A stretch of 45,810 nt of DNA from Geobacteraceae bacterium (GTDB lineage Bacteria > Desulfobacterota > Desulfuromonadia > Geobacterales > Geobacteraceae): NCBI GenBank assembly GCA_009773645.1, contig WSYB01000029.1, positions 1-45,810 on the forward strand, given 5' to 3'. Numbering within the stretch: the first letter of the stretch is position 1; every line of letters starts with the position of its first letter. The notes beneath the pieces are model-generated. The model had not been told where the DNA came from. It searched no databases and worked only from the letters and a program-made list of their open reading frames with translations. Positions 1 through 45,810 of this stretch are shown here, one piece after another. The position numbers were made by a program, and so were the translations under genes.

Positions 1-1539
1 CTCCCCTTCGAAGGCGAGGATGCCGGTGGCCACCTTGTCCAGAAAGAAGCGGTCGTGGGTCACCATCAGAACGCAGCCGGGAAAGCCCGCCAGCGCAGAG
101 TCCAGCAGTTGAAGGGTGGGGATGTCCAGGTCGTTGGTCGGCTCGTCCAGGATCAGCAGGTTCGCCTCCTCCAGCATCAGTTTTGCCAGGATGAGGCGGC
201 TCTTCTCCCCCCCGGAGAGGGTCTTTATCTTTCTCATCCGGTCGGAAGCGGGAAACAGGAAATCCTCAAGGTAGCCGATCTTGTGGCGCTTTTCTCCCCC
301 CGCCTGGACGTAGTCCCCCTCCCCGAGAAAGTCGTACAGGGTCTCTTCCCGCTCCAGGATATCCCGGCTCTGGTCGAAATAGGCGGCCTTTGTCTTTTTC
401 CCCCACACCACCCCGCCCGTATCGGGGGACTCTTCGCCCATGATCATCCTGAGCAGGGTGGTCTTGCCACAGCCGTTGGGGCCGATGATCCCGATCCGGT
501 CCCCCCGCTTCATGCGGAAGGTCAGCCCCTTCATCAGCGGCCTCTCGCCATAGGCCTTGCCGAGGTCCATGAACTCAAGGATGGTCCCTCCCAGCGAATC
601 GCCGGCCTTGAACTCAATCTTTGCATCTCTCCCGTGCTGAGGAGAATCCTGTTCCTGAAGCGCATGGAATCGGCCGATGCGCGCCTTCTGTTTGGTGGTG
701 CGGGCCTTGACGCCGCGGCGCATCCATGCGGTCTCGATCCGCAGGAGGTTGAGGAGGCGGCTGTGGCCTCTCTCCTCCTGCGCCAGCTGCTCCTCTTTCT
801 GCACCAGATAGCTGGAGTAGCCGCCGGGGTATGATGTTACCCGCCCGTTCTCCAGTTCCAGCATGCGGGTCACCACCTGATCGAGGAAATAGCGGTCATG
901 GGTTATGAGCATTACCGCACCCCCGTACCCCTTCAGGTAATCCTGCAGCCACTGGGTGGTGTCTGCATCCAGGTGGTTGGTGGGCTCGTCCAGCAGCAGA
1001 AGATCGGGCGCCTCCAGAAGGAGTCTGGCCAGGGCCACGCGCCTTTTCGTACCCCCGGACAGCTCGCCGATTCTTTGGTTCCGGTCGGAAATATTCAGGT
1101 GGGTCATGATCTCGGCCACCCGGTGGTCGGTGTTCCAGCCGCCGTGGTGCTCTATCCAGCCGGTTAACTCACCCTGCCGGGCCAGGAGCCTTTCCATGTC
1201 GGGCGGATTGGCGGAGAGTTTTTGGGAAATCCCGTTGAATTCGGCCAGGGCACGGCGGATATCCTTGAGCCCCTGCTCGATCTCTTCGCCCACCGTGAGC
1301 GCATCGTCCAGAAGAGGCTCCTGGGGGAGATAACCGACCGTCGCGCCGCGTCTGGCGGCTATGGCGCCCCCTTCGCGCGCCTCCGCTCCCGCCAGGATCA
1401 GCAGCAGGGTGGACTTGCCGCTGCCGTTCACCCCGATCAGCCCCACCCGCTCCTCCTCACCCACGGCGAAGGTGACGTTGTCGAGGATTTTGCGCGGGCC
1501 GAAGCTCTTCTCCAGCCCGGTTACGTCTATTACATTCAT
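1..1539 (-). CDS. uup: ABC-F ATPase, Uup-like (C-terminus beyond window)
   Basis: This is a soluble ABC-F protein with two ATPase domains and no membrane part; the family acts on ribosomes or on DNA-related processes. The 513 visible codons start at the ATG at 1539 (MNVIDVTGLEKSFG). Domain 1 has Walker A GVNGSGKST, signature ELSGG and the ITHDRYFLD switch. Domain 2 has Walker A GPNGCGKTT, signature TLSGGEKSR and VTHDRFFLD at the window edge. The linker carries AWMRRGVKART, close to the linker of E. coli Uup, which is why I prefer Uup to EttA or YheS. The gene runs off the left end, so the C-terminal coiled-coil typical of Uup cannot be checked. It lies downstream of the LEA14-like lipoprotein gene on the same strand. 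Confidence 0.88.
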   Translation of the reverse strand, partial: MNVIDVTGLEKSFGPRKILDNVTFAVGEEERVGLIGVNGSGKSTLLLILAGAEAREGGAIAARRGATVGYLPQEPLLDDALTVGEEIEQGLKDIRRALAEFNGISQKLSANPPDMERLLARQGELTGWIEHHGGWNTDHRVAEIMTHLNISDRNQRIGELSGGTKRRVALARLLLEAPDLLLLDEPTNHLDADTTQWLQDYLKGYGGAVMLITHDRYFLDQVVTRMLELENGRVTSYPGGYSSYLVQKEEQLAQEERGHSRLLNLLRIETAWMRRGVKARTTKQKARIGRFHALQEQDSPQHGRDAKIEFKAGDSLGGTILEFMDLGKAYGERPLMKGLTFRMKRGDRIGIIGPNGCGKTTLLRMIMGEESPDTGGVVWGKKTKAAYFDQSRDILEREETLYDFLGEGDYVQAGGEKRHKIGYLEDFLFPASDRMRKIKTLSGGEKSRLILAKLMLEEANLLILDEPTNDLDIPTLQLLDSALAGFPGCVLMVTHDRFFLDKVATGILAFEGE

Positions 1540-1547
1540 AAATAATC

Positions 1548-1577
1548 CGTGAAACGTGAAAGGTGAAGGGTGAAAAA
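1548..1577. repeat. GTGAAA-word low-complexity spacer (family A)
   Basis: Near-tandem heptamers of the type GTGAAAC/GTGAAGG fill the gap between uup and the LEA14-like gene. The same words occur at 22986-23020 and 29393-29472. Confidence 0.6.
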
Positions 1578-1578
1578 G

Positions 1579-2073
1579 TTATTTCCCACTGCTAAAAAGG
1601 TCGGTGACCTGCTTCAACAAATAAGACGGGCGGTATTCCTGGGGAACGGCAAAGGTGTCCGACTTGTCCAGCGGCACCAGCAGCTCCCCCAGGGGCGTAT
1701 CCAATTCAAGGCCGGCATTGAGCCGATACGGAATCCGGTCGAAATCGGGACGGCGCTTGAGTATCTCCAGGAGGTCGCTGAACTCGACCCGCACGGGAAG
1801 GCGCACGTCGGTGGTGGAGCCGGCCTTGAACTCCACCCTGTTCCTCGCCCCCCCCTTGGCAATGGGAAGCGTCATCACCTGCAGGTCGTAGTTGTACCCC
1901 TTCAGGGTAACGCCGAAGGAATTGGGATTTTTAACGGTCAGGTAGAACTCCAGCTCAAAACCCTTTGTGTCGAGACCGACAATGCTCGCATTCCGGACCG
2001 TCACCTCGGGATCGGTCACCAATATGGTACAGCCGGAAAGGAACAGGACCAGCAAAACCAGCAGCTTCTTCAT
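1579..2073 (-). CDS. LEA14/WHy-domain lipoprotein
   Basis: A 164-residue protein with a lipoprotein signal peptide (MKKLLVLLVLFLSGC, predicted lipidated Cys at position 15). One immunoglobulin-like LEA type 2 (WHy) domain follows; the segment LEFYLTVKNPNSFGVTLKG is typical of the family, which binds hydrophobic or membrane surfaces or has stress roles. I chose the ATG at 2073 because GGGAG sits 7-8 bases upstream and the signal peptide starts there; a longer reading from 2109 would put charged and aromatic residues ahead of it. No specific function can be assigned. It precedes uup on the same strand. Confidence 0.8.
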   Translation of the reverse strand: MKKLLVLLVLFLSGCTILVTDPEVTVRNASIVGLDTKGFELEFYLTVKNPNSFGVTLKGYNYDLQVMTLPIAKGGARNRVEFKAGSTTDVRLPVRVEFSDLLEILKRRPDFDRIPYRLNAGLELDTPLGELLVPLDKSDTFAVPQEYRPSYLLKQVTDLFSSGK

Positions 2074-2303
2074 GCAAAACTCCCATGGGCAAATAAAATC
2101 GGCGGCCACTTTCGGTGCCCGCCTACCATAGCATAAACCGGCCGGTTTTTGAAACAGTCTTGGCTGTTCCCGGACTCAATTCTTTTATTCGTTACATTAA
2201 ACTCGCTCAACGGTTAAAAAGTCCCGCCGGCTACCAGGGTATTGAGTGTCTTGGTTGCACGAAACACCGCATAACAAAGATTTACATCCATTTTCGCATT
2301 ACA

Positions 2304-2312
2304 TGATATAAT
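2304..2312 (+). promoter_or_regulatory. Extended -10 promoter element
   Basis: TGATATAAT is a perfect extended -10 (TGN plus TATAAT). No well-spaced -35 is visible (TTTACA lies 20 bases upstream of the hexamer), which suits an extended -10 promoter. It points to the small ORF at 2367. Confidence 0.5.
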
Positions 2313-2366
2313 TTTATTAACAGGAGAAGAATAAACTGAGCACCTGTGAGAAGGAAGGTGTCATAA

Positions 2367-2564
2367 ATGAGAGACCCGAAAGAAACCTTTGGCGGCATGA
2401 CCACTGAAAACAAGAGCAAGGGCCTGAGAGAAGTCGAGACAACAACCAAAAACAGTCCATTGCAGACAGGCAATACAGCGACCAAACCGGTAATCTGTCA
2501 CGGCAGCGTTTGCCTCGGCAACCAGAAACCCACACACTGCATATGTCCCACGGATAAAAAATAA
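2367..2564 (+). CDS. Small Cys-containing protein of unknown function
   Basis: A 65-residue ORF with no recognisable family. The first half is hydrophilic and rich in Lys, Thr and Glu. The C-terminal 25 residues hold four cysteines and two histidines (CHGSVC, then HCIC), a pattern that could bind a metal or form disulfides. Support for translation: GAAGGAAGG 8 bases before the ATG, an extended -10 promoter about 55 bases upstream, and an inverted repeat that could terminate transcription about 30 bases downstream. It lies between genes of the opposite strand, so it would be a stand-alone transcript. A competing minus-strand ORF covers part of the same bases but has no start signals. Confidence 0.5.
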   Translation: MRDPKETFGGMTTENKSKGLREVETTTKNSPLQTGNTATKPVICHGSVCLGNQKPTHCICPTDKK

Positions 2565-2595
2565 ATCCGCCCGGGAAATAACCCGTTCTTAAACG

Positions 2596-2629
2596 AATCA
2601 GGCGGGCTCCATGGGGAACCCGCCTGATT
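2596..2629. terminator. Bidirectional hairpin between convergent genes
   Basis: Arms AATCAGGCGGG (2596-2606) and CCCGCCTGATT (2619-2629) form a perfect 11-bp stem. The T-run after it is short on both strands, so efficiency is uncertain. Its position between the plus-strand small ORF and the minus-strand transglycosylase suits a shared terminator. Confidence 0.6.
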
Positions 2630-2662
2630 TACATTAATCAAATTTTCGTACTCAATCCCTTC

Positions 2663-3310
2663 CTAAAAAACCTGCGCGACCTTATAGCGTTGCGCCTCGG
2701 GGCCTTGGGACACTTTCCTGGACAACTCGTCAAGAATTTCCCTCCTGAACTGCCGTCTCTTCGCCTCGTAAGCGTCGGCCGCAGGACCTACGCCGCAGTA
2801 AAGCTTTTTGGCCCTCACCAGGTCCCCCTTCGCCATCTCCATCTTGCTGTACAGTTCCCGAACCGCGGCTTCCGCACATTTCTCGTCATTCTCCATATCT
2901 TCCGGGGAATATCCGTGGCTCTTGGCCCGATGCGGCATCAACTGCCAGACTCCCAATGCCCCCTTGTGAGACACCGCCTTGCCTGAAAGGCCGTGTGCTC
3001 CGGTCTCCGCCAGCGCAATTTCGGCTATGTCCATGGGCATGAATGGGGTTCCCAGTGTCTTCAGGTAACAGAGCGCCGCCAGCCAACGGGCCCGCTGCGG
3101 GTCGGTCCTGCGTGAAAAAGCAGCGGATATGGCCGACACCTGCCGCTTTCTCTCCTCCAGGTTGATCCCTTTCTCCATCACCCGGCGAATCTCCCGGTCC
3201 AGTTCCGAATCTCCGGCGGTCACTTGTGTCTGCGCCTGCCGGACGTGGGTCTGGTCGCACGATACGCTGAGGAGCAAAATGGCTCCCATGATTGAAATTG
3301 TTTTTTTCAT
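2663..3310 (-). CDS. Lysozyme-like lytic transglycosylase lipoprotein
   Basis: A 215-residue protein with an N-terminal signal and lipobox (LLSVSC, lipid-modified Cys 18). A helical region with a lysozyme/SLT-like fold follows. Visible signatures are the catalytic Glu 102 in LAETG and the block GALGVWQLMP at 117-126, which matches the GxxGxxQxMP motif of SLT-type transglycosylases. Such enzymes cleave the MurNAc-GlcNAc bond of peptidoglycan with formation of 1,6-anhydroMurNAc. The membrane anchor and small size suggest a periplasmic wall-remodelling role. The ATG at 3310 is preceded only by an A-rich stretch, so the ribosome-binding site is weak. It lies downstream of the trpB1 terminator and is probably a separate unit. 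Confidence 0.75.
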   Translation of the reverse strand: MKKTISIMGAILLLSVSCDQTHVRQAQTQVTAGDSELDREIRRVMEKGINLEERKRQVSAISAAFSRRTDPQRARWLAALCYLKTLGTPFMPMDIAEIALAETGAHGLSGKAVSHKGALGVWQLMPHRAKSHGYSPEDMENDEKCAEAAVRELYSKMEMAKGDLVRAKKLYCGVGPAADAYEAKRRQFRREILDELSRKVSQGPEAQRYKVAQVF

Positions 3311-3579
3311 AGTTGTTTTTTTGTCGGTTTTTTCAGCTTTGCCGGATGGTCCTTGCGACCCTCACTATTTCCTGTAACGTTTCCGGCTGTAACCTCCTTT
3401 TCTTTGATGTAGAAGCCAACGGCATTTCATCCTGAAACGCGGCTTCTCCATGACATGAATGAATTACACCTTCATGACGGCTATCCCTATTGAAATCGTG
3501 ATTGGTACATAGAGTATACATTATTTTTCAGGAATTTTTTTTCACCGCAAATTTTTTGCCAAAAATTCCCCTAAGAAAA

Positions 3580-3651
3580 GCCAAAAGGCCCGTCAGGGCC
3601 CCTTGCCTACTGTTTTATTTTTTTACTTTTCAGGCTGTTTTATTTTTCAGG
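3580..3651 (-). ncRNA. Candidate small RNA downstream of trpB1
   Basis: A predicted sigma-70 promoter (3658-3686) and an intrinsic terminator (3583-3602) bracket about 70 bases with no ORF. The interior holds a near-duplicate block, CCTGAAAAATAAAACAG then CCTGAAAAGTAAAAAAATAA, A-rich and unpaired, ahead of the GC hairpin. That layout suits a short regulatory RNA. Alternatively it is a promoter with early termination belonging to the transglycosylase gene. Confidence 0.35.
3583..3602 (-). terminator. Intrinsic terminator after trpB1
   Basis: On the minus strand GGCCC-TGAC-GGGCC is followed by TTTTGGCTTTTC. It closes the trpB1 transcript and would also end the candidate sRNA. Confidence 0.75.
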
Positions 3652-3657
3652 CTTCAC

Positions 3658-3686
3658 ACTTTAAACAATAAAACAACGCTTGTCAA
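3658..3686 (-). promoter_or_regulatory. Sigma-70 promoter inside trpB1 3' spacer
   Basis: TTGACA at 3681-3686, a 17-base spacer, and TAAAGT at 3658-3663 (minus strand). The -35 is perfect and the spacing ideal. It fires away from trpB1 into the 70-base segment that ends at the terminator. Confidence 0.5.
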
Positions 3687-3725
3687 GTTTTATCTGCATT
3701 TCGCTGTAATTTCAGTAAGTTACCA

Positions 3726-4916
3726 CTACAACTTCACTCCCATGGCATCGGCCACGGTCTGAATATCCTTGTCCCCCCGGCCGGAAAGGCAGACGACGAT
3801 GCTCTTGTCCCCGGCAAGGGTCGGCGCCAGCCTGAGTACGTGGGCGATGGCGTGGGATGATTCCAGCGCCGGAAGAATCCCCTCTTCCTGGGTAAGAACC
3901 TTGAATCCCTCCAGGGCCTCTTCGTCGGTTACGGAAACGTATTCGGCGCGACCGCTATCCTTCAGCCACGCGTGCTCGGGACCTACGCCGGGGTAATCAA
4001 GACCTGCCGAGATGGAATGGGCGGGAGAAATCTGGCCGAACCGGTCCTGGAGAAGATAGGTCTTGTTGCCGTGAAGGACCCCTACGGTCCCGGCGCAGAG
4101 CGGCGCAGCATGCTTGCCGGTGGGAATACCGTAACCGGCCGCCTCCACCCCGATCATCCGTACCCCCTTGTCGTTCAGAAACGGGTAAAATAGCCCCATG
4201 GCGTTACTGCCGCCCCCGACCGCCGCTACCAGGTAATCGGGAAGCCTCCCCTCGGCTTTTTTATGCTGGGCCTTGACCTCCCGGCCGATAACGGACTGAA
4301 AGTCGCGCACCATAACCGGATAGGGATGCGGTCCGGCCGTGGTGCCGATAACGTAGAAGGTGGTGTGCACATAGGTGACCCAGTTGCGCATCGCCTCGTT
4401 CATGGCATCCTTGAGGGTGGCGGTGCCGGCAATGACCGGCGTTACGGTTGCCCCCAGAAGCCTCATGCGGAAGACATTCAGGGACTGGCGGTGAATATCC
4501 TCCTCCCCCATGAAGACCTCGCACTCCATCCCGAACAGCGCCGCCACCGTGGCGGTCGCCACGCCGTGCTGACCGGCGCCGGTTTCGGCGATGACCCGCC
4601 GTTTTCCCATCCGCTTTGCCAGGAGCCCCTGGCCGATGGTGTTGTTGATCTTGTGGGCGCCGGTGTGGTTCAGGTCCTCCCGCTTGAGGTAGATCCGCGC
4701 CCCGCCGAGCCTTTTCGTCAGCTTTTCGGCGAAATAGAGGGGGTTGGGACGCCCCACGTACTGGCGCAGGTAGTAGGCGAACTCATCCTTGAACTCTTTG
4801 TCGTTCCTGTAGTGGTTATAGGCCTCTTCCAGCTCCAGCAGGGCCGGCATGAGGGTCTCCGGCACGTAGCGGCCGCCGAACTGGCCGAAATGGCCTTGTT
4901 TGTCTGGCAGTTTCAT
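3726..4916 (-). CDS. trpB: Tryptophan synthase beta chain (TrpB1)
   Basis: Condenses indole with L-serine to give L-tryptophan; pyridoxal-phosphate enzyme, normally in an alpha2-beta2 complex with TrpA. The 396-residue length is standard. It shows the N-terminal block [19 protein letters not shown], the PLP-lysine motif HTGAHKINN, and the glycine-rich phosphate site GGGSNAMG. I start at 4916 because GGAGGAG lies 5 bases upstream; the reading from 4991 adds 25 atypical residues. trpA, which usually follows, is absent: a terminator follows and then unrelated genes. It is separated from trpF by about 2.5 kb of toxin-antitoxin and decayed genes. Confidence 0.97.
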
Positions 4917-5000
4917 TTTCTCCTCCGATGACCGACGCGGATCTCGCGCACGGCTTGATGGTTGGTAAAGAGTGGGCCGAAGCGCTTGCATGATAATACT

Positions 5001-5300
5001 CTAAAATCCTATTTCGTCAATTCGCAACAGTCTATGCCCTTCAAAAATGGATAGTATTTCAATATTACTTTCCGTCAGCCTGTAAACAATTCGATATTTC
5101 TTGAATATCAACTCACGTATGTCGGGATTGGCTATTTCAGGGACCCTTCTGCCCACCCGGGGATTAGCAGGCAGAGAATCTTCGGCATGTTCAATTAGCT
5201 GATCGACAAAAACCGCCGCTCTTTCGGGGCTGTCTTTTGAAATAAATTCTTCGATCTCGATTAACTGCTCAAGGGCTTCATTTGTCCATTTTATTTTCAC
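5001..5300 (-). CDS. RelE/ParE-family toxin
   Basis: A 99-residue toxin of the RelE/ParE superfamily. Features seen: WTNEALEQLIEIEEFIS at the N-terminus, the central GRRVPEI and IRELIFKKYRIVYRL strand block, and the C-terminal ILSIFEGHRLL. Members either cleave ribosome-bound mRNA (RelE) or poison gyrase (ParE); the RELIFKKYRIVYR block resembles ParE more, but the target is not certain. It follows its antitoxin gene by 6 bases and is probably translationally coupled to it. The pair sits inside the trp locus. Confidence 0.85.
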   Translation of the reverse strand: MKIKWTNEALEQLIEIEEFISKDSPERAAVFVDQLIEHAEDSLPANPRVGRRVPEIANPDIRELIFKKYRIVYRLTESNIEILSIFEGHRLLRIDEIGF

Positions 5301-5306
5301 CCCGGA

Positions 5307-5591
5307 TTATCCCTTGCTTCTTCTTTCAGCTAGAGCCGCTTTGACTTCATCAGTGCTGTACGTCCTTCCACCTTCGGCATCAGATATTCCTCTGCCAACA
5401 GAATCAAGAAAAGATTTCTTGTACACCAATTCGTCATAGTCATCCGGAGACAATAGTACTCCCGCCGGTTTTCCATTCTGCGTAATAATCAAGGGATGTC
5501 CGGATTTCTGAAGAGTTTTGAACCATTTGGAGATACCCGTCTTAAACTCGGCAATTGGAATTATATCATTTGTGATGGAAATGGTTTTCAT
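5307..5591 (-). CDS. Phd/YefM-family antitoxin
   Basis: A 94-residue antitoxin. The N-terminal half has the Phd/YefM DNA-binding signature (IIPIAEFKTGISKWFKTL, then PLIITQNGKPAGVLLSPDDY). The C-terminal half is charged and should wrap the toxin. The start at 5591 (MKTISITND) has AAGGAG 8-9 bases upstream; a start at 5639 would run through the operator. It is the first gene of the pair, as expected for autoregulation by the antitoxin and the toxin-antitoxin complex. Confidence 0.85.
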   Translation of the reverse strand: MKTISITNDIIPIAEFKTGISKWFKTLQKSGHPLIITQNGKPAGVLLSPDDYDELVYKKSFLDSVGRGISDAEGGRTYSTDEVKAALAERRSKG

Positions 5592-5604
5592 GTGATGGCT
5601 CCTT

Positions 5605-5630
5605 ATTTTGACTAATTTACAAGTCAAAAT
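5605..5630 (-). promoter_or_regulatory. Palindromic operator of the first toxin-antitoxin pair
   Basis: ATTTTGACT (5605-5613) and AGTCAAAAT (5622-5630) are perfect 9-base inverted arms with an 8-base spacer. They lie 14 bases upstream of the antitoxin ATG, the expected place for autorepression. Confidence 0.65.
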
Positions 5631-5639
5631 ATAGACCAC

Positions 5640-5968
5640 TTTAAAGGCTGAAACAAGTTTAAATTTTCCGTATTACCGGCAAAGTGCTTTGTTCGGCCTA
5701 GTGACTGAGTTTTGCGCTTGCCAGCCGATTGAGGCTTACACCTGCTTCAGCCGCTGTATTGTCAGCACGCAATATTTTGTTCACCGTTTTTCCTCATTGC
5801 CTAACTGGGCTTGGGAGTGCGGGCTTCACCACACCACCCGATGGCTGGCAATTTCCCGTTTTTCTCAATAAGTTACACAACCTACCTACGTCCCCTCTGG
5901 GCGTCCCAAGGCCCCTACGGGGTCCCTTGAAAAATCAGTTTGACGACGAGGCATAATGCATCTAATAT
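5640..5968. other. Intergenic stretch between divergent toxin-antitoxin pairs; no gene seen
   Basis: About 330 bases without a credible ORF. It holds a 9-base inverted pair (TTGCCAGCC near 5716-5724, GGCTGGCAA near 5842-5850) and a small hairpin near 5909-5930 (AAGGCCCCTACGGGG). The sequence looks like leftover mobile or accessory DNA, but I recognise no family. Confidence 0.4.
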
Positions 5969-5986
5969 GGTGTTGAATTTAATACC
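5969..5986 (+). promoter_or_regulatory. Imperfect palindrome upstream of second toxin-antitoxin pair
   Basis: GGTGTTGAATTTAATACC is an 18-base imperfect palindrome 21 bases before the antitoxin start, a likely autoregulatory operator. Confidence 0.45.
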
Positions 5987-6007
5987 AAATAAAGCGAGGT
6001 TCCTACC

Positions 6008-6286
6008 ATGTCTATAAGTCTTACCGAAGATATCCGCTCGGTCACCGATCTCAAGAGGCATACACGGGAAATTCTTGATCACGTTCACGAAACCGGCCGT
6101 CCAATAGTGCTGACGGTGAACGGTCGGGCCGATTCGGTCCTGATCGATGCCAAGGTTTACGAAAAGCAGTTGAAAGCGATGAACCTCGCTCGGCTTCTCT
6201 CCGAGGCCGAGGCCCAGATTGCTGCCGGTCATACCCGCCCGGCCCGTGCTTTCCTGGACGAGTTCAAGAATGCCCGCAAAATATAG
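6008..6286 (+). CDS. Phd/YefM-family antitoxin (second pair)
   Basis: A 92-residue antitoxin with the Phd/YefM pattern: DIRSVTDLKRHTREILDHV, then GRPIVLTVNGRADSVLIDA and a helical YEKQLKAMN segment. It would bind the upstream palindrome and neutralise the toxin encoded in the overlapping downstream frame. GAGG precedes the ATG by about 9 bases. It overlaps the toxin gene by 17 bases, a common coupled layout. It is not closely similar to the antitoxin at 5307, so the two pairs are not a recent duplication. Confidence 0.87.
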   Translation: MSISLTEDIRSVTDLKRHTREILDHVHETGRPIVLTVNGRADSVLIDAKVYEKQLKAMNLARLLSEAEAQIAAGHTRPARAFLDEFKNARKI

Positions 6287-6581
6287 CGTCGAGATCACGC
6301 CGGCGGCCGAGCGGGATGTGGAGGAGATCTGGACCTACATCGCCGATGATAGCCCTGAGAATGCCACAGCCTTTATTATGCGGCTGGAGGAGCAGACCGA
6401 GGCTTTGGAGCAATTTCCTGAGCGCTGTCCACTGATTCCGGAAAATGAACTCCTCGGGACAGGCTATCGCCACCTCGTTTACGGCGCGTATCGCACCATA
6501 TTTCGCATTACCGGGAATACGGTTTTCATAGTGCGGATTATTCATGGCGCACGCTTGCTTGACTCCTCACTATTTCAATGA
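6270..6581 (+). CDS. RelE/ParE-family toxin (second pair)
   Basis: A 103-residue toxin starting at the ATG at 6270 (MPAKYSVEITPAAERDVEEI). The fold signature is PAAERDVEEIWTYIADDSPE, then LEQFPERCPLIPE and YRHLVYGAYRTIFRI, ending in VRIIHGARLL. This is the ParE/RelE pattern; whether it acts on gyrase or mRNA cannot be read from sequence. The frame stays open upstream to 6219, but that reading lies inside the antitoxin. Its 3' end overlaps by about 12 bases a decayed reading frame on the opposite strand. Confidence 0.87.
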   Translation: MPAKYSVEITPAAERDVEEIWTYIADDSPENATAFIMRLEEQTEALEQFPERCPLIPENELLGTGYRHLVYGAYRTIFRITGNTVFIVRIIHGARLLDSSLFQ

Positions 6582-6824
6582 TTGGGTTCCGGGGTAGGAC
6601 AAGCTGAAAAAAGCGAGGAGATTCTTGAGGTCTATCCGATTCGCCGGGATACCGGAATCTACAGCAGCCCTTGTCAGGTATTTTATTTCGTCTTCAGTGG
6701 CCAGCGGCTCGGAAAGATGGGGTTTCAGGAGGTCGCTGAGATAGGGGAGATCCTGAGTCTTGGAGAGGACTTTCAGTGCGAAAACCTCTGTCAGCCTTGG
6801 TTTACGACTTGCATCCCGGTCTCC
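6570..6824 (-). pseudogene. Start-less coding remnant, family unknown
   Basis: An 84-codon minus-strand frame bounded by stops, with no ATG, GTG or TTG near its beginning. Its translation is protein-like (for example VFALKVLSKTQDLPYLSDLL and ATEDEIKYLTRAAVDSGI, ending SYPGTQSLK). The frame starts right after a TGA beyond which no continuation is found, and an ATG with a GAGGAG-like context lies one base out of frame at 6829. I read it as the tail of a gene disrupted by a frameshift or deletion. It follows the MNT gene on the same strand. No family recognised. Confidence 0.4.
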
Positions 6825-6872
6825 TCATGACGTTTTTCAACAGCCTGTTAAAAATCATACTGATAAGGCGCG

Positions 6873-7214
6873 TTACACATAAAACTTACCCTCGCGGTAA
6901 ATTACCTTCCCTCTGGTGACAACATCGTAGATAAAGTCCGAATGGGAAGGATCGAGGAAATCCTCTTTCCTGAAGACGAGCGGCTCGATGTCCGTGTCTA
7001 TCTTCCGGCGCAGACTGAACAAACGCTTCATTTCTTCCAGCAAGTTTTCGCCAAAATCATCGGAAAAGACTGCAACATCTATGTCGCTATACTCTGTTGC
7101 CCGTCCTCGTGCATAAGAGCCGAACAGGACCAGGGCGTAAACCCGGTATTCGCTGTCAATCAAACGAGTGAACTCTACAAGTTCCCGGTTTACCTGATCT
7201 GCTGTTTTAACCAT
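6873..7214 (-). CDS. MNT-type nucleotidyltransferase (orphan antitoxin-like)
   Basis: A 113-residue minimal nucleotidyltransferase. The active-site motif GSYARGRATEYSDIDVAV covers residues 32-49, with metal-binding Asp 44 and Asp 46 and a third Asp at 73 or 75. MNT proteins normally pair with a HEPN RNase and inactivate it, in studied cases by AMPylation. Here the 3' end of a HEPN-like frame overlaps the MNT start by 25 bases, but the rest of the HEPN gene is gone. The antitoxin has probably outlived its toxin. Confidence 0.88.
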   Translation of the reverse strand: MVKTADQVNRELVEFTRLIDSEYRVYALVLFGSYARGRATEYSDIDVAVFSDDFGENLLEEMKRLFSLRRKIDTDIEPLVFRKEDFLDPSHSDFIYDVVTRGKVIYREGKFYV

Positions 7215-7309
7215 AAAATGAAATCCTTTGAACGAGATAGGATATTTTCGGTTTTCTGTTTATCCAAGAGCGAATGTATCGCATGCTTGTATGCCGGATA
7301 ACGCGCCTG
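7190..7309 (-). pseudogene. 3' remnant of a HEPN-domain toxin gene
   Basis: The last 39 codons of an open frame read QARYPAYKHAIHSLL, then ENILSRSKDFILWLKQQIR, a close fit to the C-terminal helix of HEPN proteins (a RYP motif followed by an amphipathic helix ending in W-L-K). The frame continues upstream only into a non-HEPN stretch and then antisense through trpF, so the N-terminal part with the RX4-6H catalytic motif is missing. The stop overlaps the MNT start, the normal HEPN-MNT order. Confidence 0.6.
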
Positions 7310-7388
7310 AATGCTCCCACAGCGGGAGCAAGCGTTATTTTGATTGAAGTGAATATAGTGGCTTAACAGTTGATTGAGTTGCAGCCAC

Positions 7389-8000
7389 TCACATTCCCTT
7401 GGCCCGGCGGATGAACTCCCGCACCTTGTCCGGGTCCTTCCTGCCGGGAGAGACCTCCACCCCGCTGGAAACATCCACGGCATAAGGCATGACCAGTTCC
7501 ACCGCCTGGCGCACATTATCGGGGGAGAGCCCGCCGGCCAGGATGATCGGCCCGTATTTTCCGGCCCCCTGCGCAGCATCCCAGTTGAAGGGATGGCCCG
7601 TGCCGCCGTAGGCCGTAGGGGACCAGGCATCGAGAAGAAAGCCCGCCACCCGGTAGTCTCCCATCGGCGCAAGGCTTTCGCTGTCCTTGATGCGAATGGC
7701 CTTCAGGACCCGGCGCGTGACGAGGTTACAGTATTCCGGAGATTCCTCGCCGTGGAGCTGGACGATGTCGAACCTGCACCGGTCGGCAGTCGCGTTGACG
7801 AAATCGATATCGGCATTGACGAACAGCCCCACCGCCTGCACAAAGGGGGGAAGGACTCCGATGATATCCGCAGCCTGTCCGGGAGAGACGCAACGGGGAG
7901 ACTTGTCGTAAAAGACGAACCCCAGGGCGTCGGCCCCCGCCGCCACCGCCATGAGCGCATCATCAACATTCGTTATGCCGCAGATCTTGACTCTGACCAT
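7389..8000 (-). CDS. trpF: Phosphoribosylanthranilate isomerase
   Basis: Converts N-(5-phosphoribosyl)anthranilate to CdRP, the third step of tryptophan synthesis; a cytoplasmic TIM barrel. 203 residues from the start at 8000 (MVRVKICGIT), with AAGGTG upstream. Diagnostic features are KICGIT with the catalytic Cys, GADALGFVFY, VQLHGEE, GGTGHPFNW, LAGGLSPDNV and VDVSSGVE with the catalytic Asp. An upstream start at 8024 would add eight residues with no support. It lies downstream of trpB2 across a 236-base repeat-bearing gap, so co-transcription is likely but not certain. Confidence 0.97.
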   Translation of the reverse strand: MVRVKICGITNVDDALMAVAAGADALGFVFYDKSPRCVSPGQAADIIGVLPPFVQAVGLFVNADIDFVNATADRCRFDIVQLHGEESPEYCNLVTRRVLKAIRIKDSESLAPMGDYRVAGFLLDAWSPTAYGGTGHPFNWDAAQGAGKYGPIILAGGLSPDNVRQAVELVMPYAVDVSSGVEVSPGRKDPDKVREFIRRAKGM

Positions 8001-8020
8001 TTCACACCTTATAAAATCCG

Positions 8021-8221
8021 CCACAGAGACACGGAGACACAGAGAAAAACCTTGTTTAATCCACTAAAGGACTCGAAAGAGCACGAAGTTAAAATCATTT
8101 ATCAAAATACATGATTTTTCAAACTGGCAAAAACGTCCTTGTATTTTCTCATGCAACTTCGTGGAAAATAAATGAAGTTTTGAATTTAAAGATTTTTCTC
8201 CGCGTCTCTGTGTCTCCGTGG
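8021..8221. repeat. Inverted-repeat element with GAGACAC words (family E)
   Basis: 24-base terminal arms (8021-8044 and 8198-8221) match at 20 of 24 positions after reverse complement, and all four differences are A/G transitions. A nested inner pair, CACGAAGTT (8082-8090) and AACTTCGTG (8155-8163), makes the element a long folded structure. It fills the trpB2-trpF gap. From memory, CCACAGAGACACGGAGACAC-type words recur in many bacterial intergenic regions; no copy count can be given here. Confidence 0.7.
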
Positions 8222-8236
8222 CAAAGAATTCGTTTA

Positions 8237-9592
8237 TTAAAGGGAGACCTTCGGCAACCGTTCCAGCGCCTCCCTGATCTTCTCCTCAGGATACTCGTAA
8301 TCCTCCAGCCCGCCGGACAGATAGGCGTCATAGGCCCCCATGTCGAGTTGACCATGGCCTGACAGGCCGAACAGGATGGTTTTCTCCTTCCCTTCCTCCT
8401 TGGCCAGCATCGCCTCGTCAATGGCCGCCCGCACCGCGTGGGACGATTCCGGCGCCGGCACGATCCCTTCGCTTCTGGCAAAGAGGATGGCCCCTTCAAA
8501 ACAGGCGTTCTGCCTGTAGCTCTTCGCCTCGATCTCTCCCGCGTGGTAGAGCTGGGAAACCAGCGGCGATTCGCCGTGGTAGCGCAGTCCCCCGGCGTGG
8601 ATCCCCGGCGGCATGAAATCGTGCCCCAGGGTGTACATCATGGAGATCGGTGCCACCTTGGCGGTATCGCCGTAATCAAAGGCGTAGACCCCTTTGGTCA
8701 GAGTCGGACAGGAGGCGGGCTCGACCGCCAGGCAGCGGACCTTGCGGCCGGCGGCGCGGTCGGCGAGAAACGGGAAGGCAATGCCGGCAAAGTTGGACCC
8801 GCCGCCGCAGCAGGCGATGACCACGTCGGGATAATCCCCGGCGATGGCAAACTGTTCCTTCGTCTCCAGGCCGATGACGGTCTGATGGAGGCAGACGTGG
8901 TTCAGGACGCTCCCCAGGGCGTAGTTAGTATCGTCATGGGTTGCGGCATCCTCCACCGCCTCGGAGATGGCGATCCCCAGACTCCCCAGGTTATCCGGGT
9001 CGTGGGCCAGTATTGAGCGGCCGGAATTGGTAAACTCCGAAGGCGAAGGTATCACGGTCGCCCCCCAGAGCTGCATCATGCTCTTCCGGTAAGGCTTCTG
9101 GGAACACGACACCTTTACCATGTAAACGGTGCACTCCAGGCCGAACATGCTGCATGCCAGGGCCAGCGAGCTTCCCCACTGGCCGGCGCCTGTTTCGGTG
9201 GCCAGTCTCCGTATTCCCGCCTTTTTGTTGAAATAGGCCTGGGGAATGGCGGAGTTGGGCTTATGGGAACCGGCCGGAGACACTCCCTCAAACTTGTAGT
9301 ATATCCTGGCCGGCGTTTTAAGGGCCTCCTCCAGACGCCGGGCGCGGTAAAGGGGCGAGGGACGCCACAATCTGTAGATTTCCCTCACCTCATCGGGGAT
9401 GTCGATCCACCGCTCGCCGGAGACCTCCTGCTCGATGATGGACATGGGGAAAATGGGGAGGAGGTCATCCGGGGTCACCGGCTGCATGGTCCTTGGATTG
9501 ATGACCGGCGCCAGCGGTCCCGGCATGTCCGGGATGATATTGTACCACTGTTTCGGGATCCGGTCCTCGTCCAGCATGATCTTGGTGTTCAT
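8237..9592 (-). CDS. trpB2: TrpB2-type tryptophan synthase beta chain
   Basis: A 451-residue PLP enzyme of the long TrpB2 class. Its N-terminal region ([19 protein letters not shown]) and insertions separate it from TrpB1. The PLP lysine is in AGSHKPNS and the phosphate-binding loop is [10 protein letters not shown]. TrpB2 enzymes make tryptophan from indole and serine, often without TrpA, and may salvage indole or use other donors. The start at 9592 has GAGGAG 5 bases upstream; 9616 is less likely. It sits 24 bases after trpC, within the operon, while the canonical trpB is about 3.3 kb further on. Confidence 0.95.
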
Positions 9593-9616
9593 CGCTTCTC
9601 CTCGTTCACAATACAA

Positions 9617-10423
9617 TTACTCCGAACCTAAAAGCTCCCGCAGCTTTTTCCCGAGATCCGGCTCCCGCATCAGCGACTCCCCGATGAGGAATGCCCGGGC
9701 CCCGGCCTGCCTGAGCCGCACGATATCGTCGCGGGTATTGATGCCGCTCTCGGCCACGATCATCCGGTTGCCGGGGATCAGCTTCGCCAGTCGGGCCGTA
9801 GTACCGAGATCGGTGACAAAGGTCCGGAGGTTGCGGTTGTTGATGCCGATCAGTTCCACGTTTACCTGCAGCGCCGTCTCCAGCTCCGGTTCATCGTGAA
9901 CCTCTAAAACCACGTCCAGGTGCAGTTCCCGGGCCTGATCGGCCAGGTCGCGGAGCTGGTTAAGCTCCAGCATGGCGGCGATGAGCAGGATCGCGTCGGC
10001 GCCGGCGGCTCGCGCCTCATATACCTGGTACGGGTCGTAGAGGAAGTCCTTGCGCAACAGCGGCAGCCGCACCTGCTCGCGGATAAGAGCGAGATAGGAA
10101 AGATGGCCGAGAAAGAACCGTTCGTCCGTCAGTACCGACAGAGAGGCGGCGCCGTTCTGCTCGTAGATTTCAGCGATGGCGAGCGGGTCGAAATCGGCCC
10201 GGATGACGCCTTTGCTGGGAGACCCCTTCTTCACCTCGGCGATGATCGGCGTCCAATCGGACTCCTCGGCAGCCCGCAGCGCCCGTACAAAGCCGCGCGG
10301 CACATCCTCCAGGTCGGCTATGCGGGCCTTCAGCTCGGCCAGAGGCTTCGCCCCCGCCGCTGCCGCCACTTCTTCCCGCTTGTGGTCGAGTACTTTTTTC
10401 AGTATGTCAGGTGTGTCGGCCAT
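9617..10423 (-). CDS. trpC: Indole-3-glycerol-phosphate synthase
   Basis: Closes CdRP to indole-3-glycerol phosphate, releasing CO2 and water. 268 residues, a monofunctional (not TrpF-fused) TIM barrel. Seen: IIAEVKKGSPSKG with the catalytic Glu and Lys, LSVLTDERFF, LLRKDFL, DAILLIAAML, IGINNRNL and ESGI near the C-terminal phosphate site. GGATG lies upstream of the ATG. It follows trpD by 20 bases and precedes trpB2 by 24, so co-transcription is very likely. Confidence 0.97.
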   Translation of the reverse strand: MADTPDILKKVLDHKREEVAAAAGAKPLAELKARIADLEDVPRGFVRALRAAEESDWTPIIAEVKKGSPSKGVIRADFDPLAIAEIYEQNGAASLSVLTDERFFLGHLSYLALIREQVRLPLLRKDFLYDPYQVYEARAAGADAILLIAAMLELNQLRDLADQARELHLDVVLEVHDEPELETALQVNVELIGINNRNLRTFVTDLGTTARLAKLIPGNRMIVAESGINTRDDIVRLRQAGARAFLIGESLMREPDLGKKLRELLGSE

Positions 10424-10443
10424 TGTTCATCCTATGGATGCCG

Positions 10444-11496
10444 TTACTGCTTCGTCATATGCGCCAGTTTCACCAACTGCTCCATGGCCCGCCCCGAATC
10501 GATGGCCTCGGCGGCCATTTTCAGTCCCGTCGGGATGTCTGCCGCTTTCCCTGCGGCAGTCAGTCCATACGCGGCGTTCAGGAGCACGATATCCCTTCTT
10601 GGCCCTGTGCTTCCCGACAGGATATCCCGCACAATGACGGCATTGTCGATGGCGCCACCGCCGCGCAGCTCCGCCATTTCGCACCTTTTAAGCCCGAAAT
10701 CCTCCGGCGCTATCATCTTCACGGAAACCCCTTCCGCAGTGACCTCCGCAACGCGCGTCTCACCGGTCAGGGTTATCTCGTCCATGCCGTCCTGACCGTG
10801 CACCACAAAGCCCTTTTTGCAGCCGAGATTTTTCAGGACAAGGGCGAGCTTTTCGGCCAGATCGTCACGATAGACCCCGAGCACCTGGCAGTCGGCGCCG
10901 GCAGGGTTGGTAAGTGGGCCGAGAATATTGAAAATCGTCCGGATGCCGATCTCTCTCCGCGGCCCGATGGCGTGCTTCATGGCGCCGTGGAGGACCGGGG
11001 CGAACAGGAACCCGATGCCGATCTCGTTTATGCACCGTTCCACGGTTTCGGGGGTCACATCCAGGTTGACACCGAGCGCCTCCAGCACATCGGCGCTGCC
11101 GCAACTGGATGAGACCGATCTGTTGCCGTGTTTGGCGACCTTCACCCCGCAGGCGGAGACCACAAAGGCGACGGTCGTGGAGACGTTGAAGGTGTTGGTG
11201 CCGCTGCCACCGGTCCCGCAGGTGTCGAGGATGCTCTCCCTGTCCAGGTTGATATCGTCCCGGTCCATATCGAGCACGTTTTTGCCGACCCGTATCCGGG
11301 TTACCCGGTCCCGCATCACCCGCGCCGCGCCGGTGATCTCCTCCACCGTCTCCCCCTTCATCCGCAGGGCCGTGATGAATGAGGCTATCTGAGCGGGGGT
11401 CGCCTCACCGCTCATTATCTGGTCCATGACCTCGATCATCTCCCCTTCGGAGAGGTTTTCCCGTTCAACGACCTTGGCAATCGCTTTTTTGATCAT
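10444..11496 (-). CDS. trpD: Anthranilate phosphoribosyltransferase
   Basis: Transfers phosphoribose from PRPP to anthranilate. 350 residues, not fused to TrpG. Diagnostic: [17 protein letters not shown] (PRPP-binding glycine loop), KHGNRSVSS, and the metal-binding pair in [10 protein letters not shown]. The small helical N-terminal domain (residues 1-70) is complete. Upstream, a 75-base gap to trpG holds a branched inverted repeat. Confidence 0.97.
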
Positions 11497-11506
11497 GATT
11501 TCTCCC

Positions 11507-11565
11507 GTAGGGGCGGCCCTGCGTGGCCGCCCAAAACAAGGGCAACCACATAGGGTTGCCCCTAC
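11507..11565. repeat. Branched inverted repeat between trpG and trpD (family H)
   Basis: Outer arms GTAGGGGC (11507-11514) and GCCCCTAC (11558-11565) enclose two hairpins: GGGCGGCC/GGCCGCCC (11511-11518, 11525-11532) and GGGCAACC/GGTTGCCC (11540-11547, 11554-11561). Outer and inner arms share a few bases, so alternative pairings compete. Elements with GTAGGGGC ends are familiar intergenic repeats in several bacterial groups (from memory). Confidence 0.75.
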
Positions 11566-11571
11566 CGTTTG

Positions 11572-12141
11572 TCATTTCGTCATCTTCAGAAAATTCCGCA
11601 GTATATCCTTCCCCCGGACCGTCAGAATCGATTCGGGATGAAACTGGACCCCCCAGATGGGGAGTTCCCTGTGCGCAAGCCCCATGATCTCTCCTTCCTC
11701 CACCCAGGCGGTGACCTGGAGGCATTCCGGCAGCGAGGCGCGCTCCACCACGAGCGAGTGATAACGGGTCGCCTCGAAGGGGTTGGAAAGCCCGTTGAAC
11801 AGCCCCTTTCCGTCATGGTGGATCAAAGAGGTCTTGCCATGCATGAGATAGTCGCTCCGCACGACCTTGCCGCCGAATGCCGCGCCGATTGCCTGGTGGC
11901 CGAGACAGACTCCCAGAATCGGAATCTTCCCGGCGAAGCGCTGGATGAGGGAAAGGGATATCCCCGCCTCATTGGGCGAGCAGGGGCCGGGTGAGATAAC
12001 GATTCGCGCCGGCGAAAGCGCTTCGATCTCCTCCAGGGTGATCTTGTCATTGCGAAAGACCCGAACATCTTCTTCCAGTTCGCCGAAATACTGGACAAGG
12101 TTGTAGGTGAACGAGTCGTAGTTGTCTATCATGAGCAGCAT
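11572..12141 (-). CDS. trpG: Anthranilate synthase glutamine amidotransferase
   Basis: Supplies ammonia from glutamine to TrpE; it may also serve p-aminobenzoate synthase, as these subunits are often shared. 189 residues from the ATG at 12141 ([15 protein letters not shown]). Class I amidotransferase triad: Cys 79 in GVCLGHQ, and His and Glu in QFHPES. The frame is open to 12294, but that N-terminal extension reads through the repeat-filled spacer and is not protein-like. trpE lies 89 bases upstream. Confidence 0.96.
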
Positions 12142-12160
12142 TGTCGGTTTCTCCGAAAAG

Positions 12161-12217
12161 GAACGAGGATCGGGGATCGAGGTACGAGGATTAAATCTCG
12201 ATCCTCGATCCTCGTTC
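12161..12217. repeat. GATCCTCG-word inverted repeat between trpE and trpG (family D)
   Basis: 21-base arms (12161-12181 and 12197-12217) are complementary at 20 of 21 positions with a 15-base loop, built of GAACGAGG and ATCGAGG words. It would form a strong hairpin in the trp mRNA. There is no T-run, so it is not a simple terminator. Confidence 0.75.
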
Positions 12218-12230
12218 CTCGAACCTTGAT

Positions 12231-13709
12231 TTAATCCAACCCCTGTTCCACCGTCTCTATGGCCTTCACCACCGCCATCGCCTTGTTTACACATTCCTGG
12301 TATTCGGCGGCAGGAATCGAATCCGCCACGATCCCCGCCCCGGCCTGGAGGTAAACCTTCCCACCATTGATCACCAGGGTCCTGATGGCAATGGCCAGGT
12401 CCATATTGCCGGAGAACGAGAAATATCCGACCGCCCCCCCGTATATCTCGCGGCGGACCGGCTCCAGCTCGTCGATGATCTCCATGGCTCGCACTTTGGG
12501 GGCGCCCGAGAGGGTCCCGGCCGGAAAGGTCGCCCGCACCACGTCAAATGCGTCTTTTCCTTCCTCCAGTTCACCCTGGACATTGGAAACGATGTGCATC
12601 ACGTGGGAATAGCGTTCCACCACCATGAGTTCGGACACCCGGACGGTCCCTGTTTTGCAGACTCTTCCCAGGTCGTTTCTCCCCAAATCCACGAGCATGA
12701 CATGCTCGGCGCGCTCCTTGGGGTCGTTCAGCATCTCCTTTTCAAAAGCGGCGTCATCTTCAGGGGTTTCGCCGCGCGGCCTGGTGCCGGCAATGGGGCG
12801 CAGTTCCACCCTCGGGCCTTCCCGGCGCACCATCACCTCCGGCGATGCGCCAACCGCCAGTGTATCGTCCAGACGGAGGAAGAACATGTACGGAGAAGGA
12901 TTCAGGGTGCGCAGTACCCGGTAGATATCCAGCGGCTCCACGGTCAGGTCCCCGGAAAACCGTTGCGAAAGGACGATTTGAAAGATATCGCCCGCCTTGA
13001 TGTACTCCTTGCCCTTTTCTACCGCCTCCTCAAAGGCCTGCCGGGTCATGTTGGGCACAAATGAGACTCTCTTGTCCGCCCGGGCCGAGGGAGCCGGCGG
13101 CAGAGGGGATTTAAGCTTTTTGATAATGGCGTCGATCTTGGCCGTGGCCTCGTCATAGGCTGCTTCCAGCGATTTCCCCTCCTCGGGATGGGCGTTGGAA
13201 ACCACCTTGATCTTCTGACTCACATTATCGAAGATCAGAATAGTGTCGGTTATGACGAAGTAGGAGTCATAGGCGCCGATAACCGCAGGTTTCGCCGTCG
13301 GAAGACTTTCAAAATGCCTTACCATGTCGTAGCCGAGATAGCCGACGGCGCCGCCGAAGAATCGGGGAATGCCGGAAATCGCCACCGGTGTGAAGAGAGA
13401 AAGGTAATCCCTGACAAAACCGAGCGGATCGGCCGTTTCTTCACGACGCAGCGGTTTCCCCGTTTCGATGATTTCCACCATATTCCCGCGTGAACGGATG
13501 ACCACGGAGGGGGAAGAACCGAGAAAGGTGTAGCGCGCCCACTTTTCCCCACCCTCGATGCTCTCCAGCAGGAACGCATAACGACCGTCGTCGATCTTTC
13601 TGAAGGCGCTTACCGGCGTATCCATATCCGCCATTATTTCCCGATAGACGGGAATGAGGTTCCCCTGCGCACAGAGGGATTGGAATGTTTGGAAATCGGG
13701 GGAATACAT
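12231..13709 (-). CDS. trpE: Anthranilate synthase component I
   Basis: Makes anthranilate from chorismate with ammonia from TrpG. 492 residues. Seen: FLLES in the N-terminal tryptophan-binding region, [27 protein letters not shown], the [16 protein letters not shown] active-site block, and [10 protein letters not shown]. Its presence at the head of the cluster fits feedback control by tryptophan. GGAGCATCC gives a good ribosome-binding site for the ATG at 13709. A promoter lies at 13817-13845, and the leader between them contains the GGTAAA tandem repeat and a hairpin ending in six T's. Confidence 0.97.
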
Positions 13710-13718
13710 GGATGCTCC

Positions 13719-13812
13719 AAAAAACAGGTAAAGGTAAAGGTAAAGGTAAAGGTAAAGGTAAAGGCAGGGGTAACAGAAGGTTTTTCTTCACCTTTCCTTC
13801 TACCTTTACCTG
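13719..13812 (-). promoter_or_regulatory. trpE leader with (GGTAAA)6 repeat and terminator-like hairpin
   Basis: Six perfect GGTAAA copies (plus strand 13727-13762). On the trp mRNA strand, CAGGTAAAGG (13812-13803) can pair with CCTTTACCTG (13734-13725), and six T's follow at 13724-13719, right before the GGAG of trpE. Repeat register allows slipped pairings. No leader peptide with Trp codons is present, so this is not classical trp attenuation. Confidence 0.5.
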
Positions 13813-13816
13813 CTCT

Positions 13817-13845
13817 TACATAGCATACAGGTGGAATGGTGTCAA
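13817..13845 (-). promoter_or_regulatory. trpE: Predicted trp operon promoter
   Basis: TTGACA at 13840-13845, a 17-base spacer, and TATGTA at 13817-13822 on the minus strand. The -35 is perfect and the -10 poor, as often in regulated promoters. Transcription would start about 100 bases before trpE. Confidence 0.45.
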
Positions 13846-13881
13846 GAAATGGGGGCTCCCGGAAGATTGGTTGATGTGCTT

Positions 13882-15762
13882 TTATCCCAGGGCGAAATAA
13901 AAAGTCGCTCCTTTGCCCACCTCCCCTTCCGCCCACACGCGACCGCCATGGCGGTGAATGATTCGTTTGACTGTAGCCAGCCCGATTCCGGTCCCTTCGA
14001 ATTCATCCATCCTGTGGAGCCGTTGAAATGTGCCGAACAACTTATCCGCGTAAGTCATATCGAAGCCTACCCCGTCATCACGAACAAACCAGACGGAATT
14101 TCCATTTACCTCGGTGATGCCGAATTCTATGGTGGCTTGCTCCTGTTTGCCGGTATACTTCCAGGCGTTGCCCAGCAGGTTATCCAGAACCACCCGCAAC
14201 AGGCGTGGGTCTCCAAAGGCCGCTATCTCATCGGCGATCTTGAATGTTACCCGACGTTCCGGCTGAACTTGTCCGTATTCGGCAGCTATATCACGCGCCA
14301 TTCTGCTCAAATTAACCGTCTGACGGCGCAGTTCACCACGGGTCACCCTCGACAGGTTGAGGAGATCGTCGATGAGTTGCGACATCCGCTTACTCGCCAT
14401 GCGCACGCGCCGCAGGTAATCTTTTCCGCGAGGGGGCAGATTGTCGCCGTTCTCCTCCAGCAATATCTGGCAGAAACCCTCGATATGCCGCAAGGGAGCG
14501 CGCAGGTCGTGGGAAACGGAGTAGCTGAACGACTCCAGCTCCTTATTGGCAGCTGCGAGCTGGGCGGTCCGCTCGAAGACCCGCTGTTCCAACTCCGCAT
14601 TCAGGCGGCGTATCTCCTCTTCCGCATCTCGGCGCTCCGTGATTTCACGGGAGTTGACAACGATTCCTTCTCCATCACCTTTGTCGGGCAGTTTTTTCCC
14701 CAACCCCTCCAGTATCCGCCAGGAACCGTCTTTATGGAGAAACCGGAACTCGACGGTTAACGTTTGCTGCGGGTTGAGAATTGCCTGGTTAAAGACCTCG
14801 ACTGCACGCCCTCTGTCGTCCGGGTGAATGAGTTCAAAAGCGCTTCTCCCTATCAATTCTTCCTGATCATATCCGAGCACACGTTCAATGGAAGGACTTT
14901 GGAAGCGGATACTCCCTCTAGTATCCAAAATTGTGATGACATCCAGTGCGTTTTCGATGAGCGAGCGGAATCGTTCCTCATTTCGTTGCAGCGCCTCTTC
15001 CGCCTGTTTCCGCTTGGTTATGTCCTGCACGTTGACTATCCGGTAAAGCGCTTTTCCTTCCTCATCCGTCACTGTTGCGGCATCGACCATTACGGGGAAA
15101 ACGGTGCCGTCTTTGCGGATATGCCTGGACTCATAGATATGGTGGCCTTTTCCCATTATCATTCGGTGGTGGTCCGGCAACGCTCCCTTGCACTCCGGAG
15201 CATACAAGTCGCTAATCGGCTTGCAGGTGAGTTCCTCAATCGTATAACCGTGCATCTCCGCATAGGCAGGGTTTATCAAGTCAAGGGTTTCACTGTCAAA
15301 GCCGCCGAGAACTATTCCCATTTTCGTGTGCCGGAAAATATCGCTCCATTTGCGCAGTTCTTCCACGGCCCGCTTGCGTTCGGTAATGTCGTCACATACC
15401 GTCATGAGGCCGCTGACCTCCCCTTTGGCATCATAGAGCGGCGCAGCGGAAAGGGAGATATCGATCAATGACCCGTCCTTTTTTTTGCGACGCAACTCTA
15501 ACCCGTCGAGTCTCTTTCCGCCCAATGCGTATTCTCGCAACGCCCAGAATTCATTTTCGTTTTCCGGCGAGGTAATGGGGTAGTGGCGGCCCGCGGCCTC
15601 CTTCGCGCTCCAGCCGAAGACCCGTTCCGCTGCGGGGTTCCACATGGCAACCGTCCCATCAAGGTCAACGGCTATGATGGCGAGCGGGGAGGATTCGAAC
15701 AGCGCCATCAATGCCTGGTTGGTTTCGCAAAGTGCCCTTTTGAGTGTGGTATGGGTTTTCAT
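13882..15762 (-). CDS. Triple-PAS sensor histidine kinase
   Basis: A 626-residue kinase with no transmembrane segment, so cytoplasmic. Three PAS/PAC units lie at about 15-130, 135-255 and 260-380, each ending in a DITERK-like linker (DDITERKRA, QDITKRKQA, REITERRDA). A coiled-coil follows (385-412), then the HisKA domain with phospho-acceptor His 418 (SVSHDLRAPLRHI). The HATPase domain has N-box Asn 532 (DNLLGNAWKYT), DDGVGF and GTGIGLA. No response regulator is adjacent and there is no receiver domain, so it is an orphan; its signal is unknown. Its 3' end lies close upstream of the trp promoter on the same strand. A 13-base direct repeat lies 20-54 bases upstream of the start. Confidence 0.92.
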   Translation of the reverse strand: MKTHTTLKRALCETNQALMALFESSPLAIIAVDLDGTVAMWNPAAERVFGWSAKEAAGRHYPITSPENENEFWALREYALGGKRLDGLELRRKKKDGSLIDISLSAAPLYDAKGEVSGLMTVCDDITERKRAVEELRKWSDIFRHTKMGIVLGGFDSETLDLINPAYAEMHGYTIEELTCKPISDLYAPECKGALPDHHRMIMGKGHHIYESRHIRKDGTVFPVMVDAATVTDEEGKALYRIVNVQDITKRKQAEEALQRNEERFRSLIENALDVITILDTRGSIRFQSPSIERVLGYDQEELIGRSAFELIHPDDRGRAVEVFNQAILNPQQTLTVEFRFLHKDGSWRILEGLGKKLPDKGDGEGIVVNSREITERRDAEEEIRRLNAELEQRVFERTAQLAAANKELESFSYSVSHDLRAPLRHIEGFCQILLEENGDNLPPRGKDYLRRVRMASKRMSQLIDDLLNLSRVTRGELRRQTVNLSRMARDIAAEYGQVQPERRVTFKIADEIAAFGDPRLLRVVLDNLLGNAWKYTGKQEQATIEFGITEVNGNSVWFVRDDGVGFDMTYADKLFGTFQRLHRMDEFEGTGIGLATVKRIIHRHGGRVWAEGEVGKGATFYFALG

Positions 15763-15781
15763 TGTTTTCCCGGACTCCGAC

Positions 15782-15816
15782 GGAAATTATTTATTTTCCG
15801 GATGGAAATTATTTAT
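15782..15816. repeat. Two copies of GGAAATTATTTAT, 22 bases apart
   Basis: Copies at 15782-15794 and 15804-15816, one every two helical turns, between the histidine kinase and htpG. The first copy extends to a hairpin (GGAAATTATTTATTTTCC). This spacing suits binding by a dimeric regulator; none is identified. The rest of the 269-base spacer shows no CIRCE box and no clear sigma-32 site. Confidence 0.4.
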
Positions 15817-16031
15817 CCAGACAATAACAATGCGAAATGACATTGAAAATTGCGATAACACCGCACAACTCGGTAGAATGAAGCGACCCTTGTGCGTAAG
15901 TAACAGGAAAAACAGGCAATTTCAAGCGGTTAAAAAATTTATCATTACATACTTGCAAAAATGTTTCCCAGTGATTAGTTTAAACGGGTTGAAGACGTGA
16001 ATCAAGATTTGAAAAAGGAGAAGAAACATCC

Positions 16032-17984
16032 ATGACCAAGATCACCAAAAAGTTCGAAACCGAGGTGCAGCAGCTCCTCGATCTGGTAATCCACTCCCTT
16101 TATTCCAACCGTGACATATTCCTTCGCGAGTTGATTTCCAATGCCTCCGACGCCATCGACAAGGCCCGCTTCGAGGCCCATTCAAACGAAGCGATCCTGG
16201 AGGGTAACGCCGAGTGGAAAATCAAGCTGATCCCCGACAAGGGGGCCAATACCCTCACCATCAGGGACAACGGCATCGGCATGAGCATAGCCGAAGTGGA
16301 AGAAAACATCGGCACCATCGCCCGTTCCGGCACCCGCGCCTTCATGGAGAACCTCAAAGGAAAAAACCTGCAGGACCATCCTGAATTGATCGGTCAGTTC
16401 GGCGTCGGCTTCTACTCCTCATTCATGGTGGCTGACAGCGTCACTCTCATCAGCCGCCGTCCCGGCGACAAAAACGCCGGCTGCCGCTGGGAATCCACCG
16501 GCGACGGCAGTTACACCATCGAGGAGTGTGAAAAGGAAACAAGGGGAACCGACATCGTCCTCCACCTCAAGGAGGAGATGCGGGACTACCTGGACGAATG
16601 GCGAATCCGTTCCATCGTCAAAAAATACTCCGACTACGTCCAGTACCCCATCACCATGGACATCACCCGCAAGGAGCCGGCCAAGGGAGTGGACGGCACG
16701 ATAATCGAGGGGGGCGGGGAAATCGAGAAGACCACCGAGGAGACCCTCAACTCCATGAAAGCGATCTGGACCCGCCCCAAGAGCGAGATCACGGAAGAGG
16801 AATACGAGGAGTTCTACAAACACATCTCCCACGATTTCGAGAAACCGTTCAGAACCATCCATTACGCGGCGGAAGGGACGAGCGAATTCAAGGCGCTTCT
16901 CTACATCCCCGGCCACAAACCGTTTGATCTCTTTTCCCCCGACCGCCACAAAGGTGTGCAACTCTACGTGAAACGCGTATTCATCACCGACAGGTGCGAG
17001 GGGCTCCTCCCCGATTACCTCCGTTTCATGCGCGGGGTGGTCGACTCCAGCGATCTCCCCCTGAACGTCTCCCGCGAGATATTACAGGAAGATGTCCAGA
17101 TCAAGCGGATCCAGAAAAACCTGGTGGGAAAGATTCTCTCTACACTGGCGGAAATCAAGGAAAAGACGCCGGAGGATTATCTGAAGTTTTATGGAGAATT
17201 CGGACCGGTGATGAAGGAAGGAATCCATTTCGACTTTGCCAACAAGGAAAAACTGCACGACCTGATCCTGTTCGAAAGTTCCGCCACCGAGCCCGGGAAA
17301 TGCGTCTCTCTAAAAGAGTACGTGGGGCGGATGCCGGAGGCGCAGAAAGACATCTACTTCATCACCGGCACCGGCCGGGGTGCGGTGGAAAACTCTCCCC
17401 ATCTGGAAGTCTTCAGGAAGAAGGGTTTCGAAGTCCTCTTCATGACCGACCCCGTGGACGAATGGGTGGTACAGAGCCTGAAGGAATACGAGGGGAAAAA
17501 ACTCCAGGCGGTTGACCGGGGTGACCTGGAAATCGACACCGACGAGGAAGCGAAGGAGAAAAAGGCAAAGAAGGAAGAGAAGGAAAAGGAGTACAGAGGG
17601 CTCCTGGATTTCATCAAGGAAAAACTCAGCGACCGGGTCAAAGAGGTCCGGCTTTCCAGTCGCCTGACCGACAGCGTCTGCTGTCTGGTGGCCGATGAAT
17701 ACGGTCTTAACGCCAACATGGAGCGGATCCTCAAGGCGATGAACCAGGATGTGCCGGAGTCAAAGAGGGTCCTGGAACTGAACCCGGACCACCCCCTCAT
17801 GCATATCCTGACCAAAATATATGAAAAGGATCAAGGAAACGGCAAGCTTTCGGACTACTGCGAACTCCTCTACGACCAGGCTCTTCTCACCGAAGGGTCC
17901 GCAATCAAGGACCCGCTCCGGTTCACGAGACTGGTGGCCGAGCTTATGGTGTCGGACGGAAAGGCAACCGTCGGCGAGTCTTGA
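16032..17984 (+). CDS. htpG: Chaperone HtpG (bacterial Hsp90)
   Basis: ATP-dependent chaperone. 650 residues, slightly longer than E. coli HtpG. The N-terminal GHKL domain has [22 protein letters not shown] and [15 protein letters not shown]. The middle domain includes the [20 protein letters not shown] block, and the dimerisation domain ends with a hydrophobic tail. A Lys/Glu-rich charged stretch (about residues 503-520) links the middle and C-terminal domains. AAGGAG lies 11 bases before the ATG. Monocistronic: no close downstream gene, and a terminator lies about 235 bases further on. Confidence 0.98.
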
Positions 17985-17989
17985 ACCTA

Positions 17990-18150
17990 TTATGAGCAAT
18001 TGGACACGGATCAAATCTGATTTACACGGATTTTAACAATCAAAATGTTAAATGCGTTAGGGGGATAACCCAAAAGTTGAGTTCCTTTTTTTCTGTATTT
18101 ATTCGGTTTATCAGTGTTTATCCGTCAAAATCCGTGTCAATCCGTGTTAA
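17990..18150. repeat. Spacer with repeated ATCCGTGT words (family F)
   Basis: GACACGGATC and TTACACGGATTTTAAC near 18003-18036 face AAATCCGTGTCAATCCGTG near 18126-18145, giving inverted and direct copies of one word. It holds no gene. Related words (GGACGCGGATAAAA, GGCGGATCA) occur at 38966-39085. Confidence 0.5.
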
Positions 18151-18218
18151 ATTGCTGTTTTTAGGCTAAAGCGAATGGAGTGAGCAGGTGCGGAGAAAGA
18201 ATAACCGTATGAAATGCG

Positions 18219-18247
18219 GGGGAGCCTTTGTCAGGCTCCCCTTTTTT
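18219..18247 (+). terminator. Strong intrinsic terminator
   Basis: GGGGAGCC (18219-18226) pairs with GGCTCCCC (18234-18241) across a 7-base loop, followed by TTTTTT. It isolates htpG from the next unit. Confidence 0.85.
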
Positions 18248-18337
18248 GGGGTGCCTTAAAATTGCGACACAACCGCAACATACCTGTAACAATGACCGGA
18301 TATCATATGCCGTGAAATGGCTGAAAAATTACGGGAT

Positions 18338-18366
18338 TTGACGTATGGGAAAAAATAGTTTATAGT
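18338..18366 (+). promoter_or_regulatory. Sigma-70 promoter of the membrane-protein gene
   Basis: TTGACG (18338-18343), 17-base spacer, TATAGT (18361-18366). Transcription from about 18373 gives a leader of about 160 bases. The leader is GC-rich and includes a 7-bp hairpin, ACGGGCC/GGCCCGT (18490-18496, 18503-18509), 15 bases before the AGGAGG. Confidence 0.7.
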
Positions 18367-18534
18367 AGCGCCACTACAACACAAGAAACGCCCCTAAAGG
18401 CCCCGAACACGGGCTGTCATCGGCCTGTCCCGGCTCGCTCCCCTTACCCGCATGATAAAATGTCGAACTCTGAATGCGCGCCTGGGCACACGGGCCAGTT
18501 CCGGCCCGTAAACTACAATGTTCAGGAGGATCAT

Positions 18535-19380
18535 ATGAACAAAAAAATTCAAAACATGGCGGTATTCATCGAATTCCTCGCAGGCTCCGGCCTGGCCATC
18601 TTTTTTCACCTGGTGCTCAATTACGCGGAAGCGGCCTATATCATCTTCGGCATTGGCGTTCTCCTGTCCCTTGCCACGTATCTCCTGCGGGAGGACATAG
18701 AGAAGACCAGGGAGGGGCTCCTCGAACAGTATCACCACGCCCACGAGCTCACCTTTGCCCTTGCCCAGGTAAGCGATCCCGAATGCCAGGCAAAGGCCCA
18801 CGAGATCATGGCAGGGGCCAAGAGAACTATTTCACTCCTCCAGCAGGGGTATATCCCGCTGGACGAAACCGAGTTCTACCTGGAAGGGGCCAAATGTTCG
18901 GACCAGGCCACCCGGCAGATCAAGGCCGTTGACCCTCTCACCATCGGGTGGGGCACACGCGGGGCGCTTCTCAACTTCTATCAGGCCAACCTGCGCGCCC
19001 TGGACCGCGGGGTGAAGATCACCCGCATCTTTGTCGTCAGCCGTGAAGAACTGGCCGACCCCGAGGCGCAAAAAGTGCTCCTCAGCCAGTACCGGGACGA
19101 CATCGACGTGCGCATCGCCTATCGCGATGAACTCCCGACGGCGAGCGACATCAGCGGCAGGGACACCAACAGCTCATTCGACTTCGCCATTTACGACGAC
19201 CGGGTGGCGACCGATGTCTTCGTGCAGCCCGGCAAGTACTTCGGCAGAAAGACCAGCGAGCCCGGCCAGGTCGGGAAGTACCTGCACCTCTACGACCTGA
19301 TCGAGCACAGCTCCCACGCCATTACCGTCGAAGACGAGCGGGTTATCCTGGCTGCCGATATCCTCTCCAAGGCGTCATAA
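18535..19380 (+). CDS. Membrane-anchored protein of unknown function, PLD-like fold suspected
   Basis: A 281-residue protein starting at 18535, with AGGAGG at a good distance; the open frame extends to 18460 without start signals. Two hydrophobic segments (about residues 9-30 and 33-52) form a hairpin anchor, followed by a charged helix and a soluble domain. The block ALDRGVKITRIFVV, followed by a strand-rich region ending FDFAIYDDRVATDVFVQPG, resembles the layout of phospholipase-D-like domains, but no HKD motif is present, so catalysis is unlikely. I do not recognise the family. It has its own promoter and long leader. It lies upstream of the riboswitch-controlled cytochrome without an obvious terminator between, so read-through is possible. 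Confidence 0.75.
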   Translation: MNKKIQNMAVFIEFLAGSGLAIFFHLVLNYAEAAYIIFGIGVLLSLATYLLREDIEKTREGLLEQYHHAHELTFALAQVSDPECQAKAHEIMAGAKRTISLLQQGYIPLDETEFYLEGAKCSDQATRQIKAVDPLTIGWGTRGALLNFYQANLRALDRGVKITRIFVVSREELADPEAQKVLLSQYRDDIDVRIAYRDELPTASDISGRDTNSSFDFAIYDDRVATDVFVQPGKYFGRKTSEPGQVGKYLHLYDLIEHSSHAITVEDERVILAADILSKAS

Positions 19381-19462
19381 CCTCCGACCGGCCTAATCAG
19401 AGGGAATGGATACGGATTATTAATATACATACATATTTGTAACATTTTCCATACATTTTTTG

Positions 19463-19492
19463 TTGACTTTCCGATTTTGTTTGCGGTATGGT
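19463..19492 (+). promoter_or_regulatory. pgcA: Promoter of the riboswitch-pgcA unit
   Basis: TTGACT (19463-19468), 18-base spacer, TATGGT (19487-19492). Transcription would start about 25 bases ahead of the first aptamer. Confidence 0.5.
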
Positions 19493-19523
19493 TTGGCCGC
19501 GAAAGATAATAACTCAGCTTACA

Positions 19524-19608
19524 GATAGACGATAATACTAAACCACCTGCGAGGGTGGGACGGAAAGCCTACAGGGTCTCACAGAGACAGCCGGGTCGCC
19601 GAAATATC
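19524..19608 (+). promoter_or_regulatory. GEMM-I riboswitch, cGAMP-type (GEMM-Ib), copy 1
   Basis: The segment has the GEMM core: ACTAAACC, a P2 hairpin closed by GCGA (CCACCT/GGGTGG), GGACGGAAAGCC, the P3 hairpin GGGTCTC/GAGAC, and GCCGGGTCGCCG. GATA/TATC ends can close P1. The tetraloop-receptor arrangement and the AATACTAAACC joining segment match, as I recall it, the Geobacter GEMM-Ib aptamers that bind 3',3'-cyclic AMP-GMP. Ligand choice (cGAMP or c-di-GMP) is inferred from that resemblance. Confidence 0.9.
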
Positions 19609-19634
19609 AAAAGATATTCGGTCCCGGCTTTTTT
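19589..19634 (+). terminator. Expression-platform terminator of riboswitch 1
   Basis: AGCCGGG...CCGAAATATC pairs with GATATTCGG...CCCGGCT, followed by TTTTTT. The 5' arm is the 3' strand of the aptamer, so folded aptamer and terminator are mutually exclusive. Ligand binding should therefore allow read-through (an ON switch). Confidence 0.8.
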
Positions 19635-19758
19635 GTTTCCGGGAACGGAGCAATAGACCGGGACCGCAAAGGAGGTGATAGAGAAAGAGGTATTAACAAG
19701 AAAGGAGAATCAACCAAGTACTTAACTTCCAAATTCCTGGCACATCAGGACGCTTGGT

Positions 19759-19843
19759 GATAGACGATAATACTAAACCATTCGCGAGAATGGGGCGGAA
19801 AGCCTACAGGGTCTCACAGAGACAGCCGGGTTGCCGAAATATC
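19759..19843 (+). promoter_or_regulatory. GEMM-I riboswitch, cGAMP-type (GEMM-Ib), copy 2
   Basis: A second aptamer 235 bases after the first, nearly identical in core (GATAATACTAAACC, GGGGCGGAAAGCC, GGGTCTC, GCCGGGTTGCCG). P2 differs in sequence but keeps pairing (CCATTC/GAATGG), a compensatory change that supports function. Both copies are followed by GGGACCGCAAAGG(A/G)GGTGA, so the duplicated unit extends past the terminator. Confidence 0.9.
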
Positions 19844-19870
19844 CCTCGAGATTTTGGCCCCGGCTTTTTT
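19824..19870 (+). terminator. Expression-platform terminator of riboswitch 2
   Basis: AGCCGGG (19824-19830) pairs with CCCGGCT (19859-19865), with further pairing inside, then TTTTTT. It overlaps the aptamer's 3' strand as in copy 1. Two terminators in series would require both aptamers to be occupied. Confidence 0.8.
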
Positions 19871-19915
19871 GTTGCCGACGATGGAACATCGCCGGGGGAC
19901 CGCAAAGGGGGTGAC

Positions 19916-19963
19916 ATGAAGGTACTTTGTCACAAAGGAAATCATCTTTCAGCTTGTCGTTAA
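19916..19963 (+). CDS. Possible 15-residue leader ORF before pgcA
   Basis: MKVLCHKGNHLSACR starts 4-5 bases after AAAGGGGGTGA, a strong ribosome-binding site. The homologous site after riboswitch 1 (AAAGGAGGTGA, near 19671) has no matching ATG. The peptide ends 21 bases before pgcA. It may couple translation to the switch or be a relic of the duplication. Confidence 0.35.
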   Translation: MKVLCHKGNHLSACR

Positions 19964-19984
19964 ACGCAAATTTATGGAGGTATC

Positions 19985-21730
19985 ATGAGAATAAAAAGCA
20001 CGCTATTATCAGCATTATCAGCACTATTGGTCATTTCCATCTTTTCTCTTGCAGGCTGCGGCGGAGGGAGCGGCGCCACCACGAGCGGCACGGGCGCCGC
20101 CGGGATTAGCAAAGGGACCATAACCGCCGTGGCGGAGAGCGGCAACCCACAGGTTGCCGGCATAACCTCCGCCACCCCTTCCGGCAGCATCCAGCTGAAT
20201 GGCGTTAACTTTAAGACCTCCGGCGCCAAGATCAAGATCCACGGCGTCGAGAGCCCGCAGAACGAGCTTAAAGTCGGCATGGTGGTCAAGGTAAAGGGTT
20301 CCGCCGATGACGACGAAAAGTCCGGGACCGCCGAGGAAGTCGAGATTGAAGAGAGCCTCAGGGGGCCGGTAAGCGCGGTGAATCCCCTGGCAGGCACGCT
20401 GGTCGTCCTTCAGCAGACCGTCGCCGTGGACGACAAGACGGTGTTCGACGGCGTAACCGGCTTGAACGCGCTGGTACAGGGAACCATGGTGGAGGTGGCT
20501 GGGCTCACCGACGCCAGCGGCGTCATCCTGGCGACCCGCATCGAGAAGAAATCCGTCTCCTTCGTTCCAAACAGCACTAAGGTGGAGCTCAAGGGGACCG
20601 TCGGCGAAGTCTTCGCCGGGAGCTTTACCATCGGCACCCTGAAGGTGAACAGCAGCAAGGTGCCGACAGGGCTCGAAACCGGCTCCCTGGTCGAAGTGGA
20701 GGGTACGCTGGCCGCACTCAATGGCCCCCTTACCGCGACCGAAGTGGAGCTTGAGAAAACGGACATGGAAAATGGCCAGTCCGTGAGCATTGAAGGGTTC
20801 GTCACCAACTTTGTATCGTTTGCCAGCTTCAAGGTGAACGGCATTGTCGTGAGCACCCAGGGGCTTTCCGATCCCGGCATCAAGACGAACGTCAAGGTGC
20901 GCGTAGAAGGGAAAATCGTGGACGGCGTCCTGGTGGCAAGCAAGATCGTAATTCTCACTGCCGGCACTCCCGCGCCGAATCCGAATCCTGCCCCTGCACC
21001 TACCGCTGGGAAAACCGTCTATGACAGCAAGTGCGCCGGCTGCCACACGCTTACCGGTACGGGCATTATGAATCTCAGCGGCAAAGGCGCCAAGGTTGCC
21101 GCTAAATTAGCCGCAGGGCACAACGGCATATCCCTTTCAGGCACCCAAATCGCTGACCTGGCGGCATTCCTGAGCCCGCAACCGGTTCCAACGCCGACGC
21201 CTACGCCTACGCCTACGCCGACCCCAACGCCTACGCCTACGCCTACGCCGACGCCTACGCCTACGCCTACGCCGACCCCAACGCCGTCCCCTGCCGCGGG
21301 AAAAACCATATATGACACCAAATGCGCCGGCTGCCACTCCCTTACCGGCACGGGCGTTATGAATCTCGCGGCCAAGGGCGCAAAAGTTGCCGGCAAATTG
21401 GCGGCCGGGCACAACGGCATAACCCTGTCAGCTACCCAAATCACTGACCTGGCTGCATACCTGAATGCGCAACCGGCCCCGGCACCGGCACCGGCACCGG
21501 CACCGGCCCCGGCACCGGCACCTGCCCCATCAACGACTGCCGGTAAAACCGTCTATGACAGCAACTGCGCCGGCTGCCACAATCTCGGCACCTATGACCT
21601 TTCCGGTTCTGCTCCCAATCTTTCCAAGAAAGGTTCAACGGCCAGCAGCAAGATCAATGGCGGCCATATGGGAATATCGCTGACAGCCTCTCAAATCAGT
21701 GACTTGTCGGCATTCCTGAACGCAAACTAA
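19985..21730 (+). CDS. pgcA: PgcA-like extracellular triheme cytochrome c
   Basis: A 581-residue lipoprotein-type cytochrome. Signal peptide with lipobox SLAGC (Cys 25). Residues about 35-330 form several beta-rich repeats of the DUF5666 kind (motifs such as GTMVEVAGL, GSLVEVEGTL). Three small heme domains follow with CAGCH at 350-354, 447-451 and 528-532, each with K-GA-K-A-L-AGHNGI-like helices. A Pro-Thr linker joins domains 1 and 2 and a Pro-Ala linker joins 2 and 3. Three heme domains on PT/PA tethers behind a GEMM riboswitch is the arrangement of Geobacter sulfurreducens PgcA (GSU1761), which carries electrons to Fe(III) oxides outside the cell. GGAGG precedes the ATG by 6 bases. The linkers are encoded by hexamer repeats (21188-21290 and 21475-21525). 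Confidence 0.87.
   Translation: MRIKSTLLSALSALLVISIFSLAGCGGGSGATTSGTGAAGISKGTITAVAESGNPQVAGITSATPSGSIQLNGVNFKTSGAKIKIHGVESPQNELKVGMVVKVKGSADDDEKSGTAEEVEIEESLRGPVSAVNPLAGTLVVLQQTVAVDDKTVFDGVTGLNALVQGTMVEVAGLTDASGVILATRIEKKSVSFVPNSTKVELKGTVGEVFAGSFTIGTLKVNSSKVPTGLETGSLVEVEGTLAALNGPLTATEVELEKTDMENGQSVSIEGFVTNFVSFASFKVNGIVVSTQGLSDPGIKTNVKVRVEGKIVDGVLVASKIVILTAGTPAPNPNPAPAPTAGKTVYDSKCAGCHTLTGTGIMNLSGKGAKVAAKLAAGHNGISLSGTQIADLAAFLSPQPVPTPTPTPTPTPTPTPTPTPTPTPTPTPTPTPTPSPAAGKTIYDTKCAGCHSLTGTGVMNLAAKGAKVAGKLAAGHNGITLSATQITDLAAYLNAQPAPAPAPAPAPAPAPAPAPSTTAGKTVYDSNCAGCHNLGTYDLSGSAPNLSKKGSTASSKINGGHMGISLTASQISDLSAFLNAN
21188..21290 (+). repeat. CCNACG hexamer tandem repeat encoding the Pro-Thr linker
   Basis: About 17 hexamers of CC(A/T/G)ACG type, coding alternately Pro and Thr. 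The length is likely to vary between strains by slippage, changing the distance between heme domains. A second array (CCGGCA/CCGGCC, 21475-21525) encodes the Pro-Ala linker. Confidence 0.8.
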
Positions 21731-21757
21731 ACTTCTTTCCTTCCTGCCACGCAAAAA

Positions 21758-21790
21758 GGGCCTGCATTTACGCAGGCCCTTTTTTATTTT
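21758..21790. terminator. Bidirectional terminator between pgcA and the GHKL gene
   Basis: GGGCCTGC (21758-21765) pairs with GCAGGCCC (21772-21779), with AAAAA before and TTTTTTATTTT after. It serves both convergent genes. Confidence 0.88.
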
Positions 21791-21823
21791 ACACTCCATA
21801 ATGGCCGTTATCAGCCGCAAATC

Positions 21824-22984
21824 CTATATTCGGTCCGGAATACCTTCAAGGGCATCCAGAACAACCGACATGATGGGTTTCATGCGCTCTTCGCTCTGGT
21901 CGTAACAGCGCAGCATGATCCTTTCCATGGTCTGTTCCGCATAGGCTCTGCGGTACTCCGGCAGCTTCGCTATGCGCTGATTGATCTCTTTTTTCAGGCG
22001 GGCTTTGGCAAGATTAACCTCCCTCTTATACTTCCTCAGCACCTCCTGGCGAAGCTGCTGTTGTGCCCATTGCGCCATAACCTGAAACGCCTTGCTGTTT
22101 TCGACAAAAGCGCCCCAGTCGGCGGTCGTGTCATCCGCCAGGCCGTCCGCCTCAATTTCACCAAAAACCTGTTTCAGTATTTTATGGGGGATATCTTCCT
22201 CATCGTCCAAGCCGAAATAACCGGGCTTGCCGACTATCTTGCCTCCCACACGTACCACTATCCCGGCATTTTTTAATTTCTGTTTCTTATCCACGATCTT
22301 AAAGCGAAAACGGACAGGCCCCGCACCCGGCATATCCGCTTCATGGTTAAAAATGTCGCCCGGTATGTCTTCCATGCCTAAAAGGTCGCCATTCACATGG
22401 ATTTTGAAATCCGTCTGTCTGCCGTATTCAAGTATCAACAGCTCCTTGAGTCTTTCGGCAGTGGGGAACGAAAAGCTCTGATTAAGATCGGAGAGGGTTA
22501 TTACCGTTCCATGCTCGCCAAGGCCACACTCCAGTGTGGTAATGAGGAGTTCAAACTGCTCCAGGTCCGTATTCGCCTTGAGAAGCTCCTGCCGAGGGAT
22601 GGTCAGATATGTGATAATCCCGTTGGCCATTGTTTCCAGCTGCATGATGTCCGCGGCCATGAGTCCGGCGAATTTTCCGATCCCCTTGCGCCCCTTTACC
22701 AGGCGGTTTTTCCTGGCGGTTCTATCGCCTCTGCCGGAGCGGCGGTCCCTGGCGACCATCAGATATTCCTTCCGCACCTCATTTTCATCCATCCCGCACC
22801 CGTCGTCCTTTATGACGATCGGGTCCGTGGTCATGGCATCGGGCAAACTGATCCACACATGGTCGGCGTCCGCATCCCAGGCATTGTCCACCAGTTCTTT
22901 CAGGGCATGCTCGGTAGATCGGTAGGTTTCACCGAGCAGCATGGCAAGACGCGGGTCGATTTTAAAATGAGCGGTCTGGATCAT
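21824..22984 (-). CDS. GHKL-fold ATPase of unknown role (Hsp90/MutL-like ATP site)
   Basis: A 386-residue protein. The ATP site is clear: N-box ELVDNAWDADA (Asn 34), DDGCGMDENE (61-65), and the G2 lid GRKGIGKFAG (98-107). The C-terminal half is helical and charged with a coiled-coil (about 300-345). This is a stand-alone GHKL ATPase of the type loosely grouped with MORC/MutL-like and phage-defence-associated ATPases; it lacks kinase, MutL endonuclease and Hsp90 C-terminal domains. It is the last gene of the recJ-CDF-GHKL run. The ATG at 22984 has only a weak GGTG upstream. A repair or defence role is conjecture. Confidence 0.8.
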   Translation of the reverse strand: MIQTAHFKIDPRLAMLLGETYRSTEHALKELVDNAWDADADHVWISLPDAMTTDPIVIKDDGCGMDENEVRKEYLMVARDRRSGRGDRTARKNRLVKGRKGIGKFAGLMAADIMQLETMANGIITYLTIPRQELLKANTDLEQFELLITTLECGLGEHGTVITLSDLNQSFSFPTAERLKELLILEYGRQTDFKIHVNGDLLGMEDIPGDIFNHEADMPGAGPVRFRFKIVDKKQKLKNAGIVVRVGGKIVGKPGYFGLDDEEDIPHKILKQVFGEIEADGLADDTTADWGAFVENSKAFQVMAQWAQQQLRQEVLRKYKREVNLAKARLKKEINQRIAKLPEYRRAYAEQTMERIMLRCYDQSEERMKPIMSVVLDALEGIPDRI

Positions 22985-22985
22985 A

Positions 22986-23020
22986 AATTTCGTTCACCTT
23001 TCACATTTCACCTTTCACAA
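22986..23020. repeat. TTCACCTTTCAC-word spacer (family A)
   Basis: TTCACCTTTCACATTTCACC lies in the gap between the CDF transporter and the GHKL gene and reaches the transporter stop codon. It is the reverse complement of the family A words at 1548-1577. Confidence 0.6.
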
Positions 23021-23914
23021 CCTGATTAAGTCCTCATGCTCTTCCTCGTGAGGATTGATATGGATCATGACATCCCCCACGTTGGAAAAGCGCGCGAAAA
23101 TGAGCCGCTTTACCTCCGTAGCAATGTCATGGGACCTTTTGACGGTCATCTCCGGGTCCATGTCGAGCTTCAGATCAACAATCACATACTGCCCGGAACG
23201 GCGCCCCCTGATCTCATGGACATGCTCCACCCCGGCGACATCTTCCGCCAGGGTTGTAATGGCCCCGAGCAGTTCGTCGGAAGGGCGGGCATCCATGAGA
23301 TCACGGGCAGCAGAGCGAAATGTCTCATAACCGATATGAAAGATGAACAAGGAGGTAAACCCCGCAGCCAGCGGGTCCATGGCATTGAAGCCGAAGAAGG
23401 CGCAGGTAACCCCGAAAAGGGTGGCAACCGAGGTGAGGGCGTCCTTTCTGTGGTCTTTGGCGATGGCCAGCAGGGCCGGGCTCTGCAAACCGGCGCCGAT
23501 TCTGATGGAAAAGCGGTAGAGCCATTCTTTGACCACAATCGTAACCAGCGCAGCCGCAACCGCGATAATCTGCGGAGACTCGTATCTGCCGGCAACCATG
23601 GTGATCACGGCCTTGTAGAGAATTCCGGCGCCGGTGGCAAAAATAACCAGTGACACGATAATGGCTGAGATGCTTTCGGCCTTGCCGTGGCCGTAAGGAT
23701 GTTCAGCGTCAAAGGGTTCGCGACCAATTCGAAGGGCGATCATGGTAGAGAGAATGGCTGCGAAATCGCAGGCACTCTCCACGCCGTCGGCAAAGACCGC
23801 TTCCGACCTTCCGAAATGACCGGCCAGAAGCTTCATCACCATCAGTACCGCATTTATCCAGAAACCGAATTTGATCACCCGGTCGGCCCGGCTAAACCGT
23901 TCATGCCTCTGCAC
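23015..23914 (-). CDS. Cation diffusion facilitator transporter
   Basis: A 299-residue CDF-family metal/proton antiporter of the inner membrane. About six hydrophobic helices span residues 12-210, followed by a cytoplasmic metal-sensing domain (215-299). Metal-site motifs: DGVESACDF in helix 2, HPYGHGKAE after helix 3, and KDHRKDALTS in helix 5. Likely substrates are Zn, Fe, Co or Mn divalent ions; the sequence does not settle which. The first metal-site motif differs from the plain HSxxD form. It lies after recJ and before the GHKL gene on the same strand. Confidence 0.92.
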   Translation of the reverse strand: MQRHERFSRADRVIKFGFWINAVLMVMKLLAGHFGRSEAVFADGVESACDFAAILSTMIALRIGREPFDAEHPYGHGKAESISAIIVSLVIFATGAGILYKAVITMVAGRYESPQIIAVAAALVTIVVKEWLYRFSIRIGAGLQSPALLAIAKDHRKDALTSVATLFGVTCAFFGFNAMDPLAAGFTSLFIFHIGYETFRSAARDLMDARPSDELLGAITTLAEDVAGVEHVHEIRGRRSGQYVIVDLKLDMDPEMTVKRSHDIATEVKRLIFARFSNVGDVMIHINPHEEEHEDLIRL

Positions 23915-23926
23915 GAATATACCCCC

Positions 23927-23999
23927 GGGCTAAAGGCAAAGGGCCAAGGGCTAAGATCTTTGCTTTCACCATTAGCCTTTAGCCTAGCGCCTTTCGCCC
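23927..23999. repeat. GGGCTAAAGG-word repeat between recJ and the CDF gene (family G)
   Basis: GGGCTAAAGGCAAAGGGCCA on one side and ATTAGCCTTTAGCCTAGCGCC on the other give a self-complementary spacer. The recJ stop codon (TAG at 23984-23986, minus strand) lies inside the right arm. Confidence 0.65.
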
Positions 24000-25708
24000 G
24001 CCTTTAGGTCTTTCAACCTCAATTGCAGATTCTGCCGCCCGTTCCAGTTGTTTATCTGGAGGGAAAATGCCACGTCAACCACCTCCGGCACGGGCATCTT
24101 CCCTGCCATGTTAAAACCGACGGCATCAAAAGCCTTCCCGCCGGCCAAAAGCGTGAGCTTCAGATGGCTTTCCTTGAGAATCCGCCGGCCGGCGACCTTC
24201 GCCTGCCGCAGCATGAAAACCGGTTCCGGGTTCCCCATGCCGAACGGCGCCAGCGAATCTATCGTCTCCACCAGTTGGGCGGTTATTTCATTCGGAGAGA
24301 GTTCCGCTTCAATGCCAAGCTGGGGAGTCAGATCAGAATCGGTAAGGAGCCCGCCTGCTACCTCGTCAAACTTCTCCACAAAACCCTCCAGGGTTGATTC
24401 GTCAATGGAAAGCCCGGCAGCATGCTTATGTCCGCCGAATTTCAGGAGATGCTCCGAACAGGCCAGGAGGGCGTCATGGAGATGAAAACTGGGAATGCTG
24501 CGCCCTGATCCCCGGCCGTTGCCGTCCTGAAGGGCGATGAGGATAGTGGGGCGGTGAAACATATCGACGATCCGGGAAGCAACGATGCCGATCACCCCCG
24601 GATGCCACGCCTCAGAGGCGAGAACAATGCTCTTTCGCCCGGAAAGCTTCGGAGTACCCTTTACCATGGCCAGCGCATCGCGCAGTATCTCCTGCTCCAG
24701 CGCCTGCCGCTCGGCATTGCTGGCGTCGAGTTCAGCGGCCATTTCGACTGCCTTTTGCCGGTTATTGCAGAGCAGAAGCTCAACCCCCAAGGCCGCGTCC
24801 TCAAGTCTCCCGGCAGCGTTGAGCCGGGGGGCCAGACGAAATCCGACGGCACCACAGCCGACTGGACCGGAAACCCCTGCCACCGCCTTGAGCGCCTGCA
24901 CCCCTTTTCTGGCAGAGTTGGTCAGCGCAGAGAGCCCATATTTGACAAATACCCGGTTCTCGTCAACAAGCGGGACGATATCGGCTACCGTCCCCAGGGC
25001 CACCAGGTCGAGATATTCGCGGAGATCCGGTTCTTCTTTCCCGGCAAAATAACGCCTCTCCCTGAGCCTTCCCCGCAGGGCGATCAGCAGGTTGAAAGCC
25101 ACGCCGACACCGGCAGGAAGCTTGAAGGGAAAAGGGCAGCCGGGCCGAAGGGGATTGATCACGGCAAGTGCCTGCGGGATGGCGTCACCCGGGGTATGGT
25201 GATCGGTGATTAGCAGGTCGATCCCCACATCGATGCAGTGCGCCGCTTCGGCGACAGCGGTTATGCCGCAATCAACGGTAACGATGACACGGGCTCCATG
25301 GGCAGCCGCGCTATCAATCCCCTCGACGGAAAGCCCGTAACCTTCTTCCAGTCGTTTGGGTATATGATAAAAACAATCGAGACCTATGGCACGGAAAAAA
25401 CCGATCAGGAGAGCAACCGACGTGATCCCGTCCACGTCGTAATCGCCGTAAACGCAAACACGCTCTCCCCTGTCAAGGGCTGCAACAAGCCTCTCCACCG
25501 CCTGTTCCATGCCGAGAAGGAGGTACGGATCATGGATATCCGCCAGGGACGAAGAAAGGAACCGGGAAGCGGCAGCCGGCCCGGTTATCCCCCTGTTGAC
25601 AAGAAAAGCGGCGACAAGCCTGTGGATGCCGCACTCCTTCACCAGCAGTTCGACTTCTGTGAGGTCCGGCTCTCTGATGCTCCAACGCCTCTCGCTTACC
25701 GGTTTCAA
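23984..25708 (-). CDS. recJ: Single-stranded-DNA-specific exonuclease RecJ
   Basis: A 5'-3' exonuclease on single-stranded DNA, working in mismatch repair, base-excision repair and RecF-type recombination. 574 residues. DHH motifs: GDYDVDG (88-94), VDCGIT, and DHHTPGD (169-175); the DHHA1 region has GGHKHAAGL. The OB-fold and C-terminal parts are present, so the length is standard. The best start is a TTG at 25708 behind GGGGGGAAG; no better ATG exists near. A terminator lies between the preceding TPR gene and recJ, and the spacer holds a large inverted repeat, so recJ probably needs its own promoter, which I could not identify. Confidence 0.95.
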   Translation of the reverse strand: MKPVSERRWSIREPDLTEVELLVKECGIHRLVAAFLVNRGITGPAAASRFLSSSLADIHDPYLLLGMEQAVERLVAALDRGERVCVYGDYDVDGITSVALLIGFFRAIGLDCFYHIPKRLEEGYGLSVEGIDSAAAHGARVIVTVDCGITAVAEAAHCIDVGIDLLITDHHTPGDAIPQALAVINPLRPGCPFPFKLPAGVGVAFNLLIALRGRLRERRYFAGKEEPDLREYLDLVALGTVADIVPLVDENRVFVKYGLSALTNSARKGVQALKAVAGVSGPVGCGAVGFRLAPRLNAAGRLEDAALGVELLLCNNRQKAVEMAAELDASNAERQALEQEILRDALAMVKGTPKLSGRKSIVLASEAWHPGVIGIVASRIVDMFHRPTILIALQDGNGRGSGRSIPSFHLHDALLACSEHLLKFGGHKHAAGLSIDESTLEGFVEKFDEVAGGLLTDSDLTPQLGIEAELSPNEITAQLVETIDSLAPFGMGNPEPVFMLRQAKVAGRRILKESHLKLTLLAGGKAFDAVGFNMAGKMPVPEVVDVAFSLQINNWNGRQNLQLRLKDLKAGERR

Positions 25709-25725
25709 CTTCCCCCCTAAAAACG

Positions 25726-25811
25726 GTTCTACGTTCTATGTTCAACGTTCTACGTTTAACCCTGCAAACCTAGAACCTAAAACATAGAACGTAGAACATA
25801 GAACGTAGAAC
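25726..25811. repeat. GTTCTACGTTC-word inverted repeat between recJ and the TPR gene (family B)
   Basis: Perfect 18-base arms at 25726-25743 and 25794-25811, made of GTTCTA(C/T) words, with further partial copies inside. It would form a long imperfect hairpin. The same words recur at 30596-30675 and, shorter, near 26443-26470. Confidence 0.8.
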
Positions 25812-25828
25812 GTAGAACTAAAAAAAAC

Positions 25829-25852
25829 CCCCGGATTCACCGGGGATTTTTT
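25829..25852. terminator. Terminator downstream of the TPR gene
   Basis: CCCCGG (25829-25834) pairs with CCGGGG (25840-25845), with A7 on one side and T8 on the other. It works in either direction and lies a few bases after the TPR gene stop. Confidence 0.8.
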
Positions 25853-26425
25853 TTATTTAACACCCTGCGGGTTCGCCTTGAGCTGGTCGATCATCCCTTT
25901 TATCTGCTGGGCGGTGGGGCTGGTGGAATCCATTTCAAGATAGCGGTTCCAGGCCTTGAGCGCCTTGTCAGGCTGTTTCATGTCGGTGGCGTAAACCACC
26001 CCGAGGTTGTAAAGGCTTTGCAGGTGCTTGGGATCGATCTGCTGGGCCTTCTCGAAGTTGGCTGCCGCCTTGTCGTACCAACCGATATTCTTGAACATGA
26101 CCCCCTGGTCGGTAAGGACGTTCGGGTTGTTCGGGTCCAGTTCCAGTGCCTTGCCATAGGCATTAATGGCCTTCTGGGGCTGGCCGGTGTCAAAGTAGTC
26201 GTTGCCGAGCTGTATCCAGGCCTGCAGGTTCTTCGGCTCACTTGCGACGATCTTTTCCGCCTCGGCTATGCGCTGCTGGTAGTCGGTCGGCGAACCGGCC
26301 CCGACCGGCAACCCTCCTCCGACAGACGGGGTCTCCTTTTTGCTGCTGATGCTGAAGACCAGATAGCCCCCCAAGAGCCCCACAATAAGCGCCACCACAA
26401 CGAGCAGGATATTTTCCTTCTTCAC
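25853..26425 (-). CDS. Membrane-anchored TPR protein
   Basis: A 190-residue protein with one N-terminal membrane helix (about 5-26) and roughly three to four tetratricopeptide repeats (AWIQLGNDYFDTGQPQKAIN, NVLTDQGVMFKNIGWYDKAA, HLQSLYNLGVVYATDMKQPD), then a helical tail. TPR proteins act as scaffolds; no substrate is visible. The start is GTG at 26425 behind GGGGG. Its place right after secD-secF hints at an envelope role, but that is inference from position only. Confidence 0.85.
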   Translation of the reverse strand: MKKENILLVVVALIVGLLGGYLVFSISSKKETPSVGGGLPVGAGSPTDYQQRIAEAEKIVASEPKNLQAWIQLGNDYFDTGQPQKAINAYGKALELDPNNPNVLTDQGVMFKNIGWYDKAAANFEKAQQIDPKHLQSLYNLGVVYATDMKQPDKALKAWNRYLEMDSTSPTAQQIKGMIDQLKANPQGVK

Positions 26426-26466
26426 GTGAATTCCCCCAATAGTGTTAAATGTTCAACGTTCCAGGT

Positions 26467-27375
26467 TCAGGCCTTGTTTTCTGCCGCCCGGCTTTCCCAC
26501 ATCGCCACAATCGGACTGGCTACGAAGATCGACGAATAGGTTGCCACGACTATCCCCACCACTAGGGCAAAGGCGAAGTCGTGGATCACCTCGCCGCCGA
26601 AAAGAAACAGGGAGACCGCGGCGAGGAAGGTGGTGATCGAGGTGACGATAGTCCGTGAGAGAACTTCATTGATGCTCTTGTTGAAGACGTTGAACATCGA
26701 CTCCTTCAGGTTCTTGTGCAGGTTCTCGCGGATCCGGTCAAAGACCACCACGGTGTCGGTGAGGGAATAGCCGGCAATGGTCAGCGCCGCAGTGATAAAG
26801 AGCAGGTTGAACTCCTTGCCCATGACGAAGAAGACCGCGAACATGGCAAAAACGTCGTGCATGGTGGCTATGGTGGCACCCACGCCGAACTTGAAATCAA
26901 ACCGCCAGGCGATATAGATGATGATCCCCAAGAGGGAGATGGCAATGGCAACAAGGGTGTCCTTGCGAAGCTTATCGCCGATGGAGGGGCCGATCTCCGT
27001 CGAGCTCTCCACCACGAAGGCATTGCCGGGAAATTCCCTCTTGAACACGTCTTGAACAGTGTCGGCGACCTTTCCCGTCGCCAGGGTGGTCTTGCCGACC
27101 TTGATGAGGAGCTTGCTCCCTTCCTTTATCTCCTGGAGATTGGCCTCTTTCAAGTTGTGCCGGGCAAGGGCAGCTCTTGCCAGCTCAATGGAGACCGGCT
27201 GGGTGAATTTCAGCTGCACGGCCGTCCCGCCGGAAAAGTCGATCCCCATGTTGGCAGCACCCCGGGCGATCTGAATAACGGCAATGATGCCGATGATGGA
27301 GATAATGCCGGATACGATAAAGGAAATATTCCTTTTACCGATGAAGTCTATCTTTGTCTTGCCGATCAGTTCCAT
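26467..27375 (-). CDS. secF: Protein translocase subunit SecF
   Basis: With SecD it uses the proton gradient to finish protein export through SecYEG. 302 residues, six predicted membrane helices. Seen: GIDFSGGTAVQLKFTQP in the first periplasmic loop, the conserved SLTDTVVVFDRIRENL, and the SRTIVTSITTFLAAVSLFLFGG block. GGAGGG precedes the ATG. It lies 33 bases after secD. Confidence 0.97.
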   Translation of the reverse strand: MELIGKTKIDFIGKRNISFIVSGIISIIGIIAVIQIARGAANMGIDFSGGTAVQLKFTQPVSIELARAALARHNLKEANLQEIKEGSKLLIKVGKTTLATGKVADTVQDVFKREFPGNAFVVESSTEIGPSIGDKLRKDTLVAIAISLLGIIIYIAWRFDFKFGVGATIATMHDVFAMFAVFFVMGKEFNLLFITAALTIAGYSLTDTVVVFDRIRENLHKNLKESMFNVFNKSINEVLSRTIVTSITTFLAAVSLFLFGGEVIHDFAFALVVGIVVATYSSIFVASPIVAMWESRAAENKA

Positions 27376-27408
27376 GTAATCCCTCCGCGGCGGTGCCGAT
27401 TCTGTTAA

Positions 27409-29010
27409 TTATATGCTCAGTCTCTTTACCTTGCCGCGGCTCAAGGCGAAGTCAAACACCACCTTGGTGGCAAGGAGAGAGGTAAAGAGATTGATGATGA
27501 TCCCCAGGCTCAGTGATACCGCAAATCCCTTGACCGGTCCGGTGCCGAACTGGAACAGGACGGCTGCGGTTATCAGGGTGGTGACGTGGGAATCCATGAT
27601 GGTCAGAAACGCCTTGTCGTAACCCGCGTCCAGACCCGCCTTGGGGGTCTTCCCGAGCCTCAGCTCCTCCCTGATCCTCTCAAAGATGAGGACGTTGGAA
27701 TCGACCGACATCCCGACCAGCAGCACGATGGCGGCAATGCCGGGGAGTGTCAGCGTTGCCCCCAGGGCCGCCAGCGCCCCCATCAGGTAGACGATGTTGA
27801 GCACCATACCCATGTTGGCCACCAGCCCGGCCAGTTTGTAGTAAATCGCCATGAACACCACCACCAGCGCCACCCCGACCAGACCGGCAAATAGTCCCTT
27901 GTTGATGGAATCCTGCCCGAGAGACGGGCCGACCGTTACGTTCTGGATTATCTTTACAGGCGCCGGCAGAGACCCTGCGCGCAGGACGATGGCCAGGTCC
28001 GCCGCCTCCTTCTCCGTGAACGAGCCGGATATCTGGGCGCTGCCGCCGGAGATCCGCTCCCTGATCACCGGTGCGGAGTAGATATTGTTATCCAGCACAA
28101 TGGCGAACCGTTTCCCAACATTGGCGGCCGTGACCTGATCGAACAGCTTGGCCCCGGTGGAATTGAAATCGATCGCCACGTAGGGCTGATTGAACTGGGA
28201 ATCGATACGCACCTGGGCATCGGTCAGAAGCTCACCGGTGATCATCGCTTTTTTCTTCACCACCAGAGGTATCTCGGAAACTGCGCCGGTGGCGGGATCG
28301 ACCCTTTTCTCCATGAGGAGCTCATCGTCCTCGGGGATGGTTGCAGGAATCGCAGTGGCGGCGTTGATATTTTCGTCCACCAACTTGAACTCAAGCCTGG
28401 CGGTCTTGCCGATCAGCTCGATGGCCCGTTTCGGGTCCTTGATCCCGGGAAGCTGGACCACGATATGGTTGATCCCCTCCCGCTGGATGATGGGCTCAGA
28501 AACGCCGAACTGGTCAATCCTGTTGCGGATGGTTTCCAGCGCCTGCTGGACCGACTTGTCTTTTCTGTCCTGGGCTTCCTTTTCGGTCATCCGGAGCTGA
28601 AGGTTGACAAAGCCCCCTTCATCAAACGCCGGCAGAAGCTCCAGTTCGGGATACTTCTTCTTCACCAGCTTCTGTACGTTCTCTGCGGTCCCCTTGTCGT
28701 AAAGCACCAGTTGCACCCGGTCCCCGCCGGCCTTGGCGATCCGCTTAAACCTGAGATTCTCGGCGTTAAGAGTGTCTTCCAGATCGGTGGCGATCAGGTC
28801 GAGCGAACCCTCAACCGCCTTCAGGGTCTCCACCTCCATTACCAGGTGGGTCCCCCCCTGCAGGTCAAGCCCCAGGTGAATTTTATCCTTGGGGAGAATC
28901 CCTTTCCACCAGGACGGAAGCTTGGGAACCAGAGTCGGAGTCAGGTAGAGAAGCGACATAAACATGAATAATAAAATCAGACTAACGCGCCAGGTAAGAC
29001 CCTTGGACAT
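27409..29010 (-). CDS. secD: Protein translocase subunit SecD
   Basis: Partner of SecF in the SecDF export motor. 533 residues: N-terminal helix, large periplasmic P1 domain (HLGLDLQGGTHLVMEVE, then SEPIIQREGINHIVVQLPGI), and five C-terminal helices (GMSVDSNVLIFERIREELRLG). I start at 29010 (MSKGLTWR) with AAAGGAG 11 bases upstream; a GTG at 29031 is possible and would add 7 residues. yajC lies 32 bases upstream. Confidence 0.97.
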   Translation of the reverse strand: MSKGLTWRVSLILLFMFMSLLYLTPTLVPKLPSWWKGILPKDKIHLGLDLQGGTHLVMEVETLKAVEGSLDLIATDLEDTLNAENLRFKRIAKAGGDRVQLVLYDKGTAENVQKLVKKKYPELELLPAFDEGGFVNLQLRMTEKEAQDRKDKSVQQALETIRNRIDQFGVSEPIIQREGINHIVVQLPGIKDPKRAIELIGKTARLEFKLVDENINAATAIPATIPEDDELLMEKRVDPATGAVSEIPLVVKKKAMITGELLTDAQVRIDSQFNQPYVAIDFNSTGAKLFDQVTAANVGKRFAIVLDNNIYSAPVIRERISGGSAQISGSFTEKEAADLAIVLRAGSLPAPVKIIQNVTVGPSLGQDSINKGLFAGLVGVALVVVFMAIYYKLAGLVANMGMVLNIVYLMGALAALGATLTLPGIAAIVLLVGMSVDSNVLIFERIREELRLGKTPKAGLDAGYDKAFLTIMDSHVTTLITAAVLFQFGTGPVKGFAVSLSLGIIINLFTSLLATKVVFDFALSRGKVKRLSI

Positions 29011-29042
29011 GAGTTTGGATGCTCCTTTCACTATGGTCGGTC

Positions 29043-29360
29043 TTAGTCTTTTTTCACCACACTGGCGATATGACCTTTATTGAGCTTGACGTTTACCCCG
29101 GTCGCTATTTCCAGGGTAACCACATCGCCGTCCAGGGCGGTCACCTTACCGTGCATACCCCCGGCAGTGATCACCTGGTCCCCCTTCTTCAGGGAATCAA
29201 GGAGCGCCCGGTGGTCCTTGGCCTTTTTCTGCTGGGGGCGGATCAGGAGGAAGTAGAAAATGGCGAACATAAAGACGAGCGGTACCAGGTTCATAAGAGC
29301 GGACTGCCCGCCCCCCTGCCCGCCGGGAGGGGTACCCATTGCAAATGCCAAACCTAACAT
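29043..29360 (-). CDS. yajC: Preprotein translocase subunit YajC
   Basis: A small SecDF-associated membrane protein. 105 residues: one membrane helix (about 23-41, LVPLVFMFAIFYFLLIRPQQ) and a basic cytoplasmic domain with the family block GDQVITAGGMHGKV. TTTGGAGG precedes the ATG. The order yajC-secD-secF is the classical one. Confidence 0.97.
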   Translation of the reverse strand: MLGLAFAMGTPPGGQGGGQSALMNLVPLVFMFAIFYFLLIRPQQKKAKDHRALLDSLKKGDQVITAGGMHGKVTALDGDVVTLEIATGVNVKLNKGHIASVVKKD

Positions 29361-29392
29361 GTTGAAACCTCCAAAATATTATTTGTAGCGGC

Positions 29393-30675
<1,283 letters not shown>

Positions 30676-30676
30676 T

Positions 30677-31708
30677 TTATTTTATGAACATGGCGTCGCC
30701 GTAGCTGAAGAACCTGAAGCCCCGCCTGACCGCCTCTTCATAGGCCCTGAACAGCGGGTCCTTGCCGGCAAAGGCGGAAACCAGCATGAGCAGGGTCGAT
30801 TTGGGAAGGTGGAAGTTGGTAATCAGGGCGTCCGCCACCTTGAACCGATACCCCGGACAGATAAAGATATCGGCCTCCCCCTCACCCGTCCGGACAAAAC
30901 CGTCATCCGCCGCAGCCTGCTCAAGCGCCCTGCATGTCGTGGTGCCGAGGGCAACAACCCGCCCGCCCCTTTTTCGCCTGCCGTTGATCGCCGCGGCCGT
31001 TTTTTCCGGTATGGAGAAGTTCTCCCGGTGCATCCGGTGATTCCGCAGATCCTCCACCCTTACCGGCATGAAGGTGCCAAGCCCCACGTGCAGGGTAAGA
31101 GGCGCAACTTCCACCCCCCGCGACCGTATCGTCCGCAAGAGCTCGGAGGTCATGTGGAGACCTGCGGTGGGAGCGGCCACAGCTCCCTTTACACGGGCGA
31201 ACACCGTCTGGTACCTCTCCCTGTCCTGGTCTTCGACGCCACGCCTTATGTAAGGAGGGAGCGGCATGCTTCCCACCCGCTCAAGCCATTCCTCAAACCC
31301 CTCGGCAGGGGAAAAGGAAACCGTCCAGGTGTCCCCCTCATCCCGCTCTTCCACGCACGCCGTAACCCCTTCCGCCAGCAGGATGTTGCTGCCGGTTCTC
31401 GGTGGTTTGGACGTCCGTATCAGGCACTGCCAGACCTCGCCCGACCGGGGGACCCTTCTCACCAGGAACACCTCGGCCCTTCCGCCGCTCTCCTTAAAAC
31501 CGAAGAGCCGTGCCGGAATAACTCTGGTGTCGTTCAGGACCAACAGATCCCCTTCGCGAAACAGCCCGGCTATTGATGAAAAGACGGTCTCCCCAATGGT
31601 TCCGCTCTGCCGCTCCAGGGTCATCAGCCGGGCGGCGTCCCTTCTATCCGAGGGTTTCTGGGCAATCAGCTCGGGCGGGAGAAGATAATCAAAATCTTCA
31701 AGCTGCAT
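30677..31708 (-). CDS. queA: S-adenosylmethionine:tRNA ribosyltransferase-isomerase
   Basis: Turns preQ1 in tRNA into epoxyqueuosine using the ribosyl group of SAM. 343 residues, normal length. Seen: [70 protein letters not shown] and YGDAMFI. It starts 2 bases after the SpoIID-like gene's stop, so it is co-transcribed and perhaps coupled. Confidence 0.98.
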
Positions 31709-31710
31709 TA

Positions 31711-32820
31711 TTAATCGCCAAAGATCTTTTCGAGCCTGGTACCGGGATAATAGTAGGAAAGGATCTCCCGGTAGTCAAAGCCGTCCACGGCCCTTTGCTT
31801 CGCCCCCCACTGGCAGAGCCCCACCCCGTGGCCGTAGCCGACCCCGGAAAAGAGCACGCTCTCTTCAACTGTCCTGACTTCGAAATTAGTGCTCTTTATG
31901 ACGGTCGAGCCCATTGCCATGCGAAACTTGGCCGCAGGCACCGTCTGTTTCCCCTTGGCGGAAAAGAGGTGCAGATCGGTCAACCGGCCGCTTTCATTCC
32001 TGCGTCCGGGCTTGATTTCCTTCAGGCCAAAGACTTGGTAACCGCCGCTCTTCAACAGGGACTCAATCTTTTTTAACGGAACAGTCTGTTCCCATTTGAC
32101 GGAAGGGGCAGCAATACAATATTTGCACTCAACACCCTGCAGGTAAGGGAGGGGGTACCCCCAGACGTTTTCCGACGCCTCCGTATGCCCGCCGCAATTG
32201 GAGTGATAGAACGCCTGGATAACATTGCCGCCGAATGTCAGCACTTCGCCGGCAGTTTCCTTGACCCCTCTGGCCGCACGGCTGTCTTCTATATCACACC
32301 CCTCGTAGACCTGGTCCATGACGGTGGATTCCAGATGATACGGAGCGTTTTTTCTGGCCTCTTTCTGGTAAACGGCATAGGATCTGGCGATGACCGCCTG
32401 AGCCTTGATCGACTCCATCGGCCACTGCGAAGATATTTCACAGTTTATGAGCCCTACCAGGTAATCTTCCAGAGGGAGTTCATTGACGACCACTACCCCT
32501 TTGTCGCCGTGTGTGCATTCAATGATACCGCGATATCCTTTGCCGTTGACCAGCACAAAGGCCGGAGCCGATGCAATCAGCCCACGGACAGCTCTGCCGT
32601 TCACGAAGAGCCCGTCCCTCCCCCTTTTTATCTCCAGCGGAAAATTGAGCCGCAGCGGCTCACCTCTCCCGTCGGTGACCAGAACGCCGTTCCCGTCAAG
32701 CCTTACGCTTTCAGCCCCCTTCTGAAGAGCCACCCTGATAACTTCCGGCTGAAGCATGGCAGCCTTACCCGCCCCCGGGATGATTATGAGAAGGAGTATA
32801 GTGGCGAGCAGCAGTTTCAA
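31711..32820 (-). CDS. SpoIID/LytB-domain secreted protein
   Basis: A 369-residue protein with a signal peptide (cleavage near residue 20, GAGKAA). The SpoIID domain shows [33 protein letters not shown]-like sequence ([15 protein letters not shown]), [15 protein letters not shown] and [15 protein letters not shown]. SpoIID enzymes cleave glycan strands lacking stem peptides, and LytB enhances an amidase. This organism does not sporulate as far as known, so a role in peptidoglycan trimming is likely. The start appears to be TTG at 32820, with AAGGA about 10 bases upstream. A good promoter lies at 32976-33004. Confidence 0.9.
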
Positions 32821-32975
32821 ATAAATCCAATCCTTGTATTGTGCAAACTTGTCGATAGAATCATAAAACCAGGCGCAAAGTCAACGATTTTATCATCTTG
32901 GGAATAGCGCCTTTCATTGGCAAGTGAATTGCTTAAACATTGGCGGCGAGCAAATTGATTCATAGGCGGTACGGT

Positions 32976-33004
32976 ATGATATGAGCTGTACGCCTCATTG
33001 TCAA
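32976..33004 (-). promoter_or_regulatory. Sigma-70 promoter for the SpoIID-queA-tgt-yajC-secDF run
   Basis: TTGACA (32999-33004), 17-base spacer, TATCAT (32976-32981), minus strand. Leader about 150 bases. Confidence 0.65.
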
Positions 33005-33101
33005 GTGTTTCAGCTACCGCAAAAGGTCGGTACTTTTTTGCCCATTTCCCATGCAAAATTCATTAACGGCATTGTCTTGCATGAATTTTATGGCGAGAAA
33101 T

Positions 33102-33145
33102 GATTCGGAAATTTCTTGTAACGCATTTATTTTACAAGCCGAATC
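33102..33145. repeat. Two-step inverted repeat upstream of the HD-GYP gene
   Basis: GATTCGG (33102-33108) and CTTGTAA (33115-33121) pair with TTACAAG (33132-33138) and CCGAATC (33139-33145): 14 bp with a 6-base bulge. The rest of the 407-base spacer (32821-33227) is AT-rich and divergent-promoter-like, without a gene. The repeat could be an operator or a leader hairpin. Confidence 0.55.
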
Positions 33146-33227
33146 CCATCGCATCATTAAGGTGCATTAATCGCCATATCACTTTAATATACCGGCCATA
33201 TGGAGTAATTACGGATATCCCAAGGCT

Positions 33228-35318
33228 ATGAACTCACTTAAGATAAAAATTCTCGGGCTCATTACCGTTATTGTAGTGGTTATTGTTTCCACTGCCGCCT
33301 TCATCAACTTCGAACAGCAGAAGCGCATGGTTACAAGTGTTACCGAGCGCGACATTCAAGTGCTGACGGATACCATAAAAACCGCCATCGCCAGTGCCAT
33401 GCGAAGCGGTCATTCAACCGAAGTAAGTGATATTTTTGCCCGGATCAAATCCCAGAAATTCATAAAAGGGTTGAGAATCGTCGATGAAACCGGTAAGATC
33501 CTCAACTCCGCCGACAAGGCAGAAATCGGCAAAATGACCCGCAGCAAAGGGTTCCCGGCGCTTAAAGCCGGCAACCCGCCCCCCTTACTTTTGTCGGAAA
33601 ACGCGATGGTGTTTTACGGCGTCACTGCCATTCATAATGGCCGGCAATGTTACGGCTGCCACGATTCCACCCATCAAATTCTCGGCATGCTGGAAATTGA
33701 AATGTCGATGGATAATATGAATTCCTTCATCAACGAGGGGAAAAAAATCGCCTTCATTTCCACTGTCATAATAATTCTTCTCATCATGATTTCCATTTCC
33801 GTTTTTTTGGTTTTGTATGTGGACAGACCGATCCGACACCTTATTTCATCGATGCAAACCGTGGAAAAAGGGGATTTCGAGAGCCGGACCGTCATCAACA
33901 GCAGCAGAGAGATGAACCTTTTATCCAGAAGCTACAATCGGATGATCGACAGGCTGAAGGAGATGATGGAGACGACCATAGAACATGAGCGGGAGCTTGC
34001 CAGGGCCGAGGAAAAACTGGTGCGCCATCATGAAAGCCAGCTTATGAACCGGAAACTCGCGGAACAGCTCATAGAGATTGAACATCTGAATACAGCCCTG
34101 GGAGAGCGGATCGAAGAAATCGAAGAGTCAAACTACAAAATTGCCGATCTGGCCGGGGAACTGGAAGACAAGAACACCAATCTGGAAAAGGCGGTGGCAA
34201 AGCTCTCCACCCTTTACAAGGTGGGGCTGGGGATCAACTCCACCATGGAATTGGACAGGATCTTCGACCTCATCGTAAAAACGACCATGGAGACCCTGCA
34301 TGCCCAGATCGGTTATATAATTCTCCATGATTCGGACAGGAACGTCCTTGAGATCAAAACCCTGCTCGGCCTTGAGAATATCTCTCACAGGGGGCATATG
34401 CTGCCGATGACGTCCTCCAGCATTTCCGCCTGGGTCATCTCTAACCGCAAGCCGCTCTTGATCCCCGACATCGGCAAATTCCCGGGATTTGACAGGTTCA
34501 GTGTCCTGGGGTACGCGCGGAAAACCCTTGTTTCCGCCCCCATTACGACGAAAGATGAGATCATCGGCACCATAACCGTGGTGAATAAACATGACGATTC
34601 CGTATTTAACAACGAGGATATGGAACTTCTCTCCACCATTGCCACTCAGGCCGGCATCGCCATCAACAATGCAAAACTGTACGATGAACAGCAAAAAACT
34701 TACCTGAATACCATTCATGCCCTGGTTTCAGCAATCGAAGCCAGTGACAGTTACACCCGCGGCCACTCCGAAAGGGTTACCCGCTATAGTCTTCAACTGG
34801 GCAGAAAACTGGACCTGCCCCATGAGCGCATGAAAGTTATCGAACGGGCCGCCATTCTGCATGACATCGGCAAGATCGGCATAGAACTCACTCTTCTCCA
34901 CAAAAAGGGTCTGCTCACGTCGGATGATATCCGCAACCTGCAGCAGCATCCGACTATCGGTATGAAAATTCTTGAGCCCATTGAATTTCTCAATGACGTC
35001 AGACTCTGTATCGGCCAGCACCATGAGCGCTACGACGGTCAGGGTTATCCCAACAACCTGTCAAAGGGGCAACTATTGCTTGAATCACGCATACTCGCCA
35101 TCACAGATGCCTTTGACGCCATGACTTCGGACCGACCGTACCGTAACGCCCTGACCCTGGATGCCGCGATAAAAGAGCTTTACGATAACGCAGGGGGTCA
35201 GTTCGACCCCGACCTGGTCCCGCACTTCGTGGAACTCCTGGAAAGTGGCGCATTTCCCGGCCAGGCAACCGGCTCCTTCCCCACCTCCCCATCACGGGTT
35301 CCCTTTCCCGCCGCATAG
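33228..35318 (+). CDS. Heme-c sensor / HAMP / GAF / HD-GYP phosphodiesterase
   Basis: A 696-residue inner-membrane signalling protein. Membrane helix 1 at about 7-27; periplasmic sensor to 173 with one heme-c motif CYGCH (141-145); helix 2 at about 174-197; HAMP to about 250; coiled coil to about 335; GAF domain about 345-480; HD-GYP domain about 500-680. The HD-GYP residues are intact: HSERVTRYS, LHDIGKIGI, HPTIGMKIL, HHERYDGQGYP and AITDAFDAMTSDRPYR. HD-GYP enzymes hydrolyse c-di-GMP, and some act on 3',3'-cGAMP. The periplasmic heme suggests redox or gas sensing. The ATG at 33228 has a weak AAGG. It stands alone on the plus strand. Confidence 0.93.
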   Translation: MNSLKIKILGLITVIVVVIVSTAAFINFEQQKRMVTSVTERDIQVLTDTIKTAIASAMRSGHSTEVSDIFARIKSQKFIKGLRIVDETGKILNSADKAEIGKMTRSKGFPALKAGNPPPLLLSENAMVFYGVTAIHNGRQCYGCHDSTHQILGMLEIEMSMDNMNSFINEGKKIAFISTVIIILLIMISISVFLVLYVDRPIRHLISSMQTVEKGDFESRTVINSSREMNLLSRSYNRMIDRLKEMMETTIEHERELARAEEKLVRHHESQLMNRKLAEQLIEIEHLNTALGERIEEIEESNYKIADLAGELEDKNTNLEKAVAKLSTLYKVGLGINSTMELDRIFDLIVKTTMETLHAQIGYIILHDSDRNVLEIKTLLGLENISHRGHMLPMTSSSISAWVISNRKPLLIPDIGKFPGFDRFSVLGYARKTLVSAPITTKDEIIGTITVVNKHDDSVFNNEDMELLSTIATQAGIAINNAKLYDEQQKTYLNTIHALVSAIEASDSYTRGHSERVTRYSLQLGRKLDLPHERMKVIERAAILHDIGKIGIELTLLHKKGLLTSDDIRNLQQHPTIGMKILEPIEFLNDVRLCIGQHHERYDGQGYPNNLSKGQLLLESRILAITDAFDAMTSDRPYRNALTLDAAIKELYDNAGGQFDPDLVPHFVELLESGAFPGQATGSFPTSPSRVPFPAA

Positions 35319-35405
35319 TCGAAAGACCGCCGATTTGCCCCCCTTTTCCCCGCTCATTCAAGCAAAGGTTTGCCCCTTCCCGTAAATCGTGGTATATGAT
35401 TGTCC

Positions 35406-36362
35406 ATGCTCCTTCACGTAAAGAATCTCACCACACATTTTCAGCTTTCCCATGGCTTGATAAAAGCCGTTGACGGTGTCGATTTCTCTCTGGGAGAGGG
35501 GGAAACCCTGGCCATTGTCGGTGAATCGGGGTGCGGCAAGAGCGTTACCGCATATTCCATCATGCGCCTTGTCGCCCCGCCGGGGAAAATCGTGGGAGGG
35601 GAGATCAACTTTGCAGGACAAGACCTTCTGGGGCTCACTGAAGAAGAAATGCGGAAGGTGCGTGGCAACCGCATTTCCATGATCTTCCAGGAGCCGATGA
35701 CCTCGCTGAATCCGGTGCTGGCCGTGGGCTCGCAGGTCACGGAGGGCTTGCTGCTGCATCGGCAACTTTCCCGCCTTGAAGCACGGGAAGAGGGGCTGAA
35801 GCTCCTCTCCCTGGTCGGCATCCCCTCCCCCGCCGAAAGGTTCAATGATTACCCGCACCAGCTCTCCGGCGGAATGCGGCAGAGAGTGATGATTGCCATG
35901 GCGCTCGCCTGCGGCCCGCAGCTCCTCATTGCCGATGAGCCGACCACAGCCCTTGATGTGACCATTCAAGCCCAGATACTGGAACTCATCGACCGTCTGA
36001 AGAACGAAAACAGGATGGGACTGATCCTCATTACCCACGACCTGGGGATTGTCGCGGAAAGATCCGCCAGAACCGCCATCATGTATGCAGGGAGGATAGT
36101 GGAATACGCCGCAACCGGCGAACTCTTCCGCAATCCCCTTCACCCATATACGGAAGGGCTGTTGAGTTCCCTGCCGCAAAACACCGAACCGGGCCAACCG
36201 CTGAATACCATCCCCGGGTATGTTCCAAGTCTGCTGGCCGAACTGCCGGGATGCGGCTTCTGCGAACGCTGTCCGGTAAAAACATGGCAATGCCGGAAGG
36301 AAAAACCCGAGATGAAGGAGGTCGCCCCGGGCCACCTGGTCCGCTGCTGGAAATTCCGATGA
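35406..36362 (+). CDS. Oligopeptide/dipeptide ABC transporter ATPase (OppD/DppD-like)
   Basis: A 318-residue ATPase: Walker [11 protein letters not shown], signature LSGGMRQRV, Walker [13 protein letters not shown], and a C-terminal CX2CX5C-like cluster ([14 protein letters not shown]) that is typical of OppD/DppD and binds an iron-sulfur cluster in some members. It energises import of peptides or nickel-type substrates. A TTG at 35400 is possible, but the ATG at 35406 is a simpler start; no strong ribosome-binding site is seen. It overlaps oppF by 4 bases (ATGA). No permease or binding-protein genes are nearby. Confidence 0.93.
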
Positions 36363-37339
36363 GCCATTCACTCTTGGAAACCAAAGCCTTGCGCAAATAT
36401 TTTCCCGCCAAATCCGGGGCCTTCGGTAAAAGCCGGGTCCTGAAGGCAGTGGACGGGGTTGATCTGCGGCTGGACGCCGGCGAGACTCTGGGACTGGCTG
36501 GCGAATCAGGGTGCGGCAAGTCGACCGTGGCCAAGCTCATCATGGGCCTTATCCCTCCTTCCGATGGAGCCGTACACTTTCGCGGCACGGCGCTTTCCGA
36601 GCTGACAAAGGAAGAGCGGTTCTCTTTCCGGAAAGATGTGCAGATGATCTTTCAGGATCCCTTTTCCGCCCTCAACCCCCGCATGCGCGTGGGCGAAATC
36701 ATCGGCGAACCCCTCACAATTCACGGAATTGCCTCCGGGACCGAGCGTCGGCACAGGGTCCTGCAGCTCATGGCAAAGGTTGGGCTTTCCGAGGAACAGT
36801 TTTCCCGCTACCCCCACGAGTTCTCCGGTGGCCAGCGCCAGCGGATCGGCATTGCAAGGGCGTTGGCCGTAGCCCCAAGACTGATCATAGCCGATGAGCC
36901 GGTGTCGGCCCTTGATCTTTCCATCCAGGCCCAGATAATCAACCTGCTCCAGGAGCTGAAAGAAGAATTCTCCCTCTCCTTTCTCTTCATCGCCCACGAC
37001 CTGTCGGTGGTCCGCCATGTGAGCGACCGGATCGCCATCATGTATCTGGGAAAGATCGTCGAGATGGGGGCAAGAGACGTGGTCTTCTCACGCTTGCTCC
37101 ACCCTTACACGGAAGCGCTCCTGTCCGCCATCCCGCATACCAAGCCGGAGACCGAAAAAAAGCGCATTATCCTGCGGGGTGACCTCCCGTCTCCGCTCGC
37201 ACCTCCCGGCGGCTGTCCGTTTCATACCCGCTGCCCCTATGTGGAGCCGCCTCTCTGCACCGACGTCCCTCCGCCGCTGGAGGAAAAGGAACCGGGGCAT
37301 CTGGCCGCCTGTCACTTCAGCCATAAACTGTTCCGCTGA
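36359..37339 (+). CDS. Oligopeptide/dipeptide ABC transporter ATPase (OppF/DppF-like)
   Basis: A 326-residue partner of the preceding ATPase. Seen: [13 protein letters not shown], signature FSGGQRQRIGIARAL, Walker B LIIADEPVSALD, IAHDLSVVRHVSDRIAIMYL, and the oligopeptide ABC C-terminal cluster CPFHTRCPYVEPPLC. The start at 36359 is fixed by the ATGA overlap with the upstream stop; the earlier frame from 36251 lies inside the upstream gene. The transporter's membrane parts must lie elsewhere. Confidence 0.93.
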   Translation: MSHSLLETKALRKYFPAKSGAFGKSRVLKAVDGVDLRLDAGETLGLAGESGCGKSTVAKLIMGLIPPSDGAVHFRGTALSELTKEERFSFRKDVQMIFQDPFSALNPRMRVGEIIGEPLTIHGIASGTERRHRVLQLMAKVGLSEEQFSRYPHEFSGGQRQRIGIARALAVAPRLIIADEPVSALDLSIQAQIINLLQELKEEFSLSFLFIAHDLSVVRHVSDRIAIMYLGKIVEMGARDVVFSRLLHPYTEALLSAIPHTKPETEKKRIILRGDLPSPLAPPGGCPFHTRCPYVEPPLCTDVPPPLEEKEPGHLAACHFSHKLFR

Positions 37340-37352
37340 GATGTAGTTTTTG

Positions 37353-37381
37353 TTGACAAATTTTTATTTCGACCATATACG
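37353..37381 (+). promoter_or_regulatory. Promoter of the ArsR-family regulator
   Basis: TTGACA (37353-37358), 17-base spacer, TATACG (37376-37381). The palindrome ATACGTAT (37377-37384) overlaps the -10, a likely self-repression site. Confidence 0.7.
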
Positions 37382-37419
37382 TATTAACCAACTTTCATGT
37401 AGTAAAGGGGACGATTGCC

Positions 37420-37695
37420 ATGGAGTTTAACAAGGACAAGAATTTTGAAATGGAAGCCGAGGTTTTGAAGGTGCTCGGACATCCGATCAGGCTGAAAATA
37501 GTCGCGGGTCTCTGCTCCCAGGAATGCAATGTAAAGCATATCTGGGAATGCCTGGGACTGCCCCAGGCCACTGTTTCCCAGCATCTGGCCCTCCTGAAGA
37601 ACAAGGGGATCATCGAAGGAAAGCGTGACGGGGTTGAAGTCCATTACTCCGTGGTACATCCGCTGGCGAAAAAGATCGTCAGCTTGCTTGTATAA
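37420..37695 (+). CDS. ArsR/SmtB-family transcriptional regulator
   Basis: A 91-residue winged-helix repressor: LKVLGHPIRLKIVAGL at the start, recognition helix in LPQATVSQHLALLKNKGII, then the wing EGKRDGVEVHYSV. Three cysteines (32, 36, 44) lie near the metal/redox position used by ArsR proteins, but the classical ELCVCDL motif is replaced by NVKHIWECLGL. It may sense a metal(loid), persulfide or redox state. It is monocistronic: own promoter with a palindrome in the -10, and a terminator right after. AAAGGGG precedes the ATG by about 10 bases. Confidence 0.9.
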   Translation: MEFNKDKNFEMEAEVLKVLGHPIRLKIVAGLCSQECNVKHIWECLGLPQATVSQHLALLKNKGIIEGKRDGVEVHYSVVHPLAKKIVSLLV

Positions 37696-37732
37696 ACACC
37701 ACTTTTGTGCAATGTCCACAACGGTCATCAGT

Positions 37733-37755
37733 CCCCTCCCCCGGAGGGGTTTTTT
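37733..37755 (+). terminator. Terminator after the ArsR-family gene
   Basis: CCCCTCC (37733-37739) pairs with GGAGGGG (37743-37749) across 3 bases, followed by TTTTTT. The methyltransferase gene starts only 19 bases later, so it either relies on leakage or has a promoter I cannot see. Confidence 0.85.
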
Positions 37756-37773
37756 GTTTAAATGGAGACATGT

Positions 37774-38949
37774 ATGTTCAGGATCATCCTGGGAAAGGGT
37801 GAAGATAAGCGGATAAAGGGCGGGCATCCGTGGGTTTTCAGCAACGAGATCAAGGAGACGAGCGGCGAAATGGCCGCAGGCGCGGCTGCCGAGGTTTATG
37901 ACGCTGGGGGCGGCTTCGTCGGCACGGGGTACTACAACCCCCGCTCCCTCATTGCGGCCCGCCTCCTGTCAAGGGATCATATCGATATTGATTCAGAGCC
38001 GTTCTATCGCGAACGGATCGGGCGGGCCCTTGCCTACCGCCGATCCCTCTACCCGGCAATGACGGCCTTCCGGGCGGTTTACGGCGAGGGGGATTTTCTC
38101 CCAGGCCTCGTGGTGGACAAATACGGGGAGTACCTGTCGGTGCAACTTCTCACGGCGGGCATGGACGTGAGGAGGGAGCTTATAACCTCCGTGCTGGTGG
38201 ATATCTTCCAGCCGAAGGGGATTGTGGCACGAAACGACGTCGCCGTGCGCAGCCTTGAGGGACTCCCGGAACAGGTGGAGGTCCTCCATGGCGACATACC
38301 CGGTACCGTTGAGGTCGAAGAGCACGACCTCCGCTTCCGGGTGAATCTCCTCGAAGGGCAGAAGACCGGCCACTTCCTCGACCAGAAGGAAAACCACCTG
38401 CTCCTGAAGCGAATCTCCGCAGGAAAGGAGATGCTCGACTGCTTCTGCTACTCCGGGAGCTGGGGGGTGCATGCGGCGGCCTTCGGCGCGGCAGGCGTCA
38501 CCTGCGTCGACATCTCCGAGCGGGCCATCGCCCTGGCCCGGCAGAATGCCCTGTTGAATGGCGTGGAACAGGTCATGGCCTTCGAGGCGGTGGACGCCTT
38601 CGACCGGTTGCGGAGCTTCAAGCACGAGGGGAGGCGGTTTGACGTAATCGTCCTCGACCCGCCTGCCTTCGTCAAGAGCAGGAAGGCGCTCAAAGAAGCG
38701 CTCAAGGGGTACCTCACCATTAACCGCAGGGCCATGGAGCTCTTAAATCCCGGCGGCTATCTCATCACCTGTTCCTGCTCCTACCACATGGAGCGGGAGA
38801 TGTTCCGCGACCTCCTGAAAAGCGCGGCAGTCCAGGCAGGACGCAACATGCGCCTGGTGGAAACCCGCTCCCAGTCCCCTGATCACCCGATTCTTCTGGC
38901 CGTACCGGAAACCGAGTACCTGAAATGTTTCGTTTTGCAGGCGGTGTAA
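37774..38949 (+). CDS. rlmI: RlmI-like 23S rRNA m5C methyltransferase
   Basis: A 391-residue SAM enzyme. N-terminal PUA domain (about 1-75, GHPWVFSNEI), EEHD domain, then a Rossmann domain with DCFCYSGSWGVHAA, CVDISERAIALARQNA, VIVLDPPAFVKSR, and the CSCSYHM block with the catalytic Cys. RlmI methylates C1962 of 23S rRNA in E. coli; the same target here is inferred. The start at 37774 has GGAG 8 bases upstream; 37762 would add 4 residues. Confidence 0.88.
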   Translation: MFRIILGKGEDKRIKGGHPWVFSNEIKETSGEMAAGAAAEVYDAGGGFVGTGYYNPRSLIAARLLSRDHIDIDSEPFYRERIGRALAYRRSLYPAMTAFRAVYGEGDFLPGLVVDKYGEYLSVQLLTAGMDVRRELITSVLVDIFQPKGIVARNDVAVRSLEGLPEQVEVLHGDIPGTVEVEEHDLRFRVNLLEGQKTGHFLDQKENHLLLKRISAGKEMLDCFCYSGSWGVHAAAFGAAGVTCVDISERAIALARQNALLNGVEQVMAFEAVDAFDRLRSFKHEGRRFDVIVLDPPAFVKSRKALKEALKGYLTINRRAMELLNPGGYLITCSCSYHMEREMFRDLLKSAAVQAGRNMRLVETRSQSPDHPILLAVPETEYLKCFVLQAV

Positions 38950-38965
38950 CAAAGCAACTCAAACC

Positions 38966-39085
38966 AATGGGACGCGGATAAAATCGAAAAAGGCGGATCA
39001 GGCAGATATAAAAACTTCATGTTCTGGCTTTGGTTTACGGTTGATCCGCCGTTATCAGATTTTTTCGCCTTTTCCGCGTTCCATT
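38966..39085. repeat. Long imperfect inverted repeat with GGATAAA words (family F)
   Basis: Outer arms AATGGGACGCGGA (38966-38978) and TCCGCGTTCCATT (39073-39085), with one mispair, and inner arms GGCGGATCA (38992-39000) and TGATCCGCC (39042-39050). It lies between convergent rlmI and bioC and runs into bioC, supplying its last ten codons. Confidence 0.75.
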
Positions 39086-39951
39086 AAGATTTTGCTTTTC
39101 CTGTTTGGTTCCGGCTTCGCCGGCTTAGGATCAGGAAGCCCCCCCTTCCTCCCAAGGCCGTAAATCACCTCGTAGGTGGCCGGAATGAGGCCATCCGCCG
39201 CATATTCCCGCCGGTAGAGCTCCATCATCTCCAGCATCACCCGCCGCTCGGAGAGCCCCCGGGAAACGACCGGCGCGGTGTTGCCGGCGCCGATGCGACG
39301 GATGGAGCGCAGGAGCGCCGGGACATCGGGATGAGTCTCGATCTCCAGTTCGGAGACAACTTGGCAGGTGCCGAATCCGGCCCGGGAGAGCGCTGAGTCG
39401 ACCTCCGCCACACCGAAAAAACGCTGGGTCCTCCCTTCCCCTCCGCGTCCGCATGCCCCCCACGCCCGCCGGTAGGAACTCCGCAGTTCGTGGAGGGTCC
39501 GTTCCCCGAAGAGGGCAAAGGAGAACAAGCCACCCGGTCTCAGCACCCGATACGCCTCGGCAAAGGCCTTGTCAAGGCTCTCCAGCCACTGGAAGGTGGA
39601 AGTGGAGACGACGAGGTCAAAGGCACGCTCCCCAAAGGGGAGCCGCTCGGCATCGCCGGTCATGAGCCGCACTGAAGGGTTCCCGGCAAGATTGGCCCGA
39701 GCCGCGAGGCCCATGCCGAAAGCCAGGTCAAGGCCCACCAAATCGGCCATCGGGTAGATCCCGGCCAGGTCCCGGATGAGCATGCCGGTGCCGGAGCCGA
39801 TATCGAGCACCCGCCGGGGATTTGCCTGCCGACCCCGCAACAGTCCGGCAAAGCGGGCGACCACCCGCTTCTGGACGCAGGCGTATGCTTCATACTCCCG
39901 CGCATGCTGATCAAAAGAATGCCTTACCTTGGTGCGATCAATCCCGACCAT
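39055..39951 (-). CDS. bioC: Malonyl-ACP O-methyltransferase
   Basis: Starts pimelate synthesis for biotin by methylating malonyl-ACP, disguising it for fatty-acid elongation. 298 residues. Motifs: SFDQHAREYEAYACVQ (BioC-specific start), VLDIGSGTGMLI (SAM site), VGLDLAFGM, GDAERLPF, DLVVSTSTFQWLE and LRPGGLFSF. The C-terminal tail (about 30 residues, Lys/Pro/Arg-rich) is encoded partly by the repeat and looks acquired. It overlaps bioH by 14 bases. Confidence 0.95.
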   Translation of the reverse strand: MVGIDRTKVRHSFDQHAREYEAYACVQKRVVARFAGLLRGRQANPRRVLDIGSGTGMLIRDLAGIYPMADLVGLDLAFGMGLAARANLAGNPSVRLMTGDAERLPFGERAFDLVVSTSTFQWLESLDKAFAEAYRVLRPGGLFSFALFGERTLHELRSSYRRAWGACGRGGEGRTQRFFGVAEVDSALSRAGFGTCQVVSELEIETHPDVPALLRSIRRIGAGNTAPVVSRGLSERRVMLEMMELYRREYAADGLIPATYEVIYGLGRKGGLPDPKPAKPEPNRKSKILMERGKGEKI

Positions 39952-40762
39952 AGACTCCCTGTAGAAACTCCTTTACGATGGCATTGAACTCGGCCGGGCG
40001 CGACAGAAACGGCGCATGGCCGAGCCCCTCCAGTATTTTAAGCCGCGCGTTCGGCAGCCGTTCCGCCATGTAGCGCGAGGCGGCCGGAAGACAGATGGTG
40101 TCGCTGCCGCCATGGATGAGGAGAACCGGCAGATCAACGCTTGCCAAAACCGCACGCAGATCGGCAGTGGCCAGGGTTTCCAGCGACCGGCGCGCCGCTT
40201 CCGGGTCCGGCAGTTTCCCCTCCATGACGATCCCCCGGGCGATGCGGTTTTCCTGCTCCCGCGAAAGCTCATCCGCCGCAAACATCCGCCGGAAGAACTC
40301 CCCCATGCTCTTATGATAGTCCCGCTTGAGACGCACCCCCATCCCCTTCGCCTCTGTCGGCGGAAGGCCGTGGGGGTAATCCGCAGAGGCGGTAAACAAG
40401 GGTGTCCCGGAAACAAGCACCAGAGCGGCAAGGCGCGACCGGACCGCATGATAGGCCGCAAGCGCTACTTGCACCCCCATGGACCAGCCGATCAGGGTTG
40501 CATGGGTGAGGTCGAGTCGGTCAAACAGAGCAGTCACATCCCGCGCGAAATCCTCCATGGCAATAGCTTCCCCGGAGACTGCCGAAAGCCCGTGTCCACG
40601 AAGGTCCAAGGTGATTACCCGGTATGCGGAAGCAAGCTCCTCCGCCTGAAAGCGCCACACCCGCCCCGACATGGACCAGCCGTGGAGAAAGACCAGCGGC
40701 GGGCCGTCGCCGATCCCTTCATAATATATGTTCACGCCGCGAACGGATTCAACAAACGGCAT
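39938..40762 (-). CDS. bioH: BioH-like alpha/beta hydrolase
   Basis: Removes the methyl ester from pimeloyl-ACP methyl ester. 274 residues. Nucleophile Ser 94 in GWSMG, oxyanion FLHGWSMSG, Asp in LLIHGGSDTICLP, and His in EGLGHAPFLSR. Its place between bioF and bioC makes the BioH role likely. Start at 40762: TGATG overlaps the bioF stop by one base. Confidence 0.9.
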   Translation of the reverse strand: MPFVESVRGVNIYYEGIGDGPPLVFLHGWSMSGRVWRFQAEELASAYRVITLDLRGHGLSAVSGEAIAMEDFARDVTALFDRLDLTHATLIGWSMGVQVALAAYHAVRSRLAALVLVSGTPLFTASADYPHGLPPTEAKGMGVRLKRDYHKSMGEFFRRMFAADELSREQENRIARGIVMEGKLPDPEAARRSLETLATADLRAVLASVDLPVLLIHGGSDTICLPAASRYMAERLPNARLKILEGLGHAPFLSRPAEFNAIVKEFLQGVYGRD

Positions 40763-41937
40763 CAAACTACCCTCAGCTTCTTCCCGACCCTGGTAATTGC
40801 AGCAACCGCCTGCTCCAGGTCGTTCTCCGTGTGGGTCGCCATGACGGTGCAGCGCAGGCGGCAGCTCCCGGCGGGGACGGTGGGGGGCCTGATTCCCTGG
40901 ACATATATCCCTTCGTCCAACAGGGTACTGGAAAACTCCATGGTCTGCGCTGCCTCACCCACAAAAACCGGAACGATCTGGGTCTCGCTCCCCATGCTGT
41001 CGAAACCGGCCGCCTGCAGGCCGTCTGTGAACAATCGGACGTTTTTCGCCAGCCGTTCCCTCAGCTTCCTTCCTGACGGGGAATCCACCAGGTCGATGGC
41101 GGCAATGGAGGCGGCCAGGACCGCGGGGGGGAGGGAGGTGGAAAAGATGAAGCTCCGCGCCCGGTTGACCAGGTAGTCGATAATTTCTGTTGAGGCGGCT
41201 ACGTAAGCGCCGAAACTCCCCAGTGCCTTTCCCAGGGTCCCCATCTGGATGTCGATATCAGCCGTGACCCCGCACAGCTCTGCGCTCCCCCTGCCGGTCT
41301 CCCCCAACACGCCGGTGCCGTGGGCATCGTCCACCATGAGGAGCGCGCCGAACTCCTTTTTCAAGGCCACCAGCTCCGTAAACCTTGCCAGATCCCCGTC
41401 CATACTGAAGACACCGTCGGTGACGATGAGCCTTCGCCCTTCAACCGGGGTCGCGGTCAAGAGTCTCTTCAGTGCCGCCATATCGTTATGGGGATACCGG
41501 ACCAGCCTGGCTCGGGACAGGAGTGCGCCGTCCACAATGCTGGCGTGGTTCAGCCGGTCGGAGAAGATCACATCCCCCTTGCCGGCAATGGCGGGAATTA
41601 TGCCGGTATTAGCCCCATAGCCCGAGTTGAACACCAGCGCCGCCTCGGTACCCTTGAATGCGGCGATGCGTCTCTCCAGTGCCTCATGGAGCTCCATATT
41701 GCCGGAAACCAGGCGTGCAGCTCCGCTCCCGACCCCATACCGCTCCACCGCCTTGACAGCCGCTTCTTTCAATGCCGGATGGGCGGCAAGCCCCAGGTAG
41801 TTGTTGGAACAAAGAAGAAGCGCCTCCCGGCCGTCCAGCACGACCCGGCTCGACTGGCTCCCTTCCAACAGACGCATCGTCCTGAAAAGCCCCTCCTCGC
41901 GCAAGGACTCCAGCTCTTCGCCAAATGTGTGCGGCAA
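40762..41937 (-). CDS. bioF: 8-amino-7-oxononanoate synthase
   Basis: Joins pimeloyl-ACP/CoA and alanine to give KAPA in biotin synthesis. A PLP enzyme with [46 protein letters not shown] and the PLP lysine in [17 protein letters not shown] start at 41937 has AAAGGAG 8 bases upstream and gives 391 residues, the usual size; the ATG at 41991 has no ribosome-binding site and abuts the BirA operator. First gene of bioF-bioH-bioC. Confidence 0.96.
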
Positions 41938-41991
41938 AACCGTCTCTCCTTTTATACTTTTGCCGATATTTTTAGCACATGTCACACGCAT

Positions 41992-42023
41992 TAGTCAACC
42001 AAACACTCCCCTATGGTTAACAA
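41992..42023 (-). promoter_or_regulatory. BirA operator of the biotin operon
   Basis: TAGTCAACC (41992-42000), a 14-base spacer and GGTTAACAA (42015-42023) match the BirA consensus TTGTNAACC-N14/15-GGTTNACAA in 16 of 18 arm positions. The right arm (minus strand, GGTTGACTA) contains a TTGACT -35, so biotin-bound BirA would block the promoter. This is the position expected for repression of bioF-bioH-bioC. Confidence 0.85.
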
Positions 42024-42065
42024 TCAAAAAATAACAGAACCATCTGTAACGGAGCTTGGTTGTTT

Positions 42066-43208
42066 CTAAGTCCTGCTGCTGACCAGTTCGATGATTGTCA
42101 CTTCCGGCGGGGCCAGGAAGCGGATCGGCGGGCCCCAGGTGCCGCTTCCCCTGTTAACGTAGAGGGAGGAGTTGTGCGGATAGTTGGAATAGCCCGCTTT
42201 GACCGGATAGAAGAGGTAAGTAACGAGATTGAAGGGGAAAATCTGCCCCTTGTGTACATGTCCGGAAAGCTGGAGGTCAAAGAGCCCGAGGCTCCCCTGC
42301 TCCACGGCCGGCCGATGTTTGAGGAAAATAGTAAACCTTTCCGGGGGAAGCCGTGACAGAAGCTCCTTTTCCTGGATCCGCCGTGGCTGATAGGCCCAGG
42401 TCCTTGCAGGATCGTCTATCCCGGCAATCGTGACAATCCCGGCGATATCGGCCCGTTCTCCGCGCAGGAGCTTGAACCCTGACCGTTCCGTAAAGTCGAC
42501 GGCCTGGTTCAGCCCTGCATAGAACTCGTGGTTTCCTGTAACGGCAAACTTGCCGTAACGGGGTTTGACCTCTCGTAAAAGTTCCGCAAGCCCGGTCAGC
42601 CTGTTGATCTGCCCGTCCACCAGATCTCCTGTTGATACCAGGATATCGGGAGCGGCCGCCTTAACCTTGTCAAGAATCCTTGCAAGACGCTCCTCCCTGA
42701 CAATCAGTCCCAGATGGACATCGGAAATCTGCGCAATTGTCAGCTTTCCCATCTCCCGGGGGATTTTGGGGCTCTTGATGACGATCCGCTCAACCCTGAT
42801 CTCCCGTGCCTCGAAATAGCCGTAAGCTGACGTAATGATTCCCCAGGCGAGGGGGATAAAAAATGCGCTCCTGTCCGACAGCATGAGGAAGGCGATATCC
42901 CTGTGGAGTATCTTCCCCGCTGAAAATATGAGGAGGCGGTACAGATCGATGGCAACTGCCGCCGAAAAGAAAAGAAAAAGAACCCCCATCCAAATATAAC
43001 CTGTGTACGCCGTCATACGGGCGGTGGACTCGTATCCTTCCTTTTCGGCCAGCCTGACCAGCACCGGCGCAAGAACCATTACAGTCAGAAATACGGCCAG
43101 AACAATAGCCTGCACAATACCGAAACCAACGGCCTGCCTGGCTTTGAAGAAGGTGTAGACATGCACGCCGCCGTAAACAAGGAAAAACGTGAGGAAAAAG
43201 AGACTCAT
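42066..43208 (-). CDS. Membrane metallophosphoesterase
   Basis: A 380-residue protein: four hydrophobic segments (about 4-22, 29-50, 67-90 and 105-127), then a calcineurin-like phosphoesterase domain with ISDVHLG, STGDLVDG, TGNHEFY, FLKHRP and LSGHVHKGQ. All metal ligands are present. The family (YkuE/YaeI-like) acts on phospholipid-type or other phosphodiesters; the substrate is unknown. It is separated from bioF by the BirA operator. Confidence 0.88.
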   Translation of the reverse strand: MSLFFLTFFLVYGGVHVYTFFKARQAVGFGIVQAIVLAVFLTVMVLAPVLVRLAEKEGYESTARMTAYTGYIWMGVLFLFFSAAVAIDLYRLLIFSAGKILHRDIAFLMLSDRSAFFIPLAWGIITSAYGYFEAREIRVERIVIKSPKIPREMGKLTIAQISDVHLGLIVREERLARILDKVKAAAPDILVSTGDLVDGQINRLTGLAELLREVKPRYGKFAVTGNHEFYAGLNQAVDFTERSGFKLLRGERADIAGIVTIAGIDDPARTWAYQPRRIQEKELLSRLPPERFTIFLKHRPAVEQGSLGLFDLQLSGHVHKGQIFPFNLVTYLFYPVKAGYSNYPHNSSLYVNRGSGTWGPPIRFLAPPEVTIIELVSSRT

Positions 43209-43272
43209 GGCAAACCCCGACGCACTAAAGTTACCGAATCATGCATTTCTTTGAACTTTATCACATTCGCGG

Positions 43273-43300
43273 TTTACTTGCGAGAGTGCGATGGTATAAA
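43273..43300 (+). promoter_or_regulatory. Promoter placed for a leaderless start of the phosphatase gene
   Basis: TTTACT (43273-43278), 16-base spacer, TATAAA (43295-43300). The ATG begins 8 bases after the -10, where transcription should start, and no ribosome-binding site is present. Confidence 0.5.
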
Positions 43301-43307
43301 ATGGCTC

Positions 43308-43973
43308 ATGCTTTCCCGTCGCTTTGTGATTCCCGATATCCACGGCTGCGCTTGCACCTTCCTCCGTCTGCTGGAAGAGGTGATCCGGCTTGAAAAAACA
43401 GACGCCCTCTATCTTCTCGGCGATTACATCGACCGCGGCCCGCGCAGTAACGAAGTCCTTGATCTTCTCATGGAGTATCAGGACCGGGGTTACACTGTTC
43501 ACCCCTTGCGCGGCAACCACGAGGAGATGTTCATCCAGGCCCATGAATCCGACGCCAGTTTTCGTCTCTGGCTCCATAACGGCGGTTATGCAACCCTTGA
43601 CAGCTTCAAAGTTCAGAAGATTGACGACATCCCCTCCCGCTACCGCGAGTTCCTCCTCACCCTCCCCTACTATATCGCCCTGGACGATTTGATCCTGGTC
43701 CATGGGGGTCTGAACTTTCAGATTCCCGACCCCTTTACCGACTCCGAGGCCATGATTTGGAGCCGTTCTTCCAAGGTGGACAAGGAGCTGATCGGCGGCA
43801 GAAGGGTAATCTGCGGTCATACCCCGCACAGCCTGAATTCCATCAGGGAAAGTCTCACAGCCGACCTTATAATGCTCGACAACGGCTGCGTCTATAATCA
43901 TCCCGAGTTGGGCAACCTTACCGCGCTGGAACTGGACACCATGACCCTGTATTTTCAGCCGAATATCGACTGA
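43308..43973 (+). CDS. PrpA/ApaH-like serine/threonine phosphatase
   Basis: A 221-residue calcineurin-like phosphatase with all motifs: VIPDIHGC, LLGDYIDRGPRS, LRGNHEEM, VHGGLNF, ICGHTPH and LDNGCVY. It resembles bacterial PrpA/PrpB phosphatases rather than ApaH proper. The ATG at 43308 directly follows a promoter, giving a leaderless or nearly leaderless mRNA. It lies divergent from the membrane phosphoesterase gene. Confidence 0.9.
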   Translation: MLSRRFVIPDIHGCACTFLRLLEEVIRLEKTDALYLLGDYIDRGPRSNEVLDLLMEYQDRGYTVHPLRGNHEEMFIQAHESDASFRLWLHNGGYATLDSFKVQKIDDIPSRYREFLLTLPYYIALDDLILVHGGLNFQIPDPFTDSEAMIWSRSSKVDKELIGGRRVICGHTPHSLNSIRESLTADLIMLDNGCVYNHPELGNLTALELDTMTLYFQPNID

Positions 43974-44020
43974 TTCCTTGCAACGGCGACCATTATCGCC
44001 CGATTTTACCGGAGGGAGCC

Positions 44021-44173
44021 ATGAGGCACTATCGGAAGCGGGTGCTGGTGAAGATTATCGGTGAATAAAACCGGATAGCCGGGATGGTCGGCACGTGTCT
44101 TCTGGTATCCGCCGTGGTTTATGGTAAAGTTGAGGGCATGATAAAAATTTTTACCAGAAGGGATCGGAAATGA
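44021..44173 (+). other. Interrupted small ORF overlapping the cytochrome start
   Basis: A 50-codon frame opens at an ATG with a strong GGAGGGAGCC (MRHYRKRVLVKIIGE), stops at TAA (codon 16, 44066-44068), then continues with a membrane-helix-like stretch (RIAGMVGTCLLVSAVVYG) to a TGA that overlaps the cytochrome ATG (ATGA at 44170-44173). Either two tiny ORFs, the second starting at 44084 and coupled to the cytochrome, or one small membrane protein broken by a nonsense mutation. Confidence 0.35.
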
Positions 44174-45444
44174 TCAAATACATGAACGTGCCCAAGCTTC
44201 GCTTTCTCCTCTCCGGCTCCATGACCATGCTGCTTTTCGCCGCTTTCTCCGCGCTGGCTGCGGAGTCGTCACTGACGGATATCCCCGCCGTTGCCTCTGT
44301 CACGTTCCCAAAGGGGACTGCAACCCCCTCGGAGGAATGCGGCGCATGCCACAAAGCCATCTACCGGGAATTCGCCTTCGGCTTCGGCAGCGACATCCGG
44401 AGTCGCGCTAAACCTCCGAAGTCGCCCCAGGAACAGGGCCTAAACCTCCCCTCCAATGTCTCTGCCACCGCTACAGCCCATGCCGTGGCGGGCGTTGATC
44501 CCTTCCCCATCCACACCAGGGAAGCTGAGGCGGAAGGGCGTTCCTGCAACGTCTGCCACTTTCCGGAAGCATTCGCCATCCCGGACATGGAGATATCCGA
44601 AGTGTTCACGCCCAAGCCACGCCCCAAGGGAGAGGAGACAGGCGGATTGACCTGCGCGAGTTGCCACCTGACCCCGGAGGGAAAGATTCGCGGCCCATAT
44701 AACCTGCGCGCCCCCCACGACAACTTCCCCGATGCGCAGATAAAGACTTCGCTCATGTGCGCATACTGCCACAGTCTGGGAAAACGGGTAGCGGGAAAGC
44801 AGACCCAGACCTTCCTGGAGTGGCGTGACGATTTCTGGAAACAGGGACTGGGAAGCCAGAACTGCCAGGACTGCCATATGCCGCGCACCCTGCGGAAGTT
44901 GGCTGAAGATTACAACGTCCCTGAACGGGTAGCGGCGCGTCACCTCTGGACCGGCGGCAGATCTTTGCAGAGGCTGCAGAACGCCCTGAGCCAGGTGATC
45001 ATACAACCCGCTGCCGGCAAGTCGGACTTTGAAATCCACTTGATCAATATTGGCGCCGGCCATTCGGTGCCGACCGGCTCCAACCGCCGCGCCGTTTACC
45101 TTGAAGTGCAAGCGAAGGACCAGAAAGGGAAGAGTGTTGTTCGGAAAGAGTGGATGTTCGCCCCATGGTACAGCGCCCGCCCCGACGACCGGAAACACCT
45201 TGAAGAAGACCGGCAGCGGCCCGATGCCAAGGCAGCCATGCAAGCCGATGCCCAGGGGCCGCACGAGCCGATCATCCGCGCCGGCGAGGAAAGGGTTTTG
45301 ACCTGGTCTCCAACCCTCAAGCCGGGGAGTTACACTATCCAGGCCCGTCTTGTCTATGACCTCAACCGCTACAACGACCGCTTCATCACCACAGACCAGA
45401 CGGTCTTCAACACCACCACGCTGGCCGTGCAGGTAAGGCGCTAA
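44170..45444 (+). CDS. Periplasmic pentaheme cytochrome c
   Basis: A 424-residue secreted protein: signal peptide ending near residue 31 (FSALAAES), then five CXXCH heme sites at C57 (CGACH), C126 (CNVCH), C162 (CASCH), C197 (CAYCH) and C232 (CQDCH). A beta-rich C-terminal domain (about 270-424) has no hemes and includes GAGHSVPTGSNRRAVYLEVQ. The layout resembles the cytochrome c-554 / multiheme NapC-related group that relays electrons in the periplasm. AGAAGG precedes the ATG. It overlaps a small upstream ORF and ends before a strong terminator. The redox partner is unknown. Confidence 0.92.
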   Translation: MIKYMNVPKLRFLLSGSMTMLLFAAFSALAAESSLTDIPAVASVTFPKGTATPSEECGACHKAIYREFAFGFGSDIRSRAKPPKSPQEQGLNLPSNVSATATAHAVAGVDPFPIHTREAEAEGRSCNVCHFPEAFAIPDMEISEVFTPKPRPKGEETGGLTCASCHLTPEGKIRGPYNLRAPHDNFPDAQIKTSLMCAYCHSLGKRVAGKQTQTFLEWRDDFWKQGLGSQNCQDCHMPRTLRKLAEDYNVPERVAARHLWTGGRSLQRLQNALSQVIIQPAAGKSDFEIHLINIGAGHSVPTGSNRRAVYLEVQAKDQKGKSVVRKEWMFAPWYSARPDDRKHLEEDRQRPDAKAAMQADAQGPHEPIIRAGEERVLTWSPTLKPGSYTIQARLVYDLNRYNDRFITTDQTVFNTTTLAVQVRR

Positions 45445-45480
45445 TCGGGTATTACCACAAATCTCCTGCGCACAAAAAAA

Positions 45481-45512
45481 GCCCCATCTGAAATTCATCA
45501 GATGGGGCTTTT
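45481..45512. terminator. Bidirectional terminator between cytochrome and rRNA operon
   Basis: GCCCCATCTGA (45481-45491) pairs with TCAGATGGGGC (45498-45508), with seven A's before and TTTT after. It ends both the cytochrome transcript and the rRNA operon coming from the right. Confidence 0.9.
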
Positions 45513-45521
45513 CTTAATAAA

Positions 45522-45639
<118 letters not shown>

Positions 45640-45810
45640 AACTCTGCGGCTTCGGCTGTGCTTGGGCACAGGCAGAAGCCATATCTTTTGATCAGTCCGA
45701 TCTGTCTGATACGACGGATCGGGCTGATCGGTTCACAATTGCATAGTTCGATTTGTGGTAGTGGATTGATTTATAGAGGGGGTGGGGTTACCACCCCCTC
45801 GCAAGTTAAT
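45640..45810 (-). other. 23S-5S spacer of the rRNA operon
   Basis: Three hairpins and no tRNA: GAGGGGGTGG/CCACCCCCTC (45775-45800), GATCAGCCCGATC/GATCGGACTGATC (about 45693-45733), and CTTCTGCCTGTGC/GCACAGCCGAAG (about 45650-45679). These are probably RNase III processing stems. The 23S gene lies beyond the right edge. Confidence 0.75.

Follow-up and report, generated by a model that had tools for sequence, protein, structure and literature searches.

Tandem GEMM-Ib riboswitch units upstream of a PgcA-like cytochrome gene, and arrays of such units in the same bacterial family

The leader of a PgcA-like cytochrome gene in the analyzed window (the whole 45,810-base stretch of Geobacteraceae DNA) contains two complete GEMM-Ib units, each consisting of an aptamer and a terminator (Table 1). 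There is a high probability that these units form a pair of cGAMP-sensing ON riboswitches acting serially on one leader. Arrays of cGAMP-type switches are common in this bacterial family and are biased to cytochrome genes.

Table 1. Features of the leader and of the gene behind it
Feature	Position	Strand	Basis and details
Sigma-70-like promoter upstream of copy 1	19463..19492	+	TTGACT - 18 nt - TATGGT; 9/12 consensus match
Copy 1, complete GEMM-Ib unit (aptamer + terminator)	19524..19637	+	R1; aptamer 19527-19603, RF01051
Copy 1 intrinsic terminator	19589..19634	+	AGCCGGG...CCCGGCT then T6; hairpin -22.1 kcal/mol
Repeated tail GGGACCGCAAAGGAGGTGA	19660..19678	+	Repeat D3
Copy 2, complete GEMM-Ib unit (aptamer + terminator)	19759..19873	+	R1; aptamer 19762-19838, RF01051
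Copy 2 intrinsic terminator	19824..19870	+	T6 after hairpin; hairpin -21.4 kcal/mol
Second repeated tail GGGACCGCAAAGGGGGTGA	19896..19914	+	Repeat D3, 95% identical
PgcA-like cytochrome, 581 aa	19985..21730	+	Three CXXCH; PTP and APA repeats; N-terminal DUF5666 domains

Two units in one leader and the gene behind them

Exactly two matches to the RF01051 (c-di-GMP-I) model were found in the window by cmscan, both above the gathering score of 35: copy 1 with 42.6 bits (E 4e-5) and copy 2 with 46.7 bits (E 3.9e-6). The model R1, trained on 24 GEMM-Ib units inclusive of the terminators, gave 134.4 and 138.3 bits, respectively; these values are partly due to construction, since both copies belong to the training set. 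The 51 columns that do not vary in the remaining 22 units are all matched by both copies. Because relatives of the upstream gene stand behind single GEMM-Ib units elsewhere, a third copy was also sought, and no further or degenerate GEMM-Ib copy was found within the window by R1 search up to E 5. This upstream gene (18460-19380) has 76% identity to the gene at locus L245, and its relatives are located behind single units at L180, L184, L236, and L245.

The two copies are 87.5% identical, with differences in P2, the P3 base, and the terminator loops. Assembly duplication was ruled out, because roughly every eighth base differs between the copies. The repeat extends past the aptamer: matching blocks lie in 19517-19678 and 19752-19914, with a spacing of 235-236 nt. 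The first repeated tail, together with the next base, contains an 11-nt Shine-Dalgarno-like run, with no ATG behind it. No ORF of at least 80 aa was found between the copies, nor any ATG-led ORF of at least eight codons with a Shine-Dalgarno (SD) sequence in the window spacer. A search for short SD-led ORFs across 79 array spacers yielded eight rows, some of them nested or repeated and none from the window.

In P2, as read from the sequence, the copies differ by two two-sided changes, both from C-G to U-A, and one one-sided change, from U-G to C-G. Across the 24 units, two-sided changes were found at 4/6 P2 pairs. Of the cells in the aptamer helices, 97.1% are paired, and two-sided changes occur at 6 pairs versus 2.5 in shuffles. 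In the terminator helix covariation is absent; its 5' arm is aptamer sequence.

The terminator hairpins of both copies are G+C-rich, and the 5' arm of each doubles as part of the 3' strand of its aptamer. In minimum-energy folds of copy 1, the terminator pairing is taken at a transcript length of 102-105; in the pilM cGAMP riboswitch, ligand binding is reported to be lost from length 102 (PMC9262584). The terminator pairing of copy 2 appears at length 105, with its switching strand leaving the aptamer for a local hairpin already at 87-102 in ligand-free folding, so that copy 1 fits a simple two-state picture more cleanly. A generic terminator scan missed both hairpins and returned two minus-strand sites only; the likely reason is that long, interrupted stems such as these fall outside the stem and loop rules of the scan.

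The ORF downstream of copy 2 matches DUF5666 and cytochrome c, and a LAGC lipobox was recognized in it by eye. PgcA has been described as having three CXXCH motifs split by PTx or PAx repeats and a lipid attachment signal (PMC5732950); on the evidence of its sequence, the downstream ORF has all of these. Its product is predicted to be a secreted electron-transfer protein. The structural claims of the first-pass annotation, namely two GEMM-Ib aptamers in series, a terminator for each of them, compensatory changes in P2, and a triheme PgcA-like gene behind the switches, all stand.

The closest homologue (G034:C1:838942; 48% identity, E 5e-117) shares its domain make-up. Two GEMM-Ib copies precede this gene (spacing 228) as well as G003:C1:232622 (spacing 193); before related genes, among them the C9 paralogue of the same genome, a single unit is enough. 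Similarity to both G034 copies is higher for window copy 2 (0.94 and 0.93) than for window copy 1 (0.85 and 0.84), which suggests reduplication or conversion; the position-by-position orthology of copies found in other arrays is missing here. A scan of genome contigs gave one hit, to a MAG labelled Gammaproteobacteria, and this covered the DUF5666 part only.

Ligand type and the predicted serial control

The base that separates cGAMP from c-di-GMP forms, to which the first-pass annotation had pointed, is A in both copies (19537 in copy 1 and 19772 in copy 2), which is the cGAMP form; this is position 20, placed at Rfam position 11 following Vc2 numbering. The A20G substitution in a GEMM-Ib aptamer was reported to switch selectivity from cGAMP to c-di-GMP (PMC6456294). 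Both copies should therefore be of the cGAMP type and bind 3',3'-cGAMP.

A possible source of this ligand is predicted in the same genome. The GGDEF domain at L065 (G000:C73:32884-33354) scores 266.7 bits to PDB 6d9m, presumably a Geobacter GacA construct. Its specificity site is occupied by Ser, which we take to mark the Hypr type, and most other GGDEF domains have Asp there. A second Ser-type domain was found at L067. By these features, this genome has a gene for a close relative of the GacA-type synthase of cGAMP.

An RNA polymerase that initiates upstream of copy 1 would face two independent decisions. At each, 3',3'-cGAMP would stabilize the aptamer and keep the AGCCGGG strand held; with ligand absent, this strand would pair with CCCGGCU, and transcription would halt at the T run. 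Only transcripts getting past both terminators would reach the cytochrome gene, so that expression would be the product of two read-through probabilities. Two switches in series would thereby multiply the leak down, steepen the dose response, and raise the threshold, with some maximum output lost. In a simple theoretical model, the 10-90% dose range narrows from 81-fold for one copy to 40-fold for two, and the leak is multiplied; in theory, then, the gain in steepness is modest and is outweighed by the reduction in leak. The arrangement may serve to keep a costly, exported cytochrome tightly controlled.

The first-pass annotation had likened the pair to a logical AND with a steeper or stricter response. 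The lower leak and steeper response are supported by analogy with the triple array of Bacillus thuringiensis and the GSU2885 leader of Geobacter sulfurreducens (see below), but the AND does not extend to two inputs. Judged from its sequence, the pair would be "pseudo-cooperative," since both copies carry the same ligand-selecting base; additionally, each aptamer has its own platform, the copies are closely similar, and no ORF separates them. Pseudo-cooperative tandem riboswitches are likewise described as independent switches for one ligand in front of one ORF (PMC9481103, PMC12452182).

Among the alternatives to two equivalent switches in series, specialization of the copies is unlikely but the strongest. 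Copies with different affinities or speeds would shape the response in another way, as the differences in P2, the P3 base, and the terminator loops may indicate. Moreover, wherever the first and last copies of an array differ as TC versus TT at the P3 base, TC is first and TT last (9/9, reverse order 0), these arrays being the window pair, L104, L127, L128, L135, L151, L152, L159, and L167, with L127, L128, and L135 orthologues. However, the first and last copies are the same at this site in 48/71 arrays (27 TT, 21 TC), and two serial ON terminators cannot respond below the weaker one.

That only one copy works, the other being a drifting duplicate and control being as by a single riboswitch, is improbable. 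The repeat reaches past the functional unit, partial units occur in the same genome near L007 and L013, and the base of P3 in copy 1 is an A-C mismatch. Nevertheless, this base pair is non-standard in 8/24 units, and both copies retain the invariant columns, strong terminators, and P2 pairing kept by compensatory change.

Serial action further implies a single promoter upstream of copy 1; evidence for the site in Table 1 is weak, as shuffled sequences of the region contain 0.8 such sites on average. An internal promoter between the two units, giving two transcripts and parallel instead of serial action, is the least probable alternative. The intercopy spacer of ~120 nt is long enough for one, and the scan covered sigma-70-like sites. 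However, no such plus-strand site was found there, and when gacA was missing, the RNA of a tandem leader in G. sulfurreducens (GSU2885) was reported to be no longer detectable by the point of the second riboswitch, as a series predicts (PMC6456294).

Arrays of GEMM-Ib units in the family

The first-pass annotation had proposed comparing this locus across Geobacterales for single and tandem copies; 48 genomes of the same family were surveyed here. In total, 542 GEMM-Ib units were found as R1 matches, a count that excludes 19 of the 135 rows of one search, which scored no higher than 60.1 bits. Of these units, 150 form 71 arrays of 2-4 copies, spread over 35 genomes, and 392 are single. The cut-offs of this survey were uneven (E 1e-5 in one search and E 1e-12 in others), and 11 of the 24 R1 training units came from loci found by cytochrome search.

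A CXXCH gene was found downstream of 32/68 arrays versus 7/80 sampled singles, the latter being a random 80 of the 392; the downstream ORFs were picked by script, not annotated, and 3 of the 71 arrays lack one. By protein family, CXXCH families account for 9/18 of those found behind arrays versus 1/26 of the single-only ones (p 5e-4), with one 34-member group of mixed Fn3-like and diheme proteins counted as non-cytochrome; such p values are rough, since orthologues are not independent. In 9/10 hand-picked pairs of related arrays, copies at the same position are more alike than the two copies within one array, which indicates that both copies are kept.

Mixed arrays and relation to published systems

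Position 20 was counted from the alignment; pattern-based readings left 13 and 8 of the 230 copies unread and misread others. Among the 150 array copies there are 144 with A, 5 with G, and 1 with C; among the 80 singles, 78 have A and 2 have G. The single C, at L151, reads A by eye. Five of the 71 arrays (L127, L128, L135, L144, and L163) have A20 followed by G20. In at least nine more loci, one or more cGAMP-type units are followed by a G20 aptamer without a visible terminator and with an anti-Shine-Dalgarno strand. The SD complement was found by script in 6/9 of these loci (L254-L259, 7-8 nt) and by eye in the others, as 9-nt complements at L261 and L262 and as one with a G-U pair at L260. 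In 14/14 mixed arrays, the cGAMP-type copies precede the G20, c-di-GMP-type copy. The count of 14 is a lower bound, since the RF01051 listing covered the best 150 matches of the 48 genomes. These arrays include several orthologues and so represent fewer independent events, and their ligands are predicted from one base.

Tandem cGAMP riboswitches with RNA-seq data were published for G. sulfurreducens (PMC6456294), and the c-di-GMP-I counts of another study include 347 doublets and 12 triplets (PMC9481103); thus, the suggestion in the first-pass annotation that the tandem form may be less described is not supported. By itself, the window pair is one more example of a type of control that is already in print. 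One close parallel is the GSU2885 omcAHG leader of G. sulfurreducens, in which two serial cGAMP-type ON switches also precede a cytochrome operon and GacA is the cGAMP source; in contrast, the window gene is PgcA-like, and pgcA of G. sulfurreducens is described as being under one riboswitch, GSUR3008 (PMC6456294). The triple-tandem Bc3-5 of B. thuringiensis likewise has complete riboswitches of one class in series, with more stringent, digital control, but it is of the c-di-GMP type, has three units, and precedes a surface-protein operon (PMC4759541). For this natural c-di-GMP-I array, single, double, and triple reporters gave graded results, with lower leak and a steeper response measured (PMC4759541). 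The pilM cGAMP riboswitch of G. metallireducens is also an ON switch whose terminator takes aptamer strands, but that study concerns a single riboswitch (PMC9262584).

Contiguous c-di-GMP riboswitches were reported to be enriched in Thermodesulfobacteriota and Deinococcota (PMC12452182). Unlike our survey, the consulted passages of PMC9481103 and PMC12452182 do not sort same-class doublets by A20 versus G20, and a search of PMC8835794 for tandem arrangements gave no match. Mixed cGAMP/c-di-GMP arrays were not found in the literature searched, in which subscription papers were thinly covered, and they are more novel than the window pair.

Tentatively, serial duplication of cGAMP switches could be a common route to tighter control of extracellular cytochromes and could supply raw material for two-messenger gates. 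Once duplication has occurred, G20 might replace A20 in the promoter-distal copy, or a c-di-GMP-I aptamer acting through a translational platform might come behind, so that the leader would weigh c-di-GMP after cGAMP; the homogeneous stage would then be represented by the window pair. The two messengers are reported to have opposing roles in Geobacter respiration (PMC6456294), and, if their ligands are as predicted, the mixed arrays would be leaders whose RNA senses both of these cyclic dinucleotides. In the window locus, doubling should make accidental activation of the gene harder, and the array counts across the family make it testable whether switch number determines how stringently genes for extracellular electron transfer are controlled.

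Two GEMM-Ib units ahead of a PgcA-like cytochrome gene

A covariance-model search of the whole window found two RF01051 (c-di-GMP-I) aptamers and no more, both scoring above the curated threshold. Model R1, built from 24 GEMM-Ib units with terminators, the two window copies among them, places a terminator of its own behind each aptamer. The first-pass annotation was therefore right in placing two such switches in series before a triheme cytochrome gene. Both units belong to a duplicated segment of approximately 160 nt, consisting of aptamer, terminator, and short tail (GGGACCGCAAAGGRGGTGA), and are 87.5% identical across 112 nt.

Coordinates of features in the window and of related loci in this genome (G000) and other genomes of the family
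Feature	Position	Strand	Description
Sigma-70-like site	start 19463		start of the feature in the first-pass annotation
Upstream gene	18460-19380		5' neighbor of the riboswitch pair
Copy 1 aptamer	19527-19603	+	RF01051
Copy 1 with terminator	19524-19637	+	model R1
Tail with Shine-Dalgarno-like run	19660-19678		tail in the spacer; holds an 11-nt run together with the next base
Copy 2 aptamer	19762-19838	+	RF01051
Copy 2 with terminator	19759-19873	+	model R1
Short ORF	19916-19963		15 codons, MKVLCHKGNHLSACR
Cytochrome gene	19985-21730		581 codons; lipoprotein-type start, DUF5666 domains, three CXXCH, proline-rich repeats
L065	G000:C73:32884		GGDEF domain
L067	G000:C4:45622		second Ser-type GGDEF domain
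L007, partial unit	1664-1720	-	window genome
L013, partial unit	1411-1460	-	window genome
L160	G039:C1:3033391-3034091		quadruplet
L254-L262	G006:C28, G003:C1:1681417, G042:C63 and C50, G007:C21, G008:C10, G009:C1, G037:C26, G046:C486		mixed leaders

Standard pairs fill 97.1% of the aptamer pair cells in the 24 units. Two-sided changes occur in six aptamer pairs versus 2.5 in shuffles; four of the six lie in P2, for which compensatory changes had been claimed. The terminator helix gave no covariation signal, since its 5' arm is aptamer sequence. Judged by every feature testable here, the window unit is a GEMM-Ib riboswitch.

The AGCCGGG strand serves in both structures: in the aptamer it lies on the 3' side of helix P3, and in the terminator it is the 5' arm. 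When copy 1 was folded by energy without ligand, this strand was paired within the aptamer up to length 99, mixed at 102, and in the terminator at 105. For copy 2, aptamer pairing of the same strand was seen at lengths 78-84 and terminator pairing from 105, with a local hairpin taking it up at 87-102. In the pilM cGAMP riboswitch, ligand binding is lost at length 102, with the terminator capturing the ligand-pairing C75 (PMC9262584). Given this folding course and the pilM precedent, both window copies look like standard ON switches.

The upstream gene had no match in the Pfam and NCBIfam comparison, and no GEMM-Ib unit was found ahead of it in the R1 search of the window. It is 76% identical to a gene located 3' of a single GEMM-Ib unit (L245) in G034, another genome of the family; further relatives are at L180, L184, and L236. 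Of the 79 spacers separating riboswitch copies, 7 contain a run of 8-11 nt that exactly matches a portion of a Shine-Dalgarno string; in 30 dinucleotide shuffles, the mean was 0.6 spacers and the maximum 2. The longest run is that of the window, and related spacers are found at L103, L106, L145, L148, L149, L150, and L157. The 15-codon ORF lies directly 3' of the second Shine-Dalgarno-like tail, ahead of the cytochrome gene; no counterpart was seen by eye in G034.

Predicted ligand and response of the pair

The ligand-contact base (Rfam position 11, equivalent to Vc2 position 20 and preceding the junction C-G and U-G pairs) is A in both copies, the predicted cGAMP type. The substitution A20G changed the selectivity of the Gmet_0970 GEMM-Ib aptamer from cGAMP to c-di-GMP (PMC6456294). 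By our own reading of the 19 RF01051 matches in the window genome, position 20 is A in 13 and G in 6. The GGDEF domain L065 scores 266.7 bits to PDB 6d9m, a Geobacter GacA construct whose database entry names a fusion of endolysin with a response receiver sensor diguanylate cyclase. Both have Ser at the site occupied by Asp in canonical GGDEF domains; L067, also of Ser type at this Hypr specificity site, is more distant from 6d9m. Thus, A at position 20 together with a Ser-type GGDEF domain suggests cGAMP as the common signal, with predicted sensor and synthase in agreement.

In the series model, read-through at each switch was assumed to follow a simple binding curve. Compared with one switch, two in series would have a 2.4-fold higher half-maximal dose, with the 10-90% range shrinking from 81-fold to 40-fold, leak falling from 10% to 1%, and the maximum dropping from 80% to 64%. 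The steeper or stricter response proposed earlier is supported by this model, but the term logical AND is loose, as both copies are predicted to read the same signal. The model agrees with reporter data for a natural triple c-di-GMP-I array, in which activity at low c-di-GMP was 74%, 25%, and 8% with one, two, and three copies (PMC4759541), and the term "pseudo-cooperative" (PMC9481103) fits it.

In Geobacter sulfurreducens, two operons, omcAHG and GSU0181-0183 (lipoprotein transpeptidase), fell 16-fold in expression, pgcA fell 10-fold, and pilMNOP and omcST fell 2-3-fold (PMC6456294). In the present survey, a family of L,D-transpeptidase genes (YkuD domain in member L120) has 17 members 3' of arrays and 3 among sampled singles. 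If GSU0181 belongs to this family, the largest effects would coincide with arrays; this link is only suggestive, since promoters and genes differ.

Distribution and evolution of arrays in the family

Arrays were defined as at least two units on the same strand with start-to-start spacing of at most 400 nt. The R1 search of 48 same-family genomes retained 542 GEMM-Ib units: 392 single units versus 71 arrays (64 doublets, 6 triplets, and one quadruplet). At least one array was found in 35 genomes, and the window pair is the sole array of its own. At least one CXXCH is encoded in the ORF picked downstream of 32 of 68 arrays; among 80 singles drawn at random, the count is 7 (p 1.6e-7). By protein family, the ratio is 9/18 for families found with arrays versus 1/26 for single-only families (p 5e-4). 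The four units of L160 precede an ORF of 177 codons with a signal-like start.

The expectation that tandem forms are little described was wrong, as 347 doublets and 12 triplets of c-di-GMP-I were counted previously (PMC9481103), and contiguous c-di-GMP riboswitches are enriched in Thermodesulfobacteriota and Deinococcota (PMC12452182). For G. sulfurreducens pgcA, the literature consulted names one riboswitch, whereas the window PgcA-like gene has two; as far as this literature shows, the tandem arrangement ahead of such a gene is a new instance.

Among 37 places similar to the window cytochrome, two adjacent copies were found in six, three in two, a single proximal copy in nine, and none within 2.3 kb in 20. 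In G007:C4, G008:C10, and G009:C1, the proximal copy is accompanied by another approximately 1.1 kb further. The closest homologue, in G034 (48% identity, same domains), is preceded by two copies, as is a four-CXXCH homologue in G003. ORFs with at least three CXXCH follow three of the eight cytochrome-similar arrays (window, G034:838942, and G003:232622); the other five precede smaller ORFs (155-219 codons, one CXXCH) of partial similarity.

Mean similarity is 0.896 for adjacent array copies (79 pairs) and 0.846 for units from different loci of one genome (652 pairs). In nine of ten hand-chosen pairs of related arrays, the exception being L126/L136, same-position copies are closer than the two copies within one array. 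The window and G034 arrays depart from this pattern: the two G034 copies are 0.96 alike and are both similar to window copy 2, and reduplication or conversion is likely. At L007 and L013, partial units with a 3' aptamer strand and terminator-like hairpin, lacking the 5' half, adjoin complete units. They are possibly decayed arrays, and loss of copies may thus occur as well.

The P3 base (GCCGGG-TC or GCCGGG-TT) is identical in the first and last copies of 48 arrays (TT in 27, TC in 21). In all nine arrays where it differs (window, L104, L127, L128, L135, L151, L152, L159, and L167), the first copy carries TC and the last carries TT, the reverse being found in none. This direction is a possible sign of division of labor between copies.

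Predicted mixed cGAMP and c-di-GMP leaders

The best 150 RF01051 matches of the 48 genomes were crossed with the R1 matches. At least nine loci in eight genomes (L254-L262) have one or more cGAMP-type units, with terminator, 158-251 nt 5' of a G20 (predicted c-di-GMP-type) aptamer; among the matches listed, eight distal aptamers belong to RF01051 (71-86 bits) and one to RF03167. No T-run terminator was seen 3' of the distal aptamer at these loci. A strand following it can pair with the Shine-Dalgarno region ahead of the downstream gene. A script found this complementarity over 7-8 nt in six loci; it was seen by eye in two, and it includes one G-U pair in one. The letters vary by locus (ACTCCTTC, AGTACCTC, ACCTCCTTG). 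The genes downstream encode repeat-rich exported proteins, Fn3-like by eye, without CXXCH. Five more arrays (L127, L128, L135, L144, and L163) have A20 first and G20 in the distal copy on the same GEMM-Ib scaffold, and are predicted to carry a cGAMP sensor followed by a c-di-GMP sensor. The cGAMP-type unit comes first in 14 of 14 mixed loci, the family having at least 14.

No account of such putative two-messenger leaders was found in the literature listings searched. In the portion available, the logic-gate table of PMC9481103 pairs c-AMP-GMP with AdoCbl, and c-di-GMP-I with glycine and AdoCbl; c-AMP-GMP with c-di-GMP is absent from that portion. The window locus is of moderate interest alone, and points to this more interesting group of mixed arrays.
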